Below, in pieces: positions 1 through 64,000 of a stretch of DNA of 64,000 nt (the stretch's first letter is position 1; the number at the start of each line of letters is the position of its first letter). The stretch spans positions 3,410,001 through 3,474,000 of the forward strand of contig NZ_CP082249.1 of the NCBI RefSeq assembly GCF_019879105.1, written 5' to 3'. Under the pieces are notes generated by a model. That model saw nothing but the letters and a program-made list of their open reading frames with translations, ran no database searches and was not told the origin of the DNA. The position numbers and the translations under genes were made by a program. The DNA is from Natrinema sp. SYSU A 869. GTDB lineage: Archaea > Halobacteriota > Halobacteria > Halobacteriales > Natrialbaceae.

Positions 1-2
1 TA

Positions 3-932
<930 letters not shown>

Positions 933-1091
933 CTCGGCGGCTTCGATTTCCCGCCGCCGGTACCCCACCAGGACGATCGCAAACTCGAGTGCCACGCGGG
1001 CCACATGGACGGTCGGCTCGGAACCGACTCCCGATGACTCACGCCCGGTCGAGATCACGACGCTTTTCGACCGTCGCCGTCCAGACGGAGT

Positions 1092-2210
1092 ATGCGCGTC
1101 ACCGAGGGCGGGGTCGAACTCGAGGTCCCCGGCGAACAGACGGAGGGCATCGAGGAGGCGGTCTTCTACAATCCGCGACAGGAACTGAACCGGGATCTGA
1201 CGATCGCGACGCTGCGGGCGTATCGCGAGCGCGAGGACCGTGCCACCTCGTATCTGGACGCGATGACTGCGAGCGGCGTCCGCGGCGTTCGGGCCGCCGC
1301 TGACGGCTGGGACGTGACCTGCTGTGACGTCGACGAGGAGGCGGTCGACCTCGCGCGGGCGAACCTCGATCGAAACGACTGCGACGGTTCGCGGGTCGAG
1401 CACCGCAACGTCAGCGCTCTCATGCACGACGAGCCGTTCGACGTGATCGATCTCGACCCCTATGGGACGCCGATGCCCTTCGCGGACGCCGCGTTCGCGA
1501 ACTGCCGCGACCTCGTCTGTGTCACCGCGACGGACACCGCGCCGCTGTGCGGTGCCCACTTCAACAGCGGCGTCCGCTCGTACTCCGCGATCCCCCAAAA
1601 CACGGATTATCATGCCGAGATGGGCGTTCGAATCCTCATCTCCGCGCTCGCACGTAGCGCCGCCCGGTTCGACGTCGGTATCGAGCCGATCCTGACCCAC
1701 GCGACCAGCCACTACGTCCGGACCTACCTCGAGCTCGAGCACAAGCCCACCGCTTCGGACGCCGCAATAGACGAGTTAGGCCATCTCTATCACTGTGAAG
1801 ACTGTCTCTACCGAGAAGCTGATCTCGGGCTGATCGCCGACCCGCTCGAGAGGTGTCCACACTGCGATGGCAATCGGATGCTCACCGCCGGCCCCGTCTG
1901 GCTCGGGGCCGTCCAGGACCCGGCGTTCATCGGCGCGGTTCGGGACGAAATCCCCTATACGTTCAACACTGCACCGGAGGCCCGCGAACTCTGCGACACG
2001 CTTGCAGCGGAACTCGACGAACCGATCCACTACGACCAGCACAAGCTCTGTCGGAACTGGGGACTGCCCGCAAACGCGATGGACGAGTTCCTAGCTGACC
2101 TCCGCGAGGCGGGGTATGCGGCCTCGCGAGCTCACTACGGCGGGACGACGTTCAAGACGGACGCGAGCGTCGACGAGATCCGCGCCGCGACTGCGGGGAA
2201 CCTCGACTGA
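1092..2210 (+). CDS. trm1: tRNA (guanine26-N2)-dimethyltransferase Trm1
   Basis: SAM-dependent enzyme that dimethylates G26 of tRNAs. The 372-residue length fits archaeal Trm1. Diagnostic segments are the N-terminal EAVFYNP and [12 protein letters not shown], the SAM-binding [15 protein letters not shown], the catalytic DLDPYGTP near residue 120, and a C-terminal zinc site formed by CEDC and CPHC. The ATG start gives the canonical [13 protein letters not shown] opening. The gene stands alone on the plus strand; the 160 bases between it and the upstream kinase hold nothing recognised. Family assignment is secure. Confidence 0.96.
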
Positions 2211-2221
2211 TCGAGACCGCG

Positions 2222-2421
2222 TCACTCCACGTCAGCGTATAGGCGGACGAGCCCGCATTCGGGACAACAAACGCCCTGCAGTTTCGTCGTATTTTCAGCC
2301 CGATCTTTCCCAGCAACCCGTCACGTTTCCCGGTCGAGATAGACGGCGGCATGCCCTCACCGTCGCGAACGGTGACCGGTTCCATCGTCACACTACAGTC
2401 CGGACAGCGTCGTTGCTCCAT
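2222..2421 (-). pseudogene. Small zinc-ribbon protein, frameshifted
   Basis: The reading frame opens as MEQRRCPDCSVTMEPVTV and continues to GLLGKIGLK. The expected second knuckle CCPECGLVRLYADVE followed by a stop is present only in the next frame. The total length of 200 bases is one short of a multiple of three. Adding one base in the T run at 2292-2295 (A run on the coding strand) restores a 66-residue two-CPxC zinc ribbon of a kind common in haloarchaea. It is either a real single-base deletion or a homopolymer sequencing error. The uninterrupted longer frame (down to 2152) reads as arginine/serine-rich nonsense after the break. Confidence 0.75.
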
Positions 2422-2646
2422 GTAGTGGTGTTAGCACACCAATTGAAAATGGTTGGCTCGAGCACCGTCTAGCGACGGATCGGGCAATGACTCTCCGACC
2501 GATATTCGGCCCCGTACATCGGTTCGCCGAGCGAAACGGACGGCTACAGTGCTGCAGTCGCGACTGGGCTGTAGACACCGTGACGAGTGCCACAGTGTAA
2601 GACTCCGTTGTGGGTCTGTCCGACGGGACTACATATAGCGGCCCGC

Positions 2647-3960
2647 GTGGAAGGGCTGCGCGTGATCGACCGCACACGGGGACTGGCGGTAACGAGAGAG
2701 GCGCTTCGGCTCGCACGGACCGAACAGTTGACGCTGCTGGCGGCGGGCGTCGCATTCTACGGGTTCATCTCGCTCGTGCCGCTCATGTTACTCGCGCTGG
2801 GCATCGCCGCATCCATCGGCGGCGAAGCGCTCGCAGCACGGCTCACAGCAGCGGCCAGCGACGTCCTCACGCCGGCGGCCCGGGAACTGCTCGCAGAGAC
2901 ACTCGTTGACGACGCCGGTCGGCAGGGGGCGACCATCGTCGGTGTTCTCGGGCTCCTGTGGGGCTCGAGTCGAGTCCTCCGCGGGCTCGATCGGGCCTTC
3001 TCGCAGGTGTACGGCACCGCAGGGGACAAAACCCTGCTCGACACCGTCTGGGACGCGATGATCGTGTCCATCGGCATCACGCTGGGGCTCGTGGTGGTCG
3101 GTCTCCTCGAGCTCGTGATCCGATTCGTTCCCGGATACTGGCTCTTGATCGTCGGACAGCTGTTCGTCGTCCTCGGCCTGATCGCGACGTTTCTCCCGCT
3201 GTACATCGTCTTTCCGGACGCGAACGTCGATCTCCGCGAGGCGGCTCCGGGGACGATCGTCGCCGCTATTGGTTGGTACGCGCTGAGTCGCAGCTTCTCG
3301 CTGTATACCGGGTTGATAACCGGATATGCGGTCTACGGCGCGCTCGGAGCCGTCTTTCTCGTCCTCGTCTGGCTGTACGTCGGCTCGATCATCCTCGTCT
3401 TCGGTGCCGTCCTCAATGCTGTCCTCGCCGACCGTGAAGTGGATCGGCAGCTACAAAGTCCCGGACACCGACAGATTCCGACAGAAGCGATGACCGACGA
3501 CGCTACGGGTGCCGACGAGGGAGCCGCGGAGGACCGCGCGAGCGACCGTGCGACCGCGAGGAGCGCCAGCGCCCGAACGCGCGATCGCTCGAGTGACGAC
3601 GAAGTCCTCCGCGAGGAGATCGAGCGGCTGCGCGACCGCGTGGACGCCTTCGAAGACGACGTCGAGGGCAGGACCGTTCAAAAGGAATCCCTCGAGGGTG
3701 AGCTGAAACGATACGTGCGGCGGCGGGTACGGCGCGGCCACGCCCACGACTGGGGTCCGTATCTCGTCTTACTGTACGGGACGGCGATGTCGATCGCCGC
3801 GTTCTACTTCCTCGAGGGACCGTGGGCGATCCTCTCGATGATCGTCGTCTGGACCTCGACGCTCGGCGTCTACGTCCTGATGGTCCTGTTTGGCTTCGGG
3901 ATCTCCCTACTCGGGATTCCCGGCCGCATTCGAAACTTGGTCGGCGAGCGCCGCTCCTAA
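2647..3960 (+). CDS. YihY/BrkB-family inner membrane protein
   Basis: Polytopic membrane protein of the YihY (formerly RNase BN) family, function unestablished. It has about six transmembrane helices in the first 260 residues, including the family-typical LLAAGVAFYGFISLVPLM, WGSSRVLRGLDRAFSQVY and the helix pair ending VLVWLYVGSIILVFGAVLNA. A charged linker and coiled coil (EEIERLRDRVDAFEDD) follow, then two further helices at the C-terminus, an extension not present in bacterial YihY. I place the start at GTG 2647; GTG 2662 is equally possible. The frame is open back to 2587, but that segment does not look like protein. Confidence 0.85.
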   Translation: MEGLRVIDRTRGLAVTREALRLARTEQLTLLAAGVAFYGFISLVPLMLLALGIAASIGGEALAARLTAAASDVLTPAARELLAETLVDDAGRQGATIVGVLGLLWGSSRVLRGLDRAFSQVYGTAGDKTLLDTVWDAMIVSIGITLGLVVVGLLELVIRFVPGYWLLIVGQLFVVLGLIATFLPLYIVFPDANVDLREAAPGTIVAAIGWYALSRSFSLYTGLITGYAVYGALGAVFLVLVWLYVGSIILVFGAVLNAVLADREVDRQLQSPGHRQIPTEAMTDDATGADEGAAEDRASDRATARSASARTRDRSSDDEVLREEIERLRDRVDAFEDDVEGRTVQKESLEGELKRYVRRRVRRGHAHDWGPYLVLLYGTAMSIAAFYFLEGPWAILSMIVVWTSTLGVYVLMVLFGFGISLLGIPGRIRNLVGERRS

Positions 3961-4087
3961 TGGCACGCGGCTAGCTCCTCGTCGCCGCCCCTTTCACACT
4001 CGGCCCCGTTCCGACTCGTGCCAATGGTGCGAACAGCGTCGGGCTTGACGATCAAGATGACAGAGTGGAGTCCCAACTCCGAACCCC

Positions 4088-4885
4088 TCACTGCTGTGTG
4101 GGAACAGTCTGCCGGACGAACCGGCGGACCCGGTCGGTGTACGTCGCCGGCCGGTGGAGGTTACAGATGTGGCCGACGCCCGCGAGCACTTCGACGCGGC
4201 CGTCCCGTGCAGCCTTGGCGTGGGCCTGCTCGCCGCGACGCATGAGCTTGTCGTTCTCCCCGTTGAGGATCAGCGTCGAGCCGGGATAGCTCGAGAGCTT
4301 CGCCCGGTAATCCTCGCCCGCGATGTCCGGTGCCGCGTCGCCGAACTGCTTCGGATAGAACCCCGAGTCGATGATTTCCCGCTCGATGTCCGGCGGGAGC
4401 TCCCGATTTCGCACCCAGCGCGCCGCGAGCTTCTTGCCGGCACGTTTTCCCAGGTCCGGTTTGGTCAGAAGCCGCGCCAGCCCGCCGGTCAGCCGCGTGC
4501 CGAGTTGCATCGTGTTCACCGGGTTCACGCTGCTCCCCGACAGCACCAGTGCGTCGACCTGCTCGGGATGGCGGTAGGCGTACTCCGTCGCCACGTAGCC
4601 GCCCAGCGAAAGCCCGACGAGCACCGCCGATCCATCAGCATGCGTCTCGAAACTCTCCTCGAGGACGTCGATCGCCGGCTCCATTCGGAACGGCTTGCCG
4701 GCGCGGGTGCCGTGGCCCGGTAAATCGGGGGCGATGGTGTGATACTCCTCGGAGAGTTCGCGCGTTTGGGGCAGCCACATTTTCCGGGTGAACATTGCGC
4801 CGTGGACGAACACGATCGACTGCGCGGTTGCTGGGCCGGCAACGTCGACGCCCTCGTCACTGCCGCTTTCGCCTGTCCAGTCCAT
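4088..4885 (-). CDS. Alpha/beta hydrolase
   Basis: 265-residue serine hydrolase of the alpha/beta fold. Visible are the oxyanion strand VFVHGAMF (about 25-32), DLPGHGTRAG, nucleophile elbow GLSLGG with Ser at about 93, acid residue in LILNGENDKL and catalytic His in GVGHICNLH near the C-terminus. The substrate is not deducible; esterase or lactonase are generic options. The ATG at 4885 begins MDWTGESG. The frame is open upstream, but that is a shadow of the divergent gene at 4989. No signal peptide, so it is cytoplasmic. Confidence 0.88.
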   Translation of the reverse strand: MDWTGESGSDEGVDVAGPATAQSIVFVHGAMFTRKMWLPQTRELSEEYHTIAPDLPGHGTRAGKPFRMEPAIDVLEESFETHADGSAVLVGLSLGGYVATEYAYRHPEQVDALVLSGSSVNPVNTMQLGTRLTGGLARLLTKPDLGKRAGKKLAARWVRNRELPPDIEREIIDSGFYPKQFGDAAPDIAGEDYRAKLSSYPGSTLILNGENDKLMRRGEQAHAKAARDGRVEVLAGVGHICNLHRPATYTDRVRRFVRQTVPTQQ

Positions 4886-4988
4886 AGCCAGTGGGTGTAT
4901 CACAAGGACGGTCTTAGTAGTCAGCCCGGCGACACACGGGCAGCGCAAGGAGTTTCCGGCGCGAGTCCGTCGATACGCCATACTGCAG

Positions 4989-5816
4989 ATGATCGCCTCG
5001 AGAGCGGACGTTGAGCGGCTACGGACGGAAGCCGAGATGATCTTCACGCGGATCGACACCGTCACTGCGGCCCTCGAGCGAGCACGCGACCGGCCGGGCG
5101 AGCACTGGGACGACCGGGAACTAACGCTCGAGCTCGAGACCCCGACCGGCGACTCGACCGAGGTTGCGTTGGATCTCGACCAGAGCGCCGCCGAGAACGC
5201 CCAGCAGCGATATGAACGCGCCGGCGAACTCGCGGCGAAACTCGACGAACGAGAGGCCGTCGCGGGCGAACTTGCCGCCGTGCCGCCGGAGCCGCTCGCC
5301 GTCTTGATCCTCGACCACCTCGAGACGGTCGGGACGGACGACTCGCGCTCGATGGCGGGGGCGCTGGACGCCGACCACGAGACGGTCGTCGACCTGTCCG
5401 CGGCGGTCGAGCGGAGCGGACTGCTCACGGAACTCCCCGTGGGCGACGATCGGACGCGTTCTGCGTATCGGCTCACCGACGACGGCGACGGAATACTGTC
5501 GTTTCTCGAGGAACGAAAGGGAAAACGGCGGTTCCTCCGATGGATCGAGGGGACGGAACGCCTCGCTCGCCGCCTCTCGCGGGGCGGCCCGGATTATCCA
5601 CGGATGACCGCGAACGAACTCGGGCTCGAACTCACGGCCGTTCGGCACCGGTACCAGGCGATGGAGGCCGTCGGACTCGTCACGACCTACGAGGGGTCGA
5701 TCATCAAGGGGACCGAGCGGAAACTCAAGCCGAAAGACGAGACGCACCGGAAACACACTTACTACGTGACGACCGACGTCGCCGACCGGATTCTGCGGAC
5801 GATCAACGATGAGTGA
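4989..5816 (+). CDS. Coiled-coil plus winged-helix protein (DUF2250-like)
   Basis: 275 residues. The N-terminal 95 residues are charged and helical. One stretch (LDLDQSAAENAQQRYERAGEL) resembles the coiled-coil linker of NFACT/RqcH proteins, where SA-x-NA-x-x-YYE is typical. From about 105 onward there is a winged-helix repeat: PLAVLILDHLETVG, YRLTDDGDGILSFL, then a second segment ELGLELTAVRHRYQAMEAVGLV ending KHTYYVTTDVADRIL. This suggests a DNA- or RNA-binding regulator. ATG 4989 is the first start after the intergenic gap. The RqcH resemblance is inference from a short motif; the wHTH call is firmer. Confidence 0.6.
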   Translation: MIASRADVERLRTEAEMIFTRIDTVTAALERARDRPGEHWDDRELTLELETPTGDSTEVALDLDQSAAENAQQRYERAGELAAKLDEREAVAGELAAVPPEPLAVLILDHLETVGTDDSRSMAGALDADHETVVDLSAAVERSGLLTELPVGDDRTRSAYRLTDDGDGILSFLEERKGKRRFLRWIEGTERLARRLSRGGPDYPRMTANELGLELTAVRHRYQAMEAVGLVTTYEGSIIKGTERKLKPKDETHRKHTYYVTTDVADRILRTINDE

Positions 5817-5863
5817 GCGATCCCGCTGTCTCGGCCCCGAGCGGATCGCTCGTGATCACGCCC

Positions 5864-6607
5864 CTACTCGTCCTCGCGTCCGTTACTATCGGTATCGGAG
5901 CCGGCGTCCGTGAGCCGTTCCGTTTCGGGGGCGTCCTCGACCGACTGCGCGCCGTCCTCGGTCGTCGGTCCTCGATCGGTTGCCTCCGTTTCGCGGAGTG
6001 CGTCCGGATCCACCTCGGCGTCGGTCTGACTCGTCTCTCCCTCAGGGTCGACGGCCGCGTCCGTTCGCTGAGCGTCCTCGTCGATGTCCACTGCTGCGTC
6101 CGTCCGCTCGAGGTCCTCGTCGCGCTGGACCGAGAGTCCCGAATCGCGGTCCGCCAGTTCGGTCGGATCGACCGTTGCCCCTCGGCCCCGCTCCTCGATC
6201 TGGTCCATCTCCTCGGCCGCGTCCAGACCGTCGTCGTCAGCCATGTCCGTGGCGATTTCCGTTTCGTCGGTTCCGCTCGTGCTGCCGGTGGGATCCGTCT
6301 CCGGCCTCTGATCCGGCGACTCGTCATGGCCGACGCTCGGTTCGGTGTCCGATTCCGTTCGAACCGGGAGTTCACTCTCGAGTTGGACCGCATCGTCGGT
6401 GATTTCCCGAACCGAATCGTGATCGAGCGTGATCATCTCCTCGGCCCCCTTCTCCCAGCCGAGCGAGGACTTGATCGACTCGACGGCCGACGGATCGGGT
6501 CTGACGTGGGCGACGTTCCCCTCGACCGCCGCAACAACGCCGACCGACTCGCCGTTGTCGTTCTCGACGGGCTTGCCGAGATCGTCGTCGGTAAACGTGG
6601 CGCACAT
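5864..6607 (-). CDS. PRC-barrel-like protein with long acidic tail
   Basis: 247 residues. The first 90 (MCATFTDDDLGKPVENDNGESVGVV ... IKSSLGW ... ITDDAV) form a PRC-barrel-like domain shared with the two short proteins at 52416 and 52786. The remaining 150 residues are low-complexity, Asp/Glu/Thr-rich, with repeated motifs such as RTDAAVD and TDAEVDPD, and look disordered. PRC-barrel domains bind RNA or photosynthetic/ribosome assembly partners in other systems; no specific role is evident here. ATG 6607 is chosen because all three paralogues start MCA. The frame is open to 6850, without similarity upstream. Confidence 0.75.
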   Translation of the reverse strand: MCATFTDDDLGKPVENDNGESVGVVAAVEGNVAHVRPDPSAVESIKSSLGWEKGAEEMITLDHDSVREITDDAVQLESELPVRTESDTEPSVGHDESPDQRPETDPTGSTSGTDETEIATDMADDDGLDAAEEMDQIEERGRGATVDPTELADRDSGLSVQRDEDLERTDAAVDIDEDAQRTDAAVDPEGETSQTDAEVDPDALRETEATDRGPTTEDGAQSVEDAPETERLTDAGSDTDSNGREDE

Positions 6608-6963
6608 AGCATCGGCTACCGGCACTCGATGCAAGCCCGTGATGCCTGCAACGGCCGGGACGAGGCGGTACCCTCCACGGTCGCTTCCTGATGGGTGCGT
6701 CTCGAGATAGGTGCCAACCATGATATCGCCGCTGCAACGGGCGACCTTGAGAGACGGCAGGCTGTGGTTTGTGCCGACGGCCGTATCGCTGAGGACGTTA
6801 CCGAAACCGTCTCGTTCCGGCTGGGCCCAACCGTACGGCGAATTACCCACAGAAGGGCAACGTTGACGCGGAGACGGACTGGTACTGACGCCGGGCTCGC
6901 CGGTCGCCGGTGTGGGGACCCTCTACATAGTTAAGTAAATCCGCCCAATACACCTCAGGAACG
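6608..6963. other. Intergenic region, divergent promoters
   Basis: 356 bases between the PRC-like gene (minus) and the alcohol dehydrogenase (plus). The last 45 bases carry an AT-rich promoter for the dehydrogenase. The remainder is GC-rich and holds no convincing small gene, RNA or repeat. Confidence 0.5.
6924..6940 (+). promoter_or_regulatory. TATA-like promoter of iron alcohol dehydrogenase
   Basis: An AT-rich stretch (catagttaagtaaat) in otherwise GC-rich DNA sits about 30 bases before ATG 6964. This is where a haloarchaeal TATA box would sit for a leaderless or very short-leader transcript. Confidence 0.45.
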
Positions 6964-8196
6964 ATGTACCAGTCCGATTCAGCGTGGGACTTTGCGATCG
7001 CTGACACGATCAAATTTGGTCGCGGTGCGGTCGACGAACTCGGGTCCGAACTCGCACAGCGCTCCGTCTCGAGTCTGCTCGTGATTACAGACGAACAGCT
7101 CCGGGACGCAGGAGTCGTCGACACCGTCCTCGAGTCGGTCGCCGCGGAGATCGAGATCAACGTCTTCGACGACGTCGAGCCCGACCCGGACGTCGACGTC
7201 TACGAGTCCGCGATCGAGACTGCAGCGGCGGTCGGTCCCGACGCAATCGCCGGCGTCGGCGGCGGGAGTTCGATGGACGTCGCGAAGGTCGCCGGCGCGC
7301 TCATCGCCGCGGACGGCGACGTACTCGACTACGTCGCGCCGCCGATCGGCGGCGGCAAGTCGGTTCCCGACTCCGAGACGCTCGTCGCTGCAGTGCCGAC
7401 GACCGCTGGAACCGGATCGGAGAGTTCGCCCGCGGCCGTGGTCTCGCTGCCGGACCGCGAACTCAAGGTCGGCATCTCGAGTCGCCACCTCTATCCCGAG
7501 CTGTCGGTCGTCGACCCGCTGCTGTCCGTGTCGTTACCGCCCACGATCACTGCGTCTTCGGGAATGGACGCGCTCACGCACGCGATCGAGGCGTATACGA
7601 CTCGCCGCTACGACGCGAAGGAAGCGCCGGAAACCGCTGCCGACCGCCCCGATTACGGCGGCCGGACGGCGATGACCGACCTCTACGCCGAGAAGGCGAT
7701 CGAGCTGATCGGTGGCAGTCTGCGGCGGGCGGTCAACAACGGATCGGACGTCGATGCCCGCCGCGATATGGCCCTCGGGAGCCTCCTCGCGGGGATCGCC
7801 TTTACGAACGCCGGGCTGGGCGCGACCCACGCGATGGCCTACCCGGTCGCCGGCGAGAATCATACGCCCCACGGCGTCACCGTCGCCGTGTTGCTGCCGA
7901 ACGTCATGCGATACAACACGCCCACGGCGTTCGACCGCTACGGCCGCGTCGCCGAACTCCTCGGCGAACCCGTCGATGGGCTCGCCGACCGCGAGAAGGG
8001 CGAACGCGCCGCCACTGCCGTCGAACAGCTCTCGACCGACATCGGCATCCCGTCGGGACTCACCGACCTCGGCGTCGAAGACGCTGACGTCCCGCGGCTC
8101 GCCGAGAAGACCGAAGACATCCAGCGACTGCTGGTCGGGAACCCGCGTCGCGTCTCCCAAGACGACCTCGAGGAAGTCTTCAGGAACGCCCTCTGA
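6964..8196 (+). CDS. Iron-containing alcohol dehydrogenase
   Basis: 410-residue group III metal-dependent alcohol dehydrogenase, NAD(P)-linked. Cofactor site GVGGGSSMDVAKV lies at about 98-110. Metal ligands are recognisable: Asp in LSVVDP, His in GMDALTHAIEAY, His in GATHAMAYP and His in ENHTPHG. A ~20-residue insertion (KEAPETAADRPDYGG) after the second ligand is seen in haloarchaeal members and in hydroxyacid-oxoacid transhydrogenase-like proteins. The substrate is not deducible. Single-gene unit with its own promoter. Confidence 0.92.
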   Translation: MYQSDSAWDFAIADTIKFGRGAVDELGSELAQRSVSSLLVITDEQLRDAGVVDTVLESVAAEIEINVFDDVEPDPDVDVYESAIETAAAVGPDAIAGVGGGSSMDVAKVAGALIAADGDVLDYVAPPIGGGKSVPDSETLVAAVPTTAGTGSESSPAAVVSLPDRELKVGISSRHLYPELSVVDPLLSVSLPPTITASSGMDALTHAIEAYTTRRYDAKEAPETAADRPDYGGRTAMTDLYAEKAIELIGGSLRRAVNNGSDVDARRDMALGSLLAGIAFTNAGLGATHAMAYPVAGENHTPHGVTVAVLLPNVMRYNTPTAFDRYGRVAELLGEPVDGLADREKGERAATAVEQLSTDIGIPSGLTDLGVEDADVPRLAEKTEDIQRLLVGNPRRVSQDDLEEVFRNAL

Positions 8197-8268
8197 GATA
8201 TCGCTCTGCCACTCACTGAGGACGAGGGGACGCGGAACACGGCCGGACAACGGCCGCGAGCCGCCTCG

Positions 8269-9354
8269 TCAGTCGATCGGGAACCGCAACAGCGCGCCGA
8301 CGCCGTCGAACGCGTCGCCGAATCGGATTCCGTCCGGGAAGTCGTCCGGAACAACGACGGTTTCCCCACCCTGCTCGGCTGTCTGGTCGCCCAGTTCCTG
8401 CAGCTCACTGCCCTCGAGTCCCATCGAGAGCAACAGCGTTTCGACCGCGTCGTACTCGAGGGCGTCGTCGACCTCGTCGACGCCGTAAGCGACGGGCTCG
8501 TCATCATCTCGGATCCTCTCGAAGAACGCACCGAGCGTCTCGCGGACGTCACCGCGGTCGCGCTCCTCGATCGCGCCCTCACCTTTCGCTGCGAGCTGTC
8601 GGAGGCCCTGTTCGGAGGCGTACTCGACGGGAAATTCGCCGACGAGGCGGTCCGCAAGCCGGTGATTGAGGTCCGCCTCCTCGCGGAAGTCCTCAACTAT
8701 GCCCGTCGTGCCCCCGAGGAGGACGCCGTCGGCGGGGTCGTCGCCGAGAAACTCCATCTCAGCACGCTCGGCGACCGCGTCGAAGAAGTCGCGTTTCTGG
8801 CGCTCGCGGTCGCGCTCGAACCGCTCGGCCGACTGGCCGCCGGCGCTGGATTTGCCCGGGACGTTGCTGTCGAGGGTCTCGATCGGCTCGACACCCTCGT
8901 CGTCCAGCCGCCCCAATGCGGCCCCGCCGCGTTCGACGACGAGCAGGCCGTAGGTCGATTCAGGCTCCGTGACGTCTTCGAGGGGCTCGAGATCGAACTC
9001 GTTGCCGTGTTCGTATCTGGACTCCTCGATCGGCACGGGCAGGTCGTCGACGGTCGTCGCGACGAGGTCGCCGTCGACCACGCCAGCGTAGATCGCCAGC
9101 CCGTGCTCGGGGATCTCATCGTACTCGTTCAGACGTCTCCGGGCCTCCTCGAGGGCGTCGACGAGCGGCCGGGGCATCGACTGCTCGTCGAGTTGCGTCG
9201 CCTCGGCGTAGTCGGTCTCGACGGGCCGGCGCGCTTTCCCGATCGATGATTTGGGCGGCACGGTCAGCGTGACGAGTACGTCGCGGTCCGCCGACGCCGT
9301 CGAGAGGCGGCCGAGTCGCTCGTGGAGTTCGTAGTTCGCGAGAGACATCTGCAA
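8269..9354 (-). CDS. Vms1/aRF1-like GGQ protein (peptidyl-tRNA hydrolase)
   Basis: 361-residue relative of archaeal release factor 1 of the Vms1/ANKZF1-type (VLRF1) group, which releases peptidyl chains from stalled large subunits. Central domain carries the catalytic GGQ at residues 172-174 within GKSSAGGQSAERFERDRERQ, preceded by YGLLVVERGGAALGRL and followed by GVLLGGT. The N-terminal 120 residues correspond to the NIKS-like region but lack a recognisable stop-codon decoding motif. The C-terminal eL30-like domain contains the segment VAYGVDEVDDALEYDAVETLLL. The protein is therefore unlikely to be a normal termination factor. An alternative start is Met at 9348. Confidence 0.85.
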   Translation of the reverse strand: MQMSLANYELHERLGRLSTASADRDVLVTLTVPPKSSIGKARRPVETDYAEATQLDEQSMPRPLVDALEEARRRLNEYDEIPEHGLAIYAGVVDGDLVATTVDDLPVPIEESRYEHGNEFDLEPLEDVTEPESTYGLLVVERGGAALGRLDDEGVEPIETLDSNVPGKSSAGGQSAERFERDRERQKRDFFDAVAERAEMEFLGDDPADGVLLGGTTGIVEDFREEADLNHRLADRLVGEFPVEYASEQGLRQLAAKGEGAIEERDRGDVRETLGAFFERIRDDDEPVAYGVDEVDDALEYDAVETLLLSMGLEGSELQELGDQTAEQGGETVVVPDDFPDGIRFGDAFDGVGALLRFPID

Positions 9355-9396
9355 TCAGTGCCCGCGGCTACGAGCGACCCGGGGTTGAACCCCCTG

Positions 9397-9421
9397 CCGG
9401 CGTGTTCACCCCTCACGCCGG
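9397..9421 (-). terminator. Perfect 8-bp hairpin downstream of dcd
   Basis: Stem ccggcgtg/cacgccgg with a 9-base loop lies 10 bases after the dcd stop codon on the transcribed strand. No T-run follows, so it may be a processing or stabilising hairpin rather than a terminator. Confidence 0.35.
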
Positions 9422-9430
9422 TTATCGGCG

Positions 9431-10033
9431 TCAGTCCCCGCGCTCGAGCTGATCGCCGCCGAACTCGTCGTCGCTCTGAATGCGGGAGGCCTGCGGACCG
9501 TCCTGATCCTGATACTTCGAGCCGCGATCGCTGCCGTAAGGGCGCTCCGCGGGCGTCTTGAGCTCCGTGAACGTGAGCTGCGAGATCCGCATGCCGGGCG
9601 TGAGCGCGACCGGTGCGGAGCCGAGGTTCGATAGCTCGAGGGTGATCTGGCCCCGATAACCGGGATCGCAGAGGCCGGCCGTCGCATGGACAACGACGGC
9701 GAGCCGGCCCAGTGAGGAGCGGCCCTCAACGTGGGCGATCAGGTCCGCCGGGATCTCGACGCGCTCATGGGTCGTTCCGAGCACGAAGTCCCCAGGGTGG
9801 AGGATGAAATCGTCGTCATCGTCGACCACGGTTTCGGTGACGTAATCGTCGACCTCGTCTTCGGAGTTTGGGTGAATACAAGGGATGTTCGTCCGCTGGA
9901 ACTCGAGGAACTCACGGCCCAGTCGGAGGTCGACGCTCGCGGGCTGAATCTGCAGTTCCGGATCGTCGAGGGGCTCGACGACGAGGTCGCCGGCCTCGAG
10001 GCGCTCGAGGATGTCTGCATCGGAGAGGATCAT
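9431..10033 (-). CDS. dcd: dCTP deaminase
   Basis: 200 residues; deaminates dCTP to dUTP (possibly bifunctional to dUMP in some archaea). Recognised by [33 protein letters not shown], the nucleotide loop [20 protein letters not shown] (105-125), [14 protein letters not shown] containing the catalytic Glu, and PYG near the C-terminus. The frame is open to 10105, but MILSDADIL is the family start. Monocistronic. Confidence 0.96.
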
Positions 10034-10221
10034 ACGGAGTAGGAGCGAACACGGGGCCCTAAATTCCTCGGTCCGAGGTCGACCTCCGAGGCGGTCACGA
10101 ATCAAGCACGCGTCTCGAGGGGCTCCAGATGGTATATAACTGTGACATTATGTCGGGATTCGTGTGATCGGTACTAGCCATTAGTGTTGCATATTCTGAA
10201 TACCCACTCAAACGGCCTAAG

Positions 10222-10231
10222 CCATTATAAC
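10222..10231 (+). promoter_or_regulatory. TATA box, leaderless promoter
   Basis: The motif cattataac is centred about 27 bases upstream of ATG 10254, so transcription should start at or next to the start codon. This is the commonest arrangement in haloarchaea. Confidence 0.5.
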
Positions 10232-10253
10232 GCCGCACGACGAAGGCCTGGGC

Positions 10254-11069
10254 ATGGGTGGGGAGCAGGGCCGGTTCACCGGAGACACGAAGGTTCTGCA
10301 TCAGCGAGCCGTCAGAATACCGCTCTTGGACGCGGAGGCCGAGCAGGTGTTCCACGAGAACATGATGAACGTGGCCGCTTCCCGGGAGCGGAAGGCGGAG
10401 TTGCTCGCCGATCCCGGAGCTTCCGTACTGGACGCCTACGAAGCACAGATCGACCACGTTTCTGAAAGTTTCGAGCGGCGGCTCCGACAGATCGCCGGTG
10501 AGGACTACGAAGAGATCGCGATGGCATATCACCGCGGCGATCGCGACGACCGGATCGGTGCGCTCACCGCGTACTACTTCGAGGGTGCGTGGCGGGCACA
10601 ACAGCAAGCCACGATTACGGACATGCTGTACGCCCCGCTGATCCTCCGCTATCCCGATAGTTTCACGATGAACATCCGGTTTGCCAGCGGATACACAACG
10701 ACGGAGTCGGTCCGCTACGAATCGCCAGAGCACTGCTCGGAAGAACTCGGCGACGAGCATACCGAAACGTACTACGAAGAAAGCCTCTTCTCCCAGAAGC
10801 AGGCAGCGGAATACCTCAGAGAGACCGCAGAAACCATCCGTGAGGAGTTCCCCGATCCGGACGAAACGCCGTTCGAGGAGCGCAAATACGGTGGTGTCGT
10901 CTCAGCGAGCGGCCGACGCGGCTCGGTCTTCTCGGCGATGCTCGAGCGCGTCGAGCCGGATCCCGACCGATTCGCGGAGCCGGTCGACAAGCCGGTCCTC
11001 GTCGACGCGGGTCCAGAAGCGAGACGGACGGAACGGACGTTCATCCTCGAGAGCGAAATAATCCATTGA
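10254..11069 (+). CDS. Conserved haloarchaeal protein of unknown function
   Basis: 271 residues, soluble, acidic; no family recognised. There are long charged helices between residues 20 and 90, a central aromatic-rich part (AYHRGDRDDRIGALTAYYFEGAWRAQQQ), and a beta-rich middle (SFTMNIRFASGYTTTESVRYES). The C-terminus contains GGVVSASGRRGSVFSAMLERV. No signal peptide, membrane helix or metal motif. It has its own leaderless promoter and stands alone between two minus-strand genes. Confidence 0.7.
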   Translation: MGGEQGRFTGDTKVLHQRAVRIPLLDAEAEQVFHENMMNVAASRERKAELLADPGASVLDAYEAQIDHVSESFERRLRQIAGEDYEEIAMAYHRGDRDDRIGALTAYYFEGAWRAQQQATITDMLYAPLILRYPDSFTMNIRFASGYTTTESVRYESPEHCSEELGDEHTETYYEESLFSQKQAAEYLRETAETIREEFPDPDETPFEERKYGGVVSASGRRGSVFSAMLERVEPDPDRFAEPVDKPVLVDAGPEARRTERTFILESEIIH

Positions 11070-11125
11070 CTCGGACCAATCGAACGCTGTAACCCGCAGA
11101 AAACGGCCACATTCTTCGGGTATCG

Positions 11126-11404
11126 TTATGTGATAGATTCGCTAACGGTCAACCATCCATCGTCCCTGATCGTGACGGCGTGGCCGTCGATGATCATATC
11201 TATGATTAGGTCATCGGCCGCCTCTGTCTGTTGAACGAGCCGATTGAGGGCTTCCAAATGGACGTACTCGAAGAGCGGATCGAGTTCGGTCACACGGATG
11301 TCTTCTACTGCGGCTATCGTTACTGCAAGCGCGTGAGACACTGATTCGTATTCGGTGTAATCGACGTGGATGTCCCCGCCTCTGTCGATATCATGTGGAT
11401 TCAT
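11126..11404 (-). CDS. HalOD1 output domain protein
   Basis: 92-residue stand-alone HalOD1 domain, a haloarchaeal output module otherwise found after receiver domains. The typical pattern is SHALAVTIAAVEDIRVTELDPLFEYVHLEALNRLV followed by IDMIIDGHAVTIRDDGWLTV. Its molecular activity is unknown. No receiver gene is adjacent. Confidence 0.85.
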   Translation of the reverse strand: MNPHDIDRGGDIHVDYTEYESVSHALAVTIAAVEDIRVTELDPLFEYVHLEALNRLVQQTEAADDLIIDMIIDGHAVTIRDDGWLTVSESIT

Positions 11405-11536
11405 GGGTTCGTTTACGACTGGCCGTCACGGGCCGAACGAGGTGTGTGGATCGCAGTCCTCGTCCCGCTTTTGCTGCTATCACTCACGTCGGATGTTATC
11501 ATCCCACACGAGAAAACGGTGTCTTCACCCGGATAA
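11393..11536 (+). CDS. Possible 47-aa membrane microprotein
   Basis: A short frame reads MWIHGFVYDWPSRAERG, then a single strongly hydrophobic segment (VWIAVLVPLLLLSLTSDVI) and a short polar tail. The start overlaps the divergent HalOD1 start by 12 bases. The clean transmembrane segment argues for coding, but the length and overlap make it doubtful. Confidence 0.25.
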   Translation: MWIHGFVYDWPSRAERGVWIAVLVPLLLLSLTSDVIIPHEKTVSSPG

Positions 11537-11731
11537 TAACACGGATCGCGTAGCCATTCCGTCAGACGGAGAGGAATTTCATCACAAACGCTGACTCGCT
11601 GCTGGTCCGTCGATCGGCCGGAGTGTCTGCCGAAACTGTGCAGGATTCGCCGAGACAGCCGGGGAACCGCCTGCTGACCGACGGCCATCGGTATAGGTAC
11701 GGCTAAAGGTTTCCCCGTTCTCGTCTCGAGC
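11405..11731. other. Intergenic region before pth2
   Basis: 327 bases between HalOD1 and pth2. Apart from the possible microprotein at 11393-11536 and the probable pth2 promoter just before 11732, I see nothing in it. Confidence 0.4.
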
Positions 11732-12070
11732 ATGAAACAGGCCATCGTCGCCCGCACGGACATCGGTATGGGACAGGGAAAGCTCGCCGCACAGGTCGCC
11801 CACGCGTCACTCTCAGCGTATGAGAAGGCTGACAGCCAGTTACGAGACCAGTGGAAACAGGGCGGGCAGAAGAAGGTCGTGCTGAAGGGCGAAAGCGAAC
11901 GCCAACTGCACGAACTCTCCGAAATCGCCGAACGCGATGGGATTCCCAATGCGATCGTCCGCGACGCCGGTCACACCCAACTCGAGCCTGGAACCGTCAC
12001 CGCGCTGGCCGTCGGGCCGGCAGCGGACGACCGCGTCGACAGCGTAACCGGCGAACTTTCGCTCTTCTAA
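11732..12070 (+). CDS. pth2: Peptidyl-tRNA hydrolase, archaeal type
   Basis: 112-residue Pth2, which frees tRNA from prematurely released peptidyl-tRNA. Family signatures: [26 protein letters not shown] at the start, [11 protein letters not shown], and the C-terminal [23 protein letters not shown]. Full length. Single-gene unit. Confidence 0.96.
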
Positions 12071-12145
12071 TCGGTTCAGGGATCGGTTGTCAGACGGACT
12101 GGCGACTCGAGTGCGAGGACAAGAACAAAGGGCAGAACGGAATCG

Positions 12146-13126
12146 CTAATCCGAGCGGTAACCGCGCGGTTCCTCCCTGACTGTCGAATCGTCGTCGGGG
12201 AGCGGCGCGTCGGTAACGACACCGGGAAGCAGCGAGCGAACGTCGATCGCCTCGCTTCCCAGGACCGCGAAGCCGGCGAAGATCGTCAGGAAGCCGGCGA
12301 TCGCGACGGCGTCGATCGTCTCGTCGAGCAGTGCCCAACCACCGAGCGTCGAGACGACGGGGACGACGTAGAAGATCAGGTTCGCACTGATCGCGCCGGT
12401 CTCATCGAGCAGGCCGAAGTAAGCGATGTATGCGACGACGCCAGCGAAGATGCTGACGTATGCCAGCGCCAGGACCGCTTCGGTGGTCCACGTGACCGCG
12501 GCCATCGATTCACCGCCCGACCAGGCCAGCAGGTGACACAGTGCCGCGGCAAAGGGCAACCCCCAGGCGACGCGGACCGTACTCGAGAGATCGCTGTCGG
12601 CCCGGCGGATCAACACTGCGCCGAGCGCGGCGGCGATCGCGCCGACGAACAGGATCCCCTTGCCGACGGCCCCGCCCAGTAGGTTCGCGGGATCGGGGCT
12701 GACGACGAGTCCGACGCCGACGAGTCCCAGCAGCAATCCGGCAGCGCCCCGTGGGGAGAGGCGCTCGTCCGAGAGCAACACCGCGGCGAACACTGGCGTC
12801 ATGATCGGATTGAGACTGTAGACGATCGAGGCGACGGCGCTGGTAACGTACTGCTGGCCGACGAACAGCAGGGCGTTCGTCAGGCCGATCGCGAGTACGC
12901 CGGTCGCAAGGATACCCGCGAGGTCACCGCGAGTCTGCGGGATCAGCTCCGAATGGGACGACGTCAGGCCGACGTACGCCAGCATGACGACGGCCGCAAC
13001 GTCGAACCGAAGGGCGACGAACAGCAGCGGCGGGAAGTACGCGAGCCCGGCCTTCGCGGCGACGAACGTGCCGCCGAAGAACAGACTCGAGAGGGCGAAG
13101 AAAACGGCAGTGCGACGGGAGACCAT
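12146..13126 (-). CDS. EamA-family (DMT) transporter
   Basis: 326 residues with ten predicted transmembrane helices arranged as two EamA repeats (about 8-145 and 155-290). First repeat starts FALSSLFFGGTFVAAKAGL; the second repeat ends WALLDETIDAVAIAGFLTIFAG. The tail of 25 residues is acidic and cytoplasmic. Drug/metabolite exporter family; substrate unknown. Divergent from a regulator at 13365, which may control it. Confidence 0.9.
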   Translation of the reverse strand: MVSRRTAVFFALSSLFFGGTFVAAKAGLAYFPPLLFVALRFDVAAVVMLAYVGLTSSHSELIPQTRGDLAGILATGVLAIGLTNALLFVGQQYVTSAVASIVYSLNPIMTPVFAAVLLSDERLSPRGAAGLLLGLVGVGLVVSPDPANLLGGAVGKGILFVGAIAAALGAVLIRRADSDLSSTVRVAWGLPFAAALCHLLAWSGGESMAAVTWTTEAVLALAYVSIFAGVVAYIAYFGLLDETGAISANLIFYVVPVVSTLGGWALLDETIDAVAIAGFLTIFAGFAVLGSEAIDVRSLLPGVVTDAPLPDDDSTVREEPRGYRSD

Positions 13127-13202
13127 CTATGCCGTCACCCCCGTCGGAATCGTCTGCGTCGAACCGATCTCGGTCGACGCGTGGATAGCGAAAATCATCG
13201 TA

Positions 13203-13216
13203 CTCATACGTATGAG
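13203..13216. promoter_or_regulatory. Perfect 14-bp palindrome, candidate operator
   Basis: ctcatacgtatgag is an uninterrupted palindrome in the gap between the DMT transporter (minus) and the regulator (plus). Its location suits a dimeric repressor acting on the transporter. Confidence 0.4.
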
Positions 13217-13321
13217 CTACGGGTTTATAGTTTCGTTCAGAAAATATTTCACGGGAAGATAGGGCGGCGAGGTGGGAAAGAGCTGGTACACACGATATCG
13301 TTGCAGACCCTGCAACAGTTT

Positions 13322-13349
13322 CACGGTGCGAAACCTGTTTACCACCGTG
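13322..13349. promoter_or_regulatory. Inverted repeat at regulator start, candidate operator
   Basis: The 7-base arms cacggtg (13322-13328) and caccgtg (13343-13349) flank a near-palindromic aaacctgttt (13331-13340), 16 bases before the regulator's ATG. It is a plausible autoregulatory site. Confidence 0.35.
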
Positions 13350-13364
13350 GACACGAGAGGACGT

Positions 13365-14159
13365 ATGGAATCTGCGCTCGAGGAGATCGAGTTCCTCGCG
13401 CTCTCGTCGAACCGCGTCGAGGTGCTCAGGCTACTCGCGGAGGGGCGACAGACGCGTACCGAGTTGGCGGGTGCGACCGGTGCCTCGCAGGCGACCCTGG
13501 GACGGATTCTGGGGGACTTCGAGGACCGATCGTGGATCAGGCACGACGGCAGTGAGTACGTCGCGACCGCGACAGGCCGACTGGTCGCGGAGGGGTTTAC
13601 CGACCTCAAGGAAATCCTCGAGACCGAAGGCAAGCTCCGTAATATCGTCGACTTCCTGCCGACCCACGCGATGGACTTCGATCTGCGGCGACTCTCGGAC
13701 GCGACGATCACGGTCCCGACGGCGACGCGACCGAACGCGCCGCTGGGGCGGTTGCTCGATTTCCTCCGCGAGGGTGCCGAGGTCCGGACGTTCTCACACA
13801 CGTTCAACGAACAGACGCTGCGGGTCGTTCGTGAGCGCGTCACCGCCGGCGACCAACGGTTCAAGGGGGTTTTCGGCCGGAGCGCGATCGACGCGCTCGC
13901 CGACGAGTCGGAACTTCGAGGGCAACTCGAGGAACTCCTCGCGGCCGAGGACGCCGAGATCAGGGTCCGCGAAGAGGGCGTCCCGATTGCAATCATGATC
14001 GTCGACGAAGTCGTCTACCTCCTCTTACGCGACGAAAACGGAGTCCTACGGGCCTCCGTCGACACCGACGACGACGCCGTGCGATCGTGGGCCGAAGACT
14101 CGCTGGACCACTACTGGCGGACTGCGACGCCCCTCGAGTCCGAGACGCTGTCCGAGTGA
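13365..14159 (+). CDS. HTH regulator with FilR1-type middle domain
   Basis: 264 residues. A winged helix at 5-70 (NRVEVLRLLAEGRQTRTELAGATGASQATLGRILGDFEDRSWI) is followed by a FilR1-like domain (about 85-255) with the usual LVAEGFTDL hinge and LRRLSDATITVPTATRPNAPLGRLLDFLREG. Such proteins are common in haloarchaea and usually sit next to the gene they control; the divergent DMT exporter is the obvious candidate. ATG 13365 is preferred: the in-frame extension to 13272 crosses the inverted repeat. Confidence 0.85.
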   Translation: MESALEEIEFLALSSNRVEVLRLLAEGRQTRTELAGATGASQATLGRILGDFEDRSWIRHDGSEYVATATGRLVAEGFTDLKEILETEGKLRNIVDFLPTHAMDFDLRRLSDATITVPTATRPNAPLGRLLDFLREGAEVRTFSHTFNEQTLRVVRERVTAGDQRFKGVFGRSAIDALADESELRGQLEELLAAEDAEIRVREEGVPIAIMIVDEVVYLLLRDENGVLRASVDTDDDAVRSWAEDSLDHYWRTATPLESETLSE

Positions 14160-14215
14160 GGACTTGATCTCCTCAAGCGCAGTACCGATCGAGCGGCAGG
14201 GTTCTGCTCGAGACT

Positions 14216-15883
14216 CTATGCCGGTGCGGGCTCGAGTGCTCCCGGTTCAGCAGCGCCCGATCCGAGTTCCGGCGCGGGTCGTGCGAGCGTGGACGAGGCC
14301 GATCCGACTGTGATCGACGCGGGTTCCGGCTCCGTCTCCTCCTCTCCCGTCTGCTCGATAACGTACTCTTGGCCGACCGTCGACGCCTGCAAGCTGTCGA
14401 CGGGTGCGTGGTCTTCGGTCAGCACCGGAACGTCATCGGTGTTCGGCTCGCTCAGGGACGCACTGATCTCGCCGCTCAGGTCGATCCCCAGATCCCGATT
14501 CTCGTTTCGTTCAGTGAGTTCAGCTTCGGTGAAGTCGGTGTCCGCTTTCGTCGCGACCACCTCGATGTTCTGGACCGAATCCCAGTTCGAGGTCCGATAG
14601 CTGTAGGTCGACGCAAAGGCCTCGTCGATGGTCTTGTACTGTGCGCGGTAGAAATCCGACCCGGCACCGCTGGGCGCGGAGATGACGTTCGCGAGGAACA
14701 CCCCGTCGTCGGTCAGCTGCTCTTCGGCCAGCTCCATGAACTCGAGTTGCGTCAGATGGTTCGGGACCTGGTCCTTCTGGTAGGCGTCCAGAACGATCAC
14801 GTCGTATTTCTTGTCGGTCTCTTGGAGGAACTGCCTGCCGTCTTCTGTGTGGACGGTCAGGTTCTCGCCCTCCTCGAGTCGGAAGTACTCCTCGGCGGTC
14901 CGGGAGACCTCGGGATCGAGTTCGGCGACGTCGACGTCGACGTCGTACGTCCGCCCGTAGTCCTTCGGCCCGGTGTACCCGCCCCCACCGATAAACAGGA
15001 CGTTCTCGACCTCGGCGGGATCGTCGACCATCAGCATGGGTATGTGGAAGTACCGCGTGTACTCGAAGACATGTCGGTCAGGGTCCTCGAGATCCATTGC
15101 GCTGTGACGGGCTCCGTCCAGATACAGCGTCCGCTCGTCCCCGTCATCGATGACCTCGAGTTCCTGGTAGGCCGTCTGCGTCTCATAGACGACGTCACCG
15201 CGGTGGTCGAACGCCACGGGACCGATGCCGGCCGCGACGACGAGTAACAATGCGACGGCGATACTCGCGACCGCCGGCTTCGGCGTGATAGTGGGGAGCG
15301 TGAGTGCGAGCGCGGTGCCGACGAGGAGAAATCCGAACAGGAGGCCGATCGCGTCGATACCCAGTGCCGGGATGAGGAAATACGTCGTCGCGCCCGCGCC
15401 GACGATGCTGCCGATCGTCCCCAGCGCGTAGACGTGGCCCGACGCCTCACCGGTTCCCTCTTTCTGTGAGAGTTCGGCCGAGTACGGACTGATAAAGCCC
15501 AACAGGTAGGTCGGCGGCCCGAAGAGGATGATCGCGGCCGGCAGCGAGGCAAATCGCGGCGGAAGCGGGAGCACCGATGCCGAGAGTAACAGCTGATCGC
15601 GCGCGTAGATGATGATCGCGACGTAGCCTGCGGTTCCCAGCAGGAGCCAGATTAGCTGCCGGGTGGATGCGCTTTCCGCCTGTTTGCCGCCCTGCCAGTA
15701 GCCGAGGCTGAGGGCGGCGAGGGAGACGGTGATGATGCTTCCCCAGGTGTAGATACTACTGCCGAACTGGGGTTCGATGATTCGACCGGCGAGAATCTCC
15801 AGTCCCATGCTGATGATACCGGAGACGAACACCGCGATGTCGGGTTTGGTCGGCCGGTAAGCGGACAGCTGCCGCACATTCAT
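14216..15883 (-). CDS. Membrane-fused spermidine-synthase-like protein
   Basis: 555 residues. About eight transmembrane helices fill residues 15-225, starting with FVSGIISMGLEILAGRIIEPQFG and WGSIITVSLAALSLGYWQGG. A soluble Rossmann domain of the SpeE type follows: VLFIGGGGYTGPKDY (about 315), DVDVAELDPEV, TEDGRQFL, YDVIVLDAYQ. The aminopropyl donor pocket is not obvious, so polyamine synthesis is unproven; the architecture matches widespread fused-MFS/spermidine synthase proteins of unknown function. The C-terminal 40 residues are Glu/Pro/Ala-rich. ATG 15883 starts at MNVRQLSAY. Confidence 0.82.
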   Translation of the reverse strand: MNVRQLSAYRPTKPDIAVFVSGIISMGLEILAGRIIEPQFGSSIYTWGSIITVSLAALSLGYWQGGKQAESASTRQLIWLLLGTAGYVAIIIYARDQLLLSASVLPLPPRFASLPAAIILFGPPTYLLGFISPYSAELSQKEGTGEASGHVYALGTIGSIVGAGATTYFLIPALGIDAIGLLFGFLLVGTALALTLPTITPKPAVASIAVALLLVVAAGIGPVAFDHRGDVVYETQTAYQELEVIDDGDERTLYLDGARHSAMDLEDPDRHVFEYTRYFHIPMLMVDDPAEVENVLFIGGGGYTGPKDYGRTYDVDVDVAELDPEVSRTAEEYFRLEEGENLTVHTEDGRQFLQETDKKYDVIVLDAYQKDQVPNHLTQLEFMELAEEQLTDDGVFLANVISAPSGAGSDFYRAQYKTIDEAFASTYSYRTSNWDSVQNIEVVATKADTDFTEAELTERNENRDLGIDLSGEISASLSEPNTDDVPVLTEDHAPVDSLQASTVGQEYVIEQTGEEETEPEPASITVGSASSTLARPAPELGSGAAEPGALEPAPA

Positions 15884-16092
15884 TATCGGATCAGTAGTGA
15901 GCCGGTGATGAGAACCTGTCGCCTCACCACGGTCGTCGCCGCTACTCGCGTCGCCTCGCCGGCGACGGCTTCGGCCGCCGATGATGCGTGTCCGGAGAGA
16001 AAGCAAGCGCGTGTTCGGTGCGGAGTCGATACGATCGCGTTCGTTCCCACTGTTTGGCGGGTTTTTTGGTGGTCCGGTGGGACGAAATCGAT

Positions 16093-16503
16093 ATGCGCGA
16101 GGTGACGGTCTCTCGAGTCGTCGACGTCTCTCCGGCCGAGCTATCGGCGTGGCTCGAGCCGGCGGCGATCGTCGAAGCCGAGGGGAGCTTTTCGGTCGAG
16201 ACCGTCGACGACGGGGACGACGCGACGATCGTCGTGGCCAGCGGCCCCGGCATTCAGTTGCCGCTGCGATTCGAGGACCGTGAGGACGAGATCTACTACA
16301 CGCAAGCGGGCGAGCACGGCCCCTTCTCGGAGATGGAGACGTGGCTCGAGACCGAGCCCGTCGACGCCGGGCGAACCCGCGTGACGATCCGGTCGGCGGT
16401 CGAACTCGCTGCTCCGCTGCCGTTCGGCGACCGGATCGCCGCCTGGAAACGGAACGGAGAACTCGAAGGTATCATCGAGACGATCGAAACCGAACTCGGC
16501 TGA
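16093..16503 (+). CDS. SRPBCC family protein
   Basis: 136-residue START/SRPBCC fold protein: begins MREVTVSRVVDVSPAELSAWL, with a beta-rich centre and a C-terminal long helix FGDRIAAWKRNGELEGIIETIETEL. Such proteins bind hydrophobic ligands; the ligand is unknown. ATG 16093 is chosen because the family begins with this strand; upstream in-frame sequence is not protein-like. Confidence 0.82.
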   Translation: MREVTVSRVVDVSPAELSAWLEPAAIVEAEGSFSVETVDDGDDATIVVASGPGIQLPLRFEDREDEIYYTQAGEHGPFSEMETWLETEPVDAGRTRVTIRSAVELAAPLPFGDRIAAWKRNGELEGIIETIETELG

Positions 16504-16701
16504 GGACGGACGATGGGCCCGCAGGATACGTGAGACCCTCGCCGCTCGTCCGTAGCGGGATTCTCCGCTTTCGTTCCCGCGTTCTCGAGCGTAACGGATC
16601 GGGGCAGTCGTTTCGACTGCTCGATTCGACCGGGGGAAGTAGTTAACGAAACAGAATGTGATGAAAACCTACTTGTATTGCCGGGAAGAAATATAACTCG
16701 T

Positions 16702-18690
16702 ATGCCACAGTGTCCCCGACGTGCCCTCCTTGGAAGCATCGGCACAACGATGACCGTCGCACTGGCCGGAAACGCCGTTAGCGCGACGGATGCGGCTGTA
16801 CAGTCCGACGGAGACTCCGAGCTAGCATCGGTGAGTAGCCTCCTCGATTATTTCCCGGCCTCGGCTCACTCGGACTCGCTGATGGCGAGGATGATCGACT
16901 TCGAGCGCCGACGAGAGGCGAACGAACCCACTGAACCCCACCCCACCACCGGGCCGTTCCAAATCGACGCCGAATCCGTCTCAAAGCAGGCCATCGTCTA
17001 CAGCACCGAGGACGGATATTCGACGCCGATTAACGTCATCTCCGGTGATTTCGACCTCGGGAGCGAGGGCGAAACGCGTGAGACCGACGGCGGTGTCGAG
17101 TACGAACGCCACGAGACCGACGGCGGTGTCGAGTACGAACGCCACGAGACCGACGAGATGGTCGCTGGTGTCACCGATACGGTCGCCGTGCTCGCCGAAG
17201 ATAACGAAACAATCGGCGATGCCTTCGCCGCGAACGCGGGCGAGACCGAGCGCTTGCTGGACGCCGAACCCCTGCTCGAGGAGGCCTTCGACCTCTTCGC
17301 GGGAGACAGTGCCGGCTACCACGTCCGGATCGGCGGCAGCTATCAGCCATCGAACATCAGCGACGACGTTACCGTCGAATACATCGCTCAAGCGCTGACC
17401 GTGCTCGGTCCGGACACGATCGAGATGAACACCGCAATCGCCTTCGAAGACGCGTCCAACGTCACCGACGAACTGGTCGAGTCGCTGAAAGGAGAGATGT
17501 CGTATATGGCGACCATCGGCGAGCCCGAAGTCGAGGTCGACGGCTCCGTCGTGACCGTTTCCGTCGAGCGCGACCTCGAGGCCGAACGAAAGGTCCGCGA
17601 ACATGAGAGTCCGGGATACCTCCAGCCCGAGCGAGACGTCGACCTCGACGATGACATTCTCGAGATCGAAATCGGTCGCGGCGATCCGACCCCGATCGAG
17701 GATCTCACGCTCGAAGTCGGCGGCGAGGAGTACGACCGCGACATCTGGGCCGACGGTCACGGCACCCTCGAGGAAGGCGATACGATCGTCATCGACATGG
17801 ACGACGTCGAGCCGAACCTGTCGATTCGGCTCCGTCACGACCACGAACTCGGCGGGAGCTCGAGCGGGACGACGATCCTCAGTCGCTTCCAGTTCGAGTA
17901 CGATTACGACGTCGACGCCGGGACGCTTACCGTCGAGTACGCGGACGAGTTCCCGCTCGACGGCGAGCAGGTCTCCATCGTCGCCTACGACGAACAACCG
18001 ACGTACCGCGCCCGCGAGGACGGTGTCGAGCCGCGAACGACCGTCCAGCCGTGGTCCGGAACGATGAGTACGGGCGACAAGGCGACCGTCGAGGACGTCC
18101 GCCCCGGTGACACCGTCCTCGTCTGCTGGGACGGAACGACGCACCAAGACAGTATCGCACAATTCCGCGCCCGACCGCCGGGCGCCGTGGAGTTCAACTA
18201 CGACTTCGAGAGCGAGACGCTCTCGGCGACGCTCCGGTTCGAGGACGAGGGCGAACGCTCGGCCGACGAGTATGAACTGCTGATCGACGACGAACCGGCC
18301 GACACGCAGTGGACTGACGAGGCAGAGACCGTCACCTCGGGGGCAACGATCGAGGTCGACGACGTCGAGGTCGGAGCGGACGTCACCGCCGTCTGGGGCG
18401 AGGATGAGATCCACGTCGGCGGGACCCATCCGCGACCGCGGATCCAACTCGAACTCGACGAGGACGAGGAGACGATCGAACACGTTGGCGGCGATTCGGT
18501 TCCCGCGTCGGAACTCACGCTTCACGTCCGGGCGGCCGACGAGTCCACCGAAATCGATCTCGACGAGGAAATCGACGGCGAGTTCGCGGAGGGCGATACC
18601 GTCCCCGTCGACGCCGACGAGATCCAGTACGCGACGCTTCGGTACGGCGACGTCCGTTCGGTCGGCTACGTCCATCCGCCCCGGGAGTAA
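16702..18690 (+). CDS. Tat-exported modular surface protein
   Basis: 662 residues. A twin-arginine signal (CPRRALLGSIG followed by a hydrophobic stretch ending NAVSATDA) directs export as a folded protein. Residues 40-280 form a unique part; beyond about 300 there are at least three repeats of a ~90-residue beta domain (EFNYDFESETLSATLRF-like strands with GDTVLV/GDTIVI turns). At 17080-17145 a 33-base unit is perfectly tandemly duplicated. No enzyme motif recognised and no C-terminal anchor seen. Start chosen so that the twin Arg lies at residues 6-7. Confidence 0.75.
   Translation: MPQCPRRALLGSIGTTMTVALAGNAVSATDAAVQSDGDSELASVSSLLDYFPASAHSDSLMARMIDFERRREANEPTEPHPTTGPFQIDAESVSKQAIVYSTEDGYSTPINVISGDFDLGSEGETRETDGGVEYERHETDGGVEYERHETDEMVAGVTDTVAVLAEDNETIGDAFAANAGETERLLDAEPLLEEAFDLFAGDSAGYHVRIGGSYQPSNISDDVTVEYIAQALTVLGPDTIEMNTAIAFEDASNVTDELVESLKGEMSYMATIGEPEVEVDGSVVTVSVERDLEAERKVREHESPGYLQPERDVDLDDDILEIEIGRGDPTPIEDLTLEVGGEEYDRDIWADGHGTLEEGDTIVIDMDDVEPNLSIRLRHDHELGGSSSGTTILSRFQFEYDYDVDAGTLTVEYADEFPLDGEQVSIVAYDEQPTYRAREDGVEPRTTVQPWSGTMSTGDKATVEDVRPGDTVLVCWDGTTHQDSIAQFRARPPGAVEFNYDFESETLSATLRFEDEGERSADEYELLIDDEPADTQWTDEAETVTSGATIEVDDVEVGADVTAVWGEDEIHVGGTHPRPRIQLELDEDEETIEHVGGDSVPASELTLHVRAADESTEIDLDEEIDGEFAEGDTVPVDADEIQYATLRYGDVRSVGYVHPPRE
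17080..17154 (+). repeat. 33-bp in-frame tandem repeat
   Basis: Two identical 33-base units (17080-17112, 17113-17145) plus the first 9 bases of a third encode ETDGGVEYERH twice, inside the Tat-exported protein. Confidence 0.95.
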
Positions 18691-18985
18691 CGGATACCTC
18701 GGTCTCGACTCCGATTGGTCGCCCGACCGTGCCGAGCGGTGACGTGCCGTTCGGACCGATACCGCACCGTTAACATCTCGGAAACCGACACTTCTCCGTA
18801 TTTTTGTGCAACTCGCCGTGCCTGAGAGTGCCGATTTGGTGTTTTGTTACAGGAGTTACACGGTAACGTCGCTGCCGCTTCCGTGGTGGTATCGGGCCAG
18901 AGACGGCTCTCCGCGCTCTTCCTCGGTAAAATCGAGTCGGCGACGAACAGACGGTACCGTGAGGGGTTAAACGACCTGCCGTCGA

Positions 18986-20185
18986 TCAGTTCGTCGTGAT
19001 CACTTCGATTACATCTCGAGACTCGACTTCGTAGTCCTTGCCCAGTTGGCGGTTCGTTCGGCAGTCGATCGCGTGGAGGAAGCCATCGCCGATATCGGAG
19101 TGGAGACTGTAGGCGAAGTCCTCCGCGGTCGAGTTCGGCGGAATCAGGTAGCAATCCGGCAGCACTTCGCCGCGTTCGTTGCCCAACCCGTTCGCACCGC
19201 CGGGGAACACCGGGGTCACGCCGAGCACGTCGAACAGTGCGGTCTCGAGGGCCGCTTGGACGCCCGTCGCACCGAACTCGTTGAGGAAGTCACGGATCTG
19301 CTCTAAGCCCTGTTCTTGCTCGCCCGAGATATCGTCCACGATCTCGAACTCCGCATCGCCGGGCCGATAGTCGACGACGCCGGCTTGGTCGGCCGACTTC
19401 AGGGCCTTCTCGGCGTGGGCGCTGCAGGGAACGATCGTCAGGTGGTCGTAGTCGGGATCGGTCGTGATCTCATCGTAATTGGCCTGTGCCTCGGGCGTGT
19501 CCATCTTGTTCGCCGCGATGACCATCGGCTTGGTCTCCTTCCGGATCTCGCGGGCGAGCGCGAGCTGGTCGTCTTCGTCCCATGCAGCGGGATCGAAGCC
19601 GACATCGATGCGCCGGATGAGTCGTTTGATCTCGTCCTCGGTCGTCTTGAACGCGCTCATCTGTTCGGCAAGCTCTTCCTCGATAGCGTCGTCCTCAGTG
19701 GTGTAGCCCGACTCGTATCGATTGATCCCCTTCTCTAAGACGCCCAGATACCACTGGTCAAGCTCTTCCTCTAAGAACCCGATATCGTCTCGCGGGTCGT
19801 GGCCCTCGGTGGGCTCGCCTTCGGCGTCCGTCTTCCCGGAGAAGTCGACGACGTGGACGAGTACATCGGTCTCGTTGAGGTCGGAGAGGAACTGGTTGCC
19901 CAGCCCGTTGCCCTCGTGTGCGCCGGGGATCAGCCCGGCGACGTCGACGAGTTTCGTCGGGACGAAACGGGTCCCGTGGTCGCAGTAGCCGACGTTTGGC
20001 GTGCACTCCTCGTCGAATTCGGGTGCCGCACAGTCGACACGAGCGTAGGCCTCGCCCACGCTAGGGTCGATCGTCGTGAACGGGTAGGCCCCCTCGGGCA
20101 CGTCGTTCATCGTCGCCGCATTGAAGAAGGAGGACTTGCCGACGGAGGGTTTGCCGACGAGTCCGATCCGGTAACTCGTACTCAT
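18986..20185 (-). CDS. ychF: YchF/Ola1-type P-loop ATPase
   Basis: 399-residue Obg-related NTPase that binds the ribosome. P-loop GLVGKPSVGKSSFFNA at 8-23, G2/G3 region FTTIDPSVG and DVAGLIPGAHEG, specificity motif NKMD, and a C-terminal TGS domain with the segment YSLHSDIGDGFLHAIDCRTNRQLG. Start is fixed by MSTSYRIGLVGK at 20185. The 5' 110 bases plus upstream sequence are duplicated at 20300-20521 in decayed form. Confidence 0.95.
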   Translation of the reverse strand: MSTSYRIGLVGKPSVGKSSFFNAATMNDVPEGAYPFTTIDPSVGEAYARVDCAAPEFDEECTPNVGYCDHGTRFVPTKLVDVAGLIPGAHEGNGLGNQFLSDLNETDVLVHVVDFSGKTDAEGEPTEGHDPRDDIGFLEEELDQWYLGVLEKGINRYESGYTTEDDAIEEELAEQMSAFKTTEDEIKRLIRRIDVGFDPAAWDEDDQLALAREIRKETKPMVIAANKMDTPEAQANYDEITTDPDYDHLTIVPCSAHAEKALKSADQAGVVDYRPGDAEFEIVDDISGEQEQGLEQIRDFLNEFGATGVQAALETALFDVLGVTPVFPGGANGLGNERGEVLPDCYLIPPNSTAEDFAYSLHSDIGDGFLHAIDCRTNRQLGKDYEVESRDVIEVITTN

Positions 20186-20299
20186 TATCAGTCCCTCGAG
20201 CGGCCCAGCTAAACGGGTTTTGTTCCGTTGCTGGAGTGGTATGATTATACCTACCATGAGTGGACTCAAATCATCCAGGGCAGCAACAGGGTAGCACCG

Positions 20300-20521
20300 T
20301 GAACGGATAATCTTCTTCGGGCACGTCGTTCATCGTCGCCGTCGCAAAATCGCTATGCGATTCTGCGGCCCGTCAGAGCTTCACTCTGACGACGGCATTG
20401 AAGAAGGAGGAGTTGCCAACAGAGGGGTTGCCGACGAGTCCGACCCGCAGCAACTCGTACTCAGTATCAGTCCCTCGCGCGGCCCGGCTAAACGGGTTTT
20501 GTTCCGTTACTGGAGTGGTAT
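20300..20521 (-). pseudogene. Decayed tandem duplicate of ychF 5' end and promoter
   Basis: About 165 bases match 20077-20232 (start of ychF plus its upstream region) at high identity, in the same orientation. On the minus strand it reads LRVGLVGNPSVGNSSFFNA: both P-loop lysines are changed to Asn, and the frame then runs into a 54-base insertion absent from the original. Non-functional as an NTPase; the duplicated promoter may still be active. Confidence 0.85.
20341..20394. repeat. 54-bp palindromic insertion (two hairpins)
   Basis: Present only in the ychF duplicate, between bases matching contiguous ychF sequence. Hairpin 1 at 20344-20366: 10-base arms with one mismatch, 3-base loop. Hairpin 2 at 20371-20391: perfect 8-base arms cgtcagag/ctctgacg, 5-base loop. 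Architecture recalls the stem-loops at 32.3-32.56 kb. Confidence 0.8.
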
Positions 20522-20556
20522 GAGAGGACGGTGCAAGTCCGTCCCGCCAACTCGAG

Positions 20557-21531
20557 TTAGACGTGCGTCGGCGGCTCGACCGCCGTTTCGATGTCGAGTT
20601 CGGCGGCGACATCGGCCAGGAGATCGCCCTTGACCTCCGCGCTCCGCCAGCCGATCTCTGCGACTAGCGGCGGTCCGAACTCCGAGCGGATCGTCTCGAG
20701 ACGTTCCGTCTCCGTCTCGACGCGTTCGCGGAGGTAACGCGCGCCGCGGCCGTCCTCGTCGGGGTCGGGCAATGGTGTGAGTTTGTTGGCGACGAGGCCT
20801 CGAACAGCGAGGTCTTTCTCCTGCAGGTCGGCGATCGCACGTTCGGTCTCGTTCAACGAGAGTTCGTCCGGGTTCAGGACGAGGAAGAAGGCGGCGTCAT
20901 CGTGCAGTGCCGAGCCGGCGAACTCGAAGAATTCCTTGCGGCCTTGGAGTCGCGCGAGGACGGGATCACCCTCCATCACGCGGCGCGGTTCGTTGTTCCC
21001 GACGGCGGCCTTCTCGAAGAGGTCGATGCTCGTCCGTCGCTTGTGCATCAGTCGGTCGATCCAGCCCTCCAGCAGGTCGGGGAGGCCGAGCAGCCGGAGC
21101 GTGCTGCCCGTCGGCGAGGTGTCGAAGACGACCCGATCGTACGGCTCCGAGTTCCGCATCACGTCGACGAACCGGTCGAATAGCGCCGATTCATAGGCAC
21201 CCGGCGTTCCGTGAGCCATCTCGAGTTGACGGTTGATCTCGTTGACCATCGATGCCGACACCTGCTCGGAGAGGTCCTGTCGGATTTCATCGAGGTGACG
21301 GGTCACCTCGTCCTCGGGATCGATCTCCATCGCGTCGAGCCCGTCGATCCCGTCGACTGGTTGCGGGGAGTCATCGAACGGCTGGTCGAACACGTCGGTC
21401 ACGGAGTGGGCCGGATCGGTCGAGACGACGAGCGTCCGCTGGCCGTCGCGTGCACAGCGGAGCGCGTACGCACACGACACCGTCGTTTTGCCGACGCCGC
21501 CCTTCCCACCGAAGAAGACGAACGGCTCCAT
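20557..21531 (-). CDS. ArsA/Get3-family ATPase
   Basis: 324 residues. Deviant Walker A FFGGKGGVGKTT at 6-17, switch I STDPAHSV, switch II VVFDTSPTGSTLRLL, and A-loop-like NKLTPLP. The single-domain size and archaeal context fit a Get3-like membrane-protein targeting or anion-pump ATPase; no arsenic genes are nearby. Its ATG overlaps the stop of the upstream 98-codon gene by one base, so the two are cotranscribed. Confidence 0.9.
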   Translation of the reverse strand: MEPFVFFGGKGGVGKTTVSCAYALRCARDGQRTLVVSTDPAHSVTDVFDQPFDDSPQPVDGIDGLDAMEIDPEDEVTRHLDEIRQDLSEQVSASMVNEINRQLEMAHGTPGAYESALFDRFVDVMRNSEPYDRVVFDTSPTGSTLRLLGLPDLLEGWIDRLMHKRRTSIDLFEKAAVGNNEPRRVMEGDPVLARLQGRKEFFEFAGSALHDDAAFFLVLNPDELSLNETERAIADLQEKDLAVRGLVANKLTPLPDPDEDGRGARYLRERVETETERLETIRSEFGPPLVAEIGWRSAEVKGDLLADVAAELDIETAVEPPTHV

Positions 21532-21827
21532 TAGAAGTGGTACTGCTGGCCCTTGCGTTCGAGGTACGTTCCGCGGTCCCACAGCCGCCGTTCCCACGAC
21601 TCGAACTCGTCCTCGAGGTAGGGGAGCAGTTCCGCGGTGTAGTAAGAAACCGGTGACGGGATGCCGAAGGCGTCCGGGAAACACGCCAGAATGAACGCGT
21701 CTTCGGCGTCCTCGGCTTCCTTCTCGATCTTCTCGTAGGCCGGATGTGAGATCATTCCGTGGTAGAGCCCTCGTAACCACTCGTCCAGCGTCTCGCGAAA
21801 CGCGTCGATCCGGTCGGCCAGATCCAT
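21531..21827 (-). CDS. Small conserved protein cotranscribed with ArsA
   Basis: 98 residues, mainly helical and aromatic-rich: MDLADRIDAFRETLDEWLRGLYHGMISHPAYEKIEKEAEDAEDAFILACFPDAFGIPSPVSYY, shown here only for its pattern of helices and a PSPVSYY turn. No metal motif or membrane helix. The one-base overlap with the ArsA ATPase suggests a functional partner. Family not recognised. Confidence 0.8.
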   Translation of the reverse strand: MDLADRIDAFRETLDEWLRGLYHGMISHPAYEKIEKEAEDAEDAFILACFPDAFGIPSPVSYYTAELLPYLEDEFESWERRLWDRGTYLERKGQQYHF

Positions 21828-21900
21828 GCGTGTATGTCAGTATCGAACGCTAAAAACTGTCGTGGCTCGCTTTCAAGGCGCTCCGATCCCAGTATCCGGT

Positions 21901-23148
21901 ATGAAGACGGACACAGGCGGGGAGATTCCGGTGACCATCCTCTCAGGGAGTCTCGGTGCCGGCAAGACGACGCTGCTCAATCATCTGCTGTCGAACGCGG
22001 GCGATCGGACGCTGGCGGTCCTCGTCAACGACATGGGCGAGGTCAACGTCGACGCGGAACTCGTCGCCGAGGGCTCGGAACTCGAACTCGACGACGGCAT
22101 CGCGGAGCTTTCGAACGGCTGTATCTGCTGTGAGCTCCAGGACGACCTCGAGACTGCCGTGGTCAGACTGGCTCGCGATCGGTCGTTCGACCACCTTGTC
22201 GTCGAGTCGTCGGGCATCTCCGAACCCGCCCCCGTCGCCCGGCTGTTCACAACCGAATCCCGCGTCGCTGCACTCTACGATGCCGACACGCTCGTGACCG
22301 TCCTCGACACACCCGCATTTCTCGAGGCCTTCGCGGGCGAGGAACGGCCGGAGCGGCGAGGAGGCGAGGACGACCGGCCGCTCTCGGATCTGCTTGTCGA
22401 GCAGGTCGAGGTCTCGAATCTCGTCTTGCTCAACAAGGCGGATCTGTGTTCCGACGCGGAACTCGCGGAGGCCGAAGAACTCGTCCGTGCGCTCCAGCCA
22501 GACGCCGAGACGATCCCGACGGAGTTCTCGGCCGTTGATCCCGATCGACTGCTCGGTGCCGACCTGTTCGATTCGAGTCGTGTGAACGACCTTCCGGGCT
22601 GGAAGCGAGCGCTCGAGTCGGCCGACGACGACCATGACCACGACGAGAGTGGGCGTGCCGCTCACGACAGCGATCGGGACGAGGACGACCACCACGGCCA
22701 TCACCACCCCGACGAGGTGTACGGCGTCTCGTCGTTCGTCTACCGGTCTCGCCGACCGTTCCACCCCGAGCGGTTCGCCGCGTTCCTCCGGGATCTCCCG
22801 CGATCGATCGTCCGCTCCAAGGGAACCGTCTGGCTCGCCGACAACGAAATGCGGGTCTCGGTCGCCCAGGCCGGTCCGTCGGTCAGGGCCACCGCACAGG
22901 GGCCCTGGATCGCGAGCCTCCCCGAGGTCGAGCGCGACATGTATCGGTCGAACCGCCCCGACCTCGAGTGGCACGACGAGTATGGCGATCGTCGGACCGA
23001 ACTCGTCTGTATCGGCACCGACTATGACGAGGAGGAACTCCGAGCGGTGCTCGAGGATGCGCTCGTCACCGACGAGGAGTGGGAGACGGCGTTCGACGGC
23101 CCGTTCCCCACAGCACAGGGCGATGAGACCGTCATCCGGGAGCCGTAG
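21901..23148 (+). CDS. CobW/G3E-family GTPase (metal chaperone)
   Basis: 415 residues. P-loop LSGSLGAGKTTLLNHLL (about 13-29), metal-binding GCICC motif in ELSNGCICCELQDDL (about 73-77), ESSGISEP and NKADL. A histidine/aspartate-rich loop at about 242-272 (DDHDHDESG ... DDHHGHHHPDE) should bind transition metal, and a CobW C-terminal domain follows. COG0523 proteins insert Zn, Co or Ni into targets; which metal is not deducible. Divergent from the ArsA pair. ATG 21901 chosen. Confidence 0.92.
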   Translation: MKTDTGGEIPVTILSGSLGAGKTTLLNHLLSNAGDRTLAVLVNDMGEVNVDAELVAEGSELELDDGIAELSNGCICCELQDDLETAVVRLARDRSFDHLVVESSGISEPAPVARLFTTESRVAALYDADTLVTVLDTPAFLEAFAGEERPERRGGEDDRPLSDLLVEQVEVSNLVLLNKADLCSDAELAEAEELVRALQPDAETIPTEFSAVDPDRLLGADLFDSSRVNDLPGWKRALESADDDHDHDESGRAAHDSDRDEDDHHGHHHPDEVYGVSSFVYRSRRPFHPERFAAFLRDLPRSIVRSKGTVWLADNEMRVSVAQAGPSVRATAQGPWIASLPEVERDMYRSNRPDLEWHDEYGDRRTELVCIGTDYDEEELRAVLEDALVTDEEWETAFDGPFPTAQGDETVIREP

Positions 23149-23352
23149 TCAGCACGCGCAGTCGCGGCCCGTCGAGCGTTCGAACCGCATCTCCGTGCCG
23201 CAGTCCGGACAGACCGGCTCCCCCTCGATATCGACGTCCCTGATCCGGACGGCGCAGTCGTCACACCAGTAGGCACCCTCGGAGCCGTCGTCGGGGCGGC
23301 CCGTCGATGCGGGTGAGGTGAGAGCCGCTTTCATCGATTCGATGAGTCCCAT
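23149..23352 (-). CDS. Small zinc-ribbon protein
   Basis: 67 residues with two knuckles, CDDC at about 30-33 and CPDC at about 48-51, plus a Cys-rich end (GRDCAC). The gene is tail-to-tail with the G3E GTPase, abutting its stop. Function unknown. Confidence 0.82.
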   Translation of the reverse strand: MGLIESMKAALTSPASTGRPDDGSEGAYWCDDCAVRIRDVDIEGEPVCPDCGTEMRFERSTGRDCAC

Positions 23353-23456
23353 ACGCGACGGTTCACCGGGGACGGCAATAATGTTATGCGACTATGTGTC
23401 ATGGCTGCACGGCCGTGGGGTGTAGGAGATGTCCAAACGTGTCGTGAGCGTCTCGG

Positions 23457-23726
23457 TTAGCCAACGACGAGCGGAACCGCGAGCGCGACGATAAGCGCCG
23501 CAAGGATCGGAATGAGCTGAAACAGTCGTTCGGCGCGGACTGCAGACGGAACGGTGGCGGTGTACTCCGGACGGAACGTCCACACCTGTCGATGGAAGGC
23601 GACCACGGCGGCGGCGACGAACACCGCCGCGGAGAGTACGATCGCGATCTCGAGCGGTAATCCCAGCGCCTGTCCGTACAGCGGGCCGAACGAGAGGAGT
23701 ATCATGAAGGCGATCCCGACGACCAC
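23457..23726 (-). CDS. Small membrane protein, three helices
   Basis: 89 residues with hydrophobic segments at about 2-20, 25-45 and 66-88. No signal or known motif; family not recognised. Confidence 0.7.
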   Translation of the reverse strand: MVVGIAFMILLSFGPLYGQALGLPLEIAIVLSAAVFVAAAVVAFHRQVWTFRPEYTATVPSAVRAERLFQLIPILAALIVALAVPLVVG

Positions 23727-23913
23727 GAAAACGGCACGGGATCGACCTGTACGCCGTGGCGGTTTCGGAGGTGCATATAGGTCCGTTACCCGTCGAATGA
23801 CAAAGAGTTATACCGCGCGCTGTCACGGTTCGGCCACGTTTGTCGACTCCGTCGACGGAGATGGTCGGTGCTGACAGCGAACAGTATAAGTGGCGGTGAC
23901 GACCTCTCCCTGT

Positions 23914-24156
23914 ATGAGCGATGGTGACACCGAACGTGACGGAGACGGGAACGGCGGCGGATTCGAGGCGGGTGCGTCGTCCTCGCAGGGCGATCCTCGC
24001 GTCCTGATCGCGATGAACGCCGTCCTGTCGACGCTGTTCGCGTGGTCGATCGTCTGGGGACTGTCGTTTCTAGACGTCCTCGAGTTCGGGTTCGTCAACG
24101 TCGCCACGGCCGCGATACTGTTGTTCGCGATGACGTATCTTGTGACGATGTCGTGA
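23914..24156 (+). CDS. Small two-helix membrane protein
   Basis: 80 residues: an acidic Gly-rich N-terminus followed by hydrophobic helices AMNAVLSTLFAWSIVWGLSFL and FVNVATAAILLFAMTYLVTM. Start at 23914 (MSDGDTERD). Family of unknown function. Confidence 0.72.
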   Translation: MSDGDTERDGDGNGGGFEAGASSSQGDPRVLIAMNAVLSTLFAWSIVWGLSFLDVLEFGFVNVATAAILLFAMTYLVTMS

Positions 24157-24191
24157 GCGCGACCGCGGTGGGCCGGGACTGGGTGATTCCC

Positions 24192-24425
24192 CTATCGGCC
24201 GTAAACAAGCCGCTGCCCGAGATCGTCGAGTCGCTCGGTCACCCGTCCGGCCCAGGCACCCGGCGATACCCGTTGGAGTTCTTCGTCATCAACCTTGATT
24301 GCGGCCTCGCTGAACGGATCTCGGCTCGTGTCGGCGTCGGCTCCGTCGTCGTCGCCAGACGAGGTGACGTCGACGACCGTCGACATGGAGCACCGTCCAC
24401 AGGCTTCGGTTTTCTTTCCTCCCAT
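24192..24425 (-). CDS. Small protein with single CxxC knuckle
   Basis: 77 residues, MGGKKTEACGRCSMSTVVDV then an Asp-rich linker and a C-terminal helix (SPGAWAGRVTERLDDLGQRLVYG). One Cys pair only, so at most a dimeric metal site. ATG 24425 chosen over in-frame 24524 because upstream residues are Arg-rich and non-protein-like. Confidence 0.65.
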   Translation of the reverse strand: MGGKKTEACGRCSMSTVVDVTSSGDDDGADADTSRDPFSEAAIKVDDEELQRVSPGAWAGRVTERLDDLGQRLVYGR

Positions 24426-24643
24426 GGGACTCTCTTGCACGATAGTTCGTCTCCGACGGCTAAAACCTACCGGCTGGTTCGGTGTGCGGCGACGATCGGA
24501 CGCCGGTCTCGACACCCGATCCACCGACGATTATTTGATACCCCGACGGTAACCGGTGGTATGAGAGAACGAGTCATGGTTCGAGAGAGAACGGAACCGC
24601 TGGACTGTCGTGATCGGTCGCAGTCACGTTCCATCCGCGTCCG

Positions 24644-25252
24644 ATGAGCGACGACGCGACGCCGGCAGACCTGCCAGCGGAGATTCGCGAAGCGGTGCCC
24701 AACTGGGACGACGAGTATCTCGACCGGGTGTCAGACCGGCTGATGTACAACTACGACCTCGAGAAAGATCGCCGCGCCGGCGGCGAGCGGTGGGACCTCT
24801 ACGGGAAGATGCGCGTGCGAAGCCAGAAACAGTTCTTCCACCCGGCGTTGAGTTACGCCGATCACGAGGCCGAAGAGTTCCTCTTTTCCCGGCGTGACTC
24901 CCGACCGACGGTCGCGGAACTCGAGCGACTCGTCGACCTCGGTCACGACCTCGCCAACGAGCGCGTCGTCGCAGACGAGGAACACTTCGGGACGGATTTC
25001 ACGTTCGTCCTCGTCGCCGACGAGATACCTGACGATGTCCGCGAGTTCGTCGCTGACTTCCGCGATCGGACGTTACTGAAGTTCGGCTATCACGGCCACT
25101 ACGAAATCAATCTCGTCATCGTCGACCCCGATACCGAGGACCACGTCGGCAGCGAGGTCGCTGACGTTGTGGAGGCGTTTACCCTCTGGGAGACCGTGAG
25201 CACGCCCGAGGAGGGTCTGCTCTCGCGGTTCGCAAAGCGGTTCTGGCAGTAG
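24644..25252 (+). CDS. Conserved haloarchaeal protein, unknown function
   Basis: 202 residues, soluble. N-terminal part WDDEYLDRVSDRLMYNYDLEKD, centre SQKQFFHPALSYADHEAEEFLF, and a C-terminal alpha/beta region DFTFVLVADEIPDDVREFV ... KFGYHGHYEINLVIV. No catalytic motif recognised. Confidence 0.75.
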   Translation: MSDDATPADLPAEIREAVPNWDDEYLDRVSDRLMYNYDLEKDRRAGGERWDLYGKMRVRSQKQFFHPALSYADHEAEEFLFSRRDSRPTVAELERLVDLGHDLANERVVADEEHFGTDFTFVLVADEIPDDVREFVADFRDRTLLKFGYHGHYEINLVIVDPDTEDHVGSEVADVVEAFTLWETVSTPEEGLLSRFAKRFWQ

Positions 25253-25333
25253 CGACGTGGCGGCAGGATCGGACTGTTCTGACGATCTGTCGCATTCAGC
25301 GGCTGAAAGAAAACGAACGGTGGTCGTTAGCCG

Positions 25334-27172
25334 TTAGTCGTCGCCCGGTTCGGCTGCGGGCGTCTCGGGTCCGCGACGGACGGTCCGGATGTTCTTGTAT
25401 CCAAGCCGGACGAGTGCGAGCGCCAAGCCGATGAGCACGAGACCGAGAGCCATCTGGACGCCCGAGGAGATCATTGCCCCGGTGGTTTCAGCGCCGCCCT
25501 GAATCAGATTCAGGTAGAGGTTCTCGTAGAACACCAGGATCGACAGTCCGAGAATGGTGATCGTGACCATGATCGCCATCGGGACGCCGGTCGAGATGAG
25601 CTGTTTGTTGTCGTCCCAGTTGGCGAGCCAGACGGTCGCGGTCAGCAGTGCAAGCGCCGCGAGCAGCTGATTCGCGCCGCCAAACAGCTGCCAGAGGACG
25701 ACCCACTGGCCGGAGACGACGAGCAGGTACGCGGGAATGATCTGAACGACCGGGTTCGTGTACCGGCCGCGTGCGATCGAGCGCGGGTCGAGGTTCAGTC
25801 CCGTATCGGTGCGTCCCGCAGGCGTGCCGACGAGCTCCTCCATCATGTATCGACCGAGACGGACGGCCGTGTCGGTCGACGTGAGCAGGAAGCTACAGAG
25901 GACGAGCGCCATGAACACGGCGCCAACGGTCTCGGAAATACCGAGACTCGTCAGGATGATGCCGCCACCTTCGGCGAAGTTCGGAAGCGCAGCGCCGATT
26001 CCGCCCGCGGGGTCGGCGAAGCCCGCCACCGCGAGCGTCGAGAGCGCGACTGCCGCGAGGAGCCCTTCGCCGAGCATCCCGCCGTAGCCGATCAGCCGGG
26101 CGTCGGTCTCGTTGTTGAGCTGTTTGGCGGTCGTCCCCGAGGAGACCAGCGAGTGGAATCCACTGATCGTCCCGCAGGCAATCGTAATGAACAGTAGCGG
26201 GAACAGCGGCGCTAATCCGGCGGCTTCGACTCCCCAGAACCCTTCGAACGCGCCGATGGAACTATCGATGACGAGCGGGCTGGACGACGTTCCGAGGATC
26301 GTTCCGACGATGATCGCGACGATCGCCCCGCCGACACCGGTGTACAGCAGGAACGACGACAGGTAGTCACGTGGCTGGAGCAACACCCACACCGGGAGTG
26401 CACTCGCGATCGCAGCGTAAACCATTACGAGCGGAATCCACCCCGCTGTGTTACCGCCGAGTGCGGCCGCCCCCGGCACCCAGTCGCCGGTACCGCCAAG
26501 TAGCACGATCGTCTCGGCCGGGTAGTCGCCGGCGAACAGCGCCAGCGGGTACTCGAGCCCCACCCAGACGGCCGCGAAGACCCCCGCGACGAACAGAATC
26601 GTCCCGGGGATGAACGGGCCGTTGAACTGGTAGAGGTAGACACCGAACACCAGTGCCAGCCCGATGTAGAGCAGGGACGCTGTTACCACCTGTGGATACG
26701 CGTTGAAGACGATCCCCACGACCAGTGCGAACACTGCCACAACCAACATGATCGTCAGGAACGCGAACCACAACAGCATGTTTTTGCCGCTCTTCCCGAC
26801 GTATTCACCGATCATGTAACCGATCGACTTTCCCTCGTGGCGGAGACTCCCCGACAGCGAAACGAAGTCGTGAACGGCACCCATCAGCGGGTTCCCGAGC
26901 GCGATCCACAGCAAGGCGGGCACCCATCCCCAGATGGCACCGGCCGTGATCGGTCCCACGATCGGTGCCCCACCCGCGATACTCGAGTAGTGGTGGCCCA
27001 ACAGGACCGGTTTCTTCGATGGCACGTACTCCTGTCCGTCCTCGTATTTGTGTGCTGGTGTTTCCGCATTCTCGTCGAGCTCAACGAACTGTGTGAGATA
27101 TCGCGAGTACCCCACGTAGCCGACGGTAAAGGTCACCAATACTGCCGCAATGATCCAGATTATCTGTGTCAT
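25334..27172 (-). CDS. cstA: CstA-family carbon starvation/peptide transporter
   Basis: 612 residues with about 16 transmembrane helices. CstA signatures: HHYSSIAGGAPIVGPITAG near residue 60, NPLMGAVHDF, RHEGKSIGYM, HSLVSSGTTAKQL and STDTAVRLGRYM. The family imports pyruvate or peptides under starvation in bacteria; the haloarchaeal substrate is unknown. Start MTQIIWIIAA at 27172. No CstB-like small partner is adjacent. Confidence 0.93.
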   Translation of the reverse strand: MTQIIWIIAAVLVTFTVGYVGYSRYLTQFVELDENAETPAHKYEDGQEYVPSKKPVLLGHHYSSIAGGAPIVGPITAGAIWGWVPALLWIALGNPLMGAVHDFVSLSGSLRHEGKSIGYMIGEYVGKSGKNMLLWFAFLTIMLVVAVFALVVGIVFNAYPQVVTASLLYIGLALVFGVYLYQFNGPFIPGTILFVAGVFAAVWVGLEYPLALFAGDYPAETIVLLGGTGDWVPGAAALGGNTAGWIPLVMVYAAIASALPVWVLLQPRDYLSSFLLYTGVGGAIVAIIVGTILGTSSSPLVIDSSIGAFEGFWGVEAAGLAPLFPLLFITIACGTISGFHSLVSSGTTAKQLNNETDARLIGYGGMLGEGLLAAVALSTLAVAGFADPAGGIGAALPNFAEGGGIILTSLGISETVGAVFMALVLCSFLLTSTDTAVRLGRYMMEELVGTPAGRTDTGLNLDPRSIARGRYTNPVVQIIPAYLLVVSGQWVVLWQLFGGANQLLAALALLTATVWLANWDDNKQLISTGVPMAIMVTITILGLSILVFYENLYLNLIQGGAETTGAMISSGVQMALGLVLIGLALALVRLGYKNIRTVRRGPETPAAEPGDD

Positions 27173-27199
27173 GCTACGTCTACACAAACACAGTGGGTC

Positions 27200-27255
27200 C
27201 AATAACCTTAATTGTTATTTGTCTTTGTTAGGGGAGCTAGCTATATTTTTTAATT
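27200..27255 (-). promoter_or_regulatory. AT-rich promoter region of cstA
   Basis: Read on the minus strand, an AT-rich block contains aatataa-like and ttaaggttat-like TATA candidates about 30-80 bases before the cstA start. It contrasts sharply with the GC-rich surroundings. Confidence 0.4.
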
Positions 27256-27554
27256 GTATTTCAGACGCGGATTGCGAAGACCGGTTTCCGGGAAAGGTGC
27301 GAGAAGAGCGATAGAAGGACTCAGGGATCAATTTTGGGCCGATACCCAACACTGAAAACTGGTCAACCGTCAATGAAGAACGGGAACGAAGCCAGCATCC
27401 CACCGTATATCTGTCCAATAGTAATTACGACCCGCGTCCAGAAGCGCGGGAGCGAGAGAAGAGACTCGAAACATCTTCAAAGTGGTTTGAAATTTAATGG
27501 GTTCGAACGGCCGAACGTGGAGACGATCCGGACCCGGTCGAGCACAGTGACCGT
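27256..27554. other. Non-coding gap between cstA and aminotransferase
   Basis: With the promoter block this gives a 382-base gene-free stretch. It is of lower GC than the genes. A short hairpin (cccgcg/cgcggg around 27431-27448) is the only structure seen. Confidence 0.4.
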
Positions 27555-28631
27555 TCAGTTGCGGACCGAGAGGACTGTCTCGAGCGCGTCCATCGTCCGG
27601 TCGACGCGCTCGAGGCGCGCGTTGTGCCCCATGTGCCCGATTCGGAGCACGTCATCTGCGAGATCACCGAGACCGGTCACGAGGACGATATCGTGCTCCT
27701 CGGCCAGCGTCTGCTGGAGGGCCGCCGCTCGACCGGGGACCTCGAGCGCCGTCACAGTCGGCGACGACCGTGCCTCGTCGGGGTAGATCGACAGCCCGAG
27801 TTCGGCCGCTCGCTCGCGACACCGGGTCGCGGCCGCTTCGTGTCGCTCGAAGACATCCTCGATCCCCTCCTCGAGCAGCAGGTCGATCGCGGTGTCGAGT
27901 CCGTACAGGTTCGACGACAGGTGCGTGTAGGGGAACCACTCCTCGTCGGCAGCGTCGCGCCACGGCTCGAGGTCGGTGTAGAGACCGTTCGTCTCGAATG
28001 ACTCGATTTTCCGCCAGGCGCGGTCGCTGACCGAGCAGACGGTCAGCCCCGGCGGCGCGCTGAAACACTTCTGGGAGGCCCCGAGACAGACGTCGATCGT
28101 CTCGGTCGGGACCGGTACCCCGCCGAGTGAGGAGACGGCGTCGACGACACTGATGACGTCGTGGTCCTCGAGTACGCCCAGTACCGGCTCGAGATCGTTC
28201 AGGACGCCCGTCGGCGTCTCGCAGTGGACCATCGTCGCCACGTCGAACGCCTCGTCCTCGAGTTCGGATTCGATGGCCTCGCGGTCGAGCGGTTCTCGCC
28301 ACGGTACGTCGCAGACCACCGCTTCGCCATCGTACATCTCGACGAAGTCGGCAAACCCCTCGCCGTAGAGCCCATTCGAGAGACAGAGCACCCGGTCACC
28401 GGGCTCGACCAGTGACGCGATGGCGGCCTCGAGCCCGAGGATACCCTCGCCGCCGAGGATCGCGATATCGTCGTCGCCGTAGACCGCCTCGAGTTTGCTC
28501 GTGAGGTCACGATAAAAGTCGAAGAACTCGGGTTCGACGTCGGGATTCGGCGTCGGTTCACTCATCCGTTCGCGGACGGCTGCGGGCACCTCGGTCGGCC
28601 CGGGCGTCATGCGCAGTCGATCGTCGGTCAT
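27555..28631 (-). CDS. PLP-dependent aminotransferase (alanine-glyoxylate/serine-pyruvate type)
   Basis: 358 residues, class V aminotransferase. MTPGPTEVPAAVRERM at the start, GEGILGLEAAIAS, CETPTGV, the DAVSSLGGVP strand with the PLP-contacting Asp, and the Schiff-base Lys in GASQKCFSAPPG at about 200. Likely alanine-glyoxylate or serine-pyruvate transamination; phosphonate enzymes share the fold. Start at 28631 (MTDDRLRM). Confidence 0.9.
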   Translation of the reverse strand: MTDDRLRMTPGPTEVPAAVRERMSEPTPNPDVEPEFFDFYRDLTSKLEAVYGDDDIAILGGEGILGLEAAIASLVEPGDRVLCLSNGLYGEGFADFVEMYDGEAVVCDVPWREPLDREAIESELEDEAFDVATMVHCETPTGVLNDLEPVLGVLEDHDVISVVDAVSSLGGVPVPTETIDVCLGASQKCFSAPPGLTVCSVSDRAWRKIESFETNGLYTDLEPWRDAADEEWFPYTHLSSNLYGLDTAIDLLLEEGIEDVFERHEAAATRCRERAAELGLSIYPDEARSSPTVTALEVPGRAAALQQTLAEEHDIVLVTGLGDLADDVLRIGHMGHNARLERVDRTMDALETVLSVRN

Positions 28632-28756
28632 ACGGCTGTTACCGGGGCGTCTGGGCATAAAACCACTCGAGACGACACGAGCCGTCGAACGCGTTTCGCG
28701 GTCTTGGATTCGGTCAGTTGCTCCCGACCCACGGCAGGAGTCCCGGTGTCACCGTC

Positions 28757-29221
28757 TCACCACTTCCCGTTGGGGTTGGGTAATTCGGCGACCGACAACC
28801 AAAATTTCTCGAAGACGCGAATGGTGGTGATGTACGCATCCGGGTCGCCTGTCTTCGTTATACAGGCGTTCGCACAGTTCGTGTACGCCGTGACGACGTC
28901 CGTTTCGGACTGTGACCCCGTGAGTACGATAATCGGAATGACGCGGCGGGCCGGATCGTCGCTCAGTTCCGCCAACACATCTGCACCGCTCATGCCGGGG
29001 AGATTCCAATCGAGGAGGACGATATCGGGCCGCGGCGCATCCGCGTATGCATCGCGCTGATAGAGGAAATCGAGCGCCTCGTCCCCGTCAGAGACGGTAT
29101 GGAGGATGTTTTCGGGCGGGGACTCGCTGAGCGCTTCCTCGACGAGTCGAGCGTCCCCCGGATTGTCCTCGACTAACAGCAGGTTGTGAGGGTCGCTCGA
29201 ATCCGGGGGTGAATCACTCAT
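28757..29221 (-). CDS. Response regulator (receiver domain only)
   Basis: 154 residues, Rcp1-like stand-alone receiver. Acidic pair in LLVEDNPGDARL, phospho-acceptor Asp in DIVLLDWNLPGM (about 68), Thr in IIVLTGS and a CITKTGDPD segment where the Lys switch lies. No output domain; the cognate kinase is not adjacent. Confidence 0.92.
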   Translation of the reverse strand: MSDSPPDSSDPHNLLLVEDNPGDARLVEEALSESPPENILHTVSDGDEALDFLYQRDAYADAPRPDIVLLDWNLPGMSGADVLAELSDDPARRVIPIIVLTGSQSETDVVTAYTNCANACITKTGDPDAYITTIRVFEKFWLSVAELPNPNGKW

Positions 29222-29985
29222 GCCTACGATAATTGGTTCGAGAGTGTATGAAATTGGTGGTTGGAACGGATTGACTGTCCGCATAAAATCGCGGCAGTGA
29301 CGAGATGGGTTCCGCTCGTCCCGCCGGCTGCCGAGCCGCATCGGCAGGGCCGCTCGCTCACGGCCGCTTGACTCCCGGCAGCGTGGAACTCGGCGTGGAT
29401 GTCGAGCGCCGGCAGCCGAGTGCTGGAATAGAGGAGAATGAACCCGGGCCGGTGATGAGCAGCGAGATGATGAGGCTGTTCCCGAGCGGTGTCCCTGCCG
29501 CGATTCGTACGAAACGGCTCCCAGGGGACGGTCCGTCGGTGCCGCGAACGGGCGGGACAACGAGTTTGACCTCCTCCACGCCCTGAAGGACGTGGAATCC
29601 GACCATCGGATTTCCGCCGAGTGCGACGTTCGAGGTTCCAACCCGCACTCAAGGGGAACCGGCGACACACCGGGGGAACTCTCGTTTCCTCCCCTGTATA
29701 GGGCTGTGGCCCGGTCAAATAGGCCCCATCGAATACCATGTCATCGCCGTGTGAGGAACAGACCGCGCTCCTCACCATCCCTTGTCTGTTCGGGAACGGC
29801 CTCTCACGGTATTCGTAGCATCCTATGTTACGTGCTATCACACTAAAACGATTACGATGGAAATCCGTCCTGATCACCGGCTGCGGGTGACACGCTGCGC
29901 CTACCGCTCGACCTGCGCCTGAAGACGCAGGTATGCGCTCGAAATTCGTATCAATCAGAGTCTCGTCGGTTGCACTGAGACACAG
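29222..29985. other. 764-base region without a convincing gene
   Basis: Only a 96-codon minus-strand frame (29358-29648) and its shadows are open. It has one hydrophobic patch but no recognisable family or good start. No tRNA-like or RNase P/SRP RNA feature was recognised, although the length would allow a structured RNA. Several G/C-rich inverted repeats lie at 29320-29420. Confidence 0.4.
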
Positions 29986-30669
29986 ATGGCAGACTGCAAT
30001 TCACGGCGCACGATGGGCGAACGGCGGATCGAACACCCGGTGTTTGCAGCCCTCTACGATCGGGTTATGCCGGATCGATTCCTGGTCGGTCCCCACCGCG
30101 AGTACCTCGCGGCCGACGTCTCCGGTCGCGTCCTCGACCTCGGCGCGGGCACTGGCGCGATGATACCCTACGCGGCCGACGCTGGCGATGCCGACCTCGA
30201 GTACCACGCGGTCGAGCCGGACCCGAACATGCGACGCCGAGCGGCCGGCACGGCCGACAGGTCCGACATGCAGGTCCACCTCCGCGACGCTCGCGCCGAG
30301 TCACTGCCGTATGCCGATGACGCCTTCGACGTCGTCCTCTCGAGTCTGGTCTTCTGTACCATCGCCGACCCCGACGCAGCGCTCGAGGAGGTCGCCCGCG
30401 TCCTGCAGCCGGGCGGCGAACTGCGCTTTCTCGAGCACATCCGCGACAATGGCTGGCGCGCGCGGGCACAGGACCGTTTGAATCCGCTGTGGGAACGCGC
30501 TGCGGCCGGTTGCCAGTTGAACCGCGAGACAGTCGAGCGGTTCGTCGGGTACGACGCGTTTGATGTCCTCGAGATCGAACGGACCGGCGTTGGGCTGTTT
30601 CCGGCGACGCCGGTCGTTCGGGGACGGCTCCGACAGCAGCGCGACCTGTCGCTCTCGATCGGCCGGTGA
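29986..30669 (+). CDS. Class I SAM-dependent methyltransferase
   Basis: 227 residues. SAM-binding motif I VLDLGAGTGAMIPYA (about 49-63), acidic loop AVEPDPNMR, motif II DDAFDVVLSSLVFCTI and post-motif VLQPGGELRFLEHI. UbiE/Methyltransf_11 type; substrate unknown. An alternative start at 30013 (MGERRIEHP) gives a more typical N-terminus. Confidence 0.88.
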   Translation: MADCNSRRTMGERRIEHPVFAALYDRVMPDRFLVGPHREYLAADVSGRVLDLGAGTGAMIPYAADAGDADLEYHAVEPDPNMRRRAAGTADRSDMQVHLRDARAESLPYADDAFDVVLSSLVFCTIADPDAALEEVARVLQPGGELRFLEHIRDNGWRARAQDRLNPLWERAAAGCQLNRETVERFVGYDAFDVLEIERTGVGLFPATPVVRGRLRQQRDLSLSIGR

Positions 30670-30684
30670 AATCGGGACCTGCGG

Positions 30685-31461
30685 CTACCGGATCGTGTTC
30701 GGTATCCGCTCGATGACGTCAGTTGCGACAACGCCGGGCCCGTACTCGGCCGTCGCGAGTTCGCCGGTCTTGCCAAGGATCCACGCGCCGAGTTCGGCGG
30801 CCTCACGGCGATCCATCCCCTGGCCGAGCAGCGAGGCCATGATGCCGGCCATCGTGTCCCCGGTTCCGGCGACGGTCAGGGCCGACGTTCCCGTCTCGTT
30901 TTCGATTCGCTCGCCCTCGGCGACGATCTCATCGACATCGCCCGTGAGCGTGATGACCGCCCCGGTCTCCTCCGAAAACGTCTCGAGCGAGCCGTAGGCC
31001 TCGTAGATCGGGTCGTCCTCGGCACCGCTGGGCGTCAGGATGGCGTTTGAGAGGTCCGCCTCGAGCGCGGGTTCGATCGCCAGCGCGTCGACGATGATCG
31101 GAATTTCGATGCGGTCGATCACCTCGCGGACCGCGTCGGGGTCGGCATCGACGAGGCCGGGACCGATCACGAACGCGTCGGCCCACTCGCTGACCTCCCG
31201 TGTGCGTTCGATCGCGCCGTCGTAGAACTCATCGTGGCCGTGGTGGTCGACGAGTAGGTTCGGCGAGTGACTCGCGACGATCTCGTAAATCGGTTCGCAG
31301 ACGAACGCCCGGACGTGATCGGACCCGGTCCGGAGCGCAGCTTGTCCGACGAGTGCGGGCTGGTTTGGATACGCGACGCTCCCGCCGACGATTCCGACGC
31401 GGCCGTTGTCGCGTCCCGTCTCGTCGCTGACGTTCGAGAGCGTTTGCTGGAGCCGTCCCAT
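30685..31461 (-). CDS. ADP-dependent NAD(P)HX dehydratase (YjeF C-domain)
   Basis: 258 residues; ribokinase-like dehydratase that repairs hydrated NAD(P)H. GRVGIVGGSVAYPNQPALVG, VIGPGLVDAD, ILTPSGAE (instead of the usual TPH) and TVAGTGDTMAGIMASLL anion hole near 210. Only the dehydratase domain is present, with no fused epimerase, as is common in one group of archaeal paralogues. Start at 31461; longer frame to 31578 is not protein-like. Confidence 0.82.
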   Translation of the reverse strand: MGRLQQTLSNVSDETGRDNGRVGIVGGSVAYPNQPALVGQAALRTGSDHVRAFVCEPIYEIVASHSPNLLVDHHGHDEFYDGAIERTREVSEWADAFVIGPGLVDADPDAVREVIDRIEIPIIVDALAIEPALEADLSNAILTPSGAEDDPIYEAYGSLETFSEETGAVITLTGDVDEIVAEGERIENETGTSALTVAGTGDTMAGIMASLLGQGMDRREAAELGAWILGKTGELATAEYGPGVVATDVIERIPNTIR

Positions 31462-31584
31462 ATCACCCCTCCCGAAACGACACCGTGTAGGCGTTCGGCA
31501 GGCGTGTTCCGGTTCGATTCGCGTCTGCCCGGCGTGTGCGACGCAAACACATAGTAGGCCGCCGACGTACGCCCACATGGAACC

Positions 31585-32214
31585 ATGTTCGACGACAGAA
31601 CCGACGCCGGCGAACGCCTCGCAGCGGAACTCGAGGCCCGCGACCTCGCGGTCGACGTCGTCCTCGGGATTCCCCGCGGAGCCCTACCCGTGGCGCGGCC
31701 GGTCGCCGACGCACTCGACGCCGACCTCGACGTCGTCGTCGCACGGAAAATGGGGGCACCACAGAACCCCGAGTTGGCGCTCGGCGCAGTCGCGAGCGAC
31801 GGGAGCGTCTGGTACAACGACGATCTGATCGATCGAATAAACGCTTCCGAAGAGTATCTCGAGGAGGTCCGGGCCGAGGAAGCCGAAAACGCGCGCAAAA
31901 AGGCGGATCGCTACCGCGAACCGGGCGGCCTGCCCGACCTTCAGGGGAAGCGAGTCCTGCTCGTCGACGACGGCGTCGCGACCGGCGCGACCGCGACGGC
32001 CTGCCTCCGACAGGTCCAAGAGACCGGGGCTGACTGGGTCGGCCTAGCCGTCCCCGTGGGCTCACCGCGGGCGGTTGACGATCTCGAGCGGGAGGCCGAC
32101 GCGGTGATCGCTCTGCAGACGCCCACGGACTTCCGCGCCGTCGGCCAATTCTACCGAACCTTCGGACAGGTGAGCGACGAGGAGGCGCTCGAGTACCTCG
32201 ATCGAGAATCGTGA
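31585..32214 (+). CDS. Phosphoribosyltransferase family protein
   Basis: 209 residues, type I PRT fold. GIPRGALPVARPVADAL, metal/PRPP loop VLLVDDGVATGATATACL (about 132-149) and VPVGSP. Resembles the free-standing erythromycin-esterase-associated PRTs often annotated only by domain. Base specificity unknown. Starts immediately divergent from the dehydratase. Confidence 0.88.
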   Translation: MFDDRTDAGERLAAELEARDLAVDVVLGIPRGALPVARPVADALDADLDVVVARKMGAPQNPELALGAVASDGSVWYNDDLIDRINASEEYLEEVRAEEAENARKKADRYREPGGLPDLQGKRVLLVDDGVATGATATACLRQVQETGADWVGLAVPVGSPRAVDDLEREADAVIALQTPTDFRAVGQFYRTFGQVSDEEALEYLDRES

Positions 32215-32269
32215 AACGAGCTCCCGGTCGATCCGGACGAACTACGTACTGCAGCAACCAGTCAACCGA

Positions 32270-32556
32270 CATGCGGCGGCGCGCGCTGGGCCAGGGCGAA
32301 CTGCGAGGCCTGAACGAAGTGAAGGCCTCGGTATTGTGAGCGGTGAGTGCAGGGAACCGTGAACAGACTGTGAGCCGTGGCACGAAGCCGTGCGAGGTCT
32401 TCGCGAACTTTGTGAGTGAAGGCGTGGAAGACGCTCGCGTCTTCCAGTGGATGAGCGAATAGTGCGGGACCAGAGGTCCCGCATACCATGCGAACGGGGG
32501 CGAAGCGCCCGTGTGCAGACGAAGTGAGCGTTAGCGCGGAACCTCCAGTTCCGCGA
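32270..32556. repeat. Chain of stem-loops (palindromic element)
   Basis: Six successive hairpins: 32304-32330 (7-base arms), 32380-32393 (5), 32426-32445 (8, loop 4), 32463-32483 (8, loop 5), 32494-32512 (5 plus 2) and 32535-32555 (8, loop 5). The sequence GTGAG or ATGAG recurs between them (32336, 32343, 32370, 32412, 32450, 32524). The last stem ends 4 bases before homology to the transposase begins. No convincing protein on either strand. Could be a mobile palindromic element or a structured RNA. Confidence 0.7.
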
Positions 32557-32559
32557 ACC

Positions 32560-33183
32560 ATACTCGGTCTTTCAGTGAATGAGTTGCCGGACTTCACCAC
32601 CATTTGTGCTCGGAAGCAAGACCTCAAGATGCCTGTCTGGCGGATGCTGTTGCAGCTGTCGGTGGTGTTATTCGATACCGGAGAGGTACAAGCAATCGAC
32701 TCAACTAGTATCGCTCATCGCTCGTCGAGCCATAACTACGCAAAACGTGTCAAAGGGACGTTTGAATCGGTCAAGACCACCATTCTTGTAGACTGCTCCA
32801 CGAGGGCTATCCTCGATGTACACTGCTCGATGAACCTACCACATGACACGCAGATTGCGTGGCAAGTACTGAAGAGAAATCTCAACAACGTGGAAACTGT
32901 CGTCGCTGACAAAGGGTTTGATTGGGATAAACTTCGACAGATGCTGCGAAACGAGGGTATTAGACCGGTAATCAAGCACCGTGAATTCTACTCACTCGAT
33001 GCAGCACACAATGCTCGGATTGATGATGAAACCAACCATCAACGTTCTATCGCAGAATCGATGTTTTTCGCATTGCGCAAACGGTTCGGTTCAACACTTA
33101 AGGCACGAACGTGGTTTGGGCAGTTCCGAGAACTCGTCCTTAAGACCGCTGTCAGAAACATCGAACAATCGCTCACGACCTAA
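32560..33183 (+). mobile_element. IS5-family transposase, 5'-truncated
   Basis: About 208 residues of a haloarchaeal IS5-type DDE transposase: LPDFTTICARKQDLKM, catalytic Asp in QAIDSTS, SVKTTILVDCSTRAILDVHC, Asp in VADKGFDWDKLR, IKHREF and Glu in QRSIAESMFFALRKRFG. The C-terminus is complete (ARTWFGQFRELVLKTAVRNIE). The first ~60 residues are missing: homology begins at ILGLSVNEL, directly next to the stem-loop chain. Base composition is lower in GC than neighbours. No terminal inverted repeats were recognised. Confidence 0.9.
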
Positions 33184-33247
33184 CTCGGATGGTTTCGTGC
33201 ATCTAAACAAGACCCAGGGCGCGTATCTCGCCCCGCTGCTCCATTGA

Positions 33248-33418
33248 TTAGTTGGCAATAATCCGGGCGATCCAGACGATCGGGATCACCGGGATGGCTA
33301 ATCCGGTGACCAGAAGCACGATGGCGATTACGACTTTCTCGGCGCGACTTGACCCATGCCATATCGACTGCCACATATCATCGATCGCCTGTGCCGTTCG
33401 CTGAATCAATCCAGACAT
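33248..33418 (-). CDS. Small membrane protein (56 aa)
   Basis: An amphipathic N-terminal helix (MSGLIQRTAQAIDDMWQSIW) followed by one strong transmembrane segment VVIAIVLLVTGLAIPVIPIVW. Start at 33418 fits a compact microprotein; the frame extending to 33544 is not protein-like upstream. Confidence 0.6.
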   Translation of the reverse strand: MSGLIQRTAQAIDDMWQSIWHGSSRAEKVVIAIVLLVTGLAIPVIPIVWIARIIAN

Positions 33419-33783
33419 AGATGATGCTGAGGGTATAGAGACGGAAAATTTCACGGCATGCAAAGGATTGGGAGCCCTCGTTTCACAGCGTCTGAGACAG
33501 TCATTTTCACAGACACCTCTTCCACTTCTCCCCAGGTAATACAAGTAGAACCAAATCGCACTATTGTGCTGGATATACCCTCTGTATTCATCAGGCGGAC
33601 TGTAACAGATCCCAGAGATGTCGATAGCTGCTCCGGTAACTGCTTGATCTGCACATACCGTGAGTTTCGTGGCTAATTCTGAATAAAAACCGTATTACCA
33701 ACTACTGTTACGTCCACTCTCATCCGGTTGGAGTGACCGTGACAAGCGAAATGGCCCCATCACAGTTCGGCAAACCCGCTTAT
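33419..33783. other. Gene-free stretch downstream of gdh
   Basis: 365 bases of intermediate GC. Opposed 67- and 72-codon frames overlap here but neither resembles a protein. Nothing else seen. Confidence 0.4.
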
Positions 33784-35109
33784 TTACGGCCAGAGGCCCC
33801 GCATCTCGTGGGCCTCGCCGACTCGGTCGAGCGCGACGGCATACGCAGCGTCGCGCCAGGAGACGTCCCGCCGTTCGACGGTCTCTTTCACGTCGGTCCA
33901 GGCCGCGACCATCTCGGACTCGAGTTCCTCGTTGACCCGCTCGAGGGACCACGCGCGGCGATTGATGTCCTGGAGCCACTCGAAGTAGCTGACCGTGACG
34001 CCGCCCGCGTTCGCGAGGATGTCCGGGACCACCCGAATCCCGCGTTCCTCGAGGATGGTGTCGGCGGCGAACGTCGTCGGGCCGTTCGCGCCTTCGACGA
34101 CGATATCGGCGGCGATCGCGTCGGCGTTGTTCGGTGTGATGACGTTGCCGACGGCAGCCGGGACGAGGACGTCGACGTCCAACTCGAGGAGGTCGTCGTT
34201 CGAGATCCGATGCACGCCGTCGGCGCTGTCGTCGACGCTGGCTGCGAATCGGGTCACCGCTTCCGGTTCCTCATCGTGAGAGGGGATCGCAGTGACGTCG
34301 ATCCCGTCGGGATCGTAGACCGCGCCGTTGACGTCGCTGACGGCGACGACGGTTGCACCCCACTCATCGAGCAGGCGGGCGGCGTTCGCGCCGACGCTGC
34401 CGAAGCCCTGAACGGCGACGGTCGTCTCAGCGAGCGGGTAGTTATAGTACTCGCACGTCTCTCGAGTGACGATGGCGACGCTTCGGCCGGGCGCTTCTTC
34501 GCGACCGTAACTGCCGCCGACGCTGGGCGGCTTCCCGGTGACGACACCGGGGATCGTTTCGCCTTCCTGCATGCTGTAGGCGTCCATCAGCCAGGCCATC
34601 GTCTGCGGGTCGGTGCCCATATCCGGTGCCGGGATATCCGTGTTCGGGCCGATCACGTCGCGGATCTCTTGGGTGAACCGACGCGTGAGTCGTTCCTTCT
34701 CATTGGCGCTCAACGACTTTGGGTCGACAACGATGCCGCCTTTCGCGCCGCCGAAGGGGAGATCCATCACCGCACACTTCCAGGACATCCACATCGACAG
34801 GCCGACGCACTCGTCGCGAGTCACGTCGGGATGATACCGCAGCCCGCCCTTATAGGGGCCGCGGACGCTGTCGTGTTGGGCCCTGTAGCCGGTGAAGACC
34901 TCGACGCTGCCGTCGTCGCGCTCGAGGGGAATCGTCACCTCGTGGACCGCTGCGGGGTGTGAGAGACGCTCGATGACGGCGTCGTCGACGTCTAACTGTG
35001 CGGCGACGCGGTCGAGCTGTCGGCGCGCGGTCTCGAGTGCGGTTTCCGGATCGGTCGATGCGGCCGTCGCTTCCTGGGTCGGTGTTGACGAACGTTCCTG
35101 AGAGGACAT
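33784..35109 (-). CDS. gdhA: Glutamate dehydrogenase
   Basis: 441 residues; reversible oxidative deamination of glutamate to 2-oxoglutarate. [21 protein letters not shown], catalytic Lys in [12 protein letters not shown] (about 115-126), IPAPDMGT, dinucleotide fold [17 protein letters not shown] (about 240) and the C-terminal EGANGPTT. Haloarchaea often carry several gdh paralogues, so NAD versus NADP preference is open. Start MSSQERSS at 35109, one base after the rubrerythrin-like gene's stop. Confidence 0.94.
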
Positions 35110-35110
35110 A

Positions 35111-35257
35111 TTACTCGATCGGTGTCCGTCGATTCCGCATCTCAGCACCGCACTCGGGACAGGCGTCCGGCGCTGTCGCACGGACGACGGTTCCACAATC
35201 GAAGCATTCGTAGGTCGATTCCGTCTGCGGATCGAGTTCCGCGTCTTTATGGTTCAT
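35111..35257 (-). CDS. Rubrerythrin-like zinc-ribbon microprotein
   Basis: 48 residues, [21 protein letters not shown] ... CPECG ... RRTPIE. A single rubredoxin/rubrerythrin-type ribbon (CFDC and CPEC). It ends one base before the gdh start codon, so it is very probably cotranscribed and translationally coupled with glutamate dehydrogenase. Its role is unknown. Confidence 0.85.
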
Positions 35258-35370
35258 GGGAGAGACAACGAGCAGTCGTGCTCGCGGTGATTATCGCACC
35301 TAGGAATAATAGGGATATTAGGATGAACCTATCCGTTAGATGGCTAGCGTCATCGAGACAGTGCCGTTCA

Positions 35371-38343
35371 CTATTCAACCCCTGATGACGCCTTTGCCGG
35401 TACCCCGATCTCGTCGAACACGACATCGAAGAGCGTCCGCTGGACGGTCCGGACGTGGCGGTAGAACGCTGCCGGCGAAATATCGAGCGTGTCGGCGACG
35501 TCTTCGCCCGAATTCTCGCGTGGCGATTCGAAGTAGCCGCCGTAGTACGCGAGCTGGACCACCTCGAGCTGGCGGTCGGTGAGTTGCTCGCGCAGTTTCG
35601 ATCGGAAGTCGCGCGGCGTCGTCCGCTCGACGGTCCGTTTGGAGCGCAGTTCGACATCCGAGAACGCCGTCGAAACGATATCGGCGCTCTCCCTCGCGTC
35701 GACGGATCGCGGAACGTCGACGACGACCCGGGTGCTCGAGGTGGTCGCCTCGATGCCCTGTAACACCACTCCGTGATCCGCGAATCGGTGGACGAGAACT
35801 GGCCGTGAGAGGTCCAAGAGGATCGCCCCGCCGAGACCGTCGTCGTCCCCGCCACTTGCTCCGCCGCTGCTGACGACCTGTGCGCGCTCGACGCCGACGA
35901 GTGCTTCGGCTGCAGTCACAACGGTTTCCGGCGACGCACCGTCGACGGTCGCGAACACTGATGTCCCGTTCTCGTGCTGGCGAATGCCTCCGTCGAAAGA
36001 AAGCATGCAGTCAGTCCGGCGGGCGAGCTGAGCGAAGACGAACGAGTCGTCGGCCACCTCGAACTCGAGTCGCGTCCTCGCGTCGGAGACCAGTGCGTGC
36101 TTGCGCTCGACCGCGGCAATCGCCGAGGCGATCGTCTCCCCGAGTTCCGCGAGGACGGCACGGATCATGTCGTCGAACGCCTCCGGCCGATCGGCGTAGA
36201 CGGTCAACACCCCGTACGTGAACTCGTCGTAGGACAGTGGGACGCTCACCGCGGACTGGTACTCGCGGGCGAGCGCCGCCGACCGCCACGGCTCGTCGCG
36301 GAGCCCGTCGACGACGTTCGGCACGACGGTCACGTCCCGTTCGATCGCCGTCCTGACTGCAGGTTCGCTCGAGTCAGCGAGCGAGAGCGACACGCTGTCG
36401 ATATACGCCGGTCCCTCGGTCGCGCCACCGTGAGCGTGTGACTCGAGGCGGTCGCCGTCGGCGTCAAGCTGGCCGATCCACGCGAACGAGAACCGGTCGG
36501 CGGCCGTGAGCCGATCGCAGACAGCGTGTTCGATCTCGTCGCGGGTCTCCGCTCGAACCAGTGCCTGATCAAGGTCCCTGATGATCTCGTTGATCCCGTT
36601 AAGGCGGGTAAGCTGTCGGTTCCGGCGCTCGAGTTCCCGGTCTCGCTCGCGCAGCGTTCGCTCCCGTTCGACCCGGTCGAGTGCGGCTTCCGCGGTCGCC
36701 GCTACCAGATCAGTCAGTTCGCGAGAGACATCGTCGAAGGCGTCCTGTTCCGGAGAGCCGACGACGAAGACGCCGTGATCTCCCAGCGGGACGTACGCGG
36801 CGCTTTGCAGGTCCGTTCCGCGGTTCGAGAGCGACGGGGCGTCGTGAACGTCCGCGAAGAACCGACTCTCGCCGTCGACGAAGACGCGGCCGGGGAGCGT
36901 ATCGGTCGTCGCTCGATGGTCGCGGACTGGCCCATGTATCCGCTCCATTCCCGGAGAGGTCGCAGCCGCTCGTAACACGTTCTCGTCCGTGTCGAACAGG
37001 TATGCGGCGCTGGCCTCGAGGTCGAGCACGTCCGTCGCGTCGTCAACGATACTGTTGGCGATCTCGTGATCGGTTTCAGCGTACAGGAGTTCGCGGGCGG
37101 TCCGATGGAGCGCTGTCAGCGCCTCTTCACGGCGCTTTCGCTTCGTCACATCCCGGCAGCTATAGAGGGTTGTCCCGCTCTGAATCGAGACCTCGCGAAC
37201 GTTGACCAGCAGTGTGTGCTCGCGGCCCGCCCGGTCGGTCGTCGTACACTCGATGTTTGTTAGCACGCCCTCCTCCTCGAGGGTATCGCGGTCGAAGAGA
37301 TCCGGTCCGAGCAGTTCGTCGATCGTCCCCATCTCGTGGATCTCATCGTCCGAATAGCCGAAAATGAAGTGGACATTCGGACAGACGTAGGTAAACGCCC
37401 CGTCGTCGTCGGTAATGAGGATGGTATCGGTCATATTGTTGAGCGTCACCCGGTGGAGCACCTCGGACTCGCGCAACTCCCGCTCGAGTTGGGTGCGTTC
37501 GGTGATGTCGGTCGCCCGCGCGAGCAGCGAGACGATGTCGCCGGACTCGTTGCGGACTGGCCGAACAGTGACTTCGAACGTGTGAGTCTCGTTTGAATCT
37601 GTAAACTTGCCCGAAGGGGCGCTCACGTCCCGTTCGGCCGAACCAGCGCCGTCGGCGCGAACCCGTGTCAGTTCCCGGTGTGCGACCTCGCCGGCCGCCG
37701 CCCGTTCGATCGCGTCCTCGATTGCCGCTCCCCCATCGGCGGTACACCGCCACCAGGGCAGGTCCCGTAACGGCCGGCCGCGAACGTCGCTCGCGGCCGC
37801 GTCGATCGCCTCGAGTGCCGGCTCGTTGGTTCGTCGAACGGTTCCGTCCGTCTCCAGCACCCACGAGTACGTCTCCGGATCCTCAAAGATGGCGTCGAAC
37901 CGGCGAGCGCGTTCCCGTCGGCGTCGTCGTTCACGGCCCGTCGAGAGCGCCCGCTTGATCGCCCCTTGGCACTCCTCGATCGAGTCGTCAGTGGTGCCGT
38001 CGCGTGGAACGTACGCCGTGACGCCCGCGGCGATCGCCTCACTGGCCAGCGACTCGTCGCCATCGACCGGCGCGAGCACGACCGGGAGAGCGGGATCGCA
38101 CTCGCGCTCACGAACCGCCTCGAGGAGATCGAGTCCGGTCATCGCTGCGTCCGGCAGGGACTGCGCGGTCAGGAGACAGTCGACGGGGCGGCTCTCGAGG
38201 TGCTCGAGCGCAGCGGCTGCACTCGACACCATGGTCACGTCAGTTGCCTTGTCCTCGAGCGCGTCCGGTGACATACCGGTTCTTGTCTCGGGAGGCGAGA
38301 CGACGAGGAGCCGGGCGTCGTCGAGCGTTCGTGCGGAAGCCAT
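35371..38343 (-). CDS. Bat-type multi-sensor transcriptional regulator
   Basis: 990 residues. Order: receiver-like domain (about 8-125; LLVVSPPETRTG, PVVLAPVDGDESL), PAS (about 150-270), PAS (285-395; HRVTLNNMTDTILITDDDG), GAF (410-560; ARELLYAETDHEIANSIV), coiled coil (RERDRELERRNRQL), second GAF (590-735), a bacterio-opsin-activator domain, and C-terminal HTH_10 (RSKLREQLTDRQLEVVQLAYYGGYFESPRE ... PAAFYRHVRTVQRTLF). The receiver Asp is not obvious, so phosphorylation is uncertain. A longer start at 38379 is possible. Confidence 0.9.
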   Translation of the reverse strand: MASARTLDDARLLVVSPPETRTGMSPDALEDKATDVTMVSSAAAALEHLESRPVDCLLTAQSLPDAAMTGLDLLEAVRERECDPALPVVLAPVDGDESLASEAIAAGVTAYVPRDGTTDDSIEECQGAIKRALSTGRERRRRRERARRFDAIFEDPETYSWVLETDGTVRRTNEPALEAIDAAASDVRGRPLRDLPWWRCTADGGAAIEDAIERAAAGEVAHRELTRVRADGAGSAERDVSAPSGKFTDSNETHTFEVTVRPVRNESGDIVSLLARATDITERTQLERELRESEVLHRVTLNNMTDTILITDDDGAFTYVCPNVHFIFGYSDDEIHEMGTIDELLGPDLFDRDTLEEEGVLTNIECTTTDRAGREHTLLVNVREVSIQSGTTLYSCRDVTKRKRREEALTALHRTARELLYAETDHEIANSIVDDATDVLDLEASAAYLFDTDENVLRAAATSPGMERIHGPVRDHRATTDTLPGRVFVDGESRFFADVHDAPSLSNRGTDLQSAAYVPLGDHGVFVVGSPEQDAFDDVSRELTDLVAATAEAALDRVERERTLRERDRELERRNRQLTRLNGINEIIRDLDQALVRAETRDEIEHAVCDRLTAADRFSFAWIGQLDADGDRLESHAHGGATEGPAYIDSVSLSLADSSEPAVRTAIERDVTVVPNVVDGLRDEPWRSAALAREYQSAVSVPLSYDEFTYGVLTVYADRPEAFDDMIRAVLAELGETIASAIAAVERKHALVSDARTRLEFEVADDSFVFAQLARRTDCMLSFDGGIRQHENGTSVFATVDGASPETVVTAAEALVGVERAQVVSSGGASGGDDDGLGGAILLDLSRPVLVHRFADHGVVLQGIEATTSSTRVVVDVPRSVDARESADIVSTAFSDVELRSKRTVERTTPRDFRSKLREQLTDRQLEVVQLAYYGGYFESPRENSGEDVADTLDISPAAFYRHVRTVQRTLFDVVFDEIGVPAKASSGVE

Positions 38344-38439
38344 TCGTTCCCGGTACGTCCTCCTGCCGATAGAACCCATCGTTCCGGTTGCACTCGCTGC
38401 GACCGACACCCGTTCACCGCTCGGGGGCGTAGGTCGGGT

Positions 38440-39102
38440 ATGCGCGTTGCCGTCACCGTCGACGATCGGGAGCCCGCTGGGCTCGTCGAGGCAGTTCGGA
38501 CTCACTCCGATGTCACAGCGGTGGCCGTCGACCGGCTGCAGTCTGGTGATCTCGCGATCGATTCGGTCGGATTCGAACGCAAGACGCTCCGTGACTACGT
38601 CACCAGCGCCATGGGTCGGCACGGGTCGGACCTCTCGGATCAGGTCGAGCGGATGGCCGCCGCGTACGACCACTCGTACGTCCTGCTCGAGGGTGATTTC
38701 GATGACCTCGAGTCGCTTCGAACCAACGTCTCGCCGGCGTCGATCCGTGGATCGATGGCGTCGATCACCGCTCGGCAGGGGGTGCCCGTCATCCCCTGTA
38801 CGGATCGCCGGCAGCTGATCGATTTCGCGATCCGACTCGGGCGGAAACACGCGGAAGAGCCAACGAATAGCCAACTACCGGTCGGCTCGGTGCCGAGTCG
38901 ACGCGAACCCACGACGAAGCGGATGTACGGCTGTATCGACGGAATCGGCCCCGAAATCGCGGCCACGCTATACGATCGGTATCCGACCGTCGAAGCGCTG
39001 CTTGGGGCGAGTGTCGACGAACTCGTGGAAATCGACGGCATCGGGCCTACGCGAGCGGCCACGATCCATACGGCGTTTCGCGATGACGGGACGGAGCGCT
39101 GA
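38440..39102 (+). CDS. Stand-alone XPF/ERCC4-type nuclease
   Basis: 220 residues. ERCC4 nuclease domain with VDDRE (about 7-11) and the GFERK catalytic segment (about 44-48), then SDQVERMAAAYDHSYVLLEGDF. After a linker come two helix-hairpin-helix motifs (CIDGIGPEIAATLYDRYP and EIDGIGPTRAATI). This is the nuclease-HhH arrangement of XPF/Mus81/Hef without a helicase domain, acting on branched DNA. It starts head-to-head with the Bat-type regulator. Confidence 0.88.
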   Translation: MRVAVTVDDREPAGLVEAVRTHSDVTAVAVDRLQSGDLAIDSVGFERKTLRDYVTSAMGRHGSDLSDQVERMAAAYDHSYVLLEGDFDDLESLRTNVSPASIRGSMASITARQGVPVIPCTDRRQLIDFAIRLGRKHAEEPTNSQLPVGSVPSRREPTTKRMYGCIDGIGPEIAATLYDRYPTVEALLGASVDELVEIDGIGPTRAATIHTAFRDDGTER

Positions 39103-39145
39103 GCCCGCCGTGGGTTCGTACTGCGAAAAAATCAACCGAAGCGGC

Positions 39146-39319
39146 TTACCGGTTCTCCGCGACAGCGACGGCTCCGGCCTCGGACATAGCGATCCAGGCG
39201 TCGTCTTGAGCGATATCAGCAATGACGAAATGTGATCGACCGTCAATCTCGTCGATCGCCGCAACTACGTCGCTTGACCCGTCCACTTCTCGTCCGACCG
39301 ATGTCGCTTCGGGTGCCAT
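39146..39319 (-). CDS. Small conserved haloarchaeal protein (57 aa)
   Basis: Compact domain: MAPEATSVG, then DVVAAIDEIDGRSHFVIADIAQDDAWIAM, a pattern met in short haloarchaeal proteins of unknown function. Start at 39319 is preferred; 39346 and 39400 are in frame. Confidence 0.65.
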   Translation of the reverse strand: MAPEATSVGREVDGSSDVVAAIDEIDGRSHFVIADIAQDDAWIAMSEAGAVAVAENR

Positions 39320-39487
39320 ATTGAGGTATCTCTCCACAGACACCATGAATGTTTCGGAGTGAGGATGATAAGTAGTTGGACATTGGATATAATGTGCCAT
39401 TTTCGTTTAATCTCTAAACAAATTCCCGATGACATTCAAATGTTGGAACCTATAATGTGGCAGTCATAGCGTCATCGAACGAGATCG

Positions 39488-39694
39488 TTACTCGTCGGGG
39501 ACAACCGACTGAACGTGACCGACGACACCGCTTTTCAGTTTCACGTGGGCCCCTTCGGGCTCGTCGCTGTAGATCGTCCCAACCTCGCCGATGATCGGCT
39601 CCGTGTCCTCGGACTGGGGGTCCGCGTCGTCCTGAACAATTTCGACGGTCATCCCCTGCCGCAGCTCTTCGGCGGTCGGTCGTTCGTTGGACAT
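39488..39694 (-). CDS. YwbE-like small beta protein (DUF2196)
   Basis: 68 residues: PTAEELRQGMTVEIVQDD ... GEVGTIYSDEPEGAHVKLKSGVVGHVQSVV, an all-beta KOW/SH3-like fold of the DUF2196 type. Function unknown, possibly RNA-binding. Confidence 0.75.
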   Translation of the reverse strand: MSNERPTAEELRQGMTVEIVQDDADPQSEDTEPIIGEVGTIYSDEPEGAHVKLKSGVVGHVQSVVPDE

Positions 39695-40061
39695 GGCCGG
39701 AGGTGGGCCCGGTATCTGGAAAAACGTGGTGCCTGCACTTGCTACAGTTGAGGGGTCTGTGGAGACATGCCCCGGTTCTGTTATTCGCCGTCTCGAGGAC
39801 GTATTCGTCCGCTCGAGGGAGAATTAGGGATTCCGGGTTGGTCGCAGTACCACCGGTATCGTGATCTCTGATAAACACTTCACCGAGGTGCTTATCCGGC
39901 TGTATCCAGTTTCTGTGGGTAGCAACTGAAGAGACATGGGAACGGTTGGGAGCGACTCCCAGCCGGTGACGCACCCGTCAACCGGCGTGTGAACCTACCG
40001 GCCGTATTCGTCTCTATGGCCGGGAAGATGACGAACGAATGACTGCGATCCAGATATAATA
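39695..40061. other. Gap between DUF2196 gene and sensor kinase
   Basis: 367 bases; both flanking genes diverge from it. An AT-rich cagatataataatg sequence directly before ATG 40062 probably includes the kinase promoter or leader. Nothing else seen. Confidence 0.4.
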
Positions 40062-42461
40062 ATGAGTCAACCTATACGAACCGCCGAGAACGATATTCTC
40101 GGACTCGAAACCGGTCTCGAAGCGCTCCGAGCGAGTCCGGAGTTCCAGGGTCCCATCGAACCGGCCCCCGAACACAGCTCGTACGATCATCTCGCATTAC
40201 TCTACGAGACGCAAGCTGAACAGTTCGCAGCAGCGATTCCCTACATCAAGCAGGGTCTCGATCGCGGCGAACGCTGTCTCTACATCGCCGACGAGAACGA
40301 CACCGCAGCGGTGCTCGAGGCCCTTCGCGACGCCGACGTTGATGTCGACAGCGCGCTCGAGTCCGGTGCGCTCACGATGCACACCGCACAGGAGTCCTAT
40401 CTCCGGAACGGCGCGTTCGAACCCGACGACATGATCGCGTTCCTCTCCGATGCGATCGACGAGGCCACGACGGAATACGAGGGGCTCCGGATCACCGGCG
40501 AGATGACCTGGGTATTCGGCGACGACCCGCCGCTCGAGGAACTCATCGAGTACGAGAGCAAACTCAACCGCGTTCTCCCGGACGCGAACGGGATCGCACT
40601 CTGTCAGTACAATCGCGAGCGGTTTCCCGCGGAGATCATTCGCGATGTCATCAAGACGCATCCCCACCTGATCTACGACAACACGGTCTGTCAGAACTTC
40701 TACTACACGCCGCCCGAGGAGTTCTTTGGGCCCGATCAACCGGAGCGCGAAATCGACCGAATGATGGGGACGCTGCTAGACCGGACTGAAGCGCGCGCCG
40801 GGTTGCAAGACCACCAGCAGCACCTCGAGCGACAACAAGAAATCACGAACAACTCCGATCGCTCGTTCGAGGAAAAACTGCAGGATCTCTTCGAACTCGG
40901 CTGCGAGCGGTTCGACCTCGAACTCGGGGCGATGGCTCAAGTCGACATCGACGACGACCGGTTCGAGATTGAGTACGTCAGCGACGATCACGATCACTTC
41001 GAACCCGGCGTCGAACTCCCCCTGTCGGAAACCTACTGCACTGTCGCCACCGAGATCAAAGCCGCCGGAAGCGTGTCAAACCCGGAAGAAGACGGATACG
41101 ACGATATCACCGTCTACAATGAGTATGGGATTCGAGCGTATCTCGGCACCTACATCCCCGTCGAAGGCGGCGACGACCGGACGTTCTTCTTCGTTTCCTC
41201 CGACCGGCGCGACAAGGAGTTTACGGACGACGAACTAACGTTCCACCGCCTGCTGGGCCAGTGGGTGCAATACCAACTGGAGCAGACCCAACGGGAGTCC
41301 CACGAGCGCATGCTGTACGAGATCGCGGCCGACCCCGATCGCTCGTTCGACGAGAAGATACAGGCAATGTTCGAACTGGGCTGTGAACGGTTCGATCTCG
41401 ATCTCGGCGGGTTGGCTCGCGTCGATCCCGCGACCGATTCGTTCGAAGTGGAAGCCGTAAGCGGCGACCACGACCACCTCACGCCCGGCGCACAGGCCCC
41501 GCTCTCGGAAACCTACTGTCGGTTGATCGCCGACGATGAACCGACGGCCGAGGTGACGGATCCAATCGATGCCGGATTCGGCGGCACCCTCGCCTACGAC
41601 GAGTTCGGCGTCGAAACGTACCTCGGAACGCAAATCGAACTCGCGAACGAGTCCGACCGGACGTTCTTCTTCGTCGACTCGGAGCCACACGACCGAGAGT
41701 TTACTGACGCCGAACGGACGTTTCATCACCTGATGGCGCAGTGGGTCCAGTACGAACTCGAGCGAAAGCGACGCGAACGAGCGCTCGAGGAATCGAACGA
41801 GCGCTTAGAGCAGTTCGCCTACGCCGCTTCACACGACCTGCAAGAGCCCCTGCGGATGGTGACGAGCTACCTCCAATTGCTCGAGAACCGGTACGGCGAT
41901 GCCTTCGACGAGGACGGCGAGGAGTTCCTCGCGTACGCCGTCGACGGGGCCGAGCGGATGCGCGAAATGATTGACGGCTTGCTCGAGTACTCTCGCATCG
42001 AAACGCGGGGTGATCCGTTCGAACCGATGGAACTGGAGACGGTTCTCGAGGACGTCCTCGCGGATCTACAGCTACAGATCGAGGAGAGCGACGCCGAGAT
42101 TACGACGGAACAACTCCCCCGCGTCAGGGGCGACGCGAGCCAGTTGCGGCAGGTCCTCCAGAACTTGCTGTGCAACGCGATCACGTACAGCGGGGACGAC
42201 CCGCCGCGGGTTCACGTCGATGCGAAACGTCGAGGACGAGAGTGGGTGATCTCGGTCCGCGACGAGGGGATCGGGATCGATCCCGATGATCACGACCGAG
42301 TGTTCACGGTCTTCGACCGACTCCATAGCTGCGAAGAGTACGACGGAACGGGTATCGGACTCGCGCTCTGCCAGCGTATCATCGAGCGCCACGACGGCGA
42401 ACTCTGGGTCGACTCCGATCCCGGTGAGGGATCGACGTTTTCGTTTACGCTTCCCGCGTGA
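40062..42461 (+). CDS. MEDS-GAF-GAF sensor histidine kinase
   Basis: 799 residues. N-terminal MEDS (DcmR-type) sensory domain (about 44-215; YDHLALLYETQAEQFAAAIPYIKQGLDRGERCLYIADE). Two consecutive GAF domains (about 265-420 and 425-580) are clearly internal duplicates, sharing ELGCERFDL, LPLSETYC and DRTFFFV. HisKA follows with His in AASHDLQEP (about 590), then HATPase_c with NLLCNAITYS, DEGIGIDP and GTGIGLAL. Cytoplasmic, no membrane segment. The kinase module is nearly the same as that at 3-932. No receiver gene adjacent. Confidence 0.92.
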   Translation: MSQPIRTAENDILGLETGLEALRASPEFQGPIEPAPEHSSYDHLALLYETQAEQFAAAIPYIKQGLDRGERCLYIADENDTAAVLEALRDADVDVDSALESGALTMHTAQESYLRNGAFEPDDMIAFLSDAIDEATTEYEGLRITGEMTWVFGDDPPLEELIEYESKLNRVLPDANGIALCQYNRERFPAEIIRDVIKTHPHLIYDNTVCQNFYYTPPEEFFGPDQPEREIDRMMGTLLDRTEARAGLQDHQQHLERQQEITNNSDRSFEEKLQDLFELGCERFDLELGAMAQVDIDDDRFEIEYVSDDHDHFEPGVELPLSETYCTVATEIKAAGSVSNPEEDGYDDITVYNEYGIRAYLGTYIPVEGGDDRTFFFVSSDRRDKEFTDDELTFHRLLGQWVQYQLEQTQRESHERMLYEIAADPDRSFDEKIQAMFELGCERFDLDLGGLARVDPATDSFEVEAVSGDHDHLTPGAQAPLSETYCRLIADDEPTAEVTDPIDAGFGGTLAYDEFGVETYLGTQIELANESDRTFFFVDSEPHDREFTDAERTFHHLMAQWVQYELERKRRERALEESNERLEQFAYAASHDLQEPLRMVTSYLQLLENRYGDAFDEDGEEFLAYAVDGAERMREMIDGLLEYSRIETRGDPFEPMELETVLEDVLADLQLQIEESDAEITTEQLPRVRGDASQLRQVLQNLLCNAITYSGDDPPRVHVDAKRRGREWVISVRDEGIGIDPDDHDRVFTVFDRLHSCEEYDGTGIGLALCQRIIERHDGELWVDSDPGEGSTFSFTLPA

Positions 42462-42535
42462 TCGACGAGCCGTGCGAGGACCCGTGCATCGAACCATCCG
42501 CTACCGCGATCACGGGATCCGGATCGTGCCGCGGA

Positions 42536-42937
42536 TTACTCGTCCTCGAACTCGAGGGCGACGGAGTTGATGCAGTATCGCTTGCCGGTCGGGTCGGGGC
42601 CGTCCTCGAAGACGTGGCCGAGATGGCCGCCGCAGTTCGCACAGACAACCTCGGTGCGGCGCATGCCGTGGCTGGTGTCGGTTCGGGTTTCGACTCGGTC
42701 GTCGTCGACGTCGTAGAAACTGGGCCAGCCACAACTGGAGTCGAACTTGGTCTCCGAATCGAAGAGTTCGGCTCCGCAGCCGGCACAAGCGTAGGAGCCG
42801 TCGTCCTTGTGATCGACGTACTCGCCGCTGAACGGCGTCTCGGTGCCCGCCTCGCGGAGAATTCGATACTCCTCATCGCTCAGTCGTTCGCGCCACTCGT
42901 CGTCGCTCGTCGGGGCGTGATCTGCCTCGTTGCTCAT
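42536..42937 (-). CDS. msrB: Peptide-methionine (R)-S-oxide reductase
   Basis: 133 residues. Two zinc CxxC pairs (CAGC, CANC), SCGWPSFYD, and the catalytic Cys in [10 protein letters not shown] near the C-terminus. Repairs methionine-R-sulfoxide. Start at 42937 (MSNEADHAP). Confidence 0.95.
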
Positions 42938-43060
42938 AGATACCAGTAGGGGCGAGGCACTCAAGAGTCTGTCTGCGTGGCGACCCGCTCGCCGGTCACT
43001 CGACGAGTCGGGGTGGGGATGGGGACGGCCGCAGCGAACCTGTCGACCCGGGTATCGCGA

Positions 43061-43222
43061 TTACCGACTGGTGATGACGTCCGTACTCCCACAGTCGGGA
43101 CATTGGGTCATTCGGCCCAGTTTCGGGACCGTGATCCGCCGCCACTCGTCGTCCCCGCCGGGTGCTTCGAATCCGCAGTTCCGACACCGTGACCGTTCGT
43201 GTGTCATCTGGTCGCTTACCAT
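43061..43222 (-). CDS. Zinc-ribbon microprotein (53 aa)
   Basis: MVSDQMTHERSRCRNCG ... ITVPKLGRMTQCPDCGS ... ends VITSR. Two CxxC knuckles separated by a beta-hairpin. Upstream of msrB on the same strand with a 123-base gap. Met at codon 6 is an alternative start. Confidence 0.78.
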   Translation of the reverse strand: MVSDQMTHERSRCRNCGFEAPGGDDEWRRITVPKLGRMTQCPDCGSTDVITSR

Positions 43223-43421
43223 GTCTCTGGATATGCCATAGACTCACATAGGAGTTTGTTCGGCCGTCGAAGAACGTCACGGACGCCAATGGGTTGTGCG
43301 ACCGATCGCCGCGTGACGATCGGTCGCGAGTATGTCGTCAGTCAGGGGTTGAGTGTAGACAGGACGACTCGGTCGGGCCGGGTCCAGTGACGCGCCGTCG
43401 TCGACCCAGTTCGGTCGGTCC

Positions 43422-43877
43422 CATCGTTTCATCCTCTCTGAAAACGAGGGCGGAACCATCCTCAAGGTTGCCGCTAACGATGGGCTGGTGGCGGCACTCA
43501 GCGAGTACGGCACAGTAATCTCGGAGCTGATGGTCGCCGATGCCGTCACCGACCTCACCGTTGAACTCCTGAACGGGCGCTCCGCCCGCTCAGCGTACGT
43601 CCTGTTCGAGCGGCGATCCGACCCCGTTGAACCCGTTAGTTGCTACGAGACCGAGGGACCGACGCCCACTCGAGAGGACGCCACGACGCGTCTCGAGTCG
43701 TCGCTGACTGACCGCCAGCTCACGGCGCTTCGGACGGCCTCCTCCGCGAACTGTTTCGAGTGACCCCGCGATGTATCGAGCGAGAAGGTAGCCGAATCAA
43801 TGGACATCTCCCAGTCGATGTTTCACCAGCACCTGCGGACCGCCCAGCGGAAACTGCTCGACAAACTCTTCAAGTAA
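43422..43877 (+). pseudogene. Bat-type HTH regulator remnant with in-frame TGA
   Basis: C-terminal part of a bacterio-opsin-activator protein: RFILSENEGGTILKVAANDGL ... LESSLTDRQLTALRTA, then FE-stop-PRD, then VAESMDISQSMFHQHLRTAQRKLLDKLFK. The TGA at 43761-43763 stands where the family has Trp (FEWPRD). The sequence just before it (SSANC for YLGGY) is also degraded, and no N-terminal sensor domains or start remain. The HTH_10 end is otherwise intact. Confidence 0.85.
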
Positions 43878-43929
43878 TGACAACGCCGCCAGCAGGCCGT
43901 CTCCGGGCCGGCTAAACATAGTGAGGGGT

Positions 43930-43942
43930 GGTTATTTTATAC
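43930..43942 (+). promoter_or_regulatory. TATA-like element upstream of crtB
   Basis: ttattttatacg lies about 60 bases before ATG 43999, which would give a short leader of roughly 30-35 bases. Confidence 0.4.
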
Positions 43943-43998
43943 GTATCTGTCGTACCGTATACATCCGTTCACTGGCGGCAGGGTCAACAGGGCAGAGA

Positions 43999-44952
43999 AT
44001 GCAACAGGAACACATCGACGCAGGCAAGGCGATACAGAAACGGACCGGGAAGACGTTCTATCTCGCAACACGGTTTCTCCCCGAGCGAGTGCGACATGCG
44101 ACCCACGTCCTCTACGCGTTCTTTCGGATCGCCGACGAAGTCGTCGACGCCGCCGCCGATGTCGATCCGGCGACACAGCGGGCCCAACTCGAGGATCTCC
44201 GGGCCAAGGGGCTCGGAGAGCGCGAGCCCGACGACCCGGTGCTCGAGGCGTTCGGGGAACTCCGGGAGCGCTACGGAATCGACGACGAGGAGATCAACAC
44301 GTTCATCGACGCGATGGCGACCGATATCGAAACCAGCCGATACGAGACCTACGGCGACCTCGAGTCCTACATGCGCGGGTCGGCCGCGTCGGTCGGCGTG
44401 ATGATGACCGCGATCATGGAGCCCGACGCCGAGGACGTCGCGATCCCCCACGCCGTCACACTCGGCGAGGCGTTCCAGATGACCAACTTCCTGCGAGACG
44501 TCCGCGAGGACATCCTCGAGCGCGATCGGATCTACGTCCCACAGGAGACGCTTCGGGATCACGGGGTCGACCCGGTACAGATCGAGCGACTCGAGCACTC
44601 CGAGTCGTTCGCGGCAGCGATGGCAGCCGAACTCCAGCGCACGGAGGAACTCTACCGCGAGGGCGTCGCCGGGATCCGGTACCTGCCAGCGGACTGCCAA
44701 CTCCCGGTCTTGCTGGCGGCGGTCCTCTACGCGGAACACCATACCGTCATCCGCAATCAGGGGTACGACGTGCTCTCACGGGAGCCGTCGCTGTCGACGG
44801 CCCGGAAACTGTGGTGTCTCGCGAAGACGCGCTGGCACTGGCACTGGAATCGTGATCCCGAGGCGGTGTTCCAGCGGGTCTCGGCGGTGCCGACGACCGA
44901 ACGCGACCGTCGGAGTCCGGAACATGGGGACAGCGTTCCGACTCAGTCGTAA
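43999..44952 (+). CDS. crtB: Phytoene synthase
   Basis: 317 residues; condenses two geranylgeranyl-PP to phytoene, the first committed carotenoid step. RTGKTFYLATRFLP, first Asp-rich motif in FRIADEVVDAAAD (about 47-51), YMRGSAASVGVMM, second Asp-rich motif in QMTNFLRDVREDI. C-terminus ends in a Trp/His-rich KTRWHWHWNRDPE. Start at 43999. About 1.6 kb from the bacterioruberin genes and on the opposite strand. Confidence 0.95.
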   Translation: MQQEHIDAGKAIQKRTGKTFYLATRFLPERVRHATHVLYAFFRIADEVVDAAADVDPATQRAQLEDLRAKGLGEREPDDPVLEAFGELRERYGIDDEEINTFIDAMATDIETSRYETYGDLESYMRGSAASVGVMMTAIMEPDAEDVAIPHAVTLGEAFQMTNFLRDVREDILERDRIYVPQETLRDHGVDPVQIERLEHSESFAAAMAAELQRTEELYREGVAGIRYLPADCQLPVLLAAVLYAEHHTVIRNQGYDVLSREPSLSTARKLWCLAKTRWHWHWNRDPEAVFQRVSAVPTTERDRRSPEHGDSVPTQS

Positions 44953-45043
44953 TCACTAGGTTATCAAGCCCCACGATATAGTGGCTCTTCTTTCGTCCTT
45001 GTTGGGTTCGAACACTAGCATATGTCCGCAGAGTCGAACTCTA

Positions 45044-45169
45044 CTATAGAACCAACTGAAACGATTCACACGCCGATCGCATAGTCCGTGGTTCTCGCTC
45101 ACGTAGCTCGTTCCGAACCGCGCTACCGTCGTGCGATCGGGTGTGCAGTGACTTTCAGTGGCTACTATA
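45044..45169. mobile_element. MITE-like element, diverged left end
   Basis: The right end (45132-45169) matches, base for base with few changes, the reverse complement of the first ~38 bases of the 63101-63182 element. The left end (from about 45044; tatagaaccaactgaaa) is a more diverged inverted copy of the same terminus. There is no coding capacity inside. Confidence 0.6.
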
Positions 45170-45189
45170 CCATCGATGAGGAACGGCAA

Positions 45190-45630
45190 ATGGCCCGAAC
45201 GACGGCGATCGGTCTCGGCGTATGGCTCGCCTTAACGCTCGCCGCCGTGGTACTGTTGCCCGTGTTCGGCGACGCCATCTCGGCCTATTCGTTTGAGCGA
45301 GCCAGGATAACACGGGTCGACGCGGCCGCGTTATTCGGAGATATCGTCGGTAGCCAGCGCAGTCGTTTCGGCGACGATGAACTTCGCCAACTTTCGCTTG
45401 GTGTGCTCGGCGAGCAGATGCTCCTCGAGTTGCTGGCCGGTGGCCGGCGGCTCGCGACAGACCGGACACTCGATCGACTCTCGGGTTGCCATACGGCTAG
45501 CAGAACAGTCACGAGGAAAAGTGGAATGCCGGCATGTTCGTCCCGTCCGTCGGCACGCCACCGAATTGCCGAGCGTCATCGGCTTCGCCACCGCTTGGGG
45601 AGTACCGTTGCGACCATCGCCGGCTCGTAG
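45190..45630 (+). CDS. Doubtful short frame with one membrane segment
   Basis: The first 45 residues contain a convincing hydrophobic helix (IGLGVWLALTLAAVVLLPVFG), but the rest overlaps, antisense, the zinc-finger gene at 45331-45492 and becomes Arg/Ser-rich. It may be the start of a small membrane protein that ends earlier, or chance. Confidence 0.25.
   Translation: MARTTAIGLGVWLALTLAAVVLLPVFGDAISAYSFERARITRVDAAALFGDIVGSQRSRFGDDELRQLSLGVLGEQMLLELLAGGRRLATDRTLDRLSGCHTASRTVTRKSGMPACSSRPSARHRIAERHRLRHRLGSTVATIAGS
45331..45492 (-). CDS. C2H2-type zinc-finger microprotein (53 aa)
   Basis: MATRESIECPVCREPPATGQQLEEHLLAEHTKRKLAKF: a CPVC pair followed by H-x4-H, a classical C2H2 spacing unusual in prokaryotes but known in haloarchaeal microproteins. 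Likely nucleic-acid or protein binding. Start at 45492. Confidence 0.75.
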   Translation of the reverse strand: MATRESIECPVCREPPATGQQLEEHLLAEHTKRKLAKFIVAETTALATDDISE

Positions 45631-46565
45631 CGATCAGTCCGGAACAGACCGAGACAGAACAGGCCAGCGACGCCAGCGGCCAGCCAATTCCCGTAGAGCA
45701 CGTTGATCGCTCCCCACAGCAGGACGAAACTCACCAGATCATCTAGTGCGAACTCACAGGTCCGCACGCGCTCGAGTAGGACCGCGCGATCGAAAGCCCG
45801 ATCGACGAGGACGACGGCGACGGTCCCCGAGAGGAGCCATCCCCAGTAGTTCGACGCGGGAACACCGTAGTAGCCGCCAGGTGGAACGTACTCCCAGAAT
45901 CCGATCGCGACGGCCCCGGGATCGAGAACCAGATCGACTGCGACAACGGCGGCGATCGCCGCGAGCAATCGGAGGATGGTGCGTGCAGCTCGTTCCCGAA
46001 GGATCAGCAGCGTTAGCAGGTAGGCGTTGAGCACCAGCGGGACGAAAAACAGCGGCAGCGCCAGCGGCACGTCACCGCCCAGCATCGGCCCGAGCCGAAT
46101 CCCGTACTCGAACGCGCCATAGGGCCAGTCCGTCCGGACGCCGACGAGTTCGATGGCGTAGGTGTAGGCCGTCAGTATCCCGAGGAACGCGACTGCCCGC
46201 CGGTCGACCGTCGGCAGCAGGGCGACAACCAGCGGCGAGCGCATCACCAGCGTCCCGAACAGGATCAACAGCGGATTGTACGCGAGCGGCGACGGGAGAT
46301 GCCCTTCGGCGCTGGCGACCAGCATCATCGCGCCGATGACCGGGAAGATCACCGCGATGGTGAATCGGTTCTCGCGGACGATCACCTCGAGTCGCCGTTG
46401 AACTGTCACTCGCGTCGTCTCGTTCATCCCCCTCGTCTTCGATGCGTCGTCGTCTCCGTCCGGGCTTGAGTCGATGTCCGTACCTGCGTTGACGTCCGTG
46501 CCCGCGTCGCCGTCCGTGTCCGAATTCGAACTCGAGGGCGAGCGCGTCGGGTCTCCGCTATCCAT
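45576..46565 (-). CDS. cruF: Bisanhydrobacterioruberin hydratase CruF
   Basis: 329 residues, DUF422 carotenoid hydratase with about seven transmembrane helices. ELVGVRTDWPYGAFEYG (about 165) and LDPGAVAIGFWEYVPPGGYYGVPASNYWGWL (about 215-245) are family hallmarks. Adds water to the C50 end groups in the last bacterioruberin step. An Asp/Thr-rich N-terminal extension of 46 residues precedes Met at 46427, which is a plausible alternative start. Overlaps the 3' end of lyeJ by 8 bases: cotranscribed. Confidence 0.9.
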   Translation of the reverse strand: MDSGDPTRSPSSSNSDTDGDAGTDVNAGTDIDSSPDGDDDASKTRGMNETTRVTVQRRLEVIVRENRFTIAVIFPVIGAMMLVASAEGHLPSPLAYNPLLILFGTLVMRSPLVVALLPTVDRRAVAFLGILTAYTYAIELVGVRTDWPYGAFEYGIRLGPMLGGDVPLALPLFFVPLVLNAYLLTLLILRERAARTILRLLAAIAAVVAVDLVLDPGAVAIGFWEYVPPGGYYGVPASNYWGWLLSGTVAVVLVDRAFDRAVLLERVRTCEFALDDLVSFVLLWGAINVLYGNWLAAGVAGLFCLGLFRTDRYEPAMVATVLPKRWRSR

Positions 46566-47430
46566 AGAGGAGCCTCCAGAGGCCGCCCATAGTCAGGAGC
46601 GCGCCGACGACGGTGTTGATCACCGGAAACCACCAGTAGGCGCGGTCGACGGCGACGCCCGCGGTGGTGATCACGACGACGAGTGCCGGGTACACGAGCA
46701 GGAGTGCACCCAACCGACCGTCCAGCGCGCCGAAGGCGGCCGCACTCGCCAGCCAGCACGCGCCACAGTAGGCATCGGTCCGTCGCTTCCCGAGCACCGT
46801 CGCGGTCGTCCGGATTCCGGTCTCACGATCGGGTTCGATATCGGGGATCGCCGAAAACGTATGCATTCCCATGGCCCACAGCCAGCCGCCGACAATCGCG
46901 AGGACGGGTGGCTGCGCACCGGCGACGGTGGCGTACGCAGCCGCTCCCGGCGTGATGTAGAGGCCGTTCGAGACCGAATCAAGCAGCGGCGTCGTCTTGA
47001 ACCGAGCCGGTGGGGCGCTGTAGGCCGCGCCGAGGACGAGAAAGACAACGAGCCACGGTATCGCGGCCGTCGCGAGCAGCGGCGCGAACAGCAGTGGCAG
47101 GGCCGCACAGAGGGCGACGGCGGCGGGAACGTATCGCTGGCCCCGATAGCGCGCCTCCCGATCGTCCTTCTTCGGGTTCGCCGCGTCGATCTCCCGGTCG
47201 TAGATGTCGTTGATTCCGTAGAGAAAGACGCTCGCCGGGAAGAGGAAGTATGCGAACAACGCAATCGTGGCCGGCGTGAACAGGTCTTCGACAGACGCCG
47301 CGGCGTAGGCGACCCCGACGAGGACCGGGCCGGCCAGATAGAGCCAGAACCGCGGCCGTGAGAGCGTCAGCAGGTACGACAACTGCTCGCCGACGCTGTC
47401 CTCGCTCGTCGCCGTCGGTCCCGAGGTCAT
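46558..47430 (-). CDS. lyeJ: Lycopene elongase/hydratase (UbiA prenyltransferase)
   Basis: 290 residues, UbiA-type membrane prenyltransferase. First Asp motif in NDIYDREIDAANPKKDDREA (about 75-95), second in FSAIPDIEPDRETGIRTTATVLG. Transfers C5 units to lycopene on the way to C50 bacterioruberin. Start at 47430 (MTSGPTATS). Lies between crtD and cruF, the conserved haloarchaeal order. Confidence 0.92.
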   Translation of the reverse strand: MTSGPTATSEDSVGEQLSYLLTLSRPRFWLYLAGPVLVGVAYAAASVEDLFTPATIALFAYFLFPASVFLYGINDIYDREIDAANPKKDDREARYRGQRYVPAAVALCAALPLLFAPLLATAAIPWLVVFLVLGAAYSAPPARFKTTPLLDSVSNGLYITPGAAAYATVAGAQPPVLAIVGGWLWAMGMHTFSAIPDIEPDRETGIRTTATVLGKRRTDAYCGACWLASAAAFGALDGRLGALLLVYPALVVVITTAGVAVDRAYWWFPVINTVVGALLTMGGLWRLLYG

Positions 47431-47539
47431 CGCTGGTGTCTCGAGTGCGTGGGCCGTCCGCCGCGGACGGTTGGTTCGGTTCGGAGAGCCGGTCGGTTCG
47501 GTCGGTCGCCCCGATTGCTCCCTCGTGGTTCCGTCACGG

Positions 47540-49029
47540 TCAGCCCTCGATACCGTGATCCTCGAGCACTTTCTCGGCCGTGAGGTCGCCACTGATGAGA
47601 CACATCGGGACGCCGATTCCGGGTGTGGTATCGCCACCCACGAAGTAGAGTCCGTCGACTTCTGTCGAGCGGTGTGGCGGGCGGAAGAGTGACGTCTGCC
47701 GAAGCGTGTGCGCCAGTCCCAGCGCCGTCCCGCCGTAACTGTTGTACCGTTTCGCGAAGTCCGTGACAGAAAAACGCTCCTCGAGAACGATCCGATCCCG
47801 GAGGTCCGTGCCCGTGTTTTCGGCGATATCGGCGAGGATCACGTCCCGATACTCGTCACGAATTTCGGGGGTGTCCTCGAGGCCGGGCGCGATAGGGACA
47901 AGGACGAACATGGCGCTGTGGCCCTCAGGCGCGACGTCATCGTCGGTCTCCGAGGGAACGCAAAGGTAGTAAGCGGGGTCGTCGGGCCACTGGGGATCCT
48001 CGAAGATTTGGTCGAAATGGTTCTGCCAGTCCGTCGGGAGCACGAGCGTGTGGTGGGCGAGCTCGTCGACGTCGCCCTCAATGCCGAGATAGAGCAGGAA
48101 CGCGGAGGGTGCGTAGGTTCGCTTCTCCCAGTAGTCGGCGTCGTGGCCGCGCCGTTCGGGGGTGAGCAGTTCCTGTTCGGTGTGGGCGTAGTCGGCGTTG
48201 CTCACGACCAGATCCGACTGCAGGGGGCCAGTCGGCGTTTCGACCTTGAACCCGCCCGTATGGCCCTTGATCTCCGTCGCCGGCCGGCCGGTGTCGTACT
48301 CGACGCCGAGTTCCGCCCCCAGCTCCGCGATGCCGTCGATAACCGCGCCGATCCCGCCGTCGGGGTACCAGACGCCGAGATTGAAATCGACGTGACTCAT
48401 CAGATTGTAGAGCGCTGGCGTGTTCGTCGGCGAGCCACCGAGAAACACCAGCGTGTACTGCATGATCTGCTGGAGCTTCGGATGATCGAAGTAGTTCTCG
48501 ACGTGACCCTGCATCGAGCCCAAAAGCGAGAGGCCCCGCGCCTGTCGGGCTACGCTGAGGTCCAGATAATCCCGCAGGCGCTCCCGGTCCTCGTAAACGA
48601 AGTGCTCCATGCCGACCTCGTAATTCTCCTTTGACTTCTCGAGGTAGCGCTCCAGGGCCTCGCCCGCACCAGACTCGTACTCCTCGAAGACGGACTTCGT
48701 TCGCTCAAGATCCGGCGTGACGTCCACTCGATCACCATCTTTAAAGAAAATCCGATAGTGCGGATCGAGATGTGAGAGTTCGTAGTACTCGCTTGGCGTC
48801 TGACCGAACTCGTCGAAGAAGCGCTCGAAGACATCGGGCATCAGGTACCACGACGGTCCCATGTCGAATTTGAATCCGTCCTTCTCGAGGCGGCTCGCTC
48901 GCCCGCCTAACTGCTCGTTTTCTCGATGACCCGGACGTCGGCACCCGCGTCGGCGAGGTAACAGGCCGTCGAGAGCCCGCCGATCCCGCTTCCGATCACG
49001 ACGACCGACTCACCGGCCAGCGATTGCAT
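47540..49029 (-). pseudogene. crtD: Carotenoid 3,4-desaturase CrtD, frameshifted
   Basis: Starts at 49029 with FAD-binding VVVIGSGIGGLSTACYLADAGADVRVIEK, then terminates early as KTSS-stop. The continuation (EQLGGRASRLEKDGFKFDMGPSWYLMPD ... GIGVPMCLISGDLTAEKVLEDHG) is in the next frame. Total length of 1490 bases is one short of a multiple of three; one more T in the run at 48918-48921 restores a ~496-residue CrtI/CrtD-family oxidoreductase. Position beside lyeJ-cruF indicates CrtD, needed for bacterioruberin. An essential-looking gene otherwise intact: probable sequence error. Confidence 0.88.
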
Positions 49030-49200
49030 AGTCGACCGTGAGTATCGGATTGATGTTAAACGTATGTCATACATAGGTAGGGGGAGGGAGCAAATCGATC
49101 GACGGAGAGTTGCTGGGGCACAGCTTTGGGGTGGCGTCGTTCGACATCGTCGGACCCGATCGTCCGGTGGGTTCCTGTGGATCGATCCCGTACGGAGCGT

Positions 49201-49899
49201 ATGAACGGCCAGACAGCCATCGTAACCGGTGGAACGCGCGGTATCGGACGCGCCGTCGCCGAGGCGTTCGGTGCCGACGGAGCAACCGTCATCGTCGGCG
49301 CTCGAGATGCCGAGGAGGTCGAGGAAACCGTCGACGCGCTTGAGGACGCGGGCGTGACTGCGGCGGGGCTCAGAACGGACGTTCGCGACGAGTACGACGT
49401 CGAGCGGCTGACCGAGACCGCCTCGCGGACGGGTGAGGCAGCCGGAATCGATATCGTCGTTCCCGCGGCGGGCGTCTACCACGGTGAGGCGGGAGCGACG
49501 CCGACTGACGACGAATCGTATTCCGCGTTCGACGATCACTGGCGGACGAACGGTCGTGGCGTGTACGCGACGATCCGGGAGGCGCTACCGCACCTGAACG
49601 ACGGTGCGCGAGTGCTCGTACCGACGGGTTCCGTCGCTCGAGACGGGACGGAAGGCTACGGCTCCTACGCGATTTCGAAGGCGACGGCGGAGGCAGTGGC
49701 ACGGGCCTTCGCTGCCGACACCGAGTACGTCGTGGGGTGTCTGGACCCCGGAATCGTCGCGACGGCGCTCTCGGGCGGGAACGGCCGCGATCCCGAGTCC
49801 GTCGCGCCGATGTTCGTCTGGGCGGCGACCGAGGCGGAGCCAGCGGTAGTGGACGGGGAGATTGTCGGCCTGCGCGAGTGGAAGCAAGCGACGCGATAG
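49201..49899 (+). CDS. Short-chain dehydrogenase/reductase
   Basis: 232 residues. Cofactor motif TGGTRGIG at about 9-16, Asp in RTDVRD, catalytic Ser in VPTGSVARDG and YxxxK as YGSYAISK (about 158-165). The NAG motif is replaced by PAAG. Substrate unknown. ATG 49201 gives MNGQTAIVTGG. Confidence 0.9.
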   Translation: MNGQTAIVTGGTRGIGRAVAEAFGADGATVIVGARDAEEVEETVDALEDAGVTAAGLRTDVRDEYDVERLTETASRTGEAAGIDIVVPAAGVYHGEAGATPTDDESYSAFDDHWRTNGRGVYATIREALPHLNDGARVLVPTGSVARDGTEGYGSYAISKATAEAVARAFAADTEYVVGCLDPGIVATALSGGNGRDPESVAPMFVWAATEAEPAVVDGEIVGLREWKQATR

Positions 49900-50014
49900 C
49901 CACGTCTCCTGTGAAATCACCGGTCACGACTCGACTTGCGACGAACGGATTACTCTTCGAACGGGGCGCGCAGTTTATGCATGTCTATGTCGTATGGTAA
50001 CATGGTACATCAAG

Positions 50015-50188
50015 ATGCAAACCGTCGCAATACAGGAAGTCATCTGCCCCCACTGCGAAGAGAGCGCGAGTGTCTCGCTTCCCAGTGAGGAGGTGGACGT
50101 GAAAGTGAGGAAATCGGTCGCGGCGTTCGGCGAGTATACCACGGTCACGTGCTCACAGGGCCATACCTACTGGGTATACTTCTGTTAG
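50015..50188 (+). CDS. Small Cys/His zinc-binding protein (57 aa)
   Basis: MQTVAIQEVICPHCEESASVSL, then a second half-site CSQGHTYWVYFC. CPHC with C-x3-H and terminal Cys could hold one zinc. An in-frame earlier start at 49994 exists. Confidence 0.65.
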   Translation: MQTVAIQEVICPHCEESASVSLPSEEVDVKVRKSVAAFGEYTTVTCSQGHTYWVYFC

Positions 50189-50317
50189 CACGCGTCATTT
50201 TTCCGGTCCCGTCGGCCAGATTTCACCGCTCGAATGGTATCTGAGCGCCAGCGCGACCGCTACGGGCGATCTATCGGTGCAGAGAAACCTAGTAGTTACC
50301 GGAACCGATACCGGGGA

Positions 50318-50602
50318 TCAATCGATGTGGCCTTCGCGACGCAGTTGATCTGCGTCCTGGCCAGTGTACCGCCACTCGATGGTGGCCTTTTCGTCCTGCC
50401 AATCCCAGGGCTCGGCGACGACAATGTCGTCTTGCTCGATCCAGGTACGGTATTTCATGCGACCCGGGATGCGGCCGAGTCGCTCCTCGCCGTCCTCACA
50501 GCGGAGGCGAACGTGGTTGCCCCCGAGGTGTTCGGTTACGACGGCGAATACTTCATCGCTGTTGGGCATACGGAGATTCCGTCGCCCGGAGTCTTCTGAC
50601 AC
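50318..50602 (-). CDS. Translation initiation factor aIF1A
   Basis: 94 residues; OB-fold S1-like factor that promotes initiator tRNA binding on the small subunit. [44 protein letters not shown]-type pattern with the RNA-binding [13 protein letters not shown], and [18 protein letters not shown]. Complete. Confidence 0.95.
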
Positions 50603-50794
50603 AGGCTAACTACGTACGGCAGACGGTTAAATACTTGGAGAGGCGTGGTAGCAAACCCCGTGACAGTGTCTGTCTATTTACCAGTCAATTGTCGTGGGGA
50701 AACGAACGGATTCCGGCTCTCGAGCGATCCCGGTCAGCGTCGCGACTATCTAGAACAGCGAGAGAGTCCCCCGGCGTTTACCGCGGGGTGGATG

Positions 50795-51334
50795 TCATAG
50801 TTCGCGGTCCGAATCCGGATTCTCGAGTTCCCACAATAGTTCCGGTAAGAAGGCTTCGAGGTTGTCGATAACGCTCCGATCGCTGACGTTCAGTCCCTCG
50901 CAGTGCTCGTGGGCCGAGTCCCGAATATCGACGTGGAGGTCACCATCCTCGAGCCAGACGCCCAATGGGAAGACCGAACACCGGGTGGGTTTCCAGTCTT
51001 CCTCGAGATGCAGCGAACAGAGGCCGTCCTCTCGGAGGAACGCACAGGCGGAGCCGTCCTCAGCGACGTGGTCCTCGCGGTCTTTCCCCTCGCGGGTGAC
51101 GAACTTCTCGCCGCGGAACTCCGTCGTCGTGTCGGAGAGATTCGCCCGCTGGGCTAACTCGAGGAGGTCCCGGTCGTAGAGGAGCACGCCGTGGTGGCAA
51201 CACCACGTGCAGTCGTCGACGCACTCGAAGGTGAGATCGAGATCGAATTCGACGACGACCTCGCAATCGGGATAGACTTCGACGCGTCGCCGTTGGTCAG
51301 CGCTCACGAGTTTGGAAAAGTGGGTCGTCCCCAA
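50795..51334 (-). CDS. YkgJ-family cysteine cluster protein
   Basis: 179 residues. Cysteines in FECVDDCTWCCHHGVLL (about 37-46), CAFLREDGLCSLH and RCSVFPLGVW form the probable Fe-S or zinc site of this family. Function unknown. Alternative GTG start at 51307. Confidence 0.85.
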   Translation of the reverse strand: MGTTHFSKLVSADQRRRVEVYPDCEVVVEFDLDLTFECVDDCTWCCHHGVLLYDRDLLELAQRANLSDTTTEFRGEKFVTREGKDREDHVAEDGSACAFLREDGLCSLHLEEDWKPTRCSVFPLGVWLEDGDLHVDIRDSAHEHCEGLNVSDRSVIDNLEAFLPELLWELENPDSDREL

Positions 51335-51462
51335 GTGCCTTTCTACCCGTTTGCGTGGGAACTCGTCTACGAGCTATCGAGAGCGCAGTCATCCCGAAAG
51401 CCCCTTTCAGTCCCATCCAGCGGTGGATCGGTCGGCGTGCTGTGACGCGTCCAAATCCGGTG

Positions 51463-52224
51463 CTATGCGCGATCCGTCTCTTTCTCGAGGGGCAGGTTTT
51501 CCCGCTCGCTCGAGTCGACGACCGTGTTTCGGAGCGTGCCGACGCCCTCGTAGGTGATCTCGACGGTGTCGCCGGGGTCGACGAAGCCGGGGTTGGCGGG
51601 GCTGCCGAAGGAGACCACGTCGCCGGGGCGGAAGGTAAAGCGGTGGGAGAGATACGAGATGATCTCGTAGGGGTCAAACAGCATCAGTTCGGTGTTCGCT
51701 TCCTGGCGGCGCTCGCCCGCGACGTCGGTGTGCATGTCGATTTCCGTCGGATCGACGGCGGTCTCGATCCACGGACCGAGCGGGCCGGAGGCGTCGAACG
51801 CCTTGCGGGCCGTTCGACCGCCCTGATCGAGCGCGTCCATATCGTTCAGAATCGTGTAGCCGCGGACGACCTCAGGAACCTCGTCTTCGGAGAGGTTCCG
51901 GCAGGGCTCGTCGATGACGGCCGCGAGCTCGCCGGCGTAGGTCACCTCGTCGCTGAATTCGGGATAGGGAACCGGATCTCCCTGACCGACGAGCGACGCT
52001 GGCGGCTTGATGAAGAAGTCGGGTTCGTCGGGGCGCTCGTATTCCATTTGGTCGAGCGTCGCCGCGAAGTTGCGCCCGACGCAGTACAGCGCCGAGGGCT
52101 CGCACGGTGGCAAGAAGTCATCGTCCGTGCTGACCTCGTAGACGCCGTCGTCCGTGTGTACGACGCCGTCCTCGTACCGTCCCGTGACCGGGCCGTCGTC
52201 CGTCGCGATCCGCGCGAGTTTCAT
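51463..52224 (-). CDS. Fumarylacetoacetate hydrolase-family enzyme
   Basis: 253 residues. YCVGRNFAATLDQM (about 57), FFIKPPASLVG, the metal-binding EVTYAGELAAVID with acidic residues, DMDALDQGG and GDVVSFGSPANPGFV near the C-terminus. Cleaves or decarboxylates acylpyruvate-type substrates; the precise one is not deducible. Start MKLARIATDDG at 52224. Confidence 0.9.
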   Translation of the reverse strand: MKLARIATDDGPVTGRYEDGVVHTDDGVYEVSTDDDFLPPCEPSALYCVGRNFAATLDQMEYERPDEPDFFIKPPASLVGQGDPVPYPEFSDEVTYAGELAAVIDEPCRNLSEDEVPEVVRGYTILNDMDALDQGGRTARKAFDASGPLGPWIETAVDPTEIDMHTDVAGERRQEANTELMLFDPYEIISYLSHRFTFRPGDVVSFGSPANPGFVDPGDTVEITYEGVGTLRNTVVDSSERENLPLEKETDRA

Positions 52225-52415
52225 TATCGGCGGTCTCGATTCCGGGAGATTAGTGGTACCGGTTTGCTGTCGTCTCGGCTTCGGTCCGAACGGAGCCCTC
52301 GAGCACGCGGTTGTCCCCCAGCAACGCCAGCAACGGACCTGGCCCGGTCCCTGCACCCACGCACCACGCACATGTCGGTCCAACGTATACCCCGCTGCTC
52401 GGCTAATGCCCGTCC

Positions 52416-52664
52416 ATGTGCGCCAACCTGACGGTCGATGACGAAGGGAAGCGAGTCGTCAACACGAACGGGAAGGAAATCGGCGTCGTCCAGGACGTCG
52501 ACGCGGGCGTCGCGTACGTCGAACCCGGCTCGGAGATGACGGACTCGATCAAATCGCGGCTCCGTCGGGAACGAGACATCGCTGACGGAATGGAGAACTA
52601 CCAAGTCGACGAAGACTATATCGACGAGATCACCGCAGACGAGATCCGACTACAGCGGCTCTAA
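52416..52664 (+). CDS. Small PRC-barrel-like protein, MCA family
   Basis: 82 residues: MCANLTVDDEGKRVVNTNGKEIGVV ... ITADEIRLQRL. Same domain as the N-terminus of the protein at 5864-6607 and the broken copy 120 bases downstream. Function unknown. Confidence 0.8.
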   Translation: MCANLTVDDEGKRVVNTNGKEIGVVQDVDAGVAYVEPGSEMTDSIKSRLRRERDIADGMENYQVDEDYIDEITADEIRLQRL

Positions 52665-52785
52665 GCAAACTACGGTGGCGGTAGAGCCGGACGACGAGGC
52701 CTTTAGTGGACTCCGTGCGGCCATGCGGTCTCGAGGCAGATGCAGGGGTAATCTCTACCCGGCTACTCGGCGGAACGGAAACCGT

Positions 52786-53024
52786 ATGTGTGCCAACTTT
52801 ACGGACGACGACGAGGGGAAACGAGTCGTCAACGCGAACGGAGAGGAGATCGGAATCGTTCAAATGTTAGCCAGGGAACTGCCCACCTCGATCTCAGCCC
52901 TGGCATAACCGATACGATCAAATCGAAGCTCGGCTGGGGTGAGGAGGACGCAGAGACCTACCCACTCGACGTGGATCGCGTCGAATCGATTACCGACGAC
53001 GAAATTCGGATTCAGCAGCTCTGA
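52786..53024 (+). pseudogene. MCA-family PRC-like paralogue, frameshifted
   Basis: Starts MCANFTDDDEGKRVVNANGEEIGIVQ; the expected remainder (VSQGTAHLDLSPGITDTIKSKLGW ... ITDDEIRIQQL) is in the next frame. 239 bases, one short of a multiple of three; a fourth A in the run at 52862-52864 restores a 79-residue protein. Tandem paralogue of 52416-52664. Confidence 0.85.
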
Positions 53025-53094
53025 ACGCGCCCATATATCGTTTTTTGAGGATGCGAAACGAGTTCGCGTCGCCGAACGGAGCCACCCAGCCCTA

Positions 53095-54114
53095 TTACCG
53101 AAGCACACTCTCGAGGTTCCGCGAGCGGATGTTTGCCCACGCCTCGTCCGGGAGATCGAATCGGTCGAACATCGTCAGCTGTGGCGGTTCCTGACCGGGG
53201 GCGAGGAAGTCCGTCCCCCAGATCAGTTGCTCGTGATGGGCTTCGAGGAACTCCTGAGCGGACGCCGGGTCTCGAGTCAGCGCGTTCCAGCCCGAGCCGG
53301 CCGAGAGGTCGCCGTAGACGTTGTCGTATTCCGCGAGCAGTTCGGGGACTCGGCCCCCGGGCTTGACCGCACCCTCGGGATAGCGACCCCGGTCGGCCGC
53401 CGTCACGTCCGCAGAGATGTGTGCCCACCAGAAGTGTGCGTGGGCGATGAAATCGATGCTCGGGTAGGACGCCAGGACGTCTTCGAATCCCGGCAGCCCG
53501 ACATCGTCGAGCATTGCCTTGTCGTCCAGATGACAGAGGATCGGCAGCTCGTACTCGGCACAGTGCTCGTAGATCGTCTCGAGCCGCCGATCGTCGATCG
53601 GCAGGCCTGGCTTGAGTTCGCCGAACCCGCGAGCGCCGCGTTCGACGTACCCCTCGAGCAGATTCCGGACAGTCTCTTCCCCGTAAACCAGCGTCCGGGG
53701 ATCGATCGAACAGAACGGGAGCAGCCGATCGGGGTACGCTGCGACCTGCTCGAGGACCCACCAGCTCGGGGCCTGCACGGGATAGCTCTCGGGCGACTCC
53801 AGCGCCAGAACGACGGCGCGATCGATCCCCTGCCCGTCCATCCAGGCGACCAGCCCGTCGGCGGATAGCGGGTCCCTATCGAGCGTTTCGTGGGGGATCA
53901 GATGCGTATGGGCGTCAAGCAACGGAAGCTCGGCGACGGAGTCGTCTCGGCCGGTGTCAGGCTGCGTGACTCGAGAGGTCTCATCGCCGTCTTGGGCCTG
54001 ACTCGTTCCCGGAGCCGTTCCGACGAGTCCGGTCGTTCCCGCGACTGCGAGTAGCCGACGTCGGGTCGCGGTGGCGGGTGAGTGGTCCTCCTCGTCGGCT
54101 CGAGCGCCAGGCAT
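53095..54114 (-). CDS. Tat-exported amidohydrolase
   Basis: 339 residues. Twin-arginine signal TRRRLLAVAGTTGLVG ending TSQAQ at about 40. Amidohydrolase_2 TIM barrel: LLDAHTHLIPH metal site (about 66), ILCHLDDKAM, IDFIAHAHFWW and IWGTDFLAPGQ with the catalytic Asp. Acts outside the membrane, unusual for this mostly cytosolic family. Substrate unknown. Start at 54114; 54141 possible. Confidence 0.85.
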   Translation of the reverse strand: MPGARADEEDHSPATATRRRLLAVAGTTGLVGTAPGTSQAQDGDETSRVTQPDTGRDDSVAELPLLDAHTHLIPHETLDRDPLSADGLVAWMDGQGIDRAVVLALESPESYPVQAPSWWVLEQVAAYPDRLLPFCSIDPRTLVYGEETVRNLLEGYVERGARGFGELKPGLPIDDRRLETIYEHCAEYELPILCHLDDKAMLDDVGLPGFEDVLASYPSIDFIAHAHFWWAHISADVTAADRGRYPEGAVKPGGRVPELLAEYDNVYGDLSAGSGWNALTRDPASAQEFLEAHHEQLIWGTDFLAPGQEPPQLTMFDRFDLPDEAWANIRSRNLESVLR

Positions 54115-54183
54115 GCGGATTTCTCCCACGAACCAGCGCAAAACGATTCGGGGGGCTGGTACCGAACCCGACTGATCAAGCCC

Positions 54184-54420
54184 TCACTCCTCGAGCAGCA
54201 GGTACGTTCGGCCGCCGCGGTGCTCGAGCGAGACGGCGTCGGTCTCGACGTTCGAGCGGACGTACTCGCCGATTCCCGCGACGTGCAGGTCAGTGACGTC
54301 GATCCGTTGGCGCTGTCGTTGCGGTTCCCCGTCACAACTCACGGGCGATCGGGATTCGCGTCGGTCACGCCGTTCGTCGTGATCGGCCCGTTCGTCCTTC
54401 CTCTCGACGGTCAGTGGCAT
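54184..54420 (-). CDS. Small acidic/basic protein, unknown
   Basis: 78 residues. The C-terminal half (RIDVTDLHVAGIGEYVRSNVETDAVSLEHRGGRTYLLLEE) looks like a real beta domain. The N-terminal half is Arg/Asp-rich, and an alternative frame there reads GRTNGPITTNGVTDANPDRP, so compensating frame errors are conceivable. Confidence 0.5.
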   Translation of the reverse strand: MPLTVERKDERADHDERRDRRESRSPVSCDGEPQRQRQRIDVTDLHVAGIGEYVRSNVETDAVSLEHRGGRTYLLLEE

Positions 54421-54552
54421 ACGTTTCAGTTATACCGATAGTACGTCAAACCGATCCGTCCGGAGTGAAAGTGAAAGTGCAGAACAGCGGTCCGTTCCGT
54501 TGTGAAGACGACGATCGGATGGCTCGGGGCTGGCCGCCGTGCTCGCGATCTT

Positions 54553-54996
54553 CTACCCGAGCGTCTTGAGGTCGACGCGGTGCGTTCCGTCGGCGGTCTC
54601 GAGCGCGACCGAATCGACGATCGCCTCGCGGGCGCGCGCTTGCCAGTCCTCGACGGCCTCGGCCTGGCGTTCGCGGATCTGATCGGCCTCAGCTGGGTCG
54701 TCATCCGCGTCCGCCAGCGCCGACTCGAGATCCGGGTACTCCGCGACGACGTCGTCTGCGATGACGGCTGCGGGGGAAAGGTGAACCGCACCGGTGAGCT
54801 CGGTGTCGTCGACGCGGTAGACGTGGATGCGAGCCCGCATTCGGCCGTGAAACGGCGGCGTCACACGGAGAACGGCGTCGCCTGGGTTCTCCCGACTATA
54901 GACGTAGGCGTCGACGGCGTCCTCCGGTGACAGTGCAACCGACCGAATCGCTGAGGGATCGTCGTCTTCGGCAGAGGGATTGTCGTCCTCGACCAT
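54553..54996 (-). CDS. Conserved haloarchaeal protein (147 aa), unknown
   Basis: Acidic N-terminus (NPSAEDDDPSA), central strands VALSPEDAVDAYVYSRENPGDAVLRVTPPF, and HGRMRARIHVYRVDDTELTG, then a long charged helix and a C-terminal strand pair. No motif recognised. Directly upstream-oriented neighbour of the cobalamin operon's end (26-base gap to cbiZ stop), possibly part of it. Confidence 0.72.
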   Translation of the reverse strand: MVEDDNPSAEDDDPSAIRSVALSPEDAVDAYVYSRENPGDAVLRVTPPFHGRMRARIHVYRVDDTELTGAVHLSPAAVIADDVVAEYPDLESALADADDDPAEADQIRERQAEAVEDWQARAREAIVDSVALETADGTHRVDLKTLG

Positions 54997-55022
54997 CGGC
55001 CGATGATTGAACTGGCGACGGG

Positions 55023-55817
55023 TTAACTGTCGGGTTCAGACCGATCGGTCGCGAGCGTCGGCTGAAAGACATCGGCCTGACCGTCCGTCGAAACACCGTC
55101 GGTCGCATCGTCGACTGATGCCGGCAGGTCCGCGTCGGCGGTTGCGTAGTGGGCACGGAGCGACGCCCGAACGGCATCTCGGACGCAGGCACGCGTCGCC
55201 GCGCCGACTTCGGTGCCGCTGCCCGAGAACGCCGCCGGGGAACCCGACGGATCGTGGCCGACGATGACCGCGTCCGTCGTCGTCCCCGGAAAGCCGGTCT
55301 CGGCGAGCAGCGTCGCTGCCTTCGCCTCCGCCGCGACCGCGATCAGGTTCTCGAGCGCGCCCGGCTCGAGCGCCTGCGTTGTTCCGACGATGACGTTGAC
55401 GGTCCCCCGTCCCTGATCGAGTCCCGAGTCGTCGGACTCGACCCCAGCCGAATCGGATTCGTCGGTGGGGGTCGGCTCCATCGGCAGCGCAGCGGGGTTC
55501 GAAATCCCGGCGGTCGCGTAGGCCGTCACGGATCCGCGGCGAGCGCCGCGAGCGTCCGCGATATCGACGCCGGTCAGTAGCGCCGGTCCGGCCGCGGTCT
55601 CGGCGGCCGTCTTGAACCCTGCCCGCTCGAGGCGGTCGTCGATGTAGACACCGAGATCCGTCCGATCCCAGCCCTCGGGAACCGAAATGTTGTACGCAGC
55701 GTCCGCCATCCGGCGGCCGCCGTTCCAGCCGGTCGAGAGCCACTCGGTGTCCGGTCGGCGAACTCGAAGCGCGCCGTCCCGTCGAATCGCCTCGTAGTTC
55801 GGGTCTGGTTCGGTCAT
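55023..55817 (-). CDS. cbiZ: Adenosylcobinamide amidohydrolase CbiZ
   Basis: 264 residues. WLSTGWNGGRRMADAAYNISVPEGWDRTD-type start, LLTGVDIADARGA, TAYATAGISNPAA, TVNVIVGTTQALEPGALENLI and AETGFPGTTTDAVIVGH are CbiZ hallmarks. Hydrolyses the aminopropanol arm of scavenged cobinamides to adenosylcobyric acid, which CbiB then re-amidates. Its ATG overlaps the cobD stop by 4 bases. Confidence 0.93.
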   Translation of the reverse strand: MTEPDPNYEAIRRDGALRVRRPDTEWLSTGWNGGRRMADAAYNISVPEGWDRTDLGVYIDDRLERAGFKTAAETAAGPALLTGVDIADARGARRGSVTAYATAGISNPAALPMEPTPTDESDSAGVESDDSGLDQGRGTVNVIVGTTQALEPGALENLIAVAAEAKAATLLAETGFPGTTTDAVIVGHDPSGSPAAFSGSGTEVGAATRACVRDAVRASLRAHYATADADLPASVDDATDGVSTDGQADVFQPTLATDRSEPDS

Positions 55818-56878
55818 TCCTCGGTTTCTGGGCCCGCATCCTCGAGATTGCGAACGCCAAGCGCAGCGAGCAATCGGTCGTTGGCCGTCCGATCCTTGAC
55901 TGCGACGCGGACGTGGGAATCGAGCGCGCGGAAGGTCGTCGCGTCGCGGACGGCGACGCCGGCCGCTCGCGCGTTGTCGATCATCGTCGACACGTCTCGG
56001 TCGCCGATGTCACAGAGGAGGAAGGGTGCGTCCGACTCGTGAACGTCGAACCTCCCATCGAGCGTCTCTCGCATCCGCTCGCGCTCGCTGGCGACGCGGG
56101 CGCGCGTCTCGCGAACGAACTCGTCCCGTCGCAAGCAGTGCGCGCCGACCCGAGCGGCCGGCGTTCCGAGCGACCACGCGCGGCGAGCCGTCTCGAGCGT
56201 GTCCCGGCGTTCGCCGGTCGCGACGGCGAACCCGGCCCGGAGCCCCGGTAGCCCGAACAGTTTGGTCAGCGAGCGCGCGACGACGACGTTCTCGCGGTCC
56301 AGTCCGGTCATCGACGAGAGATCGGTAAAGCCCAGAAACGCCTCGTCGACGAGCAGCGTCGTGTCGGCGTCCGCACAGCGGGCCGCGAACGCCTCGAGTG
56401 CGTCCGGATCGATCGCGTCACCGGTCGGGTTGTTCGGCGTACAACACACGGCGAGCGCACACGGCTCAAGCACGGTGGGGCCGAGTTCGAGCAGGTCGTC
56501 ATAGCGAACGAACCGCGTCGTTGCCCCCTGTAGCTCGACTTCGCGGGCGTACTCCCCGAAGCTAGGGTACGGAACGAGCGCTTCGTCGCCCGGCTCGAGG
56601 GCGGTTTCCATCGCGAGTCGGATCGCGGCGAGTCCGCCCGGCGTCGGAATCACTCGCTCGGGATCGCAGCCGACGAAGTCGGCGGCAGCGGCGCGAAACT
56701 CCGGATAGTCGTCGTCCGGGTAGCGCCGGGACTCCTCGAGTGCGGCCGCGTACGCGTCGCCGACGCCCTCGGGGGTTCTAGGGTTGGTGTTGGCCGAGAA
56801 GTCCAGCAGGTCGCGGTCGGTCTCGCCGCCATGGGGAACCCGCTCGCCACCTCGGATCGCGTCAGGATCCACGGCCAT
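55814..56878 (-). CDS. cobD: Threonine-phosphate decarboxylase-like CobD
   Basis: 354 residues, PLP class I/II fold. DFSANTNPRTPEGV, CTPNNPTGDAID, DEAFLGFTD and Schiff-base Lys in VARSLTKLFGLPGLRAG (about 222). Produces aminopropanol phosphate for the nucleotide arm; a histidinol-phosphate aminotransferase function is less likely in this operon. Start at 56878 (MAVDPDAIRGG), overlapping cobT by 17 bases. Confidence 0.9.
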   Translation of the reverse strand: MAVDPDAIRGGERVPHGGETDRDLLDFSANTNPRTPEGVGDAYAAALEESRRYPDDDYPEFRAAAADFVGCDPERVIPTPGGLAAIRLAMETALEPGDEALVPYPSFGEYAREVELQGATTRFVRYDDLLELGPTVLEPCALAVCCTPNNPTGDAIDPDALEAFAARCADADTTLLVDEAFLGFTDLSSMTGLDRENVVVARSLTKLFGLPGLRAGFAVATGERRDTLETARRAWSLGTPAARVGAHCLRRDEFVRETRARVASERERMRETLDGRFDVHESDAPFLLCDIGDRDVSTMIDNARAAGVAVRDATTFRALDSHVRVAVKDRTANDRLLAALGVRNLEDAGPETEE

Positions 56879-57926
56879 CCTCCGTTCGATCGTCAGTGTC
56901 CTCACCGCCCTCGGCGCTCGGTTCACCGTCGGCGTCGCCCTCGGTCTCGATTCCGAGCCGGCGACAGACCGTCTCGAGTCGATCCCTGACCACGCTCATC
57001 TCGCCGTCGGGGACGAGCGAGAGCGCGCCGCCCATCCCGACGCCCTCCTTGGCTTCACCAGCGCAGTAGCGTTCCATCGCGACGTGATCGCGCCCGTCGA
57101 AGCCGGGGTCGGTGACGGTCAGTTCGCAGTCGAACCGCTCGCAGGCCGCGGTGAGTCGGTCGCCCTGCTCGTCGGCGACGAACGAGGTCGTCGCGATCGA
57201 TAACGGCGCATCGATCCCCGAGTGGCGCAACGCAGCGGCGACGGCGACCATCTGGGTCCCGCCGGCGAGCGTCACCGCGGTGCCGGACTCGAGCGCGCCG
57301 GCCGCGATCCCGGCCACCGTCGGCTGGACGGGATCGCCGACTGCCTCGATCGCCTCGAGCGGCTCGCCTTCGCAGTCGCCCGGCTCGAGGTCGCTCGCGG
57401 CCAGTGCCTTGTCGACGACCCGCCGTTTGCGCTCGATCGGGTTCTTCGGCAGTGACGAGGAGACGCCCGTCGGCTCGCCGAGCGCGGTGAGGACGCCCAG
57501 TGCGGTTGTCGTCCCACCGGGGACCGTCTCGCCGACCATGAGCCGTTCGTCCGGCAGGCTCGCGCCGTAATCGTAGGCGCGATCGAAGGCCGCGTTCGCG
57601 TCCGGAACGGCCGACTCCTCGCGAACGTCGTTGCCGGGTTCGCCGCCGAGGTCGACCGTCGGCGCGGCCGTCGCTTGGGTGAGCCCTGCGTCGATCACCG
57701 ACACGTCGAAGCCGACGACCTCTCTGACCGCTCGGGTCACGGCCGCGGGCGTCGGACAGCCGTTCGGGCTCACCGGCGTCACCGGCGACATGATCGGCTC
57801 CCCGTGCTCGAGGATCTCGACGTCCGCCGAGGGCGTGTGTTCCATCAGCTCCGGGGCGGCCCCGGCGGCGCTGATGCCGTCGATGAGAGCCGTTTCCGTC
57901 GTTCCGGCGGGAAGGAGAACGCGCAT
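56862..57926 (-). CDS. cobT: Nicotinate-nucleotide:base phosphoribosyltransferase, archaeal CobT
   Basis: 354 residues, UPF0284/archaeal CobT. Activates the lower ligand base to its alpha-ribotide. PVTPVSPNGCPTPAAVTRA, SVIDAGLTQA, GETVPGGTTTALGVLTALG, VTLAGGTQMVAVAAALRH and the MERYCAGEAKEGVGMGGAL region are typical. The C-terminal 25 residues are an acidic tail. One base separates it from cobY. Confidence 0.92.
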   Translation of the reverse strand: MRVLLPAGTTETALIDGISAAGAAPELMEHTPSADVEILEHGEPIMSPVTPVSPNGCPTPAAVTRAVREVVGFDVSVIDAGLTQATAAPTVDLGGEPGNDVREESAVPDANAAFDRAYDYGASLPDERLMVGETVPGGTTTALGVLTALGEPTGVSSSLPKNPIERKRRVVDKALAASDLEPGDCEGEPLEAIEAVGDPVQPTVAGIAAGALESGTAVTLAGGTQMVAVAAALRHSGIDAPLSIATTSFVADEQGDRLTAACERFDCELTVTDPGFDGRDHVAMERYCAGEAKEGVGMGGALSLVPDGEMSVVRDRLETVCRRLGIETEGDADGEPSAEGGEDTDDRTEDGRGS

Positions 57927-57927
57927 C

Positions 57928-58530
57928 TCAGCGACCCTCCGCGGAACGGCGCTGCAGCAAGCCGGCTGCGATACGGGCGTCTTCGCGTCGGTTCACGTTC
58001 ACCGCCAGTCGTGGATCGTAGTGTATGTCGGTCATCGTCGTGGATTCGTCGGTTGTGCCGACCACGTTGACCCCGGTCGGCGCGAGGTGGTCGTCGGGCT
58101 CGAGTCGCGTCTCGATGCTGACGCCGAGTCGCCGTTTGAGTGCCGCGGGAACGCAGACGGTCCGCGAGGCATCGCCGTCGCCGTGAACCGCGAGTATTCG
58201 GTCGACGACCGGTCCCTCAAGCAGCGGTAGATCCGCGGCGACGGTCAGGAGCGGGGGAGAGAGATCGGGCCGCTCGAGGACGGCCATCAAATCGGCCACG
58301 TAGCCGTCGCCGGCCGTCTCGATCGTCGTGACGCCGTCGCGCTCCTTGAGGTGGGCTCGCGTCTCCGGTGCGTTCGGCGAGACGGCGGCGGAGATCGTCT
58401 CGATCCGGCTCATCTCGAGTGCCGCGAGGACGCGGTCGACCATTGCGGTCCCGTCGATCAGGTGCAGGGGCTTCTCGTGGGGGCTCTCGAGGCGAGTGCC
58501 CTTCCCGCCGCACATCACGAGAGTGTCCAC
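57928..58530 (-). CDS. cobY: Adenosylcobinamide-phosphate guanylyltransferase CobY
   Basis: 200 residues with the archaeal nucleotidyltransferase start VDTLVMCGGKGTRLESPHEKPLHLIDG (GTG start at 58530), GDGYVADLM and VAADLPLLEG. Non-orthologous replacement of CobU: transfers GMP to cobinamide phosphate. The start overlaps the cobS stop by 16 bases, implying translational coupling. The frame remains open far upstream, as antisense-free shadow of cobS. Confidence 0.9.
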   Translation of the reverse strand: MDTLVMCGGKGTRLESPHEKPLHLIDGTAMVDRVLAALEMSRIETISAAVSPNAPETRAHLKERDGVTTIETAGDGYVADLMAVLERPDLSPPLLTVAADLPLLEGPVVDRILAVHGDGDASRTVCVPAALKRRLGVSIETRLEPDDHLAPTGVNVVGTTDESTTMTDIHYDPRLAVNVNRREDARIAAGLLQRRSAEGR

Positions 58531-59279
58531 GCGATCACCCCCAAGTGAACGCCGGCGATACGGCCGATCTCGTTGGCCGCGCCGAAGATGTCGCCGTTGA
58601 TCCCGCCGAGAGAGCGATTCGCCCAGTACCAGGGGAGGCCGATTCCGGCGACTGCACCGGGGAGGGCGACCGCACCCGGGTTGGGCCAGACGAACGCGGC
58701 TGCCAAGAGGGGGATCGCTACGGGGACGAGAAACGAGGCGGCGGTGCTCGCGTCGGTGAACTGTTTTCCCATTCCCTCGGAGGCAGCGTGCCCGAAGCAG
58801 ACCATCGCGGCCATCCCCAGTTTCGTCCCGACTTCGGCACCTACCGCGACACCGACCGCCGCGAGGACGGGGAGGTCCGCCAGTCCGAGCCCGCCGAGCG
58901 CTAGCGCGGTGACGGTGATCGCCACCGCGAGCAGCGCGCCGACGCCGGTTGTCGTGTCCTTTAGCACCTCGCGGCGGCGTTCGACATCGCCGTGAACGAC
59001 CAACGCGTCGCCCAGATCCGCGATGCCGTCGAGGTGGTGAATCCCCATCACGGCGTAGACCGAAAGCAGGTAGCCCAGCGCGACGGTCGACGCTGCAAGC
59101 GTCTCGGTGGTGAGCAACGGGGTCGCCGCCAGCGCACCCGCAATGAGACCGACGACGGGGAACGCGGCCGGCGTCGCTCGAAACGCGTCCCAATCGCCGT
59201 CGCGGTGTCCGACCGGGAGACGCGTCAGAAAGCCGAGCGCGCCGCGAACGGCACCGATCCAGCGGCCGATTACGGCCAT
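58515..59279 (-). CDS. cobS: Adenosylcobinamide-GDP ribazoletransferase CobS
   Basis: 254 residues, integral membrane. GALGFLTRLPVG, AAFPVVGLIAGAL, the Asp-rich HHLDGIADLGDAL (about 98-110), RREVLKDTTTGVGAL and C-terminal NGDIFGAANEIGR. Joins GDP-cobinamide with the alpha-ribotide to give cobalamin(-phosphate). Start at 59279 overlaps cbiB by 10 bases. Confidence 0.94.
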   Translation of the reverse strand: MAVIGRWIGAVRGALGFLTRLPVGHRDGDWDAFRATPAAFPVVGLIAGALAATPLLTTETLAASTVALGYLLSVYAVMGIHHLDGIADLGDALVVHGDVERRREVLKDTTTGVGALLAVAITVTALALGGLGLADLPVLAAVGVAVGAEVGTKLGMAAMVCFGHAASEGMGKQFTDASTAASFLVPVAIPLLAAAFVWPNPGAVALPGAVAGIGLPWYWANRSLGGINGDIFGAANEIGRIAGVHLGVIAWTLS

Positions 59280-60274
59280 CGCGGTCTCACCCCCGTTATC
59301 GAACCCGCACTCGTGGCCGTCATCGACTGCCAGTTCGTCTCGAGGCCCCCTGCCAACTCCGGGATGATAATCGCGAGTACGATGGCGACGACGATCGAGA
59401 CGACGGCCGCTCGGCCGACGATGGTGACGGCCCGTTCGCCCTCGGTCAGCGTCGGGAGCGCGGCGTTGGGGTTGAGGACGTAGACGTCCACCTTCTCGAG
59501 ACGAACGCCGAGCGCGCAGGCGAGCGTCGCCATCGGCCAGCCGGAGTTGGGCGACGGCGGCGCGCGCGCCCACTGCCGAGCGCGCACGATCGCGAACGGA
59601 TCGATCGCGGCGACGGCAATCGACGCGGCCGCGAGTCGGGCTGGCAGATACATGACGAGGTCGTCGAGTCGCGCACTCGCGGTGCCGATCGGTTTCGAGT
59701 GGTAGCCCAGCATCGAGTCCAGCGTGTTGACGCCCTTGACCCACGCAGCGGCGGCCGCCGCGGCCGGGAGCGAGATCGGTGCGAGCACCGCGAACGGCAC
59801 CAGGGTCGCGACCAGCCCGTCCGCGAGGTTCTCGGCCGCGCTCTCGACGGCCGCGCTGCGAAGTTCGCCGGACGAGAGCGTCGACGTGTCCCGGCCGACC
59901 AGTCCACGGACCTGCTCGCGGGCCCGCTCGAGATTTCCGGCTGTCGTCGCGATCACGTCTCCGGTAAGCTCGAGCAGCGAGCGCAAACTGGTCGTCAGAA
60001 AGAGAGCGAGCGCGGCGGCGATACCGCCGGACAGCGGCCCGAGAGCGGTCGCCGCGAGGACGATCCCGCCGACGACCACGGCGGGGACGAGCGGGGCGAG
60101 CATGGCAATCGCGACCCCGGCGAGACGCTGGCGGCGATCGCTGTCGCTCCACGGCCGATCGGCCGCGTCGACGAGTCGGCCGAACCACGCGACCGGGTGG
60201 ACCGCAGTCGGCGGTTCGCCGATCAGCAGATCGAGGCTGAACGCCAGCCCGATGACCGCGAGCGTCGTCAACAC
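59270..60274 (-). CDS. cbiB: Adenosylcobinamide-phosphate synthase CbiB
   Basis: 334 residues, polytopic. DLLIGEPPTAVHPVAWFGRLV (15-35), ESAAENLADGLVATLVPFAVLAP (about 143), AWVKGVNTLDSMLGYHSKP and PNSGWPMATLACALGVRLEK are characteristic. Attaches aminopropanol (phosphate) to adenosylcobyric acid. 39 bases downstream of the HAD gene, which may head the operon. Confidence 0.93.
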   Translation of the reverse strand: MLTTLAVIGLAFSLDLLIGEPPTAVHPVAWFGRLVDAADRPWSDSDRRQRLAGVAIAMLAPLVPAVVVGGIVLAATALGPLSGGIAAALALFLTTSLRSLLELTGDVIATTAGNLERAREQVRGLVGRDTSTLSSGELRSAAVESAAENLADGLVATLVPFAVLAPISLPAAAAAAAWVKGVNTLDSMLGYHSKPIGTASARLDDLVMYLPARLAAASIAVAAIDPFAIVRARQWARAPPSPNSGWPMATLACALGVRLEKVDVYVLNPNAALPTLTEGERAVTIVGRAAVVSIVVAIVLAIIIPELAGGLETNWQSMTATSAGSITGVRPRWP

Positions 60275-60313
60275 GCCGCTTTCGCCTCCATACTGTCGTC
60301 CGAATAGGGACGC

Positions 60314-60961
60314 TCAGTCATTACTGCTGTGTTCGTCGGCAGTCAGCGACGCCAGTCGAGACGGCACGTCCGCGAGCGACAGGTTCTCGAGTAGCAGTCC
60401 CGTGCCGCCGACGGCCTCGATCCCGCCGTCGGTTCGCGGATCGTCGCCAACGTGGACGAGGTCGTCGGTGGCGACGCCGAGTTCGTCGGCAGTCTGGTCG
60501 AAGATTTCGGGGGCGGGTTTGCGCCAGCCACAGCCGACGCTCGTGACGATTGCGTCGAAATCATCGCGCTCGAAGTCCGATCTGACGAGCGTGCGGCCGA
60601 CTAACTCCGGGACGCTGCAGTTCGAACAGATCGCAATTGAGCCTCGCTCTCGAGCGGCATCGACCGCCTCGAGCGCACCCGGTCTGGTCTCGACGGTCGG
60701 ATCGAACGCCGCGACGACGGCCCGCCTGGCGGCGTTGTGCTCGTAGTCCACGCCGCGACTCGCGAGCGCGCGCGAAACGTGGGCCGGAAGCGGTACCTCC
60801 GCACCCTCGGGCGCGTCAACGTGTGGCTCCGCGTAGGCCACGGCCCAGTCGTCGGGAACCGTGACGTCTCGCTTCGCGAGTTCCGTCGCGACGGCGTCGG
60901 CCGGGTCGTCCGGACGGTCGGCGGTCACCAGCGTCCCGAAGAGGTCGAACGATACTCCCAT
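60314..60961 (-). CDS. HAD-superfamily hydrolase heading the cobalamin operon
   Basis: 215 residues. SFDLFGTL nucleophile motif (5-12, first Asp), motif II ICSNCS, motif III Lys in GWRKPAPEIF and acidic VHVGDDPRTD. Phosphatase; because of its place as first gene in the cobalamin unit it is a candidate for the missing alpha-ribazole/adenosylcobalamin phosphate phosphatase (CobC/CobZ role). That assignment is inference from context. Confidence 0.85.
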   Translation of the reverse strand: MGVSFDLFGTLVTADRPDDPADAVATELAKRDVTVPDDWAVAYAEPHVDAPEGAEVPLPAHVSRALASRGVDYEHNAARRAVVAAFDPTVETRPGALEAVDAARERGSIAICSNCSVPELVGRTLVRSDFERDDFDAIVTSVGCGWRKPAPEIFDQTADELGVATDDLVHVGDDPRTDGGIEAVGGTGLLLENLSLADVPSRLASLTADEHSSND

Positions 60962-60981
60962 ACCAGTGTGACTAGCACAAC

Positions 60982-60998
60982 CTAACTTTAATTTCGCG
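60982..60998 (-). promoter_or_regulatory. TATA-like promoter of the cobalamin operon
   Basis: On the minus strand cgaaattaaagttagg is centred about 27-30 bases before the HAD gene's ATG (60961), consistent with a leaderless operon transcript. No cobalamin riboswitch was seen. Confidence 0.45.
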
Positions 60999-61154
60999 GT
61001 ATCCCAGCGGGGGTTGTTTGGACGGGTTTGTGCATACCCCTTTGATTCCGTGGTCGCCAGCGGGAAATACGATGCACGGACAACGGAATCCGGTCGGCTC
61101 TCGGCTCGTAACTGCTGTCAGAGGAACGGTTCGGGCCTGTACCGACGCGGTTGA

Positions 61155-61393
61155 TTCGACAGGAGCGAAATCCTCGAGTGCGGCGTCACACCCGAGGCGT
61201 ACGTTCACGCCGATCTCGTCGAACACGGCGGCTGGATCAGACAACGGCGGGTCGCCGACCGCTACGGCTGGGCACACGCCACGCTCAGTCGCTTCCTCTC
61301 GGCCCTCGAGATCGCAACGTCATCGACCGCTACCGGCTCGGTCGCGAAAAGGTCGTCTGTCTCCCGGATACGGTTCCCGAATCGGTGCGGTGA
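61155..61393 (+). pseudogene. DUF7343-like HTH regulator fragment, frameshifted
   Basis: Reads SEILECGVTPEAYVHADLVEHGGWIRQRRVADRYGWAHATLSRFLSALE and, after a needed extra base at 61310, DRNVIDRYRLGREKVVCLPDTVPESVR then stop. This is the winged helix that ends many haloarchaeal membrane-linked regulators. 239 bases, one short of a multiple of three; no start codon remains in frame (a TGA at 61152 precedes), so the N-terminus is lost or out of frame. Confidence 0.75.
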
Positions 61394-61456
61394 CGGTCGC
61401 TGCGCTATTGTCCTGTCGCCGGCTATCGAGAAAACCGAACGAATCGAATCGCGGCG

Positions 61457-62068
61457 TCAGTCGAGTCGGGCGAACGCTAGGTTGCCCGAAATATTCTTGA
61501 TGTAGATGTCCACGACGTCGCCCTCCTCGGCACCGGGGACGAAGATCGTGTAGCTGCCCTTCTCGGCGACGCCGTCGCCCTTGCGGCCGGTACCGGTGAT
61601 CTCGACCGTGTAGGTGTTGCCCTCTTCGACGGCATCCTGCTGTTGTTGCTGGCTGCTGCTGGTCGAGCGCTTGGTGACGGGGCGGAACGCACCGCAGGCG
61701 TCACAGCGCAGCATCGGCGTTCGATCCTCGCGGGCGAGGCGGGTGTCCGGCAGGCCACACTCCGAACAGAGCACGTACTCGTCGACGTAGGCGTCGATCG
61801 CCGCGTCGAGGTCCGTCTGGGAGAAGGTCCCGTTGTACCGGCCGCGGCCCTTCTCGAATTTGCCGCTAGTCCCCAGTTCGCGCTGGATGAACCGGTGGAG
61901 ATGTTCGGTGTCTCGCGAGAGGACGTCAGCGATCTCGTCGAGGTTCGTCACTCGCGTGAACGCACCGTCTTTCTGTGGCTGTGGATCGGGGATCTGCAGT
62001 CGCTGTTCGTCGCCCCCGATATCGGGGACGTCCTCCATCGCTCGGTCGAGACTCGATTCGTAATCCAT
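61457..62068 (-). CDS. Translation initiation factor aIF2-beta with TRAM domain
   Basis: 203 residues. aIF2-beta core (TRVTNLDEIADVLSRDTEHLHRFIQRELGTSG, YVLCSECGLPDTRL and LRCDACGAFRPV zinc ribbon, 100-130), a Ser/Gln-rich linker, then a TRAM domain (about 145-203; GNTYTVEITGTGRKGDGVAEKGSYTIFVPGA). The core belongs to the ternary complex delivering initiator tRNA; the TRAM extension should add RNA binding. Confidence 0.94.
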   Translation of the reverse strand: MDYESSLDRAMEDVPDIGGDEQRLQIPDPQPQKDGAFTRVTNLDEIADVLSRDTEHLHRFIQRELGTSGKFEKGRGRYNGTFSQTDLDAAIDAYVDEYVLCSECGLPDTRLAREDRTPMLRCDACGAFRPVTKRSTSSSQQQQQDAVEEGNTYTVEITGTGRKGDGVAEKGSYTIFVPGAEEGDVVDIYIKNISGNLAFARLD

Positions 62069-62175
62069 ACGCGAAAACAGGTGACGCGAACGTAAATCCG
62101 TTCTGCTATCACAATCTGCCCGACAGCATGGCAGGCGGGCGGGAAGCGGCGATCGATGAACTGCCGACCTGGCGG

Positions 62176-62562
62176 TCAGTACGTGCCGCCGCCGCTCTCA
62201 CCGAGCGATCCCTGTTTCTCGTCGTCCAGTTCGTCGAGATCGCGTTCAGCGTTGGCCTCGTTGGGGCTCCCGGCCTCGCCGGTGATCTCGCCGTAGACAG
62301 CCTCGCGGACCTCCTCGGGCGAGTCGTACTGCTCACCCGCCAGCCGGTCGAAGACGCTCCCCAGCGACTCCGTCTCGTTGGGCATGTCGATCGGCTCGTT
62401 GCCGTACTCCGAGGCGATCTCCTCGCTCGTGATCGGATACTCCATCTCGCCGAGATGGCGTTCGACGTCGTCGAGGATCGATTCGGTGTGGGCGGCCCGC
62501 TCGGACTTGCGCTGTTCGGAACGATCCTGTACTCGGTCGCGGCTCGGTCCGTCGTCGCTCAT
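62176..62562 (-). CDS. DUF5789-family protein
   Basis: 128 residues, acidic: an Arg/Asp-rich helix (VQDRSEQRKSERAAHTESIL), then LGEMEYPITSEEIASEYGNEPIDMPNETESLGSVFDRL, the DUF5789 core, and YDSPEEVREAVYGEITGEAG. Function unknown. Start at 62562. Confidence 0.82.
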   Translation of the reverse strand: MSDDGPSRDRVQDRSEQRKSERAAHTESILDDVERHLGEMEYPITSEEIASEYGNEPIDMPNETESLGSVFDRLAGEQYDSPEEVREAVYGEITGEAGSPNEANAERDLDELDDEKQGSLGESGGGTY

Positions 62563-62876
62563 GGCCGGAACTATCACCAGCCGTCAGAAAAGCGACCGGC
62601 CGGCGTTCGCGTGGCTGGTTCGTGCGGAAACGCGTTCCGCATATCGCGGCACTCTCGCTCTCTTCTCATCGATTGCCCCGTGGGATTCGTCTCAACCTCA
62701 ACGATTCGTCTCGACCTCGACGCCACCGTCCACGGGCGCGCCCGGTCATCACTCGCTTCTGCCGGCCACTCTCGGATCGACTATCGGTGTTGTTTCGCTC
62801 GTAGTAACGACCGCGGTGTTACTCACATCCTCACAGCAGATATTTGTAACATCTTTGCCGATGTGAGACCGCGACG
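62563..62876. other. Intergenic region with TATA flanked by inverted repeat
   Basis: 314 bases between divergent genes. The first 250 hold nothing recognised; the last 60 carry the promoter element described separately. Confidence 0.45.
62822..62867 (+). promoter_or_regulatory. TATA box flanked by 8-bp inverted repeat
   Basis: Arms ctcacatc (62822-62829) and gatgtgag (62860-62867) are perfect inverted repeats 30 bases apart. The TATA-like gatatttgtaac (about 62837-62849) lies between them, roughly 30-35 bases before ATG 62877. A bound dimer would mask the promoter. Confidence 0.4.
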
Positions 62877-63074
62877 ATGGATGAACGCGACGATAATCGA
62901 CGGACAATCGCTGTATGCGAGCAGTGTGGGGCGCTCTATGCAGCACTCGAGTTAGCAGAAGACAAACTTCGCCCGATCGGTCGCCGGGATGGGTGTCAGT
63001 GTGGAAGTACGGATTTCTCGCCCGTGGATGGATCGCTCTCGGCGGCCTCATTCGAGGACGACACCGACGAGTGA
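62877..63074 (+). CDS. Zinc-ribbon microprotein (65 aa)
   Basis: MDERDDNRRTIAVCEQCGALYAALELAEDKL ... DGCQCGSTDFSPVDG: CEQC plus CQC form the probable zinc site. Acidic tail. Possibly autoregulated through the inverted repeat at its promoter. Confidence 0.75.
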   Translation: MDERDDNRRTIAVCEQCGALYAALELAEDKLRPIGRRDGCQCGSTDFSPVDGSLSAASFEDDTDE

Positions 63075-63100
63075 TCCGCTCTCTGGGGCCACGGACAGTC

Positions 63101-63182
63101 TATAGTAGCCACTGAAAGTCATTGCACATCTGATCGCAGACTGCTTGCGATCAGTATGTAAATCGCTTCAGTGGCTACTATA
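63101..63182. mobile_element. 82-bp MITE with terminal inverted repeats
   Basis: Termini tatagtagccactgaaag and, inverted, tatagtagccactgaag enclose a core with a perfect 9-base stem (ctgatcgca/tgcgatcag, loop 7, at about 63130-63154). Adding one base each side (c at 63100, g at 63183) extends the repeat. No coding capacity. Related to 45044-45169. No target duplication is evident. Confidence 0.8.
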
Positions 63183-63329
63183 GCCGAACCGCGGTGTGTG
63201 TCCCCTCAGATATCGAACCGTCCGCTGTTGCTACCGTCGATCATCAATTGTACCCAGAGACGTTCCTCGACGACGTCCGAAGGGGCGGTCACTCGCGCCC
63301 GTCCGTCGCAGGCCGTCGTAGTCGATTTC

Positions 63330-64000
63330 TCAGGCAACCGTTTCGAGGGCCGCTCGGAGTTCGTCGACGGCGTACTGGAGTTGATCGCGCGAGATGGTCA
63401 GCGGCGGCTGGAAGCGCATGACGTTCTTGTAGTAGCCGCCGACACCCATCACGACGTTCGATTCCTCGCGGAGATAGTCGCTGACGGCCGATGCCAGCTT
63501 GTCGTCCGGCCGCGGTGAGACGTTCTGTGGCCCCGTCGTCCCCGGTTCCACGAGTTCGACGCCCCACATCAGTCCGAGTCCGCGCGTCTGCCCGACGACG
63601 TCGTACTCGTCCTCGAGCGCCGCGAGTTCGGATTCGAGCCACTGGCCCTGCTCGCGGGCGTCGTCGACGACTCCGTCCTGGAGTTCGTCGATGGTCGCCA
63701 GCGCAGCGGCGCAGGCGACGGGGTTGCCGCCGAACGTCGAGAGGTGGTCGCCGGACTCGAAGGCGTCCGCGATTTCTTCGGAGGCAGTGAATGCACCGAG
63801 GGGAAGCCCGTTCGCGATCCCCTTCGCCTGCGTCAGGATATCGGGCTCGACCCCGAAGTGGCTGCTCGCGAACAGCTCCCCGGTTCGACCGTAGCCGGTC
63901 TGGACCTCGTCAGCGATGAGCAGTGCGCCGTGGTCGTGGGAGATCTCCTGAATTCGCTCGAGCCATCCCTCGGGCGGGACGATGATCCCGGCTTCACCCA
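63330..64000 (-). CDS. Class III aminotransferase, 5' part outside window
   Basis: C-terminal 223 residues of an omega-aminotransferase (acetylornithine/4-aminobutyrate type). LIADEVQTGYGRTGELFASSHFG with the PLP-contacting Asp, Schiff-base Lys in ILTQAKGIANGLPLGAF, HLSTFGGNPVACAAALAT, and the C-terminal GGYYKNVMRFQPPLTIS. Substrate unresolved without the N-terminus. The start lies beyond the window's right edge. Confidence 0.92.
   Translation of the reverse strand, partial: GEAGIIVPPEGWLERIQEISHDHGALLIADEVQTGYGRTGELFASSHFGVEPDILTQAKGIANGLPLGAFTASEEIADAFESGDHLSTFGGNPVACAAALATIDELQDGVVDDAREQGQWLESELAALEDEYDVVGQTRGLGLMWGVELVEPGTTGPQNVSPRPDDKLASAVSDYLREESNVVMGVGGYYKNVMRFQPPLTISRDQLQYAVDELRAALETVA

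Follow-up and report, generated by a model that had tools for sequence, protein, structure and literature searches.

Within a 64,000-nt window of the Natrinema sp. SYSU A 869 genome (the whole stretch of DNA analysed here; NZ_CP082249.1, positions 3,410,001 to 3,474,000), a chain of hairpins runs directly into a truncated transposase, which raises the question of what the chain is and whether it has anything to do with its neighbor. Successive hairpins are confirmed in the sequence from 32290 to 32561, and the + strand of 32240-32580 has a fold energy of -149.2 kcal/mol, as against -129.8 ± 5.7 kcal/mol for dinucleotide shuffles (z = -3.4; 0 of 100 shuffles equally stable). The first-pass annotation, which had reported a run of hairpins over some 290 bases with limits at 32270 and 32556, was correct to a few bases; the last hairpin closes at ~32557, and the sequence of the element continues as far as 32561. 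It was also right that the last stem adjoins an IS5-family transposase, the homology to which starts at ~32562 (DDE_Tnp_1, E = 2.6e-15). Inverted repeats are abundant in genomes with a high G+C content, and the chain could in principle be a collection of mutually unrelated GC-rich hairpins that arose by chance; this explanation is already refuted, and we give it virtually no weight, in view of the z-score above, the ends and core that recur unchanged in kind across dozens of copies and in 61 genera, and the covariation within the stems.

Comparison of the segment with its own genome (5.67 Mb in three contigs) gave 65 matches on both strands, all of them on the 3.9-Mb contig. On the main chromosome there are about 55 5′ ends, good 3′ ends number about 45, and nearly every partial match adjoins one of these; the other two contigs have no credible element end. 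When the copies are compared side by side two fixed ends emerge, TGCGGTGGCGCGCGCTG at the 5′ side and AATCGGCTGGGGAGGGCGTGG at the 3′ side, the latter followed in this genus by CGATTCCCTGTTGCCACGATAGCAGGAC, and the two end motifs are spaced 62 to 368 nt apart. The median identity of the copies is ~83%. The segment at 32272-32561 is a 3′-truncated copy of this dispersed family, with the 5′ end and hairpins present and the 3′ end absent, and the covariance model scores it at only 18.6 bits. The check proposed in the first-pass annotation, a search for dispersed copies with the same ends, was thus positive, both in this genome and in other haloarchaea. Some local arrangements of copies on contig C3 were also seen. 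Tail-to-tail pairs lie within a few hundred bases of one another at 1075639/1075979, 2807801/2808140, 2829398/2829750, 1834825/1835036 and 3874122/3874537 (G000:C3); the 5′ end of the element is tandemly repeated (ATGCGGTGGCGCATGCTACCGATGCGATGGAACGTGCTGATCGACCGT...) before one copy at ~2213950-2214080 (L010:540-700); and a MITE-like palindrome with ends TATAGTAGCCACTGAAA/TTTCAGTGGCTACTATA is located in the 3′ end of one copy at ~464200-464310 on the - strand (L024).

The copies share a core of ~140 nt, in which helix P0 closes a hairpin, P1, and is followed by AGG, helix P2 and a near-invariant AATCGGYTGGGGAGGGYGTGG block. In a set of 27 diverse copies, 98.7% of the cells of P0 and P2 are paired, compared with at most 51% when the partners are slid; double changes occur in 50 cells, against 15.6 in shuffles, and the covariation score is 0.48 against 0.225. 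All four Watson-Crick combinations are found at the best pairs. The stem bases read GAAC...GTGA or GAGC...GCGA, which form tandem G.A/A.G pairs, and the recurring GTGAG remarked on in the first-pass annotation is real, being one half of this motif. Three such tandem steps stand amid covarying standard pairs in P2 and are kept in 36-41 of 42 copies, and the single tandem G.A step of P1 is kept in 31 of 34; for the 40-nt P1 class, no covariation was resolved in the register used. The fold is of the structured-RNA kind, with compensatory changes beyond both the shuffled and the slid controls, and its preservation in diverged paralogs points to selection on the folded strand. The covariation check suggested in the first-pass annotation was thus positive too. 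Summed over the pair tables, G-U is far more frequent than A-C (~59 versus ~9 cells), and tandem G.A pairs have no stable counterpart on the opposite strand, so that the + strand is identified as the folding strand. The tolerance of G-U pairs leans towards this strand folding as RNA rather than as single-stranded DNA. Of the two possibilities offered in the first-pass annotation, a structured non-coding RNA therefore holds as far as structure is concerned, by strong covariation and the + strand fold; that the structure is formed by RNA we infer.

Several variations on the core deserve mention. In L074, L108 and the genomes of genus g48 (G158 and G181), P0 is closed directly by a short loop, without P1 (GGCGCGCGCGAGCAACGCGCGCGAGGG), and P1 is therefore optional. 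A second type of 3′ part follows the G-rich block in some 20 copies, which come from genomes resembling those of Haladaptatus and Haloferax (L116, L118, L135, L174, L178, L181, L295, L300, L308 and L311); it reads GACTGAAAGGGGCCG, a long stem and GGGGGCTTTC, with GAAAG pairing CTTTC, and may be a distinct domain at the 3′ side of the same RNA. Visual inspection of Natrialbales-type copies suggested a possible 3′-end pseudoknot, in which GGGGA with TCCC crosses GTGGC with GCCAC. Folding gives no support to a G-quadruplex in the GGYTGGGGAGGGYGTGG block (1 of 60 cores).

Placed on this framework, the window copy, which lies on the + strand throughout, is readily dissected. Its conserved 5′ end, TGCGGCGGCGCGCGCTG, occupies 32272-32288, as judged from 55 such ends among the copies and from information content. 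Family covariation places the 5′ strand of P0 at 32280-32285 and its partner at 32389-32394, within a stretch (32389-32397) that ends in the conserved AGG. From the covariation of the P1 class, the 5′ strand of P1 at 32290-32303, with the GAAC of a tandem G.A step, is paired to 32368-32381, which supplies the GTGA. The apical loop of P1 (32303-32366) holds two extra hairpin modules, at 32303-32331 and 32338-32366, that are absent from short copies; a similar module is present in the P1 loop of one ortholog at site 3382698 and not in the other. Two further modules (32398-32423 and 32424-32448, the latter with 10-bp arms) lie between GCGAGG and GATGAG, at 32398-32448, by inverted-repeat listing and copy comparison. 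Family covariation of P2 assigns its 5′ base, GGATGAGCGA, to 32449-32458. Two more hairpins, TAGTGCGGGACC...GGTCCCGCA and GCGAACGGGGGCGAAGCGCCCGTGTGC, fill 32460-32519 as inverted repeats with near-identical modules in other copies, and CGAAGTGAGCG at 32520-32530 is, from comparison with other copies, probably the 3′ side of P2. A final module of the TTAGCGCGGAACC...GGTTCCGCGAACCAT type (32531-32561), recognized by copy comparison, is where the element stops, with the conserved G-rich block and the 3′ end missing.

The extra hairpins of longer copies are additions at a few points, namely inside the P1 loop, where GCGAGG meets GATGAG, and at the foot of P2 on its 3′ side, and it is because extra hairpins are added at few fixed points that the element reads as a chain. 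Their presence varies between orthologs: at site 3382698 the P1 loop is plain in the Natrinema sp. SYSU A 869 copy, whereas a double hairpin of ~65 nt occupies exactly that point in the G052 ortholog, and at sites 1636584 and 2317193 the modules are in the former and none is in the G052 ortholog. Copies within the genome that carry the same modules are up to 94% identical, compared with 82-89% for orthologs at the same site. This greater likeness of same-module paralogs fits recombination or gene conversion between copies. Efficient gene conversion between genome copies has been reported for polyploid Haloferax (PMC11276520), and the exchange of modules seen here might by analogy be tied to that process.

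The relation of the element to the transposase is apparent from the same locus in other species. The element lies downstream of a phosphoribosyltransferase gene (31585-32214, + strand, assigned by domain match), which also adjoins the intact element in relatives. On its other side, an IS5-family remnant that lacks its N-terminal part (32562-33183, + strand; homology to other copies from ~32562) intrudes from outside the element; beyond it, a convergent 470-aa ORF (33784-35196, - strand) reads as a putative glutamate dehydrogenase, the 3′ end of which lies past the element in relatives. At this site one relative has an intact compact element (L370), two have an intact element with modules (L374 and L375), one (L366, from G052) retains a 5′ half whose P1 modules match those of the window copy, and three (L367, L371 and L379) have short remnants; the others have nothing. 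No transposase is present at the site in the stretches read from relatives. The element is ancestral at this position because relatives hold it there without a transposase, and the IS5 remnant, which has lost its own 5′ end, marks a later rearrangement. The other possibility in the first-pass annotation, a palindromic mobile element that had cut the transposase, stands with respect to its dispersed copies and falls with respect to the cutting, given that L370, L374 and L375 have the element at the same gene junction without the transposase. In L366 this copy was truncated independently, and a small ORF resembling a cold-shock protein comes after it.

Seventeen sites were compared across species of the genus, some read in part, and the element is in the same place, missing, or reduced to a decayed remnant, depending on the relative. 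The seven genomes sampled yielded no near-identical copies at different loci. Because sites are shared and such near-identical copies are lacking, the copies are mostly old and inherited, with new insertions rare or not recent. Spacers at filled and empty sites are too diverged to fix the junction, so neither sharp ends nor a target duplication can be defined, and terminal inverted repeats of the MITE type are absent, the 5′ and 3′ consensus ends being unrelated. These observations bear on the alternative of a selfish, non-autonomous mobile element without host function, in which the folded + strand, as single-stranded DNA or RNA, would be recognized by a reverse transcriptase or transposase encoded at another place, in the manner of PATEs derived from IS200/IS605 or of REPs driven by RAYT. 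The large number of scattered copies in both orientations, presence and absence at the same site between species, patchy copy number, the decay of some copies and the lack of constant neighbors would all be expected of it. Against it stand the lack of near-identical copies just described, the undefined ends and target duplication, the pairing that most copies retain at strongly varying positions, and the restriction of copies to the main chromosome, with TnpB genes mostly elsewhere and none near an element. No partner gene for spread was found among the neighbors examined. We give a purely selfish mobile element a fair probability, lower than that of the reading favored below.

By the covariance model, 255 of the 391 Halobacteria genomes carry the family, which is represented in 61 of the 86 genera; among the matches listed in a pattern scan of named genomes are Natrinema, Haloterrigena, Natronococcus, Haladaptatus, Halorussus, Halococcus, Halogranum, Halopiger, Halolamina, Halobium and others. 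In a wider sample of the phylum there was only a single marginal match outside the class and order of the window. Fifteen viral-contig matches to the G-rich motif, in which the 5′ part is absent, look like chance and were set aside. Within the taxonomic family, the exact 5′ 14-mer is present in 63 of 125 genomes, at 0 to ~80 copies; one genus can hold both zero-copy and many-copy genomes, and several species have none. The element is therefore dispensable. In some genera there are just one to three copies, at sites common to different species, and this, together with the complex conserved fold, would suit a family of trans-acting non-coding RNA genes, each copy with its own transcript and several redundant. 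We consider this improbable, as no promoter-like conserved block was seen upstream (strong conservation begins only ~25 nt before the fold) and a range of 0 to ~80 copies is odd for an RNA gene. Covariance models give no match in Rfam, and the literature searched contains no named family, an earlier description in the subscription literature outside that search being possible; the family is previously uncatalogued in these sources.

The genomic context of the copies offers a further clue. Overlap with an ORF occurs in 2 of 104 copies in named genomes and in none of the 46 in the Natrinema sp. SYSU A 869 genome. With genes called by a simple codon model, so that the counts are approximate, the upstream gene is co-oriented for 65 of 102 copies (p = 0.007), the element starting at a median of 66 nt past the stop; convergent gaps are enriched (36/99 versus 71/336, p = 0.003) and divergent gaps depleted (13/99 versus 98/336, p = 0.001). 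The neighbors are assorted housekeeping genes, none of them constant. The segment thus belongs to a family of dispersed, folded, intergenic elements, and we favor, with moderate confidence, the reading in which transcription of upstream genes extends into them. Most copies would then form the 3′ tail of an mRNA from the upstream gene and would act, or would once have acted, as folded RNA at gene ends; they would be inherited over long periods, seldom seeding new sites, would swap and gain hairpins through recombination or gene conversion with one another, and would decay where they are not maintained. At the window site, an old element beside the phosphoribosyltransferase gene would later have lost its 3′ end at the junction with the IS5 remnant. 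This 3′-end reading has to contend with the range of copy number within one family and the species that have no copy, with the variable neighboring genes, with the decayed orthologs, which are unexpected if every copy is needed, and with more than a third of copies not following a co-oriented gene.

Among known systems, the family most resembles, by analogy, the ERIC and REP-BIME repeats of enterobacteria, with a far more elaborate fold. Those repeats are dispersed, intergenic and structured, occur in dozens of copies per genome, can reside in convergent gaps and behind genes without evident harm, vary between species and have internal insertions at fixed points. The haloarchaeal family shares its dispersal, intergenic position, folding, dozens of copies, location at 3′ ends and in convergent gaps, variability between species, and fixed-point insertions with them; it differs in its closed P0, tandem G.A helices, near-invariant G-rich block and several hairpin modules. 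Unlike RAYT-driven REPs, it has no linked RAYT-like gene among the element neighbors examined, which are unrelated metabolic genes. The stand-alone omega RNAs of IS605/TnpB have a structured single-strand core and multiple dispersed copies, as does the haloarchaeal family; however, TnpB genes are mostly on contigs without elements and the nearest to any element is ~10 kb away, and an omega-RNA reading was rejected on this position. OLE, ROOL and GOLLD RNAs are typically encoded in few copies by bacteria and phages, whereas the present family, restricted to haloarchaea, attains ~80 copies in a genome. The likeness lies in the elaborate conserved fold with peripheral helices, which in OLE, ROOL and GOLLD has no obvious function (PMC12286853). 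The PATEs and SMRs of Haloquadratum are transposase-free, of non-coding length, dispersed and heterogeneous, with no target duplications detected; PATEs have near-terminal palindromes in common with IS605-type transposons, and their homogeneous types are >90% identical (PMC3119063). The haloarchaeal family is likewise transposase-free, too short to code, dispersed and heterogeneous, but its conservation lies in an internal folded core, its median identity is lower, and no link to TnpB was found: element ends occur only on C3 and none is near a strong TnpB match, by comparison of positions.

These results describe a folded element, found in most genera of one archaeal class and often in dozens of copies per genome, that has no Rfam entry, and they explain many hairpin-rich haloarchaeal spacers that would otherwise be taken as separate oddities. 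They also raise the questions of how such repeats spread when no transposition is seen and how a folded core acquires hairpins in its loops. Haloferax, Natrinema and Haladaptatus are tractable hosts in which ERIC/REP-like repeats could be tested as RNA at gene ends. We tentatively propose a wider role, in which a haloarchaea-wide RNA family, with up to ~80 diverged, fold-preserving copies per genome, would use its tandem G.A core and G-rich block to bind a protein or shape mRNA 3′ ends; if true, archaea would have an RNA regulon, or a processing signal, that extends over the whole chromosome.
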